Under the pieces are notes generated by a model. It was not told where the DNA came from, did not search any database, and saw only the letters and a program-made list of their open reading frames with translations. Below are positions 1-51,389 of a stretch of 51,389 bases of DNA, in pieces. The position numbers and the translations under genes are program-made. The first letter of the stretch is position 1. Every line of letters starts with the position of its first letter. Origin of the DNA: Chthoniobacterales bacterium (lineage in GTDB: Bacteria; Verrucomicrobiota; Verrucomicrobiia; Chthoniobacterales; UBA10450); contig JACDGS010000031.1 in NCBI GenBank assembly GCA_013821455.1, positions 1 to 51,389 on the forward strand, read 5' to 3'.

Positions 1-11
1 GGCCTCTCCTG

Positions 12-37
12 CCGGGGTCACCGCCCCCGGCTACAAC
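12..37. repeat. Partial copy of dispersed inverted repeat (one arm)
   Basis: This 26-base stretch begins CCGGGGTCACCG and ends GGCTACAAC. It matches the right arm of the long inverted repeat at 27887-27970 apart from one G. The rest of the element would lie left of the window edge. It sits just upstream of the glycosyltransferase gene, so it probably belongs to an intergenic element between that gene and its unseen neighbour. Confidence 0.8.
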
Positions 38-83
38 GGAACTTCGCGGCTGCGTATATTCGTTAGGCAGATGATCGTTAGGC

Positions 84-1247
84 GTGCCTTCTGCTCTGCG
101 CCCCGTAGTCGCCTCTTATTGCGCGACCTTTCTGAAGCCGGAGATGCTGCACATCTACCGGCAGATTATAGCGCTGGAGCGCTTTCAGCCGGTGGTGATC
201 GCGCGCAAGCGGGAAGAGGCGAAGCGACTTCCTTTCTCGCCGGTCTTCGTTGTCCCGCGATCGGCGACGCATTTCTTGCGGCGCTTTTGGTTTCGTAATA
301 TCCGCCACGCACCGTGGCGGATGTCGGCTGCGGAGACGGCGCGGATCGAGCGGGTGCTCGCGGCCAATGACGCACAACTGCTGCACATTTATTTCGGCCA
401 CATCGCCGTCCATCTGCTGCCGCTGATGCAGCGCTGGCCGAAACCCGTGGTCGTTTCTTTCCATGGCGCGGACGTGCTCGTAGATCTGGAAAAGCCACGT
501 TATCGCGCAGCCACCCGCGAAATGCTGGCGGCGGCGCGGCTGGTTTTGGTGCGCTCGGAGTCGCTCGTGCGCGCGATCGTGGAACTCGGTTGCGAGCGGG
601 AAAAGATTCGCGTCCATCGCACCGGCATTCCGTTAGGCGAAATTCCCTTCCGCCGGCGGATCTGGCCTAACGACGGTAGCTGGCGCTTTCTCCAGGCGGG
701 TCGCCTCATGGAAAAAAAAGGCCTAACGACAAGCCTGCGCGCCTTTGCGACGTTTCGAAAGGAACATCCGCGCGCGACCTTCACGATCGCCGGAGACGGG
801 CCGATGCTTGAGGAATTCACATCTCTGGCACAAGAGCTCGGCCTCGGGAACGCAGTGAACTTCGCCGGATTTCTCAGTCAGGCAGAGCTCCGCGCGAAAT
901 TTGAGGAGGCGCATATTTTCCTGCACCCGAGCCAGCTCGGCCGCGACGGAAATCAGGAGGGAGTTCCGAATGCGATGCTGGAAGCGATGGCGAGCGGCCT
1001 GCCTGTTTTCGCGACGCGGCACGGCGGCATCCCGGAAGCGATCGAGGATGGGGTGAGCGGCGTGCTGCTGGCGGAGCGTGATCATGAAGGTTTGGCGCGC
1101 GCGCTCTTCGAATGGACCAATCGTCCCGACGCGCTCAGCGCACTCGCGCAAGGAGGCGCCGCAGCTGTGGCGCAGAGATTCGAGCAAGGAGCGCAAGCGC
1201 GAGCGCTGGAGGGATTTTATTTGGAGGCGTTGGGTCGAGCGACATGA
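84..1247 (+). CDS. Family 4-type glycosyltransferase
   Basis: Cytoplasmic GT-B glycosyltransferase of the GT4 type, 387 aa, expected to transfer a sugar from a nucleotide or lipid donor during envelope or exopolysaccharide synthesis. Seen: an N-terminal acceptor half with VVSFHGADV near residue 125, a second Rossmann half with LQAGRLMEKKG and FTIAGDGPM, and the donor-site pattern NQEGVPNAMLEAMASGLPV followed by ATRHGGIPE. The order resembles colanic acid WcaL-like enzymes; the exact sugar cannot be told. GTG at 84 is used; two iterated 9-mers at 60 and 75 lie directly before it, and no strong ribosome-binding site is seen. An ATG at 144 would remove 20 residues. Three motif copies (631 partial, 665, 721) lie inside the gene. 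Confidence 0.85.
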   Translation: MPSALRPVVASYCATFLKPEMLHIYRQIIALERFQPVVIARKREEAKRLPFSPVFVVPRSATHFLRRFWFRNIRHAPWRMSAAETARIERVLAANDAQLLHIYFGHIAVHLLPLMQRWPKPVVVSFHGADVLVDLEKPRYRAATREMLAAARLVLVRSESLVRAIVELGCEREKIRVHRTGIPLGEIPFRRRIWPNDGSWRFLQAGRLMEKKGLTTSLRAFATFRKEHPRATFTIAGDGPMLEEFTSLAQELGLGNAVNFAGFLSQAELRAKFEEAHIFLHPSQLGRDGNQEGVPNAMLEAMASGLPVFATRHGGIPEAIEDGVSGVLLAERDHEGLARALFEWTNRPDALSALAQGGAAAVAQRFEQGAQARALEGFYLEALGRAT

Positions 1248-1267
1248 GACGTCGCTCCGTTGTGCCT

Positions 1268-1471
1268 GGGGAGGACGCGGCTGTCAGCCCGTCCTTTGCG
1301 GGAGTCTCCCGCAAAGTCGTGAGTCGTTAGGCGCTCGTGGGAAAATAAACGCGCCGACGGACGGGACTCTCCCGGCTGCGGCAAGATTTCTCCCGCTCCA
1401 CCGGTTGCGCTCCGCGCAAACTGCATCGGCGAGACTCGCCCGATGCGACGGGCTACCAGCCCGTCCTCCCC
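1268..1471. repeat. REP/MITE-like intergenic element with nested hairpins
   Basis: The gap between two convergent genes is bounded by a 10-base inverted repeat, GGGGAGGACG at 1268-1277 and its complement at 1462-1471. Inside is an 11-base perfect hairpin (CTTTGCGGGAG at 1294-1304 pairing with 1306-1316), a direct repeat CAGCCCGTCCT at 1285-1295 and 1457-1467, an imperfect CATCGG/CCGATG hairpin near 1423-1445, and one iterated 9-mer at 1324. No coding potential was seen. It may also terminate both converging genes. Mobile origin is inference. Confidence 0.55.
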
Positions 1472-1476
1472 GGAAG

Positions 1477-2517
1477 TTAGCGAGCGAGCGCGGCGTAGAA
1501 TTTTGCCAGCTGCTTTGCGACCGCCTCGAAACCGACGCGAGCGATTGCTTCCCGTTGGGAGTCGTTAACGATCTTCTGGTAAAACGTGTCGTCGCGCAGC
1601 AACTGGTTCGCCAACTCTTTCAACTCGCCTAACGAACGTCCGAAACCATTAGTATCCGGAAATCCCAGCCGGTCGATCGCGCCGTCGCCGCCCACGCAGG
1701 GCACGCGGCAAAGCAGCGCGTCGCCCGCGACCTGGCCCGGCACCGCACTCTTATCCAACTGCAGGACGAGGCGGTGGCGCGCGATCTCAGCTAGATAATC
1801 GCGATACGGCAGCCTTTTTTCCAAGGTCCGGAGTTTACCAGTGTCTCCGCCTAACGACTCCCAAAGCTTGCGCGCGCGCCGTGGTTTCTCGTCGAAAACA
1901 GTCGCAGGCCCACCTAATTGCAGCGCGAGGGAGAAGGCTGCGAAATGATGGCGCGAAGGCACGTCCCATTCGCGCGTGCCGATGAAAATTCCCGCGCGTT
2001 CCGGGAGCGGTCGCGAAAAATCCCAGAGCGCATCTGCGATGGGATAGGGAGTCGGAAAGAACGTCCCACCCGCGCACAACTGCGCTGTCTCGGACGTGGC
2101 CGCGAGGAAGCCATTAGCCGCTCCGGTAATTTCGCGGAAAAGCGCGGCGCGCTTCGGATCGGAAAGTTGTCGCGCGATCTGATGCAGGCCGGTCTCCTTC
2201 AGCGAAACCGCCGTCGTTAGGCCAGCACTTTGCAACTGCCGTAACGCTTCACGAGTCTCGTGAAAATCCCCGCGCAAAAGCAAAAGAACCGGCAGCCCTT
2301 CGGCGATGGCCGCTTTGGTTTCGCGATGAAACACCCCGCGCGTGCACGCGGCGTAGCCGTGGAAGTTAACCGGCGCGTGACCCTTATCGTTAGGCGAACC
2401 AGCGCCTGCCGAAAAATCCTCGTGCGGATCGCGCCCGCCCGGATTTAAAACGGTCAGGCGAAAGGAGCTGCCGGACTCGTTAGGGGGTTCCGCCGTCACT
2501 TCCGTCACTGAAGTCAA
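1477..2517 (-). CDS. Glycosyltransferase-like protein, function unknown
   Basis: A 346-aa soluble protein without a signal peptide. The C-terminal half (about residues 170-340) reads like a GT-B donor domain: FIGTREWDVPSRHH, a basic RRARKLWESLGG stretch, LPYRDYLAEIARHRLVLQLD and GDALLCRVPCVGGDGAIDRLGF, the last two resembling the site where such enzymes hold the donor. The N-terminal 60 residues are low in similarity to anything I recognise and contain two PNE/PND tripeptides encoded by the iterated 9-mer. The ATG at 2517 lies 38 bases inside the end of the upstream penicillin-binding protein gene, so the two are probably cotranscribed; a start further in is possible. Function stays open. Confidence 0.6.
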   Translation of the reverse strand: MTSVTEVTAEPPNESGSSFRLTVLNPGGRDPHEDFSAGAGSPNDKGHAPVNFHGYAACTRGVFHRETKAAIAEGLPVLLLLRGDFHETREALRQLQSAGLTTAVSLKETGLHQIARQLSDPKRAALFREITGAANGFLAATSETAQLCAGGTFFPTPYPIADALWDFSRPLPERAGIFIGTREWDVPSRHHFAAFSLALQLGGPATVFDEKPRRARKLWESLGGDTGKLRTLEKRLPYRDYLAEIARHRLVLQLDKSAVPGQVAGDALLCRVPCVGGDGAIDRLGFPDTNGFGRSLGELKELANQLLRDDTFYQKIVNDSQREAIARVGFEAVAKQLAKFYAALAR

Positions 2518-5029
2518 TCGTAGGCGGCGGCTCGGCCTGGAGGAGTGGCTCGCTGGCAGCGGGATCCATCGGGCGGACCGGCTCGGCGCGCCGAATTTCC
2601 ACCGGCTCCGGAGCCGCGGTCGCGACTGGGAGCGCGCGCTTGACCGGCTTGTCCGGATCGAAGGCGAGGTCAGGACCGGCGGAAGGCTTGGGCCGGAAAG
2701 TCGAGCCGACCGCGTTGTAGGGATCGTCCGCCGCGACCAGCGTCGGCGCTTTCATCTGCACCGGCGCGACGTCTTTCGTTTCGACGGCGAGCGCCGCGCG
2801 CGGCCACTGGCTTTCGTCAAATTGTTTGACCAGACGCGTGCGCACAGTGTCGCCGTGCACGTCGCAGGGATCGGTCGGCATCTGCTGGTCGGTCGCGAAC
2901 TCAAGATAACTGGTTCGATGTTTAACCAACTCACCGCTGGCCGAGCGCACGTTTTCGTAACACTTGTCGGTCGCGAGCAAACCGGCGGTCGCGCAAATCT
3001 CGACTTTGTGGAGCGAAGGCGGGATCGGGAAAGGCTGCGGCGGATGACTGGAGACAGAGGCGTTCATCACGTCCACCCACACGGGCAAGGCTAGCACACT
3101 ACCGAAAGCGCCCCGGTAAATTTTCTGCGGCTTATCGAAACCCGCCCAGACCACGCAGGTGATCGCGGAATCGTAGCCCGCAAAAAGCGCGTCGGTGAAA
3201 TCGTAGGCGGTGCCGGTTTTGCCGGCGGCGGGAAATTTCTTCAGTCCATATTTTTGGTAGGCCGCTTCGCCAGTTCCTTCGTGCAGCGCATCCGTTAGGC
3301 ATGAAGTCACCTCGTAGGCGATAGCCGGTTTCAGCGCGGCCGTGCGAGCTTTCGTGTCTTCCGCTTCCCAGACAGTGTGACCGTCCTTGTCCTCGATCCG
3401 GTCGAGAATATGGGGCGGAGACGGCCGCCAGCCCTCGTTAGGGAAAATCGTGTAGGCCAGCGCCAGCTCCGCAAGCGTGATCTCGCTGCTCCCGAGAAAA
3501 GTCGATGGATAAGGACGCAACTTCGTCTGCACGCCCGCAGTGCGGATCAACTGGGTGACGTTATCGAGACCGGCGGAAGTGCCGATGCGCACGGCCGAAC
3601 CGTTTTTCGATTTCGCCAGCGCCTGCCGCGCGGTGATCGGTCCTTCGTAGCGGTTGTCGTCGCGCTCCGGCCCCCATTCGCCGAGAATGCCGGTGGTGCC
3701 GCCAATCATGACGGTGCGATTATCGAGCGCCGAATCCTCCACGATCGAGCCGGGGAAAAATCCCTTCTCGAAAGCCGCCGCGTAAACAAATGGCGTCATC
3801 GCCGTGCCCGGCGGACGGCGCGCCTGCAACGCGCGATCGTACTCGTTCTGTTCGAAATCGCGCCCGCCCACGAGCGCGAGGATGCCGCCGGTTTTGTTAT
3901 CGAGCGCAATGACCGCACCCTGCAAATATTCCGGCGGCGACGGTGCGACCGTCTTTTCGTTAGGCGACTTGCCCGCGTGCGCGTCGCGCAGAAGCGCGGT
4001 GTATTGCGCGTAGGTCTGGTGGTCGTAACCGGGATGCCTCTCGGCCTCGTCGAGCTGCGCCCGGAGCGATTTCTCAGCCACGCTCTGCAGCTCTGAATCG
4101 ATCGTGGTGTGAATGCGGAAACCGTCGCTCATGGCGCGATCCCAGCCGACCGCGGCGATGACCTGCTGACGGATGTAATCGATCGCGTAATTCTGACCCC
4201 GCGCGTTTTGCCGGTTGCCGGTGAGCAGCTCTTCGTTCGAAGCTTTTTCGAGTTGCGCGGCATCGATGAAACCGAGCTCGTTCATCCGGGTCAGGACAAA
4301 GTTGCGTGCGTCGCGCGAAGCCGCGCGATCAGCCCAGGGCGAGAGTTTGTTAGGGCTTTTCACCAAACCCGAGAGTGTGGCGCATTCCGCCAATGTCATT
4401 TCACGCGCCTTTTTATCGAAATAACCGCGCGCGGCCGCTTCCGCGCCATAGAGTCCGCCGCCGAAATAAATCCGGTTCAGATACAGCTCCATGATTTTCT
4501 GCTTCGAGAAATTGTCCTCGATGCGACGGGCCACGAACATCTCGAGCAGCTTGCGGCGAAAGGTTTTTCCCTTGAGATCAAAACTGTTGCGCGCGAGCTG
4601 CTGCGTCACCGTGCTCGCGCCCTGACGCACATGGCCGGCGAGCGTGTTCTTGAAAGCCGCGCGGATGATCCCGAGCAAATCGTAGCCGTGATGCTGATAA
4701 AATTTGTTGTCCTCGGTCGCGACGATCGCATTCACCAGATTCGGAGGAATCTGGTCGTAGGGGACCGTCTCGCGATTCTCGACGTAGATCTGGCCGAAGA
4801 TTTTATTGTTGCGATCGACGATAACGCTGGCCGATTCCATCTGCTCGAGATGCGAGAGATCAAGGCTCGCGGCCTGTTGTTTCAGGGACTCGGCCAGAGG
4901 GAGGAAGGCGAGCAGAGCGACAACGAAAAGGATGAGAACAAGAACGAGCGGAAGGTAAAACCACGGGCGGGCGTACCAAGGGCGCACTGCGTAGGAGCGC
5001 TCGGTGGGCATGAAATAATCGACAGGCAT
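2480..5029 (-). CDS. Class A penicillin-binding protein (PBP1A-like) with altered SxxK motif
   Basis: Bifunctional-type peptidoglycan synthase, 849 aa, anchored by one N-terminal TM (about residues 22-47). The GT51 transglycosylase part has all usual motifs: EDNKFYQHHG with Glu106, GASTVTQQLARN, RRKLLEMFVARRIE and KQKIMELYLNRIYFGG. The transpeptidase part has SKN (474-476) and KTGT (604-607), but where the catalytic SxxK should be it reads GTAMTP, giving Thr409-Ala-Met-Thr412; both serine and lysine are missing. The codons are clean (complement of 3791-3808), so this is not an obvious frameshift. The protein should polymerise glycan but may not cross-link. A Pro/Ala-rich tail of about 110 residues follows. 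Its 3' end overlaps the next minus-strand gene. Confidence 0.9.
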   Translation of the reverse strand: MPVDYFMPTERSYAVRPWYARPWFYLPLVLVLILFVVALLAFLPLAESLKQQAASLDLSHLEQMESASVIVDRNNKIFGQIYVENRETVPYDQIPPNLVNAIVATEDNKFYQHHGYDLLGIIRAAFKNTLAGHVRQGASTVTQQLARNSFDLKGKTFRRKLLEMFVARRIEDNFSKQKIMELYLNRIYFGGGLYGAEAAARGYFDKKAREMTLAECATLSGLVKSPNKLSPWADRAASRDARNFVLTRMNELGFIDAAQLEKASNEELLTGNRQNARGQNYAIDYIRQQVIAAVGWDRAMSDGFRIHTTIDSELQSVAEKSLRAQLDEAERHPGYDHQTYAQYTALLRDAHAGKSPNEKTVAPSPPEYLQGAVIALDNKTGGILALVGGRDFEQNEYDRALQARRPPGTAMTPFVYAAAFEKGFFPGSIVEDSALDNRTVMIGGTTGILGEWGPERDDNRYEGPITARQALAKSKNGSAVRIGTSAGLDNVTQLIRTAGVQTKLRPYPSTFLGSSEITLAELALAYTIFPNEGWRPSPPHILDRIEDKDGHTVWEAEDTKARTAALKPAIAYEVTSCLTDALHEGTGEAAYQKYGLKKFPAAGKTGTAYDFTDALFAGYDSAITCVVWAGFDKPQKIYRGAFGSVLALPVWVDVMNASVSSHPPQPFPIPPSLHKVEICATAGLLATDKCYENVRSASGELVKHRTSYLEFATDQQMPTDPCDVHGDTVRTRLVKQFDESQWPRAALAVETKDVAPVQMKAPTLVAADDPYNAVGSTFRPKPSAGPDLAFDPDKPVKRALPVATAAPEPVEIRRAEPVRPMDPAASEPLLQAEPPPTIDFSDGSDGGTP

Positions 5030-5318
5030 GCGACGAGTGGGCGAGAGCCCAACATTTGGAGAAACGGGCGCAACTTAGCGGCAAAGTCTGCGAAATGCCA
5101 AGTGCTGCGCGGCATTGATCGCTGGCTTCATCCCACAGACAAACGCGACTCGACAACAGGCTGGCCGACAGTCGCCGGTTTTGGCGATAGTTTTCACCTG
5201 ACGCAAAGATGACTCGTCGCATTTGTAACTTCCTGCTCTGGTGCGCCGTCGCGGGCCTGGACTGTGACCCGTTGCGGCAGGTGGCGAAGCTTCAGCCATA
5301 AGGCGCTTTCAGAGCCAC

Positions 5319-5585
5319 TTATCCGGAAGGAGAAGTGGCTTTGGCCGCGCGAAGTCGAATGGGGCCGACGGCTTTCTCGATCTCGACGGGCGCGCCGCCT
5401 TGAAGGCATTCGAGCTCGCCTGCAGCGATCAACTTCGCGGCCTCACGCCGAATCGCAGGCATCAAGGGCCGCCAATCGTCCGCCAAATCACGCGCCACTT
5501 CCGATGGGCAAAAAGTCGCGGGAAACGCGCGGGAGTTCGACAAGGTCCGCAGCGTTTTCCTAATCTCGTTAGGCGACACCTTCAC
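5319..5585 (-). CDS. DUF3253 family protein
   Basis: Small cytoplasmic protein of 88 aa matching the DUF3253 pattern: FCPSEVARDL, then DDWRPLMPAIRREAAKL, then a basic strand ending GPIRLR. The fold is winged-helix-like in this family; the function is not established. GTG start at 5585 overlaps the TGA stop of the upstream TPR gene (GTGA), implying translational coupling. Residues 5-7 (Pro-Asn-Glu) are encoded by an iterated 9-mer at 5566. The stop lies in a short hairpin (AGCCACTT at 5313-5320 with AAGTGGCT at 5333-5340). The 289 bases that follow before the PBP gene (5030-5318) hold no convincing gene and may carry the PBP promoter. Confidence 0.8.
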   Translation of the reverse strand: MKVSPNEIRKTLRTLSNSRAFPATFCPSEVARDLADDWRPLMPAIRREAAKLIAAGELECLQGGAPVEIEKAVGPIRLRAAKATSPSG

Positions 5586-8500
5586 TTTTGCGCGACGGCG
5601 GAAAGACTGAGTTGATCGGTCAAATAGTTCTGCAAGTAACGCAGCGGATGCGCGGAACTAGCGGACGCGCGCGCCAGGAAGGTTTGCAAATGCCGGAGCG
5701 CGGCCGGTCGTGTGCGGATCGCAGCGAGCAGATCGCTTCGATATTCCGCCTGCTCCAGTTCCGCAAAAATATTCGCCAACCGCACCCCCGCTTCGGGCCG
5801 CAAATCCAGATGCGAAGAATCCTCCAACTGCGCGATCGTTAGGTCGAGGGCTTCGTCCCAATGCTGCGTGCGCCACGCGATCATGCCGCGAAAATTGCGC
5901 AGCTCCTCCGCATAACGGCCTTGGGGATACTCGCGGTCGTAGTCATCGAGCGCTGCAAGAACACGCTTCGGATCGAAGGCCTCGGCATGATAGGATTTCT
6001 GAACGGCCTCAAACAATTGATCTTTCGGGGAAGTGCCCGGAAGAGGGATGCCCACCTCGCAAATCACCGGCCGCGAAAGCCCCTGCACGCAGCGCGCGAT
6101 AACGAAGAGCGCCGCTTCGCGCTTCCGGCTCTTTGGATATTTTTGCAAAAAATCGCGGGCCATTTTTTCCATCCCGGCGTAGTCGCGCGAAACGACCGTC
6201 ACCTTCGCGCCATCCCCTTTTGGATCGACGATGTCGGTTTCCAATTCCGTCCGTTTCCGCGAGCGCAAACCAATCCGGCTAAACTCAAGGTAAGCGGCCA
6301 CCGGCTGCATCTTCGGATTCGCGAGCGCCCGATCGATTTCGGTGCGGACCGCGTCGTCGTTTTTCGCCGCGCCTTCTTCCGGCTCCGATCCGCTCCCACC
6401 GTTACTCTCCAGAATGGCGTAACGAATGCCGCAGTAAGTCGTCTGCATCTCCCGCGTGCTCGCTGGCTCGGAAGAAAACTGCCGGAGATCGTCGAGGAAA
6501 TTTAGCAGCGCCGCATCGTCGATCGAGTCCGCGCTTTTCCGCTCCGCTTCGTCGAGCGCGCGAACCTCGCGGGCGAACTCGTTAGGCGCATGGGTGCGCG
6601 CGAATTCAGGCAACGCCGCGATCCGGTCTGCGAACTCCTTTGCCGGACCACCGCGTCCATATTCGTTAGGCCTTTCGAAGGCCCCGAAATCCTGCCACGG
6701 ATAACCCATGAGATGAGCGTCGCGATCGTCGGAACTCAGATCGTAAGACCGATCCGCCAACGGCACCGCCGCCGGGAAATTCCAATAGGCCGCGAGCTTC
6801 GTGGCTTCCGCCGAAGCGGGACACTCCGCGCGCAACTTGTCGTAGATTTCGCGCGAGACCGCGCCGCCTTTGATTTCGCGCGCCAGCTCTTCCGCAAACT
6901 CCGAAGCGCGCGCAATCTTGGGCAGCGTCTCCAGGGCCTGCCAGCGGGTGCGCGCCGCCAGCGGTGTGCCGGGACGAGCGCGCGCCGCGGCCAGCCACCA
7001 TCGCGCCGCGTGCCGCAACTCATCACGACCAGATAACTCGTCATCGACATTCTTGAGATGCAGTGACCGGCCATTCGCCCGCCGCTCCGTCGCCGAAAGC
7101 ACTGCATAAGGCTGCACCATTTTCACCAGAGTATTCAGAGGCGTCTGCAATAACTGCCCGCGTGCCGCCGACCAGGCATCGCCCAGTTGCGCCATTGCTT
7201 CCGGCTGCCCCGGGCCGGCGACGAGAGCTTTACTCGTTAGGCTGGCAATCTTCTCCGCCAACAGGTTATAACGGTCGGGCGTCATGAATTTTCGCGCCTC
7301 CGCAAAATTCTCCTGCGCGAGATAGCGCTCGGCGATAATGGCATTTAGTTCTTCCCGATTCGTACTGTCGAGCCCGCCACGCAAAGCAGTCGCCAGCTCG
7401 AGCACGGGAGCGAAATTCAGCAGGGTATCGATCGCCTGTTGCAACTGAGTCAGATTCGCGCCGGTAATGTTTGGATATACCGCGCTCTCGCGCAGCGACC
7501 AACCCGTAAGGTCTTCCGGGAATTGATAAGCTGTCGTATAAGGCGAATTCTCTATCGCCGTGTCAGCCTCAGCGTCGTTCGTCGCCGTTACAGTCTTATC
7601 CTCGTTAGGCGGACAGAGACGAACGAATTCGATCAGTGCCTCTCCGGCCTGGTGGTTGTCCTGCAAGGCAAAAGCCAGCCGCAAACGCACTCCCGGAGTA
7701 ATCGGCGTTTTGGGAAAGCGATCAAGTAACTTCCGATAAGTCTCGATGGCCTCGGCTACTTTGCCCGCGCGCTGGAAAGCAACCGCTCGCACCAGAAGTA
7801 AGTCATCGCTCTTCTTTAGCTCAGCCGGCGCGAGGTTGGTTAGTTGCAGCGCCTGCTCCTGGTTGCCTTGCGCGCTGGCCGCCTGCGCGAGCAGCGCCAG
7901 ATAACGTGGCTGCCAGTCGCCTGACTTATAACTCTCTTTCTGCCGCACAACCTCCGCGGCGATGCGCGGCAGGATAGCGCGCCGCCACTTCTTTACCTCG
8001 GCCGGCTTATCAAAAGCTCCGTCATAGTTATTAGCTTCGACCGCACTGACGACGAGATAAGTGAAACCCATCGCAATGCGCGGATGGGCCGCGATGAGGG
8101 CAAAAGCCGCCTGACCTTCCGGTTTCGCCGCCACCTCGGCTAACGAGCGTTCGCACATAAAGATGGCCGACTTCAAAGTCTCGGGATGTCCGCGCGTTTC
8201 CGCCTGCGCGATATAAAGGTCGAGCGCACGCAGATAGTCTTTCGCGTCAAAGGAGAGCGCGCCGAGCCAGCCTAACGAGTCGGCGACGAAGCTGCCATGC
8301 GGATATCGCTTCAGATAGCTTTGGAAAAGTTCACCGGCCTCCTTCTGCGGCGGGCTCATGCCGGCGGGAGAAACCGCGAGATCATCCTGGTCCTCGACTC
8401 CTTCGCGTGACTTGGCAAAAGCACATCGCGCCTCCATGAAGAACGCTATCTCAGCCCGTGGGTGATTGGGGAATTCGTTCAGGACCTGCTCGAAATACTT

Positions 8501-9106
8501 GCGGCATTGCACACGATCGCCTGTCCGATATAAGGCGGCGCCGCAAAGATAAAGCCAGTGCGCGCGCAACGGCCCCGAAACACTAGCGGCGCGCTCTTCC
8601 AGGTTATACTCGTTAGGCGAGGAAGAAGGTGTTGGCGTTCCTTCTTCTCCCGCCGGGTGCGCCAAGAACAGTTCCTTGTGCACCACCCGCCACCGAATGT
8701 AGTCAGCGGCGGCGTTGCTATTCTTCGCGGAGCCGGTCAACACATCGCGCACGTCGTGCAGGAGGTTGCACCAATCTCCTTTGCTCGCGTAATGCTGCCG
8801 CGCTTGCGCGAGCAAAGCATCCACTTTCGGCACTAACTCTGCGGCGGAGCGCGTCCTTAGTTCCTCGGCGATCTTAAGGATGTCATGACTGAGATCGGAG
8901 GAATCTTGATCCGCCGGGTTTGCATTTGTCTCCAGAAAGATTTCTCCGAGGGATTTTCCGGGGAGAAAGTCGAGCGATTCACCAATAGTCAGCGCCGGCG
9001 CGTCGAGGTCGTCACCGCCCGTGGCGTAGAGAGACCACGGGAAAGAGAGCAAGCCCGCCGCGAAGACACTGGCGACCGTTATTCCTACTTGCCGAAGGGT
9101 TGCCAT
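5582..9106 (-). CDS. Large secreted TPR-repeat protein
   Basis: An 1174-aa protein with an N-terminal export signal (MATLRQVG, hydrophobic stretch to about residue 30). The rest is alpha-helical with many TPR-like units: ALYRTGDRVQCRKYFEQVLNEFPNHP near 215, ETYRKLLDRFPKTP near 455, MARDFLQKYPKSRKREAALF near 990 and LDDYDREYPQGRYAEELRNF near 1060. Such tol-pal/YbgF-style TPR arrays usually act as periplasmic scaffolds; no enzyme motif is visible. Its start lies 22 bases inside the DUF3142 gene and its stop overlaps the DUF3253 start, so it sits in the middle of a tight operon. Six iterated 9-mers lie within it, four read as PNE or PND. Precise role unknown. Confidence 0.8.
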   Translation of the reverse strand: MATLRQVGITVASVFAAGLLSFPWSLYATGGDDLDAPALTIGESLDFLPGKSLGEIFLETNANPADQDSSDLSHDILKIAEELRTRSAAELVPKVDALLAQARQHYASKGDWCNLLHDVRDVLTGSAKNSNAAADYIRWRVVHKELFLAHPAGEEGTPTPSSSPNEYNLEERAASVSGPLRAHWLYLCGAALYRTGDRVQCRKYFEQVLNEFPNHPRAEIAFFMEARCAFAKSREGVEDQDDLAVSPAGMSPPQKEAGELFQSYLKRYPHGSFVADSLGWLGALSFDAKDYLRALDLYIAQAETRGHPETLKSAIFMCERSLAEVAAKPEGQAAFALIAAHPRIAMGFTYLVVSAVEANNYDGAFDKPAEVKKWRRAILPRIAAEVVRQKESYKSGDWQPRYLALLAQAASAQGNQEQALQLTNLAPAELKKSDDLLLVRAVAFQRAGKVAEAIETYRKLLDRFPKTPITPGVRLRLAFALQDNHQAGEALIEFVRLCPPNEDKTVTATNDAEADTAIENSPYTTAYQFPEDLTGWSLRESAVYPNITGANLTQLQQAIDTLLNFAPVLELATALRGGLDSTNREELNAIIAERYLAQENFAEARKFMTPDRYNLLAEKIASLTSKALVAGPGQPEAMAQLGDAWSAARGQLLQTPLNTLVKMVQPYAVLSATERRANGRSLHLKNVDDELSGRDELRHAARWWLAAARARPGTPLAARTRWQALETLPKIARASEFAEELAREIKGGAVSREIYDKLRAECPASAEATKLAAYWNFPAAVPLADRSYDLSSDDRDAHLMGYPWQDFGAFERPNEYGRGGPAKEFADRIAALPEFARTHAPNEFAREVRALDEAERKSADSIDDAALLNFLDDLRQFSSEPASTREMQTTYCGIRYAILESNGGSGSEPEEGAAKNDDAVRTEIDRALANPKMQPVAAYLEFSRIGLRSRKRTELETDIVDPKGDGAKVTVVSRDYAGMEKMARDFLQKYPKSRKREAALFVIARCVQGLSRPVICEVGIPLPGTSPKDQLFEAVQKSYHAEAFDPKRVLAALDDYDREYPQGRYAEELRNFRGMIAWRTQHWDEALDLTIAQLEDSSHLDLRPEAGVRLANIFAELEQAEYRSDLLAAIRTRPAALRHLQTFLARASASSAHPLRYLQNYLTDQLSLSAVAQK

Positions 9107-10437
9107 TGTGACTGAGAGCTATGCACGATGCGGTAACGAGTCTGCGCGTAATCAGCTTCCGGCGCCAGTTGAATCAAACCTGTCTCTAACCTTTCTCCAG
9201 CACGAAGAGAGCTAAAGGAAAACGTTAGACGCGTGGCCAGCGGAAACATGACTCGACTCGCTCTTCCCTCGGCGCCAGCTTCACCTCGCACATGCGCAAA
9301 GTCTCCTTCATCTACCTCGCGGAAAATAGGTTTCTCCGTCTCCAGTTGTAAGAGATAGCCGCCTGGCAGGACGGGTGGTAAGTCTCCGCTGCCATCGTTC
9401 ATTAATTCCAACTGTCCGGAAGAGTCAGTTTTTGCTTTTAGAGTGAGATGAGGCTGGGCTGAAAGATCGCTGAGTTGCGATAACGACCATCCGCTCGCGG
9501 CCGTTGTATCCGGGAGGCGAAAAATAACTATCCCGCGAGCGGAACTGTTTTCAGCTTGCGCGATAAGCTGGCGCAGCGCATCGCGCTCCGCCCAGCGCGC
9601 AGCCAGCAGTTGCCCTTTCCGCAACGGTGTGTTTCCTACTCGCGTGTTTGCGCCGGCGAGAAATATACTTACTCCAAAATCGGTCTGCCTAACGAACATA
9701 AGACTGTTATTGAAAGTAACTGAGTCCCAGTCCCATTCTCGGATGTTTCCGCGCGATGTCCCGTCAGGATCGTAAACCGTGAGCCGGGCAAAGTTAGGAA
9801 CGCCCGCGCGCCAGGGAGAGGGATAGTTATTCCAGGCCGCGAGCCAGCTCTTCCCCTTTTCGGGCACGATCAAAGGCTCGGGCGCCGCGCCGGGCACGAT
9901 AGGATCAGCCGCATAGTCATAGAACATGGGCAGGACTTCATCGACGTTCTTTGCTATCTCAGTCATCGCCTTCTTCCCTATCCAGCCTGGCAGGGCAGTT
10001 ATCGTCAACCTCGGGACCAGCGCGCGTATTCGTCTCAGGGTCGCGGCGTAATCGGAGAGAAGCCGATCCGGACAGTCGTAGTCGATCTGTAGTCGCTCTC
10101 TCTTCTGCACGAAAGCGAGAGATTGCAGAAGAGCCTGGGTCGATTTTTCCGAGAAGGGCTCGCGCGCGTGCGACTCCAGCCGCACGACCGGCACGACCTC
10201 GAAATCGGGAACGACCGGAAGCTGAAACCGGGCCGCCCATTGCCAGGAGTCGCCCTTGTTCCGCAAAGTTCCAAGTTGCCAGTAAAGAGTGCGCACACCC
10301 TGCCGCGCAAGGGCAGCGAGGTCTCTGGCATTTGGAGGTTCGTTCCGTTGCCAGGCCCAATACGCTCGCTCGAAAGCCACCGCGGGCTGAGCGAAAGCGA
10401 AAGCCGCCACCAGAAGCAGCCGCGTGAGATGAGTCAC
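9085..10437 (-). CDS. DUF3142 domain protein, secreted
   Basis: A 450-aa protein with a signal peptide (LLLVAAFAFAQPAVA, cleavage near residue 21). Residues 22-270 fit DUF3142: AYWAWQRNEPP at the start, VRTLYWQLGTL, LQIDYDCPDRLLSDYAATLR and ITALPGWIGK, then EVLPMFYDY. The family looks like a TIM-barrel related to glycoside hydrolases, but activity is not established. The conserved acidic residues in QIDYD would be candidates. The C-terminal 130 residues look like a beta-sandwich. It is cotranscribed with and overlaps the TPR gene by 22 bases, suggesting a joint envelope role. ATG at 10437 gives a proper signal peptide. Confidence 0.8.
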   Translation of the reverse strand: MTHLTRLLLVAAFAFAQPAVAFERAYWAWQRNEPPNARDLAALARQGVRTLYWQLGTLRNKGDSWQWAARFQLPVVPDFEVVPVVRLESHAREPFSEKSTQALLQSLAFVQKRERLQIDYDCPDRLLSDYAATLRRIRALVPRLTITALPGWIGKKAMTEIAKNVDEVLPMFYDYAADPIVPGAAPEPLIVPEKGKSWLAAWNNYPSPWRAGVPNFARLTVYDPDGTSRGNIREWDWDSVTFNNSLMFVRQTDFGVSIFLAGANTRVGNTPLRKGQLLAARWAERDALRQLIAQAENSSARGIVIFRLPDTTAASGWSLSQLSDLSAQPHLTLKAKTDSSGQLELMNDGSGDLPPVLPGGYLLQLETEKPIFREVDEGDFAHVRGEAGAEGRASRVMFPLATRLTFSFSSLRAGERLETGLIQLAPEADYAQTRYRIVHSSQSQWQPFGK

Positions 10438-10460
10438 TTACTTGGAGGCCATGCGTTAGC

Positions 10461-11384
10461 CTAACGAGTAAAGGACGGCTTTAGCAGCAGCTGCAAGGCC
10501 TGCTCGAAACTCGCGTTGGTCCGTGGCAGCGGCGTCGAGGCTTCAAAGTGACCAGCGTTAGCCAAAGGTAGGAGCGTCGCGGGATCACCCGCCTTTTTGG
10601 CGGCCTCGACATAGCTGCGAACACTCTTCGGATCGACGATAGGATCCTCTTCTCCCTGGATGAACACTTGTGGAATACCCAACGGCAAGCGCTGCAAAGG
10701 CGAAGTCTCGGCGTAACGGCGTGGAAATTGTTCCGGCGACCCGCCCATCAATCGATCGACCGAGGCATGACAGCTCGAAGCCGGCCCGATGCGGTATTGC
10801 ACGAGATCGGTAATCGCCGCCAGCCCGAGGACACCGCGAATGCCTAACGGATTCGCGACGTAGAGTTCGCTTTCCGCCGGCAGACGAGCGCGACTCGCCA
10901 GCCAGAGAGCGAGTTGTCCGCCCGCGGAATGCCCGGCCACAAAGACGCGTTTCAAATCAAGCGGCGTGGTCTCCGCGATTTTGCGCAGGCCGTCAGTGGC
11001 ATGCGCAACATCGAGGAAAGTGCCGGCCCAGCCGCCGCCGTCGTCACCGATGCGCCGATACTCGATCGTCCAGGTGGCGACGCCGCGATCGGCCAGCCAC
11101 GCGGAGAGCCGCTTCATGTAAACGTAATCGAAAGCGGAGACCCAGCAGCCGCCGTGCACGAGCACGAAGACAGGAAAAGGCCCGGCGCCTTTCGGCAAAC
11201 GCAGCTCGCCGAATTGCTGCGGTCCGTTGCCGTACGCGATCTTCCTGCCCGCGGCTGGAAGGGGGAGCGACGACAGCTCCGACCAACTCAAAAGCCGCGT
11301 TACTTGCGTCGCAGCGACCGGCGAGGCGAGCGAGAAGCAGGCCAACAAAAGCGGAAGTGAGCGAGTTAGAAGTTGCCTTTGCAT
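10461..11384 (-). CDS. Secreted alpha/beta-hydrolase (esterase-like)
   Basis: Alpha/beta-hydrolase of the esterase/lipase-like (BD-FAE/HSL) group, about 307 aa. Seen: signal peptide (MQRQLLTRSLPLLLACFSLASPVAA), oxyanion-hole HGGCW, nucleophile elbow GHSAGG, an acidic site in GEEDPIVDP and a C-terminal His in NAGHFE, which completes the triad. The open frame runs up to 11465, but the ATG at 11384 gives a clean signal peptide, so I chose it. The gene is divergent from recQ with about 40 bases between starts. The stop TAG is part of an iterated 9-mer (10459-10467). It probably belongs to the minus-strand operon that continues into the DUF3142 gene, 23 bases downstream. Substrate unknown. Confidence 0.85.
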   Translation of the reverse strand: MQRQLLTRSLPLLLACFSLASPVAATQVTRLLSWSELSSLPLPAAGRKIAYGNGPQQFGELRLPKGAGPFPVFVLVHGGCWVSAFDYVYMKRLSAWLADRGVATWTIEYRRIGDDGGGWAGTFLDVAHATDGLRKIAETTPLDLKRVFVAGHSAGGQLALWLASRARLPAESELYVANPLGIRGVLGLAAITDLVQYRIGPASSCHASVDRLMGGSPEQFPRRYAETSPLQRLPLGIPQVFIQGEEDPIVDPKSVRSYVEAAKKAGDPATLLPLANAGHFEASTPLPRTNASFEQALQLLLKPSFTR

Positions 11385-11422
11385 TAGCGAGTGTCTTTCC
11401 GCCGTGCACTCACTTTTGGCGA

Positions 11423-13582
11423 ATGATAATGTGCGGCGTGCAGTTGCTTCCCGCCCTGAAAACACATTTCGGTTACTCGGCTTTTCGCCCGTTGCAGGAA
11501 GAGATCGTGCGCGACGCGCTCGCGGGCCGCGATGTCTTCGCTCTCATGCCGACCGGCGGCGGGAAGTCGCTTTGTTTCCAACTGCCCGCCCTCCTGCGCG
11601 ACGGCCTAACGATCGTGATCTCGCCCCTAATTTCGCTCATGAAAGATCAGGTCGATGCGCTGCAGGCGAGCGGAGTGGCCGCCACTTTTTTGAATTCCGC
11701 GCTCGACGGCAACCAGGCGCGCCAGCGCTTGCGCGGGCTTTACGACGGCGAATTCCGGCTCCTCTACGTCGCGCCGGAACGACTCATGCTCGAGTCGTTC
11801 CTGGAAAAAGTGCGCGCTTGGAACATCGCCCAGATCGCGATCGACGAAGCGCATTGCATCAGCGAATGGGGCCACGATTTCCGGCCGGAATATCGCGAGC
11901 TGTCGAAGCTGCGGGAGCTCTTGCCTGACGTTCCCCTGATGGCGCTGACCGCAACCGCGACGGAGCGGGTGCGCGCAGACATCGTTAGGCAACTCAAGCT
12001 GCGCGAGCCGCGGATTTACGTGGCCAGTTTCGATCGGCCGAACCTGACTTATCGCGTCGTCCCAAAAACCGCGCCCTACGAACAGCTCTTCAATTTTTTG
12101 AAAGAGCGGCCTAACGACAGCGGCATTGTCTATTGCGCGAGCCGCAAAGCCGCCGACACCGTTGCGGCGAAGCTGAACGCTGACGGTATTTCCGCGAAGG
12201 CGTATCACGCGGGACTCGAGAGTGGGGAACGCGCGCACAACCAGGAGGCGTTTCTGCGCGACGACGTGCGCGTGGTGAGCGCGACCATCGCTTTCGGCAT
12301 GGGAATCAATAAACCGAACGTGCGCTTTGTCGTGCACTACGATTTGCCGAAGAATATCGAGAGCTATTACCAGGAGACTGGGAGGGCCGGGCGCGACAGT
12401 TTGCCGAGTGAATGCGTGCTCCTTTTCAGCGCGGGGGACGTGGCGAAGCAAACGCGTTTCATCGAGGAGAAAAGCGAGAACGAAGCGCGGATCGCGCGCG
12501 AGCAGTTGCGGCAGATGGTGCACTACGCGGAGACGCGCGAGTGCCGGCGGACCACGCTGCTGCGTTACTTTGCGGAGGAGCGGCCTAACGAACCGTGCAA
12601 CGGCTGCGATAATTGCCTCAACCCGCCGGAGACTTTCGACGGCACGATCGCGGCGCAGAAATTTCTCTCGTGTGTCCTGCGTATCCAGCAGAAGAGCGGT
12701 TTCGCCTTTGGCTTGAATCACATCGTCGAAGTGCTCACGGGCGCGGATACGGAAGCGATTCGCCAGCGCGCGCATAACGAACTTTCGACTTACGGAATCG
12801 GCCGCGAGCTGAAGCGCGAAGCCTGGCAGGCGCTCGGGCGCGAACTGCTGCGTCTTGGGTTGGTCGAAGTGGCGCCCGGGAAATTCGCCACGCTGCAAGT
12901 AACCGCCGCCGGCCGCGCCGCGTTGCGCGAGCGGACGCTGATTACCCTAACGAAGCAGCCGGACAAACCAGAAGCGCGGGTGAAGCAACGCGCGGGCGAG
13001 ATCGAATGCGACGAGGCGTTGTTCGAGGATTTGCGACTCGTTAGGCGCAATCTGGCCGATGAACGCAACGTCCCGGCTTACGTAATTTTTTCGGATGTCG
13101 CGCTGCGTGAAATGGCGCGCCAATATCCGACGACGCCGGCGGAATTCCGGCGCATTCCCGGCGTGGGCGAGCAGAAGCTGAAGGATTTCGCGGAACCATT
13201 TCTCGCGGTGATCAACGAATACCTGCGCGACCATGAGCGGCGAAATTTTGTGGCCGCGGCTGCGCCTCTGGCGCAACGGCCTTTGAATGACAGCGAGCAC
13301 GAAACGTTGCGCCGTTTTCAGAAAGGCGAGTCGATCGACCAGATCGCACGGGCGCGCGGTTTTGTGCGCGGGACAATTCTGGGTCACCTCGTCCTCGCGG
13401 CGGAAGCGGGCGTTCCCCTAACGACGGCGCAATTCTTCGAGCCGGCGCAGGAACACGAAATCGCGGCGGCTTTCCAGCGCGCGGGCACGCGCAATCTCAC
13501 GGGCCTGCGCGACGATCTCGGCGGCAAATATGAAGTGGCGGAGTTGCGGCTCTTTCGCGCGTTGGCGGCGCGGCAAAATTAG
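11423..13582 (+). CDS. recQ: ATP-dependent DNA helicase RecQ
   Basis: RecQ-family 3'-5' helicase acting in recombination and fork repair, about 719 aa. Seen in order: motif 0 FGYSAFRPLQEEIV, Walker A MPTGGGKS (Lys about 48), DEAHCISEWGHDFRPEY (motif II plus RecQ aromatic loop), motif VI QETGRAGRD, the zinc site C(RRTTLLRYF)...CNGCDNC, the winged-helix RQC domain, an HRDC domain (FEDLRLVRRNLA to RIPGVGEQKLKDFAE) and a final helix-turn-helix-like segment (KGESIDQIARARGFVRGTI). The frame is open from 11357, but similarity begins after ATG 11423 (or 11429). Six copies of the iterated motif lie inside, read as RPND, RPNE, IVRQ and similar, all in loops. Confidence 0.95.
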   Translation: MIMCGVQLLPALKTHFGYSAFRPLQEEIVRDALAGRDVFALMPTGGGKSLCFQLPALLRDGLTIVISPLISLMKDQVDALQASGVAATFLNSALDGNQARQRLRGLYDGEFRLLYVAPERLMLESFLEKVRAWNIAQIAIDEAHCISEWGHDFRPEYRELSKLRELLPDVPLMALTATATERVRADIVRQLKLREPRIYVASFDRPNLTYRVVPKTAPYEQLFNFLKERPNDSGIVYCASRKAADTVAAKLNADGISAKAYHAGLESGERAHNQEAFLRDDVRVVSATIAFGMGINKPNVRFVVHYDLPKNIESYYQETGRAGRDSLPSECVLLFSAGDVAKQTRFIEEKSENEARIAREQLRQMVHYAETRECRRTTLLRYFAEERPNEPCNGCDNCLNPPETFDGTIAAQKFLSCVLRIQQKSGFAFGLNHIVEVLTGADTEAIRQRAHNELSTYGIGRELKREAWQALGRELLRLGLVEVAPGKFATLQVTAAGRAALRERTLITLTKQPDKPEARVKQRAGEIECDEALFEDLRLVRRNLADERNVPAYVIFSDVALREMARQYPTTPAEFRRIPGVGEQKLKDFAEPFLAVINEYLRDHERRNFVAAAAPLAQRPLNDSEHETLRRFQKGESIDQIARARGFVRGTILGHLVLAAEAGVPLTTAQFFEPAQEHEIAAAFQRAGTRNLTGLRDDLGGKYEVAELRLFRALAARQN

Positions 13583-13841
13583 CGGCCTTCTTTAAAATCT
13601 TCTCGGCATCGTGCCGCCATCGCATGAGAAGTGATGTCGAGGAACGCTTGCGGGGTCCATCAGCGCGCTTCGCCGCCTCAGGATGACAACGTCTGTTTGA
13701 GCAGTCCGAAATTAACTTGCGAGATGCCTTTCGGATTCGACCACAGCGCACAAAAAATGGCCGTTCCGCGACTCGTTAGGCCAGGTTCTGCGCCTCCAGG
13801 AATTTCCTTGCCTCCCTGACTTCCGCCGCTGTAATGGCGAC

Positions 13842-14423
13842 ATGAGAGCGAACGGAGCGAGCTGGGATAAGGTCGCGATCTGCAGTGGTCATACGATCGA
13901 TGCGCCGGACAGGAAAGAGCCGCGCTTCCCCCAAGCTAAAGCCGAAGCAGTGCGGGCGAAGATCGCACTGCAACTCGCGCAGTGGGAGATGGGCGCGGGC
14001 GATCTCGCGATTTGTGGCGGGGCCTCCGGCGCCGACCTCCTCTTTGCCGAAGAGTGCCTAAGCCGAGGTGCACAGATCCGTTTGCTCCTCGCCCAGCGGG
14101 TCGATGACTTTGTGCGCGCTTCAGTGCTCCCAGGCGGAGAAGAATGGGTGCGACGTTTTCATACCATGCGCGCAAAGGCCGAGGTGGAAATTCTGCCGGC
14201 AAACTCCAGCGCTGAGTCTAACGAGAATTCGATTTATGCTCGGAACAATCTTTGGATTATCGAGACAGCCCAGGCCGAAGCCGGCGATCCAGGGAAAATT
14301 TTCGCGCTGCTTGTCTGGGATGAGAAACCAACCGGCGACGGCCCGGGCGGGACTTCGGATTTCCAGAAGAAGGTCAATCGTCTCGGCGGGCAGTTCCAGA
14401 TCATCAATCCGACCAAGTTATGA
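13842..14423 (+). CDS. SLOG-type predicted nucleotide-sensor protein
   Basis: A 193-aa soluble protein. The stretch ICSGHTIDAP, then LAICGGASGADLLFAEECLSRGAQI, then DDFVRASV and WVRRFHTMRA matches a Rossmann-like SLOG/LOG-type domain often found in TIR-, CHAT- or STAND-associated conflict proteins, where it is predicted to bind a nucleotide-derived signal. The glycine-rich GGASGAD turn is the likely ligand loop. It overlaps the SLATT gene by 4 bases (ATGA), the pairing described for SLOG-SLATT conflict systems, in which the sensor would switch a membrane effector. Family assignment is from remembered pattern, not a search. An iterated 9-mer lies just upstream at 13773, and a variant TCTAACGAG occurs inside. 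Confidence 0.6.
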   Translation: MRANGASWDKVAICSGHTIDAPDRKEPRFPQAKAEAVRAKIALQLAQWEMGAGDLAICGGASGADLLFAEECLSRGAQIRLLLAQRVDDFVRASVLPGGEEWVRRFHTMRAKAEVEILPANSSAESNENSIYARNNLWIIETAQAEAGDPGKIFALLVWDEKPTGDGPGGTSDFQKKVNRLGGQFQIINPTKL

Positions 14424-14890
14424 CAACCTCATCCTTTGCATATCTGCAACGCCGACTGGAACCGCAGGAACAATGGCATAACGACAAAGCGCGCTGGAAT
14501 AAAAGGCTCTTTTACACCGTGGAAGTGGCGACACTCCTCGCCGGTGCGGCTATCCCGGTGGTTAATCTTTGGGCAGTGAAGGATACCTATCTGGCCGCGC
14601 TCCTGTCCGCCATCCTCGGCGGCATTGTGGTTGTAGCGGCGGCGGTGGGGAAACTCTTCAAGTTTCACGATAACTGGCTGCATTATCGCGCGGTGGTGGA
14701 AGCTCTCGGACGAGAGAAAGAGCTTTACTCGGTAGGCGCGGGGGACTATGCCGCGCCGCTCGAGGAAGAGGCGCGCAACCGGCAGCTCGCCGAGCGCGTG
14801 GAGAATCTTCTCGCGACCGGCACCTCGCAATTCGTTGCCACTCACCAGGCGGCGGAAAAAGGGACTGATAACTCGGTCGCGCGTCCATAA
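14420..14890 (+). CDS. SLATT/DUF4231-type two-TM predicted membrane effector
   Basis: A 156-aa protein with the SLATT (DUF4231) layout: an N-terminal helix YLQRRLEPQEQWHNDKARWNKR, two adjacent TM helices (about 33-55 and 57-78: EVATLLAGAAIPVV and LLSAILGGIVVVAAAVG), then NWLHYRAVVEALGREKELYSVGAGDY and a cytoplasmic helix RQLAERVENLLA. SLATT proteins are predicted pore-forming effectors triggered by nucleotide sensing. The start overlaps the stop of the SLOG gene, so the two are almost certainly coupled. The last residues (after about 135) are variable. Effector activity here is inferred from the family proposal and not shown. Confidence 0.75.
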   Translation: MTTSSFAYLQRRLEPQEQWHNDKARWNKRLFYTVEVATLLAGAAIPVVNLWAVKDTYLAALLSAILGGIVVVAAAVGKLFKFHDNWLHYRAVVEALGREKELYSVGAGDYAAPLEEEARNRQLAERVENLLATGTSQFVATHQAAEKGTDNSVARP

Positions 14891-14893
14891 ATA

Positions 14894-14986
14894 ATGCCTA
14901 ACGAGTATAACTCAAATGACCCGTTGCCTCTTCCGGAGACCTTTCTTCGCCAATTAATGCCCGGGAGTCAGGAGCGCTGGTCATAG
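14894..14986 (+). CDS. Possible 30-residue small ORF after SLATT
   Basis: ATG at 14894 starts three bases after the SLATT stop and runs 30 codons to TAG at 14984-14986. It begins MPNEYNSNDPLPLPE, with PNE coming from an iterated 9-mer at 14896, and continues TFLRQLMPGSQERWS. The spacing suggests translational reinitiation, but there is no recognised domain. It could be a real peptide, the remnant of a larger gene, or chance. Confidence 0.3.
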   Translation: MPNEYNSNDPLPLPETFLRQLMPGSQERWS

Positions 14987-15050
14987 AACTGTAGATCGCC
15001 CGCGCGAAAAAAAGCAGCAGCGTTCGACAATGTGTTAACGAGAAATAGAA

Positions 15051-17858
15051 ATGAAAACCGTGGCCCTCGAGACTGAAGCGTTGCCGCCGCCCGGTGTCTT
15101 TATTTCCTACTCGCGCAAGGACCAGGAGTTCGTCCGCCGCCTCGATGCTGCGCTCAAGGAGCACGGCCGTGAGGCATGGGTGGATTGGGAAGCTATTCGG
15201 CCGACCGAAGAATTCATGCAGGCGATCTACGGCGCGATCGAGCAGACCGATACCTTTGTCTTTGTGTTGACGCCGGATTCAGTAACATCGCAGGTATGTG
15301 GGCGCGAGATCGCGCACGCTGTTGCGCATAACAAACGGATGGTGCCGATTGTCGCGCGCGATGTGAATGCCGCCGACGTGCCCGAAGCGCTGGCCAAGCT
15401 GAACTGGATTTTCTGCCGCGAGTCCGATGAGTTCGAAAAAGCGACCGATACACTAATTGTCGCCTTTGACACGGACCTCGATTGGGTCCGCGCACACACT
15501 CGCCTGCTAACGCGCGCGCTCGAGTGGGATATCAAAGGAACGAACAACAGCTTCGTCTTGCGGGGAGATGACCTGCGCGCCGCCGAGCAATGGCTCGCGG
15601 AGGCTGGTGCTGACAAAGAGCGCCAGCCCACAGCGCTTCAAACCAGATACATCATTGCGAGCCGGAAGGCTGAAACACGGCGGCAACGTGTTATTAGATC
15701 ATGGGTCAGCGTGGCGGCGGTGATCGCGCTCGTGCTCGCAGGAATCGCGTTCTATCTGCGCAACGTGGCCGAAGAGAGGCGGCGCGTCGCGCAGGCACGA
15801 CAACTTGAAGCCGACGCGCGGGTCGTCGCCGCGGATTCCTCCGGCGAAAGCTTGCAAAAAAGCGCGCTCCTGGCGGTCGAATCTTTGCAGTCGGCGTGGA
15901 CGGTCGATGGTTACATTACTTGCGCGCGAGCCTTAAGCATTCTGCCACTTCGGCCAAAGCTTCGACTGGCACATAACAGGGAAGTGCTAGCTCTGGCCTT
16001 TAGTGTCGATGGCCGCCTGCTGTCGAGTCAGGACGCTACCGGAAACGTTATCGTTTGGGATTACGTCGCTAACAAAGAAGTAACCCACTTAATGCCCAAG
16101 GCCATGGGACAAATGCAGTATGCCGGTCTGGCCTTTAGCCCGGATGGGAGATGGTTGGTATCAACCAGCGGTGACGTCGCGCTCGTTTGGGAAACCGACA
16201 CCTGGCAGATGAAGAAGGGGTTACGAGATGGCAAGATGCTATGGTCCGTCGCCTTTAGTCCCGCCGGAGACTTACTAGCTACCGCGAGCTACGATTCACG
16301 GCAGGTAAAAGTATATAGGACCGGGAGCTGGGATGAACTCACGGCCTGGGGCGCACAAACAGAGAAGGAAACTGATGGACATTTCCGCGCAGTGCACTTC
16401 AGCCCTAACGGAGAGTGGTTGGCAGCAATTGGAACTTCGCTCACTACCTGGGAAACAGGGACGCTGCAGAAGGTAAACAGGATCGATAAGATCCAGCCTT
16501 GGTCACTAGCCTTTAGCCCAGACAGCCAAGCACTAGCAGTCGGCGGCGAGATGAATGGGAGCTTGTGCCTTTATAAGCTCGATGGGACACCCAGTGATCC
16601 ATTCGCAGGACATTCGGCGAAGGTTAGCGATCTTAGCTTCCAGCAGAGTGGACGCTATCTCGCATCCGCCAGCCTGGACGGGACTGTTCGGATGTGGGAT
16701 GTCGAAAGTAAGCGCGAACTATTGCGTCTGCCGCAGAAGGCTGCCGCCGTTATCTTCACGCCTGCCGGCAAGTCTATCGTGACTGGAAACAGTGATGGAA
16801 CTCTCGGGGAATGGTCTATTGCGCGAGGAACTGCGGTCAAGACTTTGCGCTATGACTCGGCAGTTACAGCGGTGGCTAGTAGCCCGGACGGACATATCCT
16901 GGTGATTGGGAACGCCAATGGCTGGATGCATATTCATAACACTGACGCAGGTAACTGGAGTGAAATTGCGGCCAAAAACCTCGGCGCGGAAGCGTCGACT
17001 GTCGGATTCAGCACTGATGGTCATTGGTTAATAGCGATAACTAGTAAGTCAGCGCAGTTGTATTCGATACCCGGATGGGTCGAAGCATCCCCAGAGCTTG
17101 GCTTTGGTAAGGATAAGGTGGAGGCTGTTTCGTTCAGTCCGGATGGCAAGTCTATCGCGCTACGGACTAGCCGCCGTGCCCCAGGCGGTTTGCGCGGCAC
17201 CCTAACAACGACACGACTCTTCGAGCTTGCCACGAGACGAAAGGTAGGCTGGGTTACCCATGCCGATGTCCTGGACGTGCCGGCTCGTGAGCTTACTTCA
17301 GGTGGTGATCTGAAGCTCGTGGGTGACTCGGCGTCCTGGGCGGTCATGCGGCTTGGGCGCAGGACAATGAAAAGTTCGGATGGTCGTTGGATGACCTTTA
17401 TCGGAAGCTCTGTCTTAGCAGACGCCAAGCTACAACGTCCCGCGGACATCGTGCAGCATGAGGGCGAGGTCATCGACGCTACTTTTACCCCGAACGGACG
17501 TTGGCTCATAACTGGAAGTAATGATCAGAGTGTCCGCATCTGGCCGTTGTGGACGGAAGACCTTCTTCCAGAAGCCATGCTCCACTTGCAACGCAATCTG
17601 ACCTACGAGGAATGGCAGGAGTTCATCGACGATCGGCCCTACGCAAAGACATGTCCGGACCTGCCTATCCATCCCAGCTTTGTAGAGGAAGGCCGGAGGC
17701 TTGCGGGAGAAGGCGACGTCAAAGGTGCAACTGCAATTTTTCGTCGTGCCTTGGAGCTGCAACCCGATCTCAAGCTCGATCCGAAAGCCGAAGCGAAACA
17801 ACTGGCGGAGAATGCCAGACGAACCAATGCGGCCAATAAGTTACAGCCGGAACCCTGA
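15051..17858 (+). CDS. TIR-TM-WD40 protein A (predicted NADase effector with propeller sensor)
   Basis: A 935-aa protein. Residues 14-115 are a TIR domain: GVFISYSRKDQEF, WVDWEAIRPTEEF, FVFVLTPDS and VCGREIAHA, where Glu86 sits at the position of the catalytic glutamate of TIR NADases. Residues 140-220 carry the segment HTRLLTRALEW, SFVLRGDDLRAAEQWL and ASRKAE, usually found between a STAND NTPase and a WD40 propeller; here the NTPase is absent. One TM follows (about 222-242), then a short coiled coil and 10 or more WD40 units (AFSPDGRWL, VRMWDVESK, VRIWPL). The C-terminus holds RNLTYEEW, YAKTCPDLP and a TPR-like helix pair. The propeller part uses more AT-rich codons (CTA, TTA, AGT) than neighbours and lacks the iterated 9-mer. 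Confidence 0.85.
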   Translation: MKTVALETEALPPPGVFISYSRKDQEFVRRLDAALKEHGREAWVDWEAIRPTEEFMQAIYGAIEQTDTFVFVLTPDSVTSQVCGREIAHAVAHNKRMVPIVARDVNAADVPEALAKLNWIFCRESDEFEKATDTLIVAFDTDLDWVRAHTRLLTRALEWDIKGTNNSFVLRGDDLRAAEQWLAEAGADKERQPTALQTRYIIASRKAETRRQRVIRSWVSVAAVIALVLAGIAFYLRNVAEERRRVAQARQLEADARVVAADSSGESLQKSALLAVESLQSAWTVDGYITCARALSILPLRPKLRLAHNREVLALAFSVDGRLLSSQDATGNVIVWDYVANKEVTHLMPKAMGQMQYAGLAFSPDGRWLVSTSGDVALVWETDTWQMKKGLRDGKMLWSVAFSPAGDLLATASYDSRQVKVYRTGSWDELTAWGAQTEKETDGHFRAVHFSPNGEWLAAIGTSLTTWETGTLQKVNRIDKIQPWSLAFSPDSQALAVGGEMNGSLCLYKLDGTPSDPFAGHSAKVSDLSFQQSGRYLASASLDGTVRMWDVESKRELLRLPQKAAAVIFTPAGKSIVTGNSDGTLGEWSIARGTAVKTLRYDSAVTAVASSPDGHILVIGNANGWMHIHNTDAGNWSEIAAKNLGAEASTVGFSTDGHWLIAITSKSAQLYSIPGWVEASPELGFGKDKVEAVSFSPDGKSIALRTSRRAPGGLRGTLTTTRLFELATRRKVGWVTHADVLDVPARELTSGGDLKLVGDSASWAVMRLGRRTMKSSDGRWMTFIGSSVLADAKLQRPADIVQHEGEVIDATFTPNGRWLITGSNDQSVRIWPLWTEDLLPEAMLHLQRNLTYEEWQEFIDDRPYAKTCPDLPIHPSFVEEGRRLAGEGDVKGATAIFRRALELQPDLKLDPKAEAKQLAENARRTNAANKLQPEP

Positions 17859-18035
17859 GAATAATCGGGTCGTTTCAGAGCAGTGGCTACACCATAAAGT
17901 CCTTTACTCGTTAGGCGTAATCTCAAGCGAATCTCGATGGTTGCGGGATGACTTGTCCGGTCGGTTTAGCGGCAGGATTCTCCCAGCTCTTTATTTGCCC
18001 TCGCCACTCCGGCTAAGGCATGTTCCTATCATTTC

Positions 18036-19376
18036 ATGCCCCGGCCAATCTGCTTCATGGTCATGCCTTTCAGCACGAAGGAAACGCGCGCCAAACCTCC
18101 CGCGCCGGCGAAAGTTAACTTCAACAGCCTTTGGGAGAAGGCGATCTCTCCCGCTCTCGAGGAACTCGGTTACCAACCGGTGCGAGCGGATCAGGACCTC
18201 GGCGCGCTCATCATCCAGGAAATGCTGGAGCGCCTTTACTTTTCGGACCTGGTGGTGGCTGACCTCACGATTCCAAATGGGAACGTCTATTACGAGATCG
18301 GCATTCGCCACGCCGCGCGCAAGCAAGGTTGCGTCCTGATCAGCGCGGATTGGTCGAACGCGTTGTTCGACATCGACCAGATGCGCCAGCTTCGCTATCC
18401 CTTGCCGGAGGAGGAAGTGAGCGACGAGACCGCGGCGAAGATTCACGCTGCGCTGGTGCAAGGCGTGCCGGCCTTGGCGAACGGCGAGGGGCCGATGTTC
18501 CAAACCTTGCAGGGCTATCCGGACGAGAAGCTGGTCGATCCTTCGCGCGCCAGTGCGATCAAGGATTACCTCCAGCAGCTCTCCGCTTTCCAAGCCGAAG
18601 TGGGGGCCGTCGCCCATGCGCCTAACGAGTCGCGCCGGCAACTCGCGCTCGCTCTGCGCGACAAATATTACTCTGGCCATACGCCGCTTGTCCCGGCCGT
18701 CGCGCTGGAACTGCTTGACCTCTTGCGCGATCAGGCGGGCTGGGAAGCGACCGTCTCCTACATCGACTCATTGCCTGACCCGATCCGACTTCTACCCACC
18801 GTGCGCGAGCAGTATTGCCTGGCGAAATCGAAGACGGGCGACCACCCCGCGGCCATCGGCGCGCTGGAGGAGCTCATGCGGATCAGCGGTGCCAGCTCCG
18901 AACGCGAGGGATTGATCGGCGGTCGCTTCAAAAGCCTCTATCGCTCTGCGGCGGAGCCACAGAAAAGCACCTACCTGACCGAGGCGATCAAGCATTACGA
19001 GCGCGGAATGAAGCTGGACCTCAACGACTACTATCCCTCGAGCAATCTGCCGCGGCTCTACCGCGCTCGCGCACGCGTCGGTGACGAAGATCGCGCCCGC
19101 GCCGCCGCCACGGTCGCGCGCATGGCTTGCCAGCGATCTCTCGATCGCCAGAGCAGCGACGAATGGGCCCGGCCCACCCTGCTTGGAATGGCCTTCGATT
19201 CCGGTGATGTGACGACCGCCGAACAACTCTGCGATCAGGTTCGGGACGAAGGCGCGGCGCTCTGGAAACTCGAGACCACGCTTAACGACCTGAAACAAAG
19301 CGCCGCACAAACCAAGGATCCCGCAACGCGCGCCGGTCTCGAAGCCGTCTGCGCCACGCTGGCAACCCTGCTTTAG
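18036..19376 (+). CDS. Deoxyribosyltransferase-like/DUF4071 (TRAFs-binding-type) protein
   Basis: A 446-aa soluble protein. The first 130 residues fit the nucleoside-deoxyribosyltransferase-like/TIR-like fold seen in bacterial conflict proteins: ICFMVMPFS, ISPALEELGYQPVRAD, IIQEMLERLYFSDLVVADLT and NGNVYYEIGIRHA. The pattern FDIDQMRQLRYPL and GPMFQTLQGYPD then leads into TPR-like helices (residues 205-440), the arrangement of DUF4071 (MAP3K TRAFs-binding domain) proteins. Family knowledge suggests a nucleotide-binding or nucleotide-cleaving module joined to a scaffold; no activity can be proved here. It lies between the two TIR-WD40 genes on the same strand. One iterated 9-mer occurs inside (18620, read APNES), and others follow the gene at 19391 and precede it at 17908. 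Confidence 0.65.
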   Translation: MPRPICFMVMPFSTKETRAKPPAPAKVNFNSLWEKAISPALEELGYQPVRADQDLGALIIQEMLERLYFSDLVVADLTIPNGNVYYEIGIRHAARKQGCVLISADWSNALFDIDQMRQLRYPLPEEEVSDETAAKIHAALVQGVPALANGEGPMFQTLQGYPDEKLVDPSRASAIKDYLQQLSAFQAEVGAVAHAPNESRRQLALALRDKYYSGHTPLVPAVALELLDLLRDQAGWEATVSYIDSLPDPIRLLPTVREQYCLAKSKTGDHPAAIGALEELMRISGASSEREGLIGGRFKSLYRSAAEPQKSTYLTEAIKHYERGMKLDLNDYYPSSNLPRLYRARARVGDEDRARAAATVARMACQRSLDRQSSDEWARPTLLGMAFDSGDVTTAEQLCDQVRDEGAALWKLETTLNDLKQSAAQTKDPATRAGLEAVCATLATLL

Positions 19377-19739
19377 AGAAATCCGGTTTAGCCTAACGAA
19401 TAAAGGATGACGAGCTACAAAAGCAAAATCGAACACCCTGCGTCGCGCGCCGCAACCAGCCGACCCAATCTAGTTCTTACTAACTATTTTGATGCGTCAC
19501 TGACACGAGCACGGACGCGATCCGCTCCAGCGCCGGGTTCTCGCGCGAAGGACTCGACGCGCTCGGCCTCCCGCAGATCACCGGGAGTTGTGCAGGAGAT
19601 AGACTCCATCGAGCACATTTCGGAAATGCAGGAAGCCGGTTGCGCCGTCGCGGCGCAAAAAGTAGGTGGCCATCACTTCGCGGATTTCCGCCGAAACAAT
19701 TTCCGCGCGCCTAACGAGAAGTAGATTCGCCGGCAAATC
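19377..19739. other. 363-base gap without a convincing gene
   Basis: Between the DUF4071-type gene and TIR-WD40 B. It has iterated 9-mers near each end (19391 and 19709). A 105-codon open frame (19407-19724) is rich in Ser, Arg and Ala, ends in motif-encoded PNEK and looks non-coding; an opposite-strand frame ending near 19578 contains a more protein-like stretch (EIREVMATYFLRRDGATGF). Both may be scraps of decayed genes. I call neither. Confidence 0.5.
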
Positions 19740-22601
19740 ATGTCTGCTGCAGTCAATCTCGGGAAACAAGCGGCCCCAGGCGATGATGTTTTCATTTCCT
19801 ATTCGCGCAAAGACGAAGAGTTCGTCCGACGCCTGGATGATGAACTGAAACGGCGCGGGCGCCAAGCCTGGGTCGATTGGGAAGGCATCCGGCCCACGGA
19901 GGAATTCATGGAGGCGATCTTCGGCGCGATCGAAGGCGCGGACACGTTCGTTTTCGTACTCTCGCCGGATTCGGTCGTTTCGAAAATATGCGAGAGAGAG
20001 ATCGCGCACGCCGCGCTGCACAACAAGCGCATCATCCCCCTCGTCGCGCGCGAGGTGGACGCAGCCTTGGTTCCCGAGGCGATCGCGAAGCTGAACTGGA
20101 TCTTCGGTCGCGAGTCGGACGATTTCGAGCAGTCGGTCGACACGCTGGTGACGGCGCTCGACACCGACCTTGAATGGGTTCACTCCCACACCCGCCTGCT
20201 CACCCGCGCGGTCGAGTGGGAAGCGAAGGGCAAGAACAACAGCTTCGTCCTGCGCGGCGATGACCTGCGTGAAGCCGAGCGCTGGCTCACCGAAGCCGGC
20301 GCCGACAAGGAACGCCAACCGACAGCGCTCCAGACCGAATACATCATCGCCAGTCGCAAAGCGGCAGCGCGCCGGCAGCGGAGCACGCTAGGCGCGGTAA
20401 GCTTCGGAGCAGTCGTCGCTGTGGTCCTGGCCGTGATTGCCTTATTTGCCCGGCAGGAGGCGGTGAAGCAGCGTGACATCGCCAAAGAACGCCAAGAGGA
20501 AGCCGAACGCCAGAGCCGGATCGCGCTTTCGCGGCAGCTTGCCGCTCAGGCTCAAGCGATGGTTTCCCAACAGCCGAAGCTGATGGGCCGAGCCGGACTG
20601 CTCGCCATAGAAGCGGCGCAGCTCTATCCCTCGCTCGATGCCGACCAGGCTTTGCGCTCCGTTCTCGCCGTCCTGCCGCAGCCTCACTTCTCGCTGCCCA
20701 GCAAGCCGGCAGCGCAGAATGCCGACTTCAGCAGAGATGCCGTCTTCAGCACGGATGGCGATTCGCTTGTTATCGTCGATGGCGACCGCATGCTGCGTGG
20801 GTGGAATTTGCCCAAGCGACGGCAGGAGTGGGAGATGCCGCTCGGCGAAAAAGCGGAGGTGGCCGGGGTCAGTCCCAATCTTTCGCAGGTCGCGCTGCGG
20901 CGTGAGGACTCCCTCGTGATTTGTCGGCCGGAAGATGGTCGGGAGACTCCGCTGAAACTGAGCAATGGTTCAGACGCGCATGGCGAAGTCGCCTTCAATC
21001 GTGATGGCAGTTCCTGCATTGTGCGCACCAGCAACGGCAGTCACATCTTCAATCTGACCACCGGCAAGGAAGTCTCAGAGGTCAACGGATGGGCGACGTT
21101 TGATCCGAAGGGCGGCGTGGTTAAGGGGCAGGTAGCGCGGATAGAAAACGGACAGATCCCTGCCCTGATCGCTGATTTCAAAAATTCTTACCCAGATAGA
21201 GCAGCGGCATGGGCGGGCGAGGAAGGAGGCCAGAATGAGACCAACACAGCGTTAAGTTCTAATGAGCAGTATCTGGCGGTCTGGCATGGCCAGACGGTGC
21301 GCGCTTATGAAATCGCCACCCGGCGGCTGCTCGGTGCCGTTACCAACGATCAGGATGTCATCGAGGCGGAGGTCGATGATCGCGGGCGATTCCTCGTGGT
21401 GCTTGGAGAACGCGGTGTGCAGACACGGATCTGGAAGCTTTCGCCCGTCCAAGAATTCGCTCGATTCACCGACAGCACCGTCAATCGCGTGCGCTTCAGC
21501 CCCGATGGATCCTGCTTTGCCACCATCGGCAGCTGGGTTGAATCCGTCCGCTTGTGGCTCACCCTGGGTGGTGAGGAGGTGACAACGATCAAAACCAAAG
21601 TCGATCTCGGGACCAGATCCGACGTCTGCGCGCTCGATTCGAACGGTGAATACCTGCTTATGCCCGGTTCGCAGAACGAAGCCGCGGTGCGCGCCGTCAA
21701 GGGGGGCCGCAAGCTAGTCGCTCTGCCGCATCGTGGCGTTTTGGGATTCGCCATCAGCCACCACGACGACCGCCTTGTCACGTTGGGCGGAGACGATGGA
21801 ATCCGGATTTGGCAACTCCAGCGCACCGGCGGCAAGATAACCGGCGCTTCGGGACCGGTGGCGCTGAAAGAATCGGGCGAGATCAACGGCATCTGCCTCT
21901 CGGAGGACGGCACTCGACTCTTTACGGCCGGCGAGGAGATTCACCTTTGGAACACGGCGAGTGGCGAACTCATCGCCCGCATTCCCAATCAATTCGGTGC
22001 CGACACCATTGCCTGCTCGGCAGATGGGACCCTCGTCGCGGTTGGGAATAGAACGTCTCAAATCAGAATCATTAGCGTCCAGGACAAAAAACTTATCCGC
22101 GAGCTCGATCACCCGCAGCATGTCAGTTCGTTGTCTCTGACCGCCGATGGCCGGTATCTCGCCACCTCAGCCTGGCGGGACTTCGGCTACCAGGCGCGGG
22201 TGTGGGACGTTGCCACCGGCCAGCAGGTCACCGCAGCCACCCACGACCGGGAAGTATCCCGGGTGTTCTTTTCTCCGGATGGCCGCTCAATCGTGACCAC
22301 CGCAGTGGACAATACCTCGCGTCTTTGGTCGCTCGATTTCTCTCCCGACGGAAAACCTGTCGGGACGACCGAAGTCGCACGAATTCAAACTTCCGGCGCG
22401 ACGTCGATGACCGATGACGGACGCTACCTCGCGACTGCCAGTGACGGTGCCGTCCGCATTTGGGACTTGAAACAGGAAGACTTGATCGCGCAGGTGCAGG
22501 CGCGTTCCTTCCGCAATCTCACCCGCTCCGAGTGGAAGACTTACCTGGGCCAGATGCCATATCGAAAGACCTGTCCCGAGCTGCCGGAAGAACCCGAATA
22601 A
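19740..22601 (+). CDS. TIR-TM-WD40 protein B (paralogue of A)
   Basis: A 953-aa paralogue of TIR-WD40 A. The TIR domain (about 15-120) reads DVFISYSRKDEEF, WVDWEGIRPTEEF, FVFVLSPDS and ICEREIAHA with the candidate catalytic Glu87. The linker HTRLLTRAVEW, SFVLRGDDLREAERWL and ASRKAA is nearly the same as in A. One TM (about 220-240) is followed by a charged coiled coil (AVKQRDIAKERQEEAERQS), the helix MGRAGLLAIEAAQL and a WD40 propeller (FSPDGSCFATIG, IRIWQLQ, ARVWDVATG, TSRLWSL, VRIWDLK). The end carries RNLTRSEWKTYL and YRKTCPELP. Similarity to A is strongest over the first 210 residues and weak in the propeller. No STAND ATPase is present. No iterated 9-mer lies in the gene, unlike its surroundings. 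Confidence 0.87.
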   Translation: MSAAVNLGKQAAPGDDVFISYSRKDEEFVRRLDDELKRRGRQAWVDWEGIRPTEEFMEAIFGAIEGADTFVFVLSPDSVVSKICEREIAHAALHNKRIIPLVAREVDAALVPEAIAKLNWIFGRESDDFEQSVDTLVTALDTDLEWVHSHTRLLTRAVEWEAKGKNNSFVLRGDDLREAERWLTEAGADKERQPTALQTEYIIASRKAAARRQRSTLGAVSFGAVVAVVLAVIALFARQEAVKQRDIAKERQEEAERQSRIALSRQLAAQAQAMVSQQPKLMGRAGLLAIEAAQLYPSLDADQALRSVLAVLPQPHFSLPSKPAAQNADFSRDAVFSTDGDSLVIVDGDRMLRGWNLPKRRQEWEMPLGEKAEVAGVSPNLSQVALRREDSLVICRPEDGRETPLKLSNGSDAHGEVAFNRDGSSCIVRTSNGSHIFNLTTGKEVSEVNGWATFDPKGGVVKGQVARIENGQIPALIADFKNSYPDRAAAWAGEEGGQNETNTALSSNEQYLAVWHGQTVRAYEIATRRLLGAVTNDQDVIEAEVDDRGRFLVVLGERGVQTRIWKLSPVQEFARFTDSTVNRVRFSPDGSCFATIGSWVESVRLWLTLGGEEVTTIKTKVDLGTRSDVCALDSNGEYLLMPGSQNEAAVRAVKGGRKLVALPHRGVLGFAISHHDDRLVTLGGDDGIRIWQLQRTGGKITGASGPVALKESGEINGICLSEDGTRLFTAGEEIHLWNTASGELIARIPNQFGADTIACSADGTLVAVGNRTSQIRIISVQDKKLIRELDHPQHVSSLSLTADGRYLATSAWRDFGYQARVWDVATGQQVTAATHDREVSRVFFSPDGRSIVTTAVDNTSRLWSLDFSPDGKPVGTTEVARIQTSGATSMTDDGRYLATASDGAVRIWDLKQEDLIAQVQARSFRNLTRSEWKTYLGQMPYRKTCPELPEEPE

Positions 22602-22830
22602 ACGCATACGGACTCCAAGTAGCGCCACGATGCTCAATGACACACTCACTCGAAATTGCGCGCGCTCTCTTTGATCGCCGCGAGCCCGTCCACCGCATGC
22701 GGTTGGGTGTCGGAGTGTGGGCCTTAACATAGTTGGGGATGGCGATATTGCCGGACTCAATGCCGCCTTTGTAAAGGACGGACACGAAGTGCGGTTGTTC
22801 TGAATCCAGTGCGGCACAAATCAAACTGTT

Positions 22831-23036
22831 ATGGCAGACGTTTTCATCTCCTACTCGCGCAGGGACAAAGCGTTCGTGCAGCAGCTCGATGAGTCTGGCC
22901 ATTGCGAGCCGAAGACCTGCTTCCGGAAGCCATACCCCGCCTGCAGCGCAATCTGACGCGGGAGGAATGGCAACAGTCTTTCGGTGACCAGCCCTACGCA
23001 AAGATCTGTCCGGATTTGCCTCTCCCTGCCCCATAA
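22831..23036 (+). pseudogene. Remnant of a third TIR-WD40 gene (both ends kept, middle deleted)
   Basis: ATG at 22831 starts MADVFISYSRRDKAFVQQLD, a TIR domain beginning very like A and B. At about 22893 the reading switches to another frame that gives WPLRAEDLLPEA, then RLQRNLTREEWQQ, then QPYAKICPDLPLPAP and TAA at 23034-23036. These match the extreme C-terminus of TIR-WD40 A (WPLWTEDLLPEA, LQRNLTYEEWQE, RPYAKTCPDLP). So about 2.7 kb of interior is missing and the two ends are out of frame with each other. In the original frame the product would stop after 41 residues. The 229 bases upstream (22602-22830) carry only scraps, including an opposite-strand string ending AAIKESARNFE. Confidence 0.8.
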
Positions 23037-23095
23037 AATCCGAGCAGGAAGATCGATAGGTAGCCGGAGGAGGGGATATTGGACGGCATCCCGAT

Positions 23096-24175
23096 TTATC
23101 CCTGATCCTTATCGACCTTCGGCAAATCTTTGTGCTCCAGGGTGCCTGCAAAGGCTTTGATGATGGCGTTGCGGAAGACGTTGAGCACCGTCGTGAGGAT
23201 CGCGGGCTCGGGATTATCGAAACTGCCGTGCACGGGTACGCGCGTGCCGAAACGATCGGTCGGATGATTACGGATTACACTCGTTAGGCCGCCGACGATT
23301 GCCTGCCAGACAAAGCTGATCGGATTATCCGAGTCGTGTTTCGGATTGAAGATCGACATGTGCTCGAAGACCGGTTCGACGTAGCCGTCGAAGTTGCCCT
23401 TCTTCGCATTGAATTCCGTGGCCAGACGCAGTGTTCCCTTCTCGAAAGTGATCGCGGCGTAAGCCTTCGCGAAATCGTTCAGCTTCACCAGCGGCAGATC
23501 TTTCATCTCCGTCTCGAGGTTAAAGGTCGGCCTCGCCGCGTAGGGGTCGAGATCCATCTTGATCCGCAGATCGCCCGAGCGCAGCGGCCGGCCTTCCATC
23601 TCGAGATGAGCATTAAGGGTCTTCGCGATCCTGGTGCTGTTCGTTAGGTTAGTGGCCACCATGCGCACCTGGTCGATGACCACATCCACCTTCGGTCTTT
23701 TGTGGAAGTCGCGGTAATGCACCTCCCCATTGTGGACGACGAAGCGATTGATCTTCAGCGGGAAGAGCTCCTTCACCGTCTGCGTCCACGGCTCGTCCAA
23801 AGGCGCCTGCGAAGCGGCCTTGCTTGGGGCGTTGACGAAATTCACTTCCGGATGCTCGAAATAAATCTCACCCACAAACGCGCCATGCAGGAGCGCCTTC
23901 CATTCGACCGACAGATCCATGAGCGGCGAGGAGAAAAACGGCACCGGCACGTCACCGGAGGTCTTCACGATTTTGATGTCGTAGATTTTGTACGCGCCGC
24001 GCCAGAGCGCGAGACCGACGTCATCCACGTGCCCTCGATACCCGTGCAGCTCGGATAATTTCCGGTTCACATAATCGCGCACCCAGATGGAAAGCATGAG
24101 CCGCACGACGACGAGCGCGACCACGAGGACGAGGAGAATCCAGAAAGTCCTGTAGCGGTGAATCGGTCGTCGCAT
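23096..24175 (-). CDS. AsmA/DUF748-like envelope protein
   Basis: About 359 aa. One N-terminal TM (RYRTFWILLVLVVALVVVRLML) is followed by a beta-rich periplasmic part: LHGYRGHVDDVGLALWRGAYKIYDIKI, LMDLSVEWKALLHGAFVGEIYFEHPEVNF, LFPLKINRFVVHNGEVHYRDFH, which fits the DUF748/AsmA-like superfamily tied to outer-membrane lipid transport or biogenesis. The end (about 265-350) has FVWQAIVGGLTSVIRNHPTDRFGTRVP, the usual DUF748 closing strand, then a charged tail. The frame is open to 24223, but ATG 24175 follows a good ribosome-binding site (GAGAGAGGG on the minus strand), so I use it. Divergent from the kinase gene at 24250. Confidence 0.75.
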   Translation of the reverse strand: MRRPIHRYRTFWILLVLVVALVVVRLMLSIWVRDYVNRKLSELHGYRGHVDDVGLALWRGAYKIYDIKIVKTSGDVPVPFFSSPLMDLSVEWKALLHGAFVGEIYFEHPEVNFVNAPSKAASQAPLDEPWTQTVKELFPLKINRFVVHNGEVHYRDFHKRPKVDVVIDQVRMVATNLTNSTRIAKTLNAHLEMEGRPLRSGDLRIKMDLDPYAARPTFNLETEMKDLPLVKLNDFAKAYAAITFEKGTLRLATEFNAKKGNFDGYVEPVFEHMSIFNPKHDSDNPISFVWQAIVGGLTSVIRNHPTDRFGTRVPVHGSFDNPEPAILTTVLNVFRNAIIKAFAGTLEHKDLPKVDKDQG

Positions 24176-24249
24176 CCCTCTCTCAACGGAATGGAGCGAG
24201 ACGGCGGACGTGTGACCGATCATTCCCTCGCGGGTCTGGCAGTGCTAGC

Positions 24250-25992
24250 GTGCCATCGCAAATGGCGAACTCGATGGCCACTGACGAACGCTCCCGCCTG
24301 ATTAATTTAGAGGGCGAAATTGGCCAGCTCCTGATGCGAGCGAGCAATGTGGACTACGCTCTCCGCGGTTTCGTCGAAGCGCTCGTGCAGCATATCGACG
24401 CGGCCTTCGCCCGCATCTGGACCTACAACGAGCAGGAGCAAATGCTCGAGTTGCAAGTGAGTGCCGGTCTTTACACGCACATCGACGGACCGCATGGCCG
24501 AGTGCCGTTAGGCAAATTCAAAATGGGGCTCATCGCTTCGGAACGAAAGCCGCATCTCACCAATCAAGTCATCGGCGATCCGCGCGTGAACGATCAGGAA
24601 TGGGCGCGCCGGGAAAAAATGGTCGCCTTCGCCGGCTATCCTTTGCTCGTCGGCGACAAGCTTTACGGCGTCCTCGCAATGTTCGCGCGCCACGAACTTT
24701 CCGAGGCGACGTTGAGCGCGCTCCAGCTCGTCGCGCACGGAATCGCTCTCAATCTGCAACGGCGGGAAGCCGAGACCGAGCGGGAAAAATTATTGCGCGA
24801 AGCACAGGATGCGCGCGAAACCGCCGAGGTCGCGAACCGGGCGAAGGACGAATTTATCGCAACGGTTTCGCACGAATTGCGCACGCCGCTGAACGCGATC
24901 CTCGGCTGGGCGCGTCTGCTCGAAACCGGCGACCTAACGAAAAGCGAGATCGCGGAAGCGGCCGCGGTGATCGAGCGCAACGCCCGCGCGCAGGCGCGCC
25001 TGATCGAAGATTTGCTCGATGTTTCGCGCATCATCTCGGGCAAGCTGCGCTTGGACCTCCGCACGATCGATCTGCCGGAAGTGGTGCGCGCGGCGGTCGC
25101 CGTGATCGAACCGACCGCCACGGCGAAATCGATCAAGCTGGATTGTGTCCTCGATCCGCTGGCCGGTCCGATCTCCGGCGACGCCGAACGGCTGCAGCAG
25201 ATCGTTTGGAATCTTGTCTCCAACGCGGTCAAATTCACCTTTAAAGGCGGTCGCGTGCAGGTGCGTTTGCAGCGCGAAAACTCGCACGTCGAGCTGACGG
25301 TGAGCGATAACGGCATGGGCATCGCGGCTGATTTTCTGCCGCACGTTTTCGAGCGCTTCACCCAGGCCGACACGAGCAGCACGCGCTCGCATACCGGGCT
25401 CGGGCTTGGGCTCGGCATCACGCGCCACCTGGTGGAGCTGCATGGCGGAGCGATTTACGCCTTCAGCGATGGGCCGGGAACAGGCGCGACCTTTTCGGTT
25501 CATCTCCCGATTGTTATTTTGCACGAACGCACAAAAGCGCAGGGCGAACATCCGCAGATTGCGTCGGACGCGCCGTTCGATCCCTGTAGCGAGTTGGCGG
25601 GCGTGAGAATCGTTGCGGTCGATGACGACGCCGATGCGCGCAAGTTACTTTACACTGTGCTCACGCGCTGCCAGGCCAGCGTCACGGTGGTGGCGACGGC
25701 CGCGGAAGCGCTCGCGGCCGTGCGAGAATTGCGGCCCGACGTGCTCCTGAGCGACATCGAAATGCCTAACGAGGACGGCTACGACCTGCTGCGCCAGGTG
25801 CGCGCGCTCCCGCCCGAGGAAGGAGGCAACACGCCCGCCGCGGCCCTGACAGCTTACGCGCGCGTAACCGACCGGACGCGTGTGTTGCGCGCCGGCTTTC
25901 AGCTCCATGTCCCGAAGCCGGTCGAGCCGAGCGAGTTGATCGCCGTCATCGCCAATCTCGCGGCGCGCCGGGAGAAGGGCGCGCCTGCCTAA
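24250..25992 (+). CDS. Hybrid histidine kinase (GAF-HisKA-HATPase-REC)
   Basis: A 580-aa cytoplasmic sensor kinase without TM segments. A GAF domain spans about 30-175. HisKA follows with His208 in ATVSHELRTPLNAILGW, then the HATPase domain with N box (QQIVWNLVSNAVKF), G1 DNGMGI, F box and GLGLGLGI. A C-terminal receiver domain has Asp502 in LLSDIEMPNEDGYDL and Lys in HVPKPVEPSE. The phosphoryl path within the protein is His208 to Asp502; any partner regulator is not in the window. GTG at 24250 is the longest start; ATG at 24262 or 24274 are alternatives. The TAA stop is part of an iterated 9-mer at 25987, with a second copy at 26005. Confidence 0.92.
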   Translation: MPSQMANSMATDERSRLINLEGEIGQLLMRASNVDYALRGFVEALVQHIDAAFARIWTYNEQEQMLELQVSAGLYTHIDGPHGRVPLGKFKMGLIASERKPHLTNQVIGDPRVNDQEWARREKMVAFAGYPLLVGDKLYGVLAMFARHELSEATLSALQLVAHGIALNLQRREAETEREKLLREAQDARETAEVANRAKDEFIATVSHELRTPLNAILGWARLLETGDLTKSEIAEAAAVIERNARAQARLIEDLLDVSRIISGKLRLDLRTIDLPEVVRAAVAVIEPTATAKSIKLDCVLDPLAGPISGDAERLQQIVWNLVSNAVKFTFKGGRVQVRLQRENSHVELTVSDNGMGIAADFLPHVFERFTQADTSSTRSHTGLGLGLGITRHLVELHGGAIYAFSDGPGTGATFSVHLPIVILHERTKAQGEHPQIASDAPFDPCSELAGVRIVAVDDDADARKLLYTVLTRCQASVTVVATAAEALAAVRELRPDVLLSDIEMPNEDGYDLLRQVRALPPEEGGNTPAAALTAYARVTDRTRVLRAGFQLHVPKPVEPSELIAVIANLAARREKGAPA

Positions 25993-26127
25993 CGAACGAG
26001 CGCAGCCTAACGATCATAGCTGCTCTGGAGTTTTCTCGGAGCGTGCTGAAACCATTTTCATCGGCTAAACGCATCCACCGTCGCGATCCCGCCACCAGAC
26101 CTGAAAAGACCTCCGGCCAATTCTTGC

Positions 26128-27162
26128 CTAACGAATCCGCACGTGCACGCCCGGCAGCACTTTTTTTCCGAGATCGAGCGCGTCCCAATTTGAAAGCCGG
26201 ATGCAGCCGTGACTGGTCGTGCGGCCGATCGTTTCCGGCACTTCCGTGCCGTGAATGCCGCTGCCTTTGTGATTCAGCTCCATCCAAAGAATACCGACGG
26301 GATTGTTAGGCCCGGGTGGCAGGTTGAAAAAATTACCACTCCGCTCGTCATGGTGGAGCATCGCCTCGTCCCAGCGGAAAGTCGGCATCCAGGAAAAACC
26401 TCGCACGAACCAATCGCCGATCGGCGCCGGGAGCGTCTTCGATCCGGGCGTAATGGGATAGCTGCCGACGAGCTTCCCGTCCTGGCGCACTTCCAGAATC
26501 TTCTGCGCCACGGAAACGGAGATGGAATATTGTTCGTTAGGCGGCTTCTGCTTTTCCGTTTTGAGCTGGTTCGCTTTCTCGGCCGCTTCGGTCTGTGTTT
26601 TCAGGCCGATCGTTTCCTGCAGATCGAACGGCGTGGCCACATTTGGCACCTGCACGGAGTCGCCCGCCTTAGCTTTGGCCCAATCGTAGCCGGGATTTAT
26701 CTGCTTCAGAAAATCCTCACGCGCGTGAAACTTTTCGCCGGCCAGCTCAAGAAAACTTTCATAGGGCAAAGCCTCGAGCTTTGCCTGCGCCGCGTGTTTT
26801 TGCGGGACCGGGCCAACGAATTTCTCATCGTTAGGCGAAAGTGTGTAGCTGATCAGCGCTGGCTTTGCAGAGTCGATCGGCAAATCGAATTGCGCGGGCG
26901 GCTGCGCGCCGTGTCGAAGGCCGCTCTTCCCCTGCGCCTGCTCGTAACGAGTGAGCGCCTTGCCCATGAACTCGCCCCAGCGACCGTCGATCACGCCCGG
27001 TTTGAAAGCGGAGCCATCGAGGAAAATCTGCGCCCGCAGGATCTGTTCGTTAGGCGAAGGCGCCGGGCTCGGAGGCAGACCGTGCGCGACGGAACATCCC
27101 AAAAGCAAAACCAAACCGGCGCTGACCAGCACGCGCAGCCGGTTCTTCAAATGTGAAATCAC
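26128..27162 (-). CDS. L,D-transpeptidase (YkuD) lipoprotein
   Basis: A 344-aa lipoprotein that should form 3-3 peptidoglycan cross-links or attach proteins to the wall. Seen: lipobox LLLLGCS at residues 18-24, a PG_binding_1-like helix set (QIFLDGSAFKPGVIDGRWG), a LysM-like stretch (FLKQINPGYDWAKAKAGDSVQVP), and a YkuD catalytic domain from about 210 with GIHGTEVPETIG and SHGCIRLSN, Cys320 being the nucleophile. The TAG stop lies in an iterated 9-mer (26126). Four motif copies in or at the end of this gene encode SPNE, SPND, PPNE or the stop. Divergent from the OmpA-family gene, which is likely to act on the same cell wall. Confidence 0.93.
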   Translation of the reverse strand: MISHLKNRLRVLVSAGLVLLLGCSVAHGLPPSPAPSPNEQILRAQIFLDGSAFKPGVIDGRWGEFMGKALTRYEQAQGKSGLRHGAQPPAQFDLPIDSAKPALISYTLSPNDEKFVGPVPQKHAAQAKLEALPYESFLELAGEKFHAREDFLKQINPGYDWAKAKAGDSVQVPNVATPFDLQETIGLKTQTEAAEKANQLKTEKQKPPNEQYSISVSVAQKILEVRQDGKLVGSYPITPGSKTLPAPIGDWFVRGFSWMPTFRWDEAMLHHDERSGNFFNLPPGPNNPVGILWMELNHKGSGIHGTEVPETIGRTTSHGCIRLSNWDALDLGKKVLPGVHVRIR

Positions 27163-27256
27163 GTTGGAGATACGGGCGCGCGCAGGCCGCCGGCCTCATC
27201 TCGCGAGCGAAGGTGCGGTGACGCGCGAGGCCTCCGGCAAATACGAATGAAGGAGT

Positions 27257-27865
27257 ATGAATCGTCGATTCGTTCGTTTCGTTCCTGTGGCCCTGACTCT
27301 TCTCGCCTTCGCCTCGCCAGCTTGGGCGCAGGAAACGACCGACAAAGACATTCAGAAAAAAGAAGCTGAGCTGAAGGAGAAACAGCTCGACCTGCAAAAG
27401 AAGGATCTGGATTTGCAACGCCAGCAGCTCGAGCTGGAGAAGGCGAAACAGGAATTGCAGTATCAGGAAAACGGCCAGTCGCTGAGCATGAATCTCTCCG
27501 GCGACGTGCTCTTCGATTACGACAAGGCCACGCTCAAGCCGCAGGCGGAAGATGCGCTCAAAAAGGTAGCGGTCGTCCTCTCACAGTTTCTCGACAGCAT
27601 GGTGACGGTGGAAGGGTTTACCGATTCGAAAGGATCGAAATCGGCCAACATGAGTCTCTCGCGAAACCGGGCTACGACCGTGAAAGATTGGCTGGTCAAG
27701 AATGGCGGAATTAACGCCACCAAGATCACCGCCGAAGGGAAAGGCGAAGAAAATCCAGTAGCAGAAAATAAAAATCCGGACGGGAGCGACAACCCGGCCG
27801 GTCGCGCGAAAAATCGCCGCGTCTCCATTATCATCGCAAAGCCCGCGACCACCCCGACGCCGTAA
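27257..27865 (+). CDS. OmpA-family peptidoglycan-binding protein with coiled coil
   Basis: A 202-aa exported protein. Signal peptide ends PAWAQ near residue 25. Residues 28-70 are a heptad-rich coiled coil (KEAELKEKQLDLQKKDLDLQ and on), which may trimerise like Lpp. Residues 75-195 are an OmpA C-terminal domain: VLFDYDKATLKPQAEDAL, VEGFTDSKGSKSANMSLSRNRA and the closing NRRVSIII, with Asp and Arg positions that bind diaminopimelate. It should link the outer membrane or periplasmic partners to peptidoglycan. A purine-rich AAGGAG ends only one base before ATG 27257, unusually tight. The large inverted repeat after the stop (27887-27970) could terminate transcription. Confidence 0.9.
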   Translation: MNRRFVRFVPVALTLLAFASPAWAQETTDKDIQKKEAELKEKQLDLQKKDLDLQRQQLELEKAKQELQYQENGQSLSMNLSGDVLFDYDKATLKPQAEDALKKVAVVLSQFLDSMVTVEGFTDSKGSKSANMSLSRNRATTVKDWLVKNGGINATKITAEGKGEENPVAENKNPDGSDNPAGRAKNRRVSIIIAKPATTPTP

Positions 27866-27886
27866 TTTTCGTCGCGAAGCGAAACG

Positions 27887-27970
27887 GTTGTAGCCGGGGG
27901 CGGTGACCCCGGCGAGGGAAAAGATTGCCCTCGCGCGAACCATCCGGGGTCACCGCCCCCGGGCTACAAC
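27887..27970. repeat. 84-base intergenic inverted repeat, likely terminator
   Basis: Left arm 27887-27912 (starts GTTGTAGCCGGGGGCGG) and right arm 27944-27970 (ends CCGGGCTACAAC) are complementary apart from one extra G. An inner stem CGAGGG/CCCTCG folds the centre. The right arm recurs at 12-37 at the window edge, so this is a dispersed family and not just a terminator. It lies between the OmpA-family gene and the first OPT gene. Confidence 0.85.
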
Positions 27971-28077
27971 GCGTCGGCGCGGCGCGCCGACTCTTTTCCA
28001 TTTGCCTTTCCCAGCCGTTCCCGGTCTTCTCTCCGAATGCGAGAGAGCGCCGTCGCTCCGCCCACTACCTAACGAAT

Positions 28078-30063
28078 ATGGACAAAGAACTTACCATCCG
28101 CGGGATCATCATCGGCATCTTCATCACGCTGGTTTTCACGGCGGCGAATGTTTATTTCGGCCTCAAAGCCGGCCTCACTTTTTCGACTTCGATTCCGGCG
28201 GCGGTGATCTCGATGGCCATCCTGCGCGGCTTCAAAGACGCGACGGTGCAAGAGAACAACATCGTGCAGACGATTGCCTCTGCCGCCGGCACGCTCTCCT
28301 CGATCATTTTCGTTCTGCCGGGGCTGATCATGATCGGCTGGTGGACCGGTTTTCCGTTCTGGATTTCATTCTTGATCTGCGCGCTCGGCGGCATCCTCGG
28401 CGTGATGTATTCCATCCCGTTGCGCCGCGCGCTCGTGACGAACTCGGACCTTCCTTATCCCGAAGGCGTCGCTTGCGCGGAGGTGCTGAAAGTCGGCAGC
28501 AGTGGCGATGCGACGCACCCGGATGATATCGAACACGGACGCAGCGGTCTGCGCGCGGTGCTCTGGGGCTCGATCGTTTCCGCTGTTTTTGCGATCGTCG
28601 TAGCGACGCAGATTTTTGCTTCGGATGTTGCGCAAAATTTTCGCATCGGCCGGCGCGGCGCGGTCAGCGGTTACGATTTTTCGCTTTCATTTGCTTTGCT
28701 CGCGATCGGACATCTCTGCGGAATTTCCGTCGGCATCGCGATGCTGGTTGGCGCGGGCATTGGCTGGGGTTGGGGCGTGCCGCATTTTTCCGCGCTCACC
28801 GGCGATCTCACGACGGCGGCGGGCGCGCTTGCGATAACCACTTGGAGTCACAAAGTGCGCTTCGTCGGCGCGGGAACAATCGGCGTTTCCGCGATCTGGA
28901 CCCTGTTGAAATTAGTGAAGCCGGTCGTCCAAGGTCTTGCTGGCGCGATGGCTGCGAACCGTGCACGCAAAGCGGGCAACGCCGACACGCTACCGATTAC
29001 GGAACGCGATATCCCGATCGGCATTGTTGGTTTGGTCACGCTCGTTTGCATGGCGCCGATCGGCTGGGTCCTCGGGTATTTCGCAAACTCGAGTGGGCTC
29101 GGCGCGCACATGACTACGCTCGTCATTGGCGGAGTGGCTTACGTTATTTTGATGAGCTTTTTCGTCTCGGCGGTTTGCGGGTACATGGCCGGCCTGATCG
29201 GTTCGTCGAACAGTCCGCTCTCCGGTATTGGTATTCTCGTCGTGATCGGCGCGGCCTTGCTGCTCGTTTTCGGGGTGAAACCGTACGTCTCGCCGGATGC
29301 GAGCAAAGCGTTAATGGCTTTCGCGCTTTTCACAACGGCGGTTATTTTCAATGTCGCGGCGATCGCGAACAACAACCTTCAGGATCTGAAAACCGGCCAG
29401 CTCGTCGGGGCGACACCGTGGAAACAGCAGGTCGGGCTCATCATCGGCGTGCTCGCCGGCTCGGTGGTCATTCCGCCAGTGCTGAACCTTGTGAATCAGG
29501 CTTACGGATTTGTCGGCGCGCCCAACGCGACGGCGCATTCCCTCGCGGCGCCGCAAGCGGGATTAATTTCCGCGCTCGCGAAAGGCGTGATCGCTTCGGA
29601 TATCGATTGGAGTTTGATTGAGATGGGCGCGCTGATCGGCCTTGGCATCATCGTGCTCGATGAAATTCTCACGCGCACCACGCGGCACCTTCGCATGCCG
29701 CCGCTCGCTGTCGGCCTCGGAATTTATCTGCCGACCGCGAGCACGCTCATGATCGTCGTCGGCACAATCGTCGGCTGGTTCTACGATCGCGGCGCCGAGC
29801 GCACGCGGAATCCGGAGGGCACGAAGCAGCTCGGCGTGCTCCTCGCCTCGGGCTTGATCGTGGGCGAGAGCATTATCGGCGTGGTCATCTCGGCGATTGT
29901 CGTCTTCTCGGGAGCCGGCGCACCGCTTGCGCTGGTCGGCGCGGGATTTGCCACGCCCGCGATCATCATCGGCGGTCTCGCTTTTGCCGTGATCGCGTTT
30001 GTGCTCTATCGCTGGGTCCTGAGCATGGGAACGCGAACCAGCCCATCGGGCGCGACTCGTTAG
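28078..30063 (+). CDS. OPT-family oligopeptide transporter, copy 1
   Basis: About 661 aa, a polytopic inner-membrane transporter with some 14-16 TM helices. OPT superfamily signs: ANVYFGLKAGLTFSTSIPAAVISMAILRG near the start, QENNIVQTIASAAGTLSSIIFVLPGL, LPYPEGVACAEVLK, NNNLQDLKTGQLVGATPWKQQ and LAVGLGIYLPTASTLMI. Bacterial OPT members import peptides or metal-peptide complexes, likely coupled to protons. Although the frame is open from 27925, TM similarity and the ATG at 28078 (MDKELTIRG) mark the start; an 8-of-9 motif copy at 28068 ends three bases before it. The stop TAG sits in a motif copy at 30057. Next gene is a diverged paralogue. Confidence 0.9.
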   Translation: MDKELTIRGIIIGIFITLVFTAANVYFGLKAGLTFSTSIPAAVISMAILRGFKDATVQENNIVQTIASAAGTLSSIIFVLPGLIMIGWWTGFPFWISFLICALGGILGVMYSIPLRRALVTNSDLPYPEGVACAEVLKVGSSGDATHPDDIEHGRSGLRAVLWGSIVSAVFAIVVATQIFASDVAQNFRIGRRGAVSGYDFSLSFALLAIGHLCGISVGIAMLVGAGIGWGWGVPHFSALTGDLTTAAGALAITTWSHKVRFVGAGTIGVSAIWTLLKLVKPVVQGLAGAMAANRARKAGNADTLPITERDIPIGIVGLVTLVCMAPIGWVLGYFANSSGLGAHMTTLVIGGVAYVILMSFFVSAVCGYMAGLIGSSNSPLSGIGILVVIGAALLLVFGVKPYVSPDASKALMAFALFTTAVIFNVAAIANNNLQDLKTGQLVGATPWKQQVGLIIGVLAGSVVIPPVLNLVNQAYGFVGAPNATAHSLAAPQAGLISALAKGVIASDIDWSLIEMGALIGLGIIVLDEILTRTTRHLRMPPLAVGLGIYLPTASTLMIVVGTIVGWFYDRGAERTRNPEGTKQLGVLLASGLIVGESIIGVVISAIVVFSGAGAPLALVGAGFATPAIIIGGLAFAVIAFVLYRWVLSMGTRTSPSGATR

Positions 30064-30125
30064 GCTAAAGCGCAGCTGCTTCGAATCTCGATTTGAACAT
30101 CGACCCACGAAATCCGCCTAACGAA

Positions 30126-32468
30126 ATGCCGGACATCGTGGGGGCGAGACCGGAGAATCCGATTCTCGCCAATTTTCGTCCGTTCATTCCCTCTAACGCG
30201 CGACTGCGCGAGTTCACGCCTCTCCCGATCATCATCGGCACATTGCTCGGGATCGTCTTCGGCGCCTCGTCGCTTTATTTGGTGCTCAAGGTCGGCATTA
30301 CGGTCAGCGCTTCGATTCCCGTCGCAGTTCTCGCCATCACCACCTTTCGCGTGCTCTCAAAGTTCGGGTTGCGCGATTCGACCATTCTCGAGAACAACAT
30401 CGTCCAGACCGCCGGCTCGGCGGGCGAATCGATCGCCTTCGGCCTCGGCGTGACGATGCCCGCGATCATGATCCTGGGGTTCGATCTCGAGATCGTGCGC
30501 GTGATGCTGGTCGCGATTCTCGGCGGGCTGCTCGGTATTCTGATGATGATCCCGACGCGGCGCGCACTCATCGTTCAGCAACATGGATATCTGAAATATC
30601 CGGAAGGGACTGCCTGCGCGGAGGTCTTGAAAGCTGGCGCATCGGCCGAATCGCGCGCGGCCGCGCGGTCTGATGAGGGCAACGCGCTGGCAGTGGATGA
30701 AGCGGTCAGTGGCGGCAAAGTGATCATTGGCGGTTTCGCTATCGGTTTCATCTATTACGGCGCGCTCGAGATGCTGAAAGCGATGAAGGAAATTCCCGAG
30801 AAGGTTTTTGGGAAACCATTTCTAGGCGCCTCGATTTCGATCGAGAACAATCCCGCGCTGCTTGGCGTCGGTTATATCATCGGTCCGCGCATCGCCGGCA
30901 TGATGATGGGCGGCGGCGTCCTCTCGTTCCTCGTCATGATCCCAGCGATCAAATATTTCGGTTCGTTAGTCGCGGGGCCAGTCGCGCCGGAAACGGGTCA
31001 CACCATCGCGGAGATGAGTGTCGAGCAAATTCAGCACGGCTATATTCTTTACATCGGCGCGGGCGCGGTGGCGGCGGGTGGAATCATCAGTCTGCTTCGC
31101 TCACTGCCGTTGATCTGGCACGGACTGACAGGCGGACTAGCCGATCTGCGCGCGGCACGCACCGAGACGGCCACGGCGGCGCGCACCGACCAGGATATCT
31201 CGATGAAATGGGTCATCGGCGGAATCATTCTGCTGCTCGTGCTCATCATGATTGCGCCCCAACTCAACCTCCGTTTCAACCCGTTAGGCGCGCTCCTCAT
31301 CGTCGGGATCGGATTTCTTTTTACCACCGTCTCGTCGCGCCTCACCGGCGAAGTCGGCTCCTCATCTTGTCCAACTTCAGGGATTACGGTGGCGACGCTG
31401 TTGCTTACGTGTCTCTGCTTTCTGCTCGTCGGCTGGACCGCGCCACCTTATTTCGTCACCGCGCTGTCGATCGGCGGGATTGTTTGCATCGCTTCCTCGA
31501 ATGGCGGCACGACCTCGCAGGATCTTAAGACGGGATTCTTGATCGGCTCGACCCCGAAGTATCAGCAGATCGCTATCCTCATCGGCACACTCGCGTCGTG
31601 CATCGTGATCGGGCCGATCCTGATGAAGTTTAACGAGTCCGGCACGGTTTACATGCCGGTCGCGGGCAACAAAGAATTTGCCTCTGCCTCCACTTTTCAC
31701 GCCAACTCCGCCAACTTCGAAAAGGATTCGAGCGGCCAACCGAAGCGTGAACACATCGCCGGTGCGCAGGCCGGCAGCGACACGAAAGAGTATTTCGTTT
31801 ATCACAAAACCTCAGCCGATAACGGACCGGCCGGGCGCTACCTCGTCAATGACCAGGGCACGCCGATCTATCTCGTCGATCCCGGCATCAACGGCATCTA
31901 CGAGAAACGGCCTGACGGTTCGAGCGTGCAGAAGTTCACCGCCCCGAAGGCCACGCTGATGTCCTACATCATCAAAGGCATTCTGGGCGGCCAACTGCCG
32001 TGGGGACTTGTGTTGCTCGGCGTTTTCATCTCGATCGTGCTCGAGCTTTGCGGAATTCCTTCGCTCGCGTTTGCCGTCGGCGTCTATCTCCCGATCTCGA
32101 CTTCCGCGCCGGTTTGGGTGGGCGGACTGATTCGCGGGATGGTCGACAACTACACGCGACGCAAACACGCCGGCGCGAACTTTACCGAAGATCAGCTCCT
32201 CGCCGAAGGCGATAAGAGTAACGGTGTCCTGCTCTCCTCCGGTTATATCGCCGGCGGGACCCTGGCGGGAGTGGTTTTCGCCTTCCTGAATATTCCGTGG
32301 AAAAACTCCTTCGACGCGATCGAAAAATGGTCTATCGCTCACAATCCCTTCTTCGAAGGCGCGCACGCCGACCTGCTCGCGCTCATTCCTTTCATCATCC
32401 TCTCGGTCTTGCTCTATCTCGTCGGCCGCAACGTTCTTCTGGCACCAAAGAAGCCGCCGACGCTCTAA
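30126..32468 (+). CDS. OPT-family oligopeptide transporter, copy 2
   Basis: About 780 aa, paralogue of the preceding gene in tandem. It keeps LPIIIGTLLGIVFGASSLYLVLKVGITVSASIPVAVL-type start, ENNIVQTAGSAGESIAFGLGV, YLKYPEGTACAEVLKAG, NGGTTSQDLKTGFLIGSTPKYQQ and AFAVGVYLPISTSAPV. It is longer than copy 1 by a soluble loop of about 110 residues (roughly 510-620) that contains EYFVYHKTS and VDPGINGIYEKRPDG and may face the periplasm. ATG 30126 follows directly after a motif copy at 30116; a TTG at 30093 in the same frame would add 11 residues. The two genes may form one unit or separate peptide importers. Confidence 0.9.
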   Translation: MPDIVGARPENPILANFRPFIPSNARLREFTPLPIIIGTLLGIVFGASSLYLVLKVGITVSASIPVAVLAITTFRVLSKFGLRDSTILENNIVQTAGSAGESIAFGLGVTMPAIMILGFDLEIVRVMLVAILGGLLGILMMIPTRRALIVQQHGYLKYPEGTACAEVLKAGASAESRAAARSDEGNALAVDEAVSGGKVIIGGFAIGFIYYGALEMLKAMKEIPEKVFGKPFLGASISIENNPALLGVGYIIGPRIAGMMMGGGVLSFLVMIPAIKYFGSLVAGPVAPETGHTIAEMSVEQIQHGYILYIGAGAVAAGGIISLLRSLPLIWHGLTGGLADLRAARTETATAARTDQDISMKWVIGGIILLLVLIMIAPQLNLRFNPLGALLIVGIGFLFTTVSSRLTGEVGSSSCPTSGITVATLLLTCLCFLLVGWTAPPYFVTALSIGGIVCIASSNGGTTSQDLKTGFLIGSTPKYQQIAILIGTLASCIVIGPILMKFNESGTVYMPVAGNKEFASASTFHANSANFEKDSSGQPKREHIAGAQAGSDTKEYFVYHKTSADNGPAGRYLVNDQGTPIYLVDPGINGIYEKRPDGSSVQKFTAPKATLMSYIIKGILGGQLPWGLVLLGVFISIVLELCGIPSLAFAVGVYLPISTSAPVWVGGLIRGMVDNYTRRKHAGANFTEDQLLAEGDKSNGVLLSSGYIAGGTLAGVVFAFLNIPWKNSFDAIEKWSIAHNPFFEGAHADLLALIPFIILSVLLYLVGRNVLLAPKKPPTL

Positions 32469-32511
32469 GTCACTCTCAAATTTTCGGAACGCATCCTGCT
32501 CGCTGCCGAGT

Positions 32512-34179
32512 ATGGATTCGATGGGCATTGGTGGAGTGAGCGGCTTCTTTCGCGTGCCCGCGCCTTCACGAACGCATCTCAAACCGCCTCGTATTGCGGA
32601 TAATCGCGAGATGATCGCCGCCCGCGTCGCGGTCAAAGGCGTCCTCGAAGGAGTCGCCGGGGAAGCTGCGGCGGATCAGCTTCGCCTCGCGCAACAAGCG
32701 CTCGGGCAGATTCGCGAGTCGGTCATCATCACCGGGACAGCGCTCGAGGAACCCGGGCCAAAGATCGTTTATGTCAATGCAGCTTTTACCAAAATGACCG
32801 GCTGGTTGCCGGAAGAAGTCGTGGGCCGCAGCCCGCGCTTCCTCCAGGGACCAAAGACCACGCGCAAGACCCTCGACCGCCTGCGCCGCCAGCTCACGCG
32901 CGGCGAAGCTTTCGAAGGCGAGGACATCAATTACCGCAAGGATCGCTCCGAGTTTTGGATCGATTGGTATATCGAACCGCTGCGCGGGCCTAACGATGAA
33001 ATAAATTACTGGGTCGCGGTGCAACGCGACGTGACCGAAAAGCGCGAATTGCAGTTGCAGCTCCTCCAGGCGCAGCGACTCGAAGGCATCGGCCTGCTCG
33101 CCAGCGGCATCGCGCACGATCTCAACAACGTCCTCGCGCCGATTCTCATGGGTTGCGATTTTCTCCGCGGCCAGGTCGCGACCGAGGACGCGCGCGAATT
33201 TATCGGGCTGGTCGAAGGCTCGGCCAAGCGCGGCGCCGGACTCGTTAGGCAAATTCTTTCCTTCGGTCGTGGGCTGGCCGGCGGCAGCGGCGTGATCGAC
33301 CCGCGGCACATCGTCGATGAAGTCGCGACCATGGCGCAGGCAACTTTCCCGAAACGCCTCCACGTCGTGGCCGATGCGCCGGCGGAGCTGTGGAACGTCA
33401 ACGCCGACCCGACCCAGCTGCACCAGGTGGTGCTCAATCTTTGCATTAACGCGCGCGACGCGATCGCCGAGGAAGGCACGATTACCTTGCAGGCGCGCAA
33501 TCTCGAACTGGCCGCGTCGTTAGGCACAATGCGCGGTCTCTTGCCCGCCGGTTCCTATGTGCGGCTGGCGGTGACCGATACCGGGAGCGGCATGACCGCC
33601 GCAACCGTGGCGAAAATTTTTGATCCGTTTTTTTCCACCAAGGCGCCCGGTCGTGGCACCGGCCTCGGGCTTTCCACCGTCGCCATGATCGTGGACGGAA
33701 TGAGAGGCGCGATCGATCTCGAAACCGTAGAAGGGAAAGGAACGACTTTCTCAGTTTATCTGCCCGCGCTGACGGCTGCGAAAGTCGAGAAGCTCGACGC
33801 GCCTAACGAACTCCTGCGCAACGGAGCCGGCCGCCGCATCCTCATCGCCGATGACGAAGTCGCCGTGGCGACGATCATGCGCGAGATGTTTGAAAACGCG
33901 GGCTACCGCGCGCGCACGGTGAGCAGCGGGCTCGACGCGCTCGCGCTCGCGGCGACATATCAGCCCGATCTCGTGGTCCTCGATTTGATGATGCCCGGAG
34001 CGGCTGGCGGCGATATCTTCGCGAGCTTCCGCGAGCGTTATCCCGAGACGCGGATCGTCGCCATGAGCGGTCTTTCCGGGGAGGAAATCATGCGAGAAGC
34101 GCCGGGTGTCGCGGGAATTTTGGAGAAGCCTTTTACGCAACAGCAGCTTCTCGAAACGGCGCACGAAGCGCTTTCGTAA
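32512..34179 (+). CDS. PAS (LOV-like) hybrid histidine kinase
   Basis: A 555-aa soluble kinase. A PAS domain (about 70-180) has IVYVNAAFTKMTGW and GRSPRFLQGPKT followed by NYRKDRSEFWIDWYIEPL, very close to LOV domains; but the flavin-adduct Cys of the NCRFLQ signature is Pro here, so photochemistry by the usual adduct is not expected. The kinase core has His202 in ASGIAHDLNNVLAPI, N box LHQVVLNLCINARDAI, GSGM and GTGLGLSTV. A receiver domain has Asp491 in LVVLDLMMPG and Lys in LEKPFTQQQ. ATG 32611 is an alternative start. Four exact copies of the iterated motif lie inside. The target response is unknown. Confidence 0.9.
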   Translation: MDSMGIGGVSGFFRVPAPSRTHLKPPRIADNREMIAARVAVKGVLEGVAGEAAADQLRLAQQALGQIRESVIITGTALEEPGPKIVYVNAAFTKMTGWLPEEVVGRSPRFLQGPKTTRKTLDRLRRQLTRGEAFEGEDINYRKDRSEFWIDWYIEPLRGPNDEINYWVAVQRDVTEKRELQLQLLQAQRLEGIGLLASGIAHDLNNVLAPILMGCDFLRGQVATEDAREFIGLVEGSAKRGAGLVRQILSFGRGLAGGSGVIDPRHIVDEVATMAQATFPKRLHVVADAPAELWNVNADPTQLHQVVLNLCINARDAIAEEGTITLQARNLELAASLGTMRGLLPAGSYVRLAVTDTGSGMTAATVAKIFDPFFSTKAPGRGTGLGLSTVAMIVDGMRGAIDLETVEGKGTTFSVYLPALTAAKVEKLDAPNELLRNGAGRRILIADDEVAVATIMREMFENAGYRARTVSSGLDALALAATYQPDLVVLDLMMPGAAGGDIFASFRERYPETRIVAMSGLSGEEIMREAPGVAGILEKPFTQQQLLETAHEALS

Positions 34180-34246
34180 AGTTTCGCTCCACGATTTTCG
34201 AGTCTCGCCAGAAAGCCGGCGCGCCAATTAGGCTGGCCCGCGCGGC

Positions 34247-35326
34247 ATGGAAACCGAGACTGAATCTCCGCCCGCGAGCGCGCGTAAGATCGTCCGGCGT
34301 TATTCCGCGCCGGTCCTCATGGCGGTTCTTGGCATCCACATCATTCTCGGCGGCTTGGCCGCAATTTTGGTCGTCTCTAAATATTCCACCAGCCGCAAGC
34401 TCACCTTCCACGCCGGCCCGAAATCGCCTAACCCGAGCGAGCGCGCACTGGAGCATCGGGTGCAGTTGCAACGGAAAATCGAAACGCTCAGCGCGCCTCC
34501 CAGCGCGCCGCAGCGCATCCTCACCACCGGTCTGTCCAAGATTATTCTCCCGCCTCTTCCGGAAGTCGGCGTGAAACCGGAAACGGCGATGCCGTTGATG
34601 AGCGCGGGAGGCGCAAAGGTTGCATTCGCCACCGCTGGCGGCGCCTCCGCCGGCGGCGGAGCCGTTAATGGCAACGGCGTCCCGATTAATTTTTTTGGGA
34701 TCAAGGACCTGAGCACCAGCGTCGTTATTATGATCGACGTTTCCGATTCCATGTTCACCCGCACCGGCGACGCCGCGGGACGGCAACTCGTTAGGCAAGG
34801 AAAAGAGCAGGCTTTCCAAACCGTGCGCGCGGAGGCCATCCGCCTCGTGCAAAGCCTCACTCCGCAAACGCGTTTCGACGTGATCCGCTGGGCGGGCAGC
34901 GCGCGCGCCTGGCAGCCGGAACTCGTTCCCGCGACGGACGAAAACAAAGCCGCGGCGTGCGCGCACATCCAGAACGAGATCGATTTCAAATCCGCCAAAC
35001 CGCAAGCGGATCGGCCCGGTGGAACGCGCCACGACTACGCGCTCGAACTCGCTTTTTCCCTGAAGCCGGAAACGATTTACATGCTCACTGATGGCAACGC
35101 CACGGCGTATCAGCCGGAGACAGGCCGCCTGAAAAACATTCCGCCGCAAGCGCTCTACAAAATCGCGGAGGACGGGCAAAAGACGCTGCCGAAAAAAGCG
35201 CGTCTGCACACGCTGTATTTCCTGAACGCGAAAGAGAAAAAAACAGAGCGCGAGATGCTGCAACAGCTGGCCTCGCGAAATGGCGGGCAGTTCAGAACCG
35301 TGCCGGTAAAGAGCGGCGGCGCGTAA
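34247..35326 (+). CDS. Membrane-anchored von Willebrand factor A-domain protein
   Basis: A 359-aa protein with an N-terminal TM (about 22-45: VLMAVLGIHIILGGLAAILVV). A linker rich in Pro, Ser and Gly (about 75-150, including ASAGGGAVNGNG) leads to a vWA domain: VVIMIDVSDSMF carries the MIDAS DxSxS, PQTRFDVIRWAG and ETIYMLTDGNATAY supply the other metal-site region (TDG). The final part has LHTLYFLNAKEKKTEREMLQQLASRNGGQFR, a usual vWA end. Such proteins make metal-dependent contacts in envelope complexes. It is preceded by the PAS kinase and followed by a large inverted repeat; no MoxR ATPase partner is nearby. Confidence 0.85.
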   Translation: METETESPPASARKIVRRYSAPVLMAVLGIHIILGGLAAILVVSKYSTSRKLTFHAGPKSPNPSERALEHRVQLQRKIETLSAPPSAPQRILTTGLSKIILPPLPEVGVKPETAMPLMSAGGAKVAFATAGGASAGGGAVNGNGVPINFFGIKDLSTSVVIMIDVSDSMFTRTGDAAGRQLVRQGKEQAFQTVRAEAIRLVQSLTPQTRFDVIRWAGSARAWQPELVPATDENKAAACAHIQNEIDFKSAKPQADRPGGTRHDYALELAFSLKPETIYMLTDGNATAYQPETGRLKNIPPQALYKIAEDGQKTLPKKARLHTLYFLNAKEKKTEREMLQQLASRNGGQFRTVPVKSGGA

Positions 35327-35344
35327 GAACGAGCCAGCCCCATA

Positions 35345-35480
35345 CGTCATCCTGAGCGCAGCGCAGTCGAAGGATCCCGTGGAGCAACCGTGAAGTTCCG
35401 TAGCCAGATATTCCCGCGCGCAATCTTCACGGAAACCCGACGGGATCCCTCGACTCCGCTGCGCTCCGCTCGGGATGACG
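35345..35480. repeat. Long dispersed-type inverted repeat between convergent genes
   Basis: Arms 35345-35380 (starts CGTCATCCTGAGCG) and 35440-35480 (ends CGGGATGACG) are largely complementary, with some mismatches and small gaps; an inner 8-base stem CCGTGAAG (35388-35395) pairs with 35425-35432. The CGTCATCCTGAGCGCAGC type of arm is common in genomes of soil bacteria as a dispersed repeat (general knowledge). It sits between the vWA gene and moaD, which converge, so it may also end both transcripts. A distant half-copy may exist at 13650-13690. Confidence 0.8.
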
Positions 35481-35518
35481 GCGCTGTCCTTCCAACCTCC
35501 GCCTAACGAGTGCTCGCC

Positions 35519-35764
35519 TCACCCCCCCTGCACCGGCGGCATGATCGCAACCGGTTCGTTAGGTCGGATCGCTTTATCGCGCCTCACAAATTCCACCCCG
35601 GACCCAATGAGAATCTGGCGATCCCACTTCTGCAGCCCGGGATGCAGTTGATAAAGCCGCGCCAACAACTCGCCGATCGTTGCGCCTTCTGGCAGCTCAA
35701 CTTCTTCCTCCGATCCGCCTGCGACCTCGCGCAGCTGGGAGAAATACTGGACGCGGACTCGCAT
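35519..35764 (-). CDS. moaD: MoaD/ThiS-family sulfur carrier (molybdopterin synthase small subunit)
   Basis: An 81-aa ubiquitin-fold protein: VRVQYFSQLREVAGGSEEEVELPEGATIGELL, then VEFVRRDKAIRPNEPVAIMPPVQGG. The C-terminal Gly-Gly is the site that is adenylated and thiocarboxylated; the PPVQGG ending is typical of MoaD, and MoaE would be its partner (not in the window). Start ATG 35764-35762 lies within an iterated 9-mer: the upstream hpt stop TAA, one base, then this ATG (TAACGATG). That arrangement suggests coupled translation with hpt, though the functions are unrelated. Confidence 0.85.
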   Translation of the reverse strand: MRVRVQYFSQLREVAGGSEEEVELPEGATIGELLARLYQLHPGLQKWDRQILIGSGVEFVRRDKAIRPNEPVAIMPPVQGG

Positions 35765-35766
35765 CG

Positions 35767-36324
35767 TTAGGCCAAAATCAGCTCCGGCCGCAGGACGCCG
35801 ATACAGGGCAGATTGCGGTAGCGCTCCCGGTAATCAAGTCCGTATCCGACCACAAATTCATCCGCGATTTTGAACCCGACGTAATCGGCCTCGACCTCAC
35901 GCAGACGCTCTTTTTCCTTCCGCAAGAGGACGCAGATTTTCACGCTCAACGGCTGCGTCGCGCGCAGCTTTTCCCCGATCGCCGCCAGGGTCACGCCGCT
36001 GTCGAGAATGTCGTCGAGGATCAGAATGTGCCTGCCGGCCACATCTGGCAGCGCGATTTGTTTGAAGACAATCTCGCCGGTCGTTTTGACCCCGCCGTGG
36101 TAGCTGGCCACGCTCAGGCAATCGAGCTTCAGCGGCAGCGGAATTCGCCGTAGCAGATCAGCCATAAAAATGAGGCTGCCGTTCAGGATCGCGATCACGG
36201 TCAGCTCGCGCTCGCGGTAGTCGGCGGAGATTTGCGCCGCGATCTCGTCCAGCCGGCGCAGGATGGTGGCTTCGTCGAAGAGCACGCGTTCGAGATCCTG
36301 TAGCATCCGCGCAATTGGCCACAA
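35767..36324 (-). CDS. hpt: Hypoxanthine phosphoribosyltransferase
   Basis: Purine salvage enzyme of 185 aa that joins hypoxanthine or guanine to PRPP. Seen: LTVIAILNGSLIFMADLLRRI, LSVASYHGGVKTTGEI (mobile loop) and the PRPP-binding ILILDDILDSGVTL, then DYVGFKIADEFVVGYGLDYRERYRNLP, which binds the base. Length fits the bacterial Hpt family (about 175-185). The start could be ATG 36324 or ATG 36306 (MLQDLERV), the latter matching family N-termini better. Its TAA stop is inside an iterated 9-mer and is followed one base later by the moaD start. Confidence 0.93.
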   Translation of the reverse strand: MWPIARMLQDLERVLFDEATILRRLDEIAAQISADYRERELTVIAILNGSLIFMADLLRRIPLPLKLDCLSVASYHGGVKTTGEIVFKQIALPDVAGRHILILDDILDSGVTLAAIGEKLRATQPLSVKICVLLRKEKERLREVEADYVGFKIADEFVVGYGLDYRERYRNLPCIGVLRPELILA

Positions 36325-36345
36325 TTTGCGCCGGAGTTAAACGAA

Positions 36346-36999
36346 TTAGTTGCCGAGGGCCCGGAGTGCCTCGCGAATTTCCGCGGTCAACCCCGGGTCC
36401 GCCGCGAGCGCGACGCCGCGCTCCCACAGCTCGCGGGCGCGCCCATGGTCGCCCGCTTTTTGCGCCGCTTCCCCGGCGTTCAGGTAAAGCAGTTCCTGAT
36501 CGTTAGGCGATAATTTTTGCGGCTCCTTTTCAATCACGCTGACCAGATGATCGAGCGCCTCACGCGCGATTTGGCGGCGGCCCAAAACAGATGGAAACGC
36601 TTCGTAAGTGACCGCGCGCAGGAGCTGCACTTTGGCATCGTTAGGCGCGGCCGCGGCAGCCTCGTCCATGAGCGCGTTCCCGTGCCGCAGCGCAGTTAAT
36701 TTCGCCAGACCAAAAACGGAAAGATCGCGGCTGCGCAAAGTGTAGGCGCTGCCGAGATAAACGCGGGCCAGTTCATCGTGCGGGCGCGCGACGAGAACCT
36801 TCTCTAAACCATCGATGCAGCGCACGACAGCCTGGCTGTCGCCGCCTAGACCGCGCGCATAAAGATCGGCGATCGCCTTTTCGTTAGGCAATTCCGCGGT
36901 CGCGGGAAGGATGCAAGCGAGCCAGAGAATTGCGCAGAAAAACCGGAACACCCGGCAGCATCGACAAAGCGGCCGGCGCTGACAAACTGCCGTTGTCAT
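36346..36999 (-). CDS. Secreted TPR-like protein, function unknown
   Basis: Up to 217 aa. An N-terminal hydrophobic stretch (VFRFFCAILWLACILPATA) reads as a signal peptide. The remainder is helical and TPR-like: GLEKVLVARPHDELARVYLGSAYTLR, ALMDEAAAAAPNDAKVQLLRAV, YLNAGEAAQKAGDHGRARELWERGVALA. No enzymatic motif. The ATG at 36999 overlaps, base for base on the other strand, the ATG of yjbQ; a GTG at 36951 would start directly at the signal peptide and avoid the Cys/Arg-rich leader, so the true start is uncertain. Three motif copies encode LPNE, APND and SPND. Confidence 0.7.
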   Translation of the reverse strand: MTTAVCQRRPLCRCCRVFRFFCAILWLACILPATAELPNEKAIADLYARGLGGDSQAVVRCIDGLEKVLVARPHDELARVYLGSAYTLRSRDLSVFGLAKLTALRHGNALMDEAAAAAPNDAKVQLLRAVTYEAFPSVLGRRQIAREALDHLVSVIEKEPQKLSPNDQELLYLNAGEAAQKAGDHGRARELWERGVALAADPGLTAEIREALRALGN

Positions 37000-37417
37000 G
37001 TCCGCTCATCACGCGCTCATTTCCGTCGCGACCAAAGGCAAAGGGACCTACGAGATGACGGACCAAGTTGCGGCGGCCGTGACGAAAAGCGGGATCGAAA
37101 CCGGCACCGTGGCGGTATTCGTTAGGCACACCAGTTGCAGCCTTATCGTGATGGAGAACGCCGACCCTTCCGCGCGCCGGGATCTGGAGAAATTCTTCGA
37201 GCAGCTCGTGCCCGAAGACACGCCCTGGTTCGAGCACACGGCGGAGGGCGACGATGACAGCACCTCGCATATCCGCTCCGTCCTCACGCGCACGAGCGAA
37301 GTGATCCCGATCGCAAATGGCCGGATGCAGCTCGGCACCTGGCAAGGCATTTTCCTTTTTGAGCACCGCCGCGCCCCGCACCGCCGCGAGATCGCGCTCA
37401 GCATTAGCGGAAGTTAG
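36998..37417 (+). CDS. YjbQ/UPF0047 family protein
   Basis: A 139-aa single-domain protein of the YjbQ (UPF0047) family, reported to have thiamine-phosphate synthase side activity in some bacteria; the native role is uncertain. Seen: GTVAVFVRHTSCSLIVMENADPSARRDLE, EHTAEGDDDSTSHIRSVLT and the close PIANGRMQLGTWQGIFLFEHR, with the conserved His and Glu/Asp that would hold a metal. Divergent from the TPR-like gene with overlapping start codons (TCATG at 36996-37000). Motif copy at 37119 encodes FVRHT at a conserved position, where Val-Arg-His fits family sequence. Confidence 0.88.
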   Translation: MSAHHALISVATKGKGTYEMTDQVAAAVTKSGIETGTVAVFVRHTSCSLIVMENADPSARRDLEKFFEQLVPEDTPWFEHTAEGDDDSTSHIRSVLTRTSEVIPIANGRMQLGTWQGIFLFEHRRAPHRREIALSISGS

Positions 37418-37472
37418 GCATCCTGCCTGACTTCCATCGACAGCTTGCGGCGCGTCCGCTAATCTCGACCCG

Positions 37473-38405
37473 TTGAAAACGCTGGCCGCCACGCACAATC
37501 GTCACGACGCCCTGCGCGATCGCTGGGAAATTCCCAGCGTCGATCAGGTTATGATCGAGGAGCGCGCGGCGGCTTTCACGAAAAGAAGCATCAAGACTTC
37601 CGCGAAACTCGCCGGGCTCAAGCTTGCCGTTTCCATGATGGATCTCACGACCTTGGAAGGAAAAGACACGCCCGGAAAAGTTGCCTTTCTTTGCCGCAAA
37701 GCGATCCAGCCGATCGACCCGCGCTACGAAGTCCCGAGCTGCGCGGCGGTCTGCGTTTATCCAAATCTCGTTAGGGCGGCAAAGCGTTTCCTGGGCGATT
37801 CCGGCGTCAAAGTCGCATCGGTCGCGACAGCATTTCCGACCGGTTTGATGCCGCTCGATTTAAAACTGAAGGAAGTGCGCCGCGCGGCCGGTGATGGCGC
37901 CGATGAGATCGACATGGTGATCGATCGCGGGGTTTTCCTGGCGGGCGATTACAACCGCGTCTTCGATGAAATCGCCGCGGTGAAAGAAGCCTGCGGCGAG
38001 GCGCATTTGAAAGTCATTCTCGAAACCGGCGAGCTGCAGACTTACGACAACGTTAGGCTAGCGAGCGAAATCGGGATGCGCGCCGGCGGCGATTTCATCA
38101 AAACCTCGACCGGCAAAGTCGCGCCCGCCGCGACTATCCCCGTCACGCTCGTCATGCTCGAAGCGATCCGCGATTATTTTTACGAGACAGGGGTCCGCAT
38201 CGGGATGAAACCGGCGGGCGGAATTCGACACGCGAAGCAGGCGCTCGCCTACCTCGTGATGGTGAAGGAAACGCTCGGCGACGACTGGCTCACGCCCGAT
38301 CTTTTCCGCTTCGGCGCGAGCACGCTGGTCAACGACGTCCTCATGCAAATCGTTAAGACGATCGACGGGAACTATCAGAGCGCGGACTACTTTTCCCTGC
38401 CCTAA
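37473..38405 (+). CDS. deoC: Deoxyribose-phosphate aldolase
   Basis: Class I aldolase that splits 2-deoxyribose-5-phosphate to glyceraldehyde-3-phosphate and acetaldehyde, used in deoxynucleoside breakdown; 310 aa. Seen: MMDLTTLEGKDT, PSCAAVCVYPNLV, VKVASVATAFPTG, GADEIDMVIDRGVFLAGDY, and the active-site GGDFIKTSTGKVAP with Schiff-base Lys210; the end KPAGGIRHAKQALAY and FRFGASTLVNDVLMQI is typical. TTG at 37473 gives a plausible N-terminus. The longer form resembles the eukaryote-like DeoC subgroup. Stop TAA lies in an 8-of-9 motif copy. A decayed second copy of its last 75 bases lies at 39661-39733. Confidence 0.94.
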   Translation: MKTLAATHNRHDALRDRWEIPSVDQVMIEERAAAFTKRSIKTSAKLAGLKLAVSMMDLTTLEGKDTPGKVAFLCRKAIQPIDPRYEVPSCAAVCVYPNLVRAAKRFLGDSGVKVASVATAFPTGLMPLDLKLKEVRRAAGDGADEIDMVIDRGVFLAGDYNRVFDEIAAVKEACGEAHLKVILETGELQTYDNVRLASEIGMRAGGDFIKTSTGKVAPAATIPVTLVMLEAIRDYFYETGVRIGMKPAGGIRHAKQALAYLVMVKETLGDDWLTPDLFRFGASTLVNDVLMQIVKTIDGNYQSADYFSLP

Positions 38406-38508
38406 CGAGTCCGAGTCATCTAGACCGGGCGAGCGGAGAGCTTCCGGGAGCTGGTTTCATAACTTATTCGCGATTGATCCTCCCAGGGATTGCGCCCAAT
38501 CTCTTTGC

Positions 38509-39657
38509 ATGAAAACACCAATCCTGTTGGGACGCGGTCTCGGCTTATTTCTCGGCCTCGCGAGCATCTTCCTGGCCTTGCCTGGACGCGCGGAGAACAT
38601 CGTGGGCGCTGTCTATACCATGACCAATGCTCTCACGGGCAACGCCGTTCTGGTTTTCAATCGCGCCGCCGATGGAACCTTGACGCCCGCTGGAAGTTTC
38701 TCTACCGGCGGCCTGGGGTCGGGTGGCCGCGAGCCCGATTTCGGGTTGGGTAATGCGACCGCTCTCGCCTTCAGCGGCGAGGATCGCTTCTTGTTCGTGG
38801 TCAATCCTGGCAGTGACGATTTGTCGGTCTTCGCGGTTCAGCAGCCCGGCCTGAGATTGGTCGATCGCATCGGCGCTGGCGGCCGGCAGCCGTTGAGCGT
38901 GGCGGTGTTTCAGAATCTCGTTTACGTGCTGAACGCCGGCGGGAGCGTGGGCGACAGCGATAACATCAGCGGCTTCACTTTTGATGCGAGAGGCAGGCTG
39001 ACCGCGCTCAATAATTCCACCCAACCGCTCAGCGCGGACATCACGGCCCCGGCCCAAATCGGTTTCAGCCCTGACGGCAAGGTCGTGATCGTGACCGAGA
39101 AAAGCACGAGCAACATCGACACTTATCCGCTCGATCATACCGGTCGCCCCACGGCGCACATCGTTACCCCTTCCGACGCGATCACGCCCTTCGGCTTTTA
39201 CACCACCAATGGCAATCAGCTTTTCGTCTCGGACGACTTCAACGACGTCCCAAACCTGGGCGCGATGTCGTCCTTCCTCATTGGCGACGATGGCCATCTC
39301 ACACTGGTCAGCTCCGCGATCCCAGCCTTCGCCGACTTTGCCTGCTGGGTCGTGGCGAGCAACGACGGGCGCTTCGTCTTTTTGGTCAATACCGGGAGCG
39401 GCACGATTTCGCGCTACCGGGTCGATCGCGGCAGCGCGGAGATCACGCTACAAGGAAGCTTTCCGAGCCCGACCGCGCCCACGGATCTCGACTTCAGCCG
39501 GGATGGCCGCTTCCTATACGCCTTGAATCCCGATCAGGACGGCGTGTCCAGCCCGGGGATCAATGCGTTTTTCTTTAACCACGAAAACGGCAACCTGACT
39601 CCGCTCGCCGGAGTGAGTGGCCTGCCGAGCAGTGTGGACGGGTTGGTCGTGCGCTGA
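38509..39657 (+). CDS. Secreted lactonase-like seven-bladed beta-propeller protein
   Basis: A 382-aa exported protein with a signal peptide (LGLFLGLASIFLALPGRA, cut near 28). Repeated propeller units are seen: VFNRAADGTLTPAGSF, ALAFSGEDRFLFVVNPGSDDLSVF, VAVFQNLVYVLNAG, FSPDGKVVIVTEKSTSNIDTY, SNDGRFVFLVNTGSGTISRYRV and FSRDGRFLYALNPD. This resembles the lactonase/3-carboxymuconate cyclase-like (6-phosphogluconolactonase-type) propellers; enzyme activity is not certain. No exact copy of the iterated motif occurs between 37127 and 39901, and the gene sits between deoC and a decayed deoC tail, so it may have arrived by insertion with a duplication. Confidence 0.8.
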   Translation: MKTPILLGRGLGLFLGLASIFLALPGRAENIVGAVYTMTNALTGNAVLVFNRAADGTLTPAGSFSTGGLGSGGREPDFGLGNATALAFSGEDRFLFVVNPGSDDLSVFAVQQPGLRLVDRIGAGGRQPLSVAVFQNLVYVLNAGGSVGDSDNISGFTFDARGRLTALNNSTQPLSADITAPAQIGFSPDGKVVIVTEKSTSNIDTYPLDHTGRPTAHIVTPSDAITPFGFYTTNGNQLFVSDDFNDVPNLGAMSSFLIGDDGHLTLVSSAIPAFADFACWVVASNDGRFVFLVNTGSGTISRYRVDRGSAEITLQGSFPSPTAPTDLDFSRDGRFLYALNPDQDGVSSPGINAFFFNHENGNLTPLAGVSGLPSSVDGLVVR

Positions 39658-39660
39658 GTA

Positions 39661-39733
39661 GTCAACGACGCGCTCTGCAAAGCGCAAAAAACGATCGACG
39701 GCAACAAGAGTCGGACTACTTTTCGCTGCCTCG
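39661..39733 (+). pseudogene. Decayed duplicate of the deoC 3' end
   Basis: Read against the deoC end at 38328-38400: both have GTCAACGACG, then a CTC-TGCAAA block, ACGATCGACGG, and GCGGACTACTTTTC or TCGGACTACTTTTC, CTGCC. Small gaps break the frame. The piece follows directly after the lactonase-like gene and shows that this gene is bracketed by two deoC tails. Confidence 0.75.
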
Positions 39734-39793
39734 GAAGAGCGCTCGCCGGACCTGCGTGGCTTGCGCTCGGAGGCCGTTTTCGTAGGGTTCGCG

Positions 39794-42706
39794 ATGGCTT
39801 TAGTTGCAGCACCTGAGAGCGAAAAATCGCCGAAAACCGACACGCCAGAGAGCGAGAAAACCGCGTCGGAGCTGAGTCCATTTGTCAGTCGCCACATCGG
39901 GCCTAACGACGATGAGATTGCGCAAATGCTGCAGGCCGTTGGCTTCGACAATCTCGATGCTTTTATCGACGCCACCGTTCCGAAAGATATTCGCCTAACG
40001 AAACCGCTCGACCTTCCCGCGGGCAGTTCCGAGCAGGAGGCGCTGACAGAGTTGCGCGCGATCTCGCGCAAAAATCGGGTGACGCGCAGTTTCCTCGGCG
40101 CGGGTTATTCCGATTGCCTGGTGCCGCCGGTGATCCAGCGAAATATTCTGGAGAACCCCGGTTGGTACACCGCCTACACTCCTTATCAGGCTGAGCTGGC
40201 GCAGGGCCGTCTCGAGGCGCTCCTCAATTTTCAGACCATGGTGACCGACCTCACCGCGCTCGAAATCGCTAACGCCTCGCTGCTCGACGAAGCGACCGCC
40301 GCCGCCGAGGCGATGGCGCTGTGTCATGCCGTCGTGAGTGGCCGCGACACGTTTTTCGTTTCGGAAAGTTGTCATCCACAAACGATCGAAGTCGTGCAGA
40401 CGCGCGCGCAGCCGTTAGGCATCAAAGTCGTCATCGGCAAGCACGCGAGTTTCAATTTCACCGACAAAGTTTTCGGCGCGCTCCTCCAATATCCCGCGAC
40501 CGATGGCGCGATCATCGACTACGAGACGTTCATCGGAGCCGCGCACGAAGCCGGCGCGCTCGCGGTCGTCGCTGCCGATCTTCTCGCCCTTACTTTGCTG
40601 CGCCCGCCCGGAGAAATGGGCGCGGATGTGGCCGTTGGCAGCACGCAGCGCTTCGGAGTTCCGTTAGGCTTCGGCGGACCGCACGCCGCCTACTTCGCGA
40701 CCCGCGACGAATACAAACGCCACATGCCCGGCCGGCTCGTTGGTGTTTCGCACGATGCCGCCGGACGCCCGGCTTACCGCCTCGCGCTGCAAACGCGCGA
40801 GCAGCACATCCGGCGCGACAAAGCGACGAGCAACATCTGCACGGCGCAGGTGCTCCTCGCGGTCATGGCGTCGATGTATGCCGTTTATCATGGCCCGGAA
40901 GGTTTGCGGAAAATCGCTCGCCGCGTTCATAGCCTGACCTGCCGGTTGGCCGAAGGCTTGGAGCGCCTCGGCTACAGCATCGCGTGCTGGGAATTTTTCG
41001 ACACCATCAGCGTCAATCTCGCCAAGCAAAACAGCGCCGATATTCTCCGCCGGGCCGTGCGCGAGAATTGTAATCTGCGCGCGCTCGGACCGCACACCGT
41101 TGGGATTTCTCTCGATGAAACGACTACGCCTAACGACCTCGAAATGCTCCTCGGTCTCTTTGGCGAAAATCGCGCGGTCCTTTTCGACAACACGCCGCCG
41201 CTCAATCGCAAATCCAAAATCGAAACGCGGCAATCGCCTTTCCTCACTCATCCGGTCTTCAACACGCACCACAGCGAGACGGAAATGCTGCGTTACCTCC
41301 GCCGCCTCGAAGCGCGCGATCTCTCTCTCTGCCATTCGATGATTCCGCTCGGCTCCTGCACGATGAAGCTCAACGCGACCGCCGAGATGTTCCCGGTGTC
41401 GTGGCCGGAGTTTTCGCGGATGCATCCTTTCGCGCCTAACGACCAAACCGTTGGCTATCGCGAGATGTGCACGCAGCTCGAACGCTGGTTGGCTGAGATC
41501 ACGGGGTTCGCCGCCGTTTCGCTGCAACCCAACGCCGGTTCACAGGGCGAATACGCCGGCCTCCTCGCCATTCGCGCCTATCACGCCGCGCGCGGGGAGA
41601 GCGAGCGCAAGGTCTGTCTCATTCCCACCTCCGCCCATGGAACAAATCCCGCGAGCGCGGTCATGGCCGGTTTCCGCGTCGTGCCGATTCGCTGTCTCGA
41701 AGTGGGCGACATCGATCTCGACGATCTGCGCGCTAAAGCCGAGGAGCACAGCCAGGATCTCGCCGCGCTCATGGTCACCTACCCTTCGACGCACGGTGTT
41801 TTCGAAACCACGATCCGCGAGATTTGCGGGATCGTGCACGAGCACGGCGGCCAGGTTTACATGGACGGCGCGAACATGAATGCGCAGGTCGGCCTCTGCC
41901 GTCCCGGCGACATCGGCGCCGACGTTTGCCATCTCAACCTGCACAAAACTTTTTGCATCCCGCATGGCGGCGGCGGCCCCGGCGTCGGACCGATCGGCGT
42001 CGCAACGCACCTGGTAAAGTTTCTCCCAGGTTTCCCAACTATTAACCAAGAACCAATAACCAATAACTCGGCCGGCCCGGTTTCCGCCGCGCCCTACGGC
42101 AGCGCGAGCATCCTCACCATTTCCTGGATGTACATCCGCATGATGGGACCGGCTGGCCTAACGAAAGCAACCGAGACCGCGATCCTCAACGCCAACTACA
42201 TCGCGAAACGGCTCGACCCACATTTTCCTGTGCTCTTCAAAGGCAAACGCGGACTCGTCGCGCACGAATGCATCCTCGACCTGCGTCCGTGTAAAAGCGC
42301 AGGCGTCGAAGTTGAAGACGTCGCGAAGCGATTGATGGATTACGGATTTCATGCGCCGACCGTTTCCTGGCCCGTGCCCGGAACAGTCATGATCGAGCCG
42401 ACCGAGAGTGAAGCGAAAGATGAGCTTGATCGTTTTTGCGACGCGATGATCGCGATCAAAGGCGAGATCGATGCGATCGGTGACGGCGGCGACCGCAAAG
42501 ATAACGTCCTTAAAAACGCTCCCCACACTGCCGTGCAGGTCACTGCGGACAAATGGGATCATCCTTATTCGCGCGAAAAAGCGGCGTATCCGGCGCCTTG
42601 GACGCGCGAGCAAAAATTCTGGCCAGCCGTCGCGCGCATCGACAGCGTTTACGGCGACCGGAATCTCTTTTGCAGTTGTCCGCCGCCGGAAGCTTTTGCG
42701 GAATAG
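39794..42706 (+). CDS. gcvP: Glycine dehydrogenase (decarboxylating), P-protein
   Basis: PLP enzyme of the glycine cleavage system that decarboxylates glycine and loads the aminomethyl group on GcvH; about 970 aa in one chain (fused alpha and beta halves). Seen: [38 protein letters not shown], the first-half [21 protein letters not shown], and in the second half [27 protein letters not shown] and [19 protein letters not shown] with PLP Lys718, then [21 protein letters not shown] 39794 fits family length; the open frame begins at 39761. No gcvT or gcvH is nearby. Motif copies are read as GPND, TPND, APND and LTK. Confidence 0.96.
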
Positions 42707-42871
42707 CGCGGCGGCATAGGGGGCAGCTCAATCGAATTGTTCGAGCTCGAGGTGGTCATTCAGCGTACCGAAGAAGGCGCGACATCAATATTTGGATTCC
42801 TGGATCTGGGTAAAGAAATACCAGTGAATTACTGTTATTTCCTATTTTAGTAATTGCAGTCGCCACGCTAA

Positions 42872-42896
42872 ATACTAATCTGGGATTAATTAGTAT
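42872..42896. promoter_or_regulatory. AT-rich palindromic operator candidate upstream of fic
   Basis: A perfect 8-base inverted repeat, ATACTAAT (42872-42879) and ATTAGTAT (42889-42896), has a 9-base spacer. It sits 19 bases before the fic ATG in an unusually AT-rich stretch (about 42820-42914) with three further TTTAGTAAT-like strings (near 42846 and 42899). This fits an operator bound by a dimeric repressor, perhaps Fic-linked autoregulation. Inference only. Confidence 0.45.
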
Positions 42897-42914
42897 CATT
42901 TTAGTAATCACAAA

Positions 42915-44266
42915 ATGAAGCCGCCCAAGGCACCACCCGCCGACTCTTCCCAGAAAATTCTCGGCCTTCCTCCAGTTCGACTTGCCTCCCTTCTAGGGCA
43001 GGCCGTCGACTCTGAGGCGGAGGGAAAATACCGGCACTGGGATTCCTTGCGATATCTGCCAGCTCCGAGAGGCTTTAGCCACGAGCAATGGTGGGGCGCA
43101 ACGAAACTCGTCCGTCAGCCGTCGTTAAAGTCGTTCCCGCTGACGGACGCTGCTGGCCAGCCATTTCGCTATGCCGTTACCGAGGTGATCGCTCGACTCC
43201 TTCACGAAATTGATCTCGGCGCTGGAGGGAACATTGGGATGCCTGATCCCATCGCGAATCCTCAAACGCGCAGCCAATATCTCATGCACTCCCTCTTCCA
43301 AGAAGCGGTCACCAGCAGTCAACTCGAAGGCGCCGCGACGACTCGAGCGGAAGCGAAAGAGATGCTACGAAGCGGCCGGCCACCACGCACCCGCGGCGAA
43401 CGGATGATACTCAACAATTATTTGACCATGCAGAGGATCGCCGAATGGAAGCAAAGCACTTTGGACGAGTCCCTGATTTTCGAGATGCATCGAATGGTCA
43501 CGGAAGGAACCTTGGACCAACCTGACCCGCAGGCCGACTTCGCCGCGCCGACGAAAAAATCACGGTTCAGGATGCAATTAGCGGCGAAGTATTTCATTCG
43601 CCCCCGCCTGCGGCGCAACTGCCGCAGCGCCTTAAGAGATTATGTGATTTTGCGAATGGCGGCGTACGCGATGTGAGCAAGCCCCACGGTCGCTTCGTGC
43701 ATCCCGTGGTCCGAGCGATCCTCCTGCATTTTTGGCTCGCCTACGATCATCCGTTCGTCGATGGCAACGGCCGCACAGCACGTGCCCTGTTCTACTGGTC
43801 GATGTTGCGACAGGGTTACTGGCTCTTTGAATTCGTCTCCATCTCGGAAATTCTGGTCAAGGCTCCCGCGCAGTACGCGATGTCCTTCTTGCACACCGAA
43901 ACTGACGGAAATGATGCGACCTATTTTCTCCGTTATCAAAGCGAGGTGATGCGCCGCGCAATCTCTGCGCTGCACGATTACATCGAGCGGAAAAGTGAGC
44001 AGTTGCGAGAAACAGAATCCCTCCTCAAAGGCGCCAACCAGTTCAATCATCGGCAACAGGCGCTCCTCAGCCACGCATTGCGGCATCCCGGCAATCGCTA
44101 CACGATCGCGGGACATCGTCGCGGTCAAGGCATTGTCTACGAGACCGCGCGCGCTGACCTGCTCGCACTAGCCAGATTAAATTTGCTCATTTCAAACAAG
44201 AGCGGGAGGAGCTTCGTTTTCGTTGCGCCAACAGATATTGCCGAACGCCTCAAACGTCTCGATTAA
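42915..44266 (+). pseudogene. fic: Fic family AMP-transferase gene split by a frameshift
   Basis: Two open frames (42915-43676 and 43673-44266) are one Fic gene of about 450 codons. The first has the inhibitory-helix motif SSQLEGAATT at 43313 and on; the second has the Fic catalytic HPFVDGNGRTARALF (His at 43748-43750). Between about 43530 and 43676 the second frame continues the family sequence: LRRADEKITVQDAISGEVFH, then SPPPAAQLPQRLKRL and FANGGVRD into SKPHGRFVHPVVRAI. A single-base loss near 43527-43529, in GAC CC-GCA, explains the break. The first frame instead runs into an unrelated basic tail. It could be a real decay or a sequencing error. No iterated motif lies in 42164-44692, so the gene may be acquired. 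Confidence 0.85.
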
Positions 44267-44293
44267 CCGAAAGACTCGATCCTCCCAACCACA

Positions 44294-46626
<2,333 letters not shown>

Positions 46627-46628
46627 CG

Positions 46629-47361
46629 ATGAGGAAACTCTGGCTGTTTCTCGGCGCCGGTGCGCTTCTTCTTCTCGTCGTGGCTGCCCTCGCCACAGCC
46701 TGGCTGAATCCTCGCCTAACGAAATACGTCGAGAGCGATTCTTTCCGCGACGCGATGGAAAAGGAAACGGCTAAAGGGCTGCACTTCCCGCGCGGCCAGT
46801 TCACGCCGATCCACCGCACCGGTTTTCTCACGGCGAAGTTCAATCCGTTAGGCATTTTTCTCCGTCGCTGGCAGCTCGCACTCAGCTTCCGTCCAAGGCG
46901 CGCTCCGGGTGGAAGGTGGAAAAGTAGAAGGCCTCGAGGTGCTGCAAAAACTGGTCGCCCTAACGAAAAGGAAATCTCTGGAGCGGCTCGAGTTGAGTGA
47001 GTGCTCCGCGGAGATCGCGTGGGAGCGCAGCCGGGGCGAGGTCAAAAACATCTCGATCGAGGACAAGGGAAAATTCCGAATCGAGGGGAACGTCTCGCTT
47101 GGGCAGAGTTCGTTAGGCGGAATGGTGCAGCTCGGCGTCGTCCCGGAATATCTGGAGTGGCTGCAGCATGCCGACGAAGTTTTCGCGCACGCGCGCGGCG
47201 GTTATCGCTGGACCACGGTGCATTTGTCCGGCACGCCTGATAAACCCGGCCCAGATCTAAGCCCGCGCATTCTCGAAGCGCTCAAGGAATCACCGGGAGC
47301 TTTCCTCGGGGTGTTCCTCCGGCAGCTCGGCGAATGGCTGGAACAAAAATCCCGCTTGTAG
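46629..47361 (+). pseudogene. Frameshifted AsmA-like membrane protein gene
   Basis: ATG 46629 follows the Old Yellow Enzyme stop by two bases. It begins with a TM (LWLFLGAGALLLLVVAALATAW), then SFRDAMEKETAKGLHFPRGQF and FLTAKFNPLGIFLRRWQLAL. In this frame the text turns into Arg/Gly-rich noise after about 46885 and stops near 47000. A different frame carries on smoothly: SVQGALRVEGGKVEGLEVL, then VALTKRKSLERLELSEC, KFRIEGNVSLGQSSLGGMVQLGVVPEYLEWL and a C-terminus to 47361. The shift lies near 46880-46890. The TAKFNPLG join also looks short compared with AsmA-like relatives, so a small internal deletion is possible. Decay or sequencing error cannot be told apart here. Confidence 0.65.
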
Positions 47362-47436
47362 GCCGCTTCGCTGTGCGAAGCGCGACGCGAACGGAACCGA
47401 GTGGCATCACCGCGCTTCGCACAGCGAAGCGGCTAC
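47358..47436. repeat. 79-base intergenic inverted repeat, likely bidirectional terminator
   Basis: Left arm 47358-47384 (GTAGGCCGCTTCGCTGTGCG and on) pairs with right arm 47411-47436 with one extra G; both arms also self-pair at CTTCGC/GCGAAG. It lies between the convergent AsmA-like gene and pyrC, and overlaps the last codon or stop of both (47361 and 47433). The GTAG...CTAC ends recall the repeat at 27887. May work as terminator for both. Confidence 0.8.
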
Positions 47437-48707
47437 AGCGCGTTTTCCCAAACCGTTTTCCCAGCGACGATGGTGCGCACAGCGCGGCCCTTAAGTTTCC
47501 AGCCGTCGAACGGTGTGTTGCAGGACGCGGATTCGAATTTCGCCGCATCCACCGTCCATTCGAGAGCGGGATTGATCAGCGTGACATCGGCCGCCGCGCC
47601 TAACGACAACGTGCCGCTCTTTAAGCCTAACAATCGCGCCGGATTCATCGTGAAGAGCGCGACCAAACGCGCGATGTCGATCGTCTTGTGTTTGTGCACC
47701 AGCAGATCCAGGAAGAGCCCAAGCTCCGTTTCGAGCCCGATGATGCCGAAAGGCGCCGCATCGAACTCTACTTCCTTCTCGAATTTTGCGTGCGGCGCGT
47801 GATCGCTCGCGAGGACGTCGAGCGTGCCGTCCGCGATTCCGTCGAGCAACGCGTCGATGTCGCGTTGCGCGCGCAACGGCGGATTCATCTTGTAGTTGGT
47901 GTCGAAATTTTCGATCGCCGCATCCGTCAGAGCGATGTGGTGCGGGCAAACTTCTCCGCTGATTTTCACTCCGCGCACGCGCGCCTCGCGCAAGAGTCGC
48001 ACACTCCCCGCCGAACTGATGTGCTGGCAATGCAGCCGATGATCGCAAGATTCCGCGAGGAGAATGTTGCGCGCCACGATCGCTTCCTCGCCCGCGCCCG
48101 GCCATCCCGGCAAGCCGAGTAGCGTGCTCCAGTAGCCTTCATGCACGAGTCCGTTGCCGACGAGATTGTAATCCTGGCAGTGATCGAGAATCGGCAAATC
48201 GAACATCCGCGCGTACTCGACCGCGCGGCGCATGAGTTCGTTATTCTGAATGCAGCGCCCGTCGTCTGTGAGCGCGACCACGCCGGCCTGCGCGAGGGAA
48301 CCGATCGGCGACAATTCTTCGCCCGCGAGGTTTTTGGAAATCGCGCCGGTCGTGAGGACGTTGATATCGGCCACCTCTTCCGCCCGATCCCTGATCCAGC
48401 CAATCGTGCTCGGACTGTCCGCGACCGGCGAGGTATTCGGCATGCAGACCACGGTGGTGAATCCGCCCGCCGCCGCCGCGCGCGCACCCGAGGCGATCGT
48501 TTCTTTGTGACTGAAACCCGGCTCGCGGAAATGCACATGCAGGTCGATTAATCCCGGACTAACGATTAGTCCCGTGGCGTCGATTTCTTCAAACTCGTTA
48601 GGCCGTTGCTCGCTGAATTTTCCATCGACGAGGTAGAGATCGGCGATTTCGTCGCGATCGTTGGCCGGGTCGATGATGCGGCCGTTGCGAATAATTGTCG
48701 CCGTCAT
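47433..48707 (-). CDS. pyrC: Dihydroorotase
   Basis: Zinc amidohydrolase that closes carbamoyl-aspartate to dihydroorotate, third step of pyrimidine synthesis; 424 aa (class I type). Seen: [19 protein letters not shown], with His-x-His metal ligands, [25 protein letters not shown], and [29 protein letters not shown] with the late Asp ligand. The ATG at 48707 overlaps the pyrB stop (ATGA), and pyrB overlaps pyrR, so the three are one operon. The stop TAG at 47433 lies inside the right arm of the intergenic repeat. A motif copy encodes RPNEFEE near residue 40. Confidence 0.95.
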
Positions 48708-49636
48708 GATCCGTTCGCTCCGCTGCAGAGATAGAGAACGGCCATGCGCACGGCGAGGCCGTTCGTCACCTGATCGAGAATGACGCTTTGCGCGCCGTCG
48801 GCGAGTTCGCTGTCGATCTCAACCCCGCGATTGATCGGCCCGGGATGCATGATCAGACAATCGGGCTTGAGTAGCCGCGCGCGTTCTTTCGTTAGGCCAA
48901 AAAGGCGGATGTATTCGCCGAGTCCGGGGAAATATTCTTTCCGCTGCCGTTCGTGCTGGATACGGAGCAGATTCACCACGTCCACTTCGGGCAGGACTTT
49001 CTCCAAATCGTGGGTAACCGCGACGCCGAGTTGTTCGAAGGCGCGCGGGACCAGCGTGCTCGGACCAACAAGCGTCACTCGCGCGCCCAGTTTCAAGAGC
49101 GCGAAAATATTCGAGCGCGCCACGCGGCTGAAAAGAATGTCGCCTACGATCGCGACATGCAGACCGGCAATGCGGCTCTTCTTTTCGCGAATGGTGTAGA
49201 GGTCGAGCAGGCCCTGGGTTGGATGTTCGTGCGCACCGTCGCCGGCGTTGATCACGCTTGCGCGCACGTGGGTCGAGAGGAATTGCGGCGCGCCCGCGGA
49301 ACCGTGCCGCAGCACGATGATGTCGGCGTGATTAGCCTCCAGCACTTTCGCGGTGTCCTTCAGAGTTTCGCCTTTCGTTAGGCTGGAGGCGGATGCTGTG
49401 ATGTTGACGATGTCGGCGCTGAGACGTTTGGCCGCGAGCTCGAACGAAGTGCGGGTGCGCGTACTCGGTTCGATGAAGAGGTTTATTAAAGTTTTACCCT
49501 GAAGTGCCGGGACCTTTTTTACTTCACGGGTGCCGACTTGTTTGAAGGCGTCGGCTGTTTCGAGGACGAAATTTATTTCCTCCGCGGAAAGTTCGCGCAG
49601 GCCGAGAAGATCTTTACGTGACCAGTCCGTATTCAC
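48704..49636 (-). CDS. pyrB: Aspartate carbamoyltransferase catalytic subunit
   Basis: Second step of pyrimidine synthesis: carbamoyl phosphate plus aspartate gives carbamoyl-aspartate; 310 aa, catalytic chain. Seen: the carbamoyl-phosphate loop [61 protein letters not shown] and the aspartate loop [12 protein letters not shown]. No regulatory chain (PyrI) is nearby, as in the PyrR-controlled type. ATG 49636 overlaps the pyrR stop (ATGA) and the stop overlaps pyrC. Motif copies at 48889 and 49375 are read FGLTKE and SLTKGE, the latter at a conserved functional loop. Confidence 0.96.
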
Positions 49637-50208
49637 TTTTCGTTAGGCGATTTTACCAGCCAGACGCCGTCGGGTTCGTGGTCGGTTTCTTCGAGGCGCA
49701 CGCGGACGCGTTCGCTCCGCGCGGTGGGCAGATTTTTGCCGACGTAATCCGGGCGAATCGGAAGCTCGCGATGGCCGCGATCGATGAGGACGGCGAGTTG
49801 AATGCTGGCCGGCCGGCCGAAAGAGCCGATGGCGTCGAGCGCGGCGCGACAGGTGCGGCCGGTGAAAAGAACGTCATCGACGATGACGACCGTGCGCGTA
49901 TCGAGCGGCAGTGGTAGCTCCGATGCCCTAACGACGGGCAAGGCCCCGCGCCGGCGGACATCGTCGCGATGCATGGAGACATCGACCACCCCGGTCGCGA
50001 CGTTAACTTTTTCGATCGTCTCGATATCGGCGGCGAGACGGCGCGCCAGCTCCACGCCGCGCGCGGGAATGCCAGCGAGCACAAGCGCGCCGAGGTCGCG
50101 ATTTCGCTCGATGATTTCGTGCGCGATCCGACGCAAAGCACGCCGCATATTTTCCGCATCGAAAATGCGGATCGCGGGGCTGTCGTTAGGCTGTGATGCT
50201 TGGTTCAT
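49633..50208 (-). CDS. pyrR: Bifunctional pyr operon regulator / uracil phosphoribosyltransferase
   Basis: A 191-aa PyrR: an RNA-binding attenuator protein sensing UMP/UTP that also may show uracil phosphoribosyltransferase activity. Seen: [28 protein letters not shown], the PRPP motif [21 protein letters not shown] and [23 protein letters not shown]. First gene of the pyrR-pyrB-pyrC operon, with 4-base overlap to pyrB. No classic attenuator hairpin with a T run was found in the 45-base gap upstream (50209-50253), so control may be by another mode. Motif copies sit near the start (SQPNDS) and end (SPNEK). Confidence 0.93.
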
Positions 50209-50253
50209 TTTCCTTCGCGACCTCGCGGGATCGCTTTAAAGGAAGCGCACGAA

Positions 50254-50520
50254 TTACGACGACATTTTTGCCGGACGCAATTCGCGAATTCTACGGTCGC
50301 GCCAGGTGGAGCGATGCTTCACGATCCAATCGAGGAGCGCTTTTTCAAAGCCGATATCGGACCCGGCCTTCTCGCTCTCGATCCATTTGTGTTTTAAAAC
50401 TTCCTCGCGCTCGGCCAGGAATTCCTTGTAAAGGACCGAGTTTTTCAGGAATTGAGAGCTAGCCTCTTCGGCCGCGGGCTCGTCAGCTGAGTCTTTCATA
50501 GTGCGAACTTGTCGAACCAT
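50254..50520 (-). CDS. Small conserved helical protein, DUF4032-like segment
   Basis: An 88-aa soluble protein. A disordered acidic head (DSADEPAAEEAS) precedes a helical stretch KEFLAEREEVLKHKWIESEKAGSDIGFEKALLDWIVKHRSTW that resembles the tail of DUF4032-type proteins (EHRWYLSERAGRDVG pattern). No catalytic residues. ATG at 50499 (MKDSADE) is an alternative to 50520. It lies 45 bases before pyrR on the same strand and may be its leader gene in the operon. Function unknown. Confidence 0.65.
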   Translation of the reverse strand: MVRQVRTMKDSADEPAAEEASSQFLKNSVLYKEFLAEREEVLKHKWIESEKAGSDIGFEKALLDWIVKHRSTWRDRRIRELRPAKMSS

Positions 50521-50594
50521 TCCGTTCTTCCCTTAAGCATGAGACGAACCAGAACGGCGATTATTTAACAATTTCGCGTGCGGCCCGGCAAGCT

Positions 50595-51389
50595 TCATGT
50601 CGGCAAAACTGCGCGCAAGCCGCGGGCGATTTTCATGAACTCCGCGCTCACCGCGGAATCGGGCGCTTCCGCCGTGATCGGCCGGCCGCGGTCGCCGGCT
50701 TCGCGGGTCGCAATGTCGATCGGGATTTGGCCTAACAATGGCGCGCGAATGCGTTTCGCTTCGCGCTCGCCGCCGCCACTGCCGAAGATCTCGTAGCGTT
50801 TTCCATCGGAGGGCGAGATGAAGTAGCTCATGTTTTCGATCAGGCCGAGGACGGGCACGTTGACCTTTTCAAACATGGTCGAGGCTTTACGCGCGTCGAT
50901 GAGCGCGACTTCCTGCGGGGTGGTGACGATGATCACGCCGGCAAGTGCGACCGTTTGCACGATCGTAAGCTGGATGTCGCCGGTGCCCGGAGGAAGATCG
51001 AGCACGAGATAATCGAGGGTGCCCCATTCGACCTGGCGGAGAAATTGTTGCGTGTAACGCGTCACCATCGGCCCGCGTAAAATCGCGGGCGATGCGTCAT
51101 CGAGGAGGAAACCCATCGACATCAGGCGCAAACCGTACTGCTCAATCGGGATGATGCGGTTGTCCTCGGTCGCCATCGGCCGCTCGCGCGAGCCGAACAT
51201 GAGCGAGATGCTCGGGCCGTAGATGTCGCAATCGCACAAGCCGACGGCGGCGCCCGTTTGTTCGAGCGCGACGGCGAGGTTCGCAGCGACGGTGGATTTA
51301 CCGACGCCGCCTTTGCCGCTGGCGATGGCGAGGACATGTTTGATCCCCGCTATTTTCGTCGCGCCAACCCCCGCATTGCCGCTGCCGGC
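50595..51389 (-). CDS. Mrp/ApbC-type P-loop ATPase (partial, 5' end beyond the window)
   Basis: Iron-sulfur cluster carrier of the Mrp/NBP35 group, C-terminal about 264 residues. From the window edge the frame reads ATKIAGIKHVLAIASGKGGVGKS (deviant Walker A), then LCDCDIYGPSI, LDYLVLDLPPGTGDIQLT, IIVTTPQEVALIDARKA, VLGLIENMSYF, then LLGQIPIDIATREAGDRGRPI. The usual CxxC that binds the cluster after NMSYF is replaced: here it reads NMSYFISPSDGKRYEIFGSGGG, so no Cys pair at that site, and bound cluster is uncertain. The N-terminal DUF59/MIP18-like part would lie right of the window. Confidence 0.88.
   Translation of the reverse strand, partial: AGSGNAGVGATKIAGIKHVLAIASGKGGVGKSTVAANLAVALEQTGAAVGLCDCDIYGPSISLMFGSRERPMATEDNRIIPIEQYGLRLMSMGFLLDDASPAILRGPMVTRYTQQFLRQVEWGTLDYLVLDLPPGTGDIQLTIVQTVALAGVIIVTTPQEVALIDARKASTMFEKVNVPVLGLIENMSYFISPSDGKRYEIFGSGGGEREAKRIRAPLLGQIPIDIATREAGDRGRPITAEAPDSAVSAEFMKIARGLRAVLPT

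Follow-up and report, generated by a model that had tools for sequence, protein, structure and literature searches.

A clade-wide subfamily of verrucomicrobial class A penicillin-binding proteins with a degenerate transpeptidase site and a candidate class B partner

The window analyzed here, a stretch of 51,389 nucleotides from a Chthoniobacterales bacterium (contig JACDGS010000031.1 of assembly GCA_013821455.1), carries on its reverse strand a gene for an 849-aa class A penicillin-binding protein (PBP) at positions 2480-5029 (-). The assignment comes from the open reading frame, the Pfam and NCBIfam matches and the predicted structure. The product reads ...QARRPPGTAMTPFVYAAAF... and consists, from the N-terminus, of a short cytoplasmic part, a membrane anchor, a GT51 domain, a degenerate transpeptidase domain and a proline-rich tail. 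The GT51 (Transgly) domain covers residues 76-249 (4283-4804, -; PF00912, 206.6 bits) and contains the catalytic residues E106 (4712-4714, -) and E163 (4541-4543, -). The transpeptidase fold, catalytically degenerate, covers residues 371-620 (3170-3919, -) and was recognized both by Pfam (PF00905, 74.1 bits against a cut-off of 22.1) and by matches in the PDB. The tail, from about residue 740 to 849 (2480-2812, -), is the least constrained part of those compared. The protein exceeds the NCBIfam cut-off for TIGR02074 (PBP_1a_fam; 526.5 versus 508.75 bits) and falls below that for the monofunctional transglycosylases, TIGR02070 (151.9 versus 182.65 bits). Its predicted structure has a pLDDT of 92.3 over residues 50-741 and matches class A PBPs in the PDB, for example 4oon with a Z score of 46.9 and an rmsd of 2.3 over 385 residues; the Z scores against PBP1a structures are 46-48.

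A class A PBP is defined as a bifunctional, penicillin-sensitive enzyme. The window PBP has the GT51 domain with both catalytic glutamates, the transpeptidase fold and the SxN and KTG motifs of this class, and lacks the catalytic Ser and Lys of SxxK. An earlier note on this DNA had claimed that GTAMTP stands in place of GSxxKP while the other motifs are intact, and this is indeed what we find. The replacement lies at residues 408-413 (3791-3808, -), with Thr409 at the position of the nucleophile and Thr412 at that of the Lys. SKN, the SxN motif, is at residues 474-476 (3602-3610, -), intact here and lost in many relatives, and KTGT is at residues 604-607 (3209-3220, -). Between SxxK and SxN is inserted GGTTGILGEWG, residues 443-453 (3671-3703, -), the signature of the subfamily described below. 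The window PBP is expected to be incapable of covalent penicillin binding and of D,D-transpeptidation.

Two neighboring genes deserve mention. A 346-aa open reading frame at 1477-2517 (-) overlaps the 3' end of the PBP gene; Pfam and NCBIfam searches returned no match for it. All 16 same-family loci examined have a homologue adjoining the PBP gene (L034 and L078 being one and the same protein), whereas the flanks examined at 19 loci from other families contain none. Just upstream of the PBP gene, at 5582-9106 (-), lies the gene for a 1174-aa TPR-repeat protein with YfiO- and YbgF-like matches.

Orthologues were then aligned, as the earlier note had suggested. Within the window's family, all 30 displayed sequences, the window protein and 29 orthologues, have Thr409, whereas K, T, L and Q all occur at the freely variable Lys position. 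Because the congeneric proteins L008 and L009 share both Thr residues, and because all 30 same-family sequences have Thr409, an assembly error is excluded, and with it the sequence error, to be revealed by resequencing, that the earlier note had named as a possible refutation. In other families of the window's order the Thr holds too, and the Ser of SxN is often Gly. The idea that Thr409 is an oddity of one species was rejected, as it recurs across families.

For the subfamily as a whole we aligned 120 distinct sequences from Verrucomicrobiota, using the inserted GGxxGxLGEWG loop as the marker. Duplicates (L077, L078, L171) and fragments (L054, L055, L057, L058, L059, L074, L275) were left out; the fragments that span the motif all read GTA. 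Residue 409 is Thr in 115 sequences and Ser in five. Residue 412 is Leu in 47, Thr in 33, Lys in 23, Phe in seven, Val in five and something else in five, so that the SxxK Lys is absent in 97 of the 120. The Ser position of SxN is occupied by Ser (90), Gly (29) or Ala (1), and its Asn position by Asn (81), Ile (32) or other residues (7). On the other hand, E106 and E163 of the GT51 domain are each present in 120/120, Gly606 in 120/120, Lys604 in 118/120, and Lys475 and Thr607 in 112/120 each. Ser and Lys are both gone in 96 sequences; Ser, Lys and an SxN residue are gone in 67. All catalytic residues are canonical in just four. Fourteen members found later, outside the 120, all have Thr409 and Gly453. 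As controls, Ser and Lys are both present in 70/70 non-subfamily loci of the scan of named genomes and in 26/26 verrucomicrobial paralogues. Judged from this alignment, the Thr trait is a property of the subfamily and not a peculiarity of the window protein.

The five Ser409 sequences, L081 and one genus of four (L233-L236; f6 g128), fall on two separate branches of the careful tree. The genus is nested among Thr members with support of 100/99, and three of its four sequences have all motifs. The Ser of this genus is an apparent reversal, and the old catalytic site may be recoverable. In 18 of the 115 Thr sequences, Lys, SxN and KTG are all intact, so a weak Thr-based activity is possible in those 18.

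A scan of 58 genomes of relatives gave matches in 55. In a profile search of 188 genomes of the class, the subfamily scored at least 854 bits and the next hits at most 695. When 384 genomes of the class were searched at the DNA level for GGxxGxLGEW, the pattern was found in 123, in families of the window's order and in f15, f35 and f69, and a reversed control pattern matched in two genomes; f66 and f71 also contain members, which the strict pattern missed. Named records with the subfamily include Spartobacteria, Verrucomicrobiales and an Akkermansia sp., and a protein from a g39 genome (L171) is identical to that of the Akkermansia sp. record (L085). The subfamily thus apparently extends to this gut bacterium. 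The same degenerate state is found in relatives spanning about two orders. The careful tree separates a Chthoniobacterales-side from a Verrucomicrobiales-side clade (100/99 and 99/96), and horizontal spread was rejected for this reason; what the tree shows, at the level of sequence, is vertical inheritance across Chthoniobacterales-type and Verrucomicrobiales/Akkermansia-type bacteria.

Among nine pairs of sequences, dN/dS ratios ranged from 0.06 to 0.13 for the transpeptidase domain, from 0.04 to 0.08 for GT51 and from 0.07 to 0.33 for the tail, values that place the degenerate domain under strong purifying selection. What is more, the degenerate domain is conserved nearly as well as that of the active paralogue: among 14 genomes the mean identities of the GT51 and transpeptidase domains were 0.564 and 0.506 for the subfamily and 0.595 and 0.549 for the paralogue. 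The intact 849-aa frame, the orthologues with the same residues and the dN/dS ratios well below 1 led us to reject a sequencing error or decaying pseudogene, the probability of which is negligible.

The inserted loop may hold a clue to what became of the old site. Thr409 pairs with Gly453 in all 115 cases and Ser409 with Ala453 in all five, and among 849 columns only 453 fully separates the two groups, although this covariation rests on two Ser lineages only. Since Thr with Gly against Ser with Ala is a volume-conserving swap, it suggests that the loop touches the position of the old nucleophile. Glu451 of the loop is invariant (120/120). The contact is deduced from covariation because neither predicted model fixes the loop, which has a pLDDT below 50 at residues 444-451 in the first and block means of 64 and 58 in the second.

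The source genome encodes three proteins with GT51, two of the SEDS type and 12 with a YkuD (L,D-transpeptidase) domain. The other five PF00905 proteins found in it, three class B-like, one PBP1A-type and one PBP1C-type, all keep SxxK, so that the window PBP is accompanied by another class A PBP whose motifs are intact; of 58 subfamily genomes, 54 gave a second PBP1A-type hit. A separate gene, in an mre-type cluster recognized by eye, encodes the anchored PBP2. The proposed partner in this genome is a class B protein of 611-631 aa, depending on the start (L002, G000:C102:77790-79622), that exceeds the PBP2/MrdA cut-off of TIGR03423 (468.3 versus 455 bits). Its gene lies by uvrC, on a different contig from the PBP gene. 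The N-termini of this stand-alone class B type, inspected by eye, resemble cleavable Sec signals, unlike that of the anchored mre-linked paralogue, and the type is apparently secreted without a membrane anchor. SxxK and KTG are intact in the sequences examined; one, L301, gave no KTGT match by pattern. In V. spinosum the three genes of COG0768 are each reported to be essential, and the third of them, VSP_RS08025, may by elimination be the unanchored type.

In other families of the class we found long frames of 1261-1428 aa. In the five scanned with Pfam (L284-L288, in G139, G134, G072, G205 and G180) a class A and a class B protein are fused, with, in this order, GT51, a degenerate class A transpeptidase domain, PBP_dimer and an intact class B transpeptidase domain; frames of similar length occur in G080, G104, G176, G073, G167, G210 and G061. 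At the nucleophile position of the degenerate domain, five of six fusions (L222 and L284-L288) carry Ala and the sixth carries Ser; none of the six retains the SxxK Lys, and all have Met instead of the KTG Lys. The C-terminal parts of the three fusions compared are nearest to L002 (332, 296 and 278 bits, the next best being 254, 218 and 188), and the fusion C-parts form one clade with the stand-alone class B type (97/99). The N-terminal parts form a clade of their own (100/100). In the tree, PBP1A types with intact motifs separate it from the LGEW clade (100/99). A single inactivation shared by the subfamily and the fusions was therefore rejected, although one loss followed by recovery is conceivable, and the class A site was probably lost twice, independently.

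A search of 63 genomes for the class B protein found the stand-alone type in 32/32 genomes with the subfamily (363-1400 bits), 25 of which were placed in the class B tree (G122 and G218 by the operon copies described below) and seven assigned by score. In 12/12 fusion genomes the best class B match lies within the long frame. Sixteen genomes have neither the subfamily nor a fusion; nine of these were placed in the tree, where eight best matches are other, anchored types and the ninth, in G094, is a stand-alone copy, and the other seven score 177-253 bits. Neither the subfamily nor the stand-alone type is present in G043 and G052, two reduced genomes of 0.9 Mb. There are two exceptions to the co-occurrence, G281, which has the class B type and no subfamily member, and G094, where the stand-alone class B gene adjoins a class A PBP with intact motifs; the co-occurrence itself contrasts largely one clade with the rest.

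Two genomes, G218 and G122, contain in addition second, divergent LGEW proteins (L225 and L228), the only two of the 120 without the KTG Lys. Each gene lies directly behind a second class B copy on the same strand, the two genes overlapping by 4 bases in G218 and being separated by 48 in G122 (loci L309, 492-5138, +, and L310, 445-4544, -), and the pairs are apparently operons. We selected these copies post hoc, because of the gene pairs. The two class B copies are sisters (100/99), as are the two LGEW copies (99, in a quick tree with long branches). In that tree L225 and L228 stand on long branches among the outgroup rows; they were included in the alignment through their LGEW motif and omitted from the careful trees.

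Taken together, these data allow us to propose how the subfamily protein functions. Anchored in the inner membrane, the GT51 protein would polymerize the glycan of peptidoglycan, while its transpeptidase domain would no longer carry out D,D-transpeptidation. The LGEWG loop may pack against residue 409 and so remodel the old active site, and the dead domain would serve as a non-catalytic platform. Cross-linking would then fall to another enzyme acting in trans. The likeliest is a second class B transpeptidase of PBP2-like type, with a Sec-type signal and no evident membrane anchor; L,D-transpeptidases possibly contribute. That the subfamily protein is a transpeptidase-dead polymerase we regard as very probable. 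The partnership with a class B enzyme we infer from the sequence data; whether the PBP2-like protein is the cross-linking partner is in our judgment evenly balanced, and a dead polymerase cross-linked in trans chiefly by a class B partner is the best explanation overall, which we hold to be somewhat probable. The proposal of a glycan polymerase with a scaffold fold in the earlier note stands up well, given the intact GT51, the purifying selection, the relatives in two orders and the second, intact class A PBP; its hint at the L,D-transpeptidase encoded in the window as the partner has fared less well. That YkuD domain (26134-26529, -) is one of 12 in the genome, and its gene lies about 21 kb from the PBP gene and is not adjacent.

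L,D-transpeptidases in general could nevertheless be the main cross-linkers of the strands made by a dead polymerase, through 3-3 links, a reading that we consider rather unlikely. YkuD proteins number 6-18 in 16 genomes with the subfamily and 1-6 in 14 genomes of the class without it, a comparison that is essentially of one clade against all others. Among the 16, the lowest counts (six and seven) belong to the two sampled genomes of the genus in which Ser is restored, and the reduced genomes G043 and G052 have one and none. The peptidoglycan of V. spinosum, a bacterium in which targeted mutagenesis is reported, contains glycine-ending tetrapeptides and tri-tetra dimers (PMC12283558), which fits L,D-transpeptidase activity without proving it, and there is a precedent in E. 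coli, where PBP1b Ser510Ala still supports polymerization with cross-linking by an L,D-transpeptidase (PMC5089857). The counts support the idea in a general way, cause and descent being inseparable in them. There are exceptions, however: in a class-wide survey that scored up to ten candidates per genome, at least 10 YkuD proteins each were counted for G180 (f39), where the subfamily gave no hit, and for G281, which has lost it. As YkuD is present in all but 10 of the 384 genomes of the class, its presence is unspecific, and no YkuD fusion or gene pair was noticed in unsystematic inspection. The class B fusions, the two operon-like pairs and the co-occurrence are more specific pointers, and they favor a class B partner over an L,D one.

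Two further alternatives concern the old active site itself. The domain could bind stem peptides through its KTG strand, sense them and regulate its own glycosyltransferase with no dedicated partner; this would account for a KTG strand that is retained while nucleophile, base and SxN decay, but it explains neither the fusions nor the paired genes of G218 and G122 nor the 32/32 co-occurrence, the coupling of Thr409 to Gly453 hints at a filled pocket, and we find it improbable. Alternatively, the site could have been rebuilt, with Thr409 as a nucleophile aided by Glu451 and Lys475/Lys604, as a penicillin-insensitive transpeptidase or for some other acyl transfer. The constancy of Thr409 in 115/115 non-Ser members while position 412 drifts, together with that of Glu451, Lys604 and Lys475, exceeds what is expected of a freely decaying site. 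On the other hand, the SxxK Lys has been replaced by Leu, Thr, Phe, Val and others, SxN is often lost, packing explains the 409/453 coupling equally well, and the two most degenerate copies adjoin an intact class B enzyme. A Thr nucleophile, already judged the less likely option in the earlier note, is in our view improbable too.

If a class B partner is involved, a more specific arrangement can tentatively be proposed, namely a split GT51 synthase in which a membrane-anchored GT51 protein offers its dead transpeptidase domain as a docking surface to a class B transpeptidase that is itself untethered. It might represent a third kind of peptidoglycan synthase, next to the bifunctional class A PBPs and the SEDS-class B pairs, and the sister families might hold both activities in one fused polypeptide with one dead and one live transpeptidase domain. 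The arrangement would resemble the SEDS-class B pairs (FtsW-FtsI, RodA-PBP2), where a separate polymerase and transpeptidase cooperate, but its polymerase is a GT51 enzyme and its candidate class B protein has no evident membrane anchor; the source genome has two SEDS proteins and the mre-linked PBP2 as well. With the PBP1A-type class A PBPs (TIGR02074; E. coli PBP1a/PBP1b, A. baumannii PBP1a 3ue1, P. aeruginosa-type 4oon), its best matches among solved structures, the subfamily protein shares GT51 and the transpeptidase fold; unlike them it lacks the Ser nucleophile and the SxxK Lys, has the inserted GGxxGxLGEWG loop and is expected not to bind penicillin covalently. The monofunctional glycosyltransferases (MgtA/Mgt, TIGR02070) polymerize glycan and do nothing else, as expected for the subfamily protein, but have no transpeptidase fold, whereas the subfamily keeps a constrained one.

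Engineered proteins have already established that polymerization can go on without transpeptidation, the cross-links being supplied in trans by an L,D or a class B enzyme. When the transpeptidase site of a class A PBP is mutated experimentally (E. coli PBP1b S510A, pneumococcal PBP2A), the protein polymerizes while another enzyme cross-links; in pneumococcus, class B PBPs cross-link in trans with a transpeptidase-inactive class A PBP (PMC4632607). The loss in the subfamily is in contrast natural, old and conserved across a large clade. In C. difficile, class A transpeptidase activity is reported to be required for growth and not for septation (PMC12539705). One survey groups Akkermansia with the organisms that have the classical system on the grounds that a class A PBP is present (PMC8406291). 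Our literature search, with most subscription papers outside its scope, found neither an account of a class A PBP that naturally lacks the catalytic Ser throughout a clade nor one of a fusion of GT51, a dead transpeptidase domain and a class B transpeptidase.

Surveys count class A PBPs as bifunctional and penicillin-sensitive, and here a large clade appears to keep one whose cross-linking site has very long been inactive. Its conserved dead domain makes a non-catalytic role of this fold a testable proposition, and the enzyme is predicted to be a moenomycin-sensitive, beta-lactam-indifferent polymerase in environmental and gut bacteria. The natural fusions and gene pairs provide material for learning how GT51 enzymes pass strands to separate cross-linkers.

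A third degenerate class A lineage perhaps exists. In G158 a second frame of L218, of about 530 aa (G158:C12:137371 onward), is class A PBP-like, reads GAAFEP in place of GSxxKP and lacks the KTG part. It adjoins an intact PBP1A, and frames of 468-618 aa occur at similar places in other f15 genomes.
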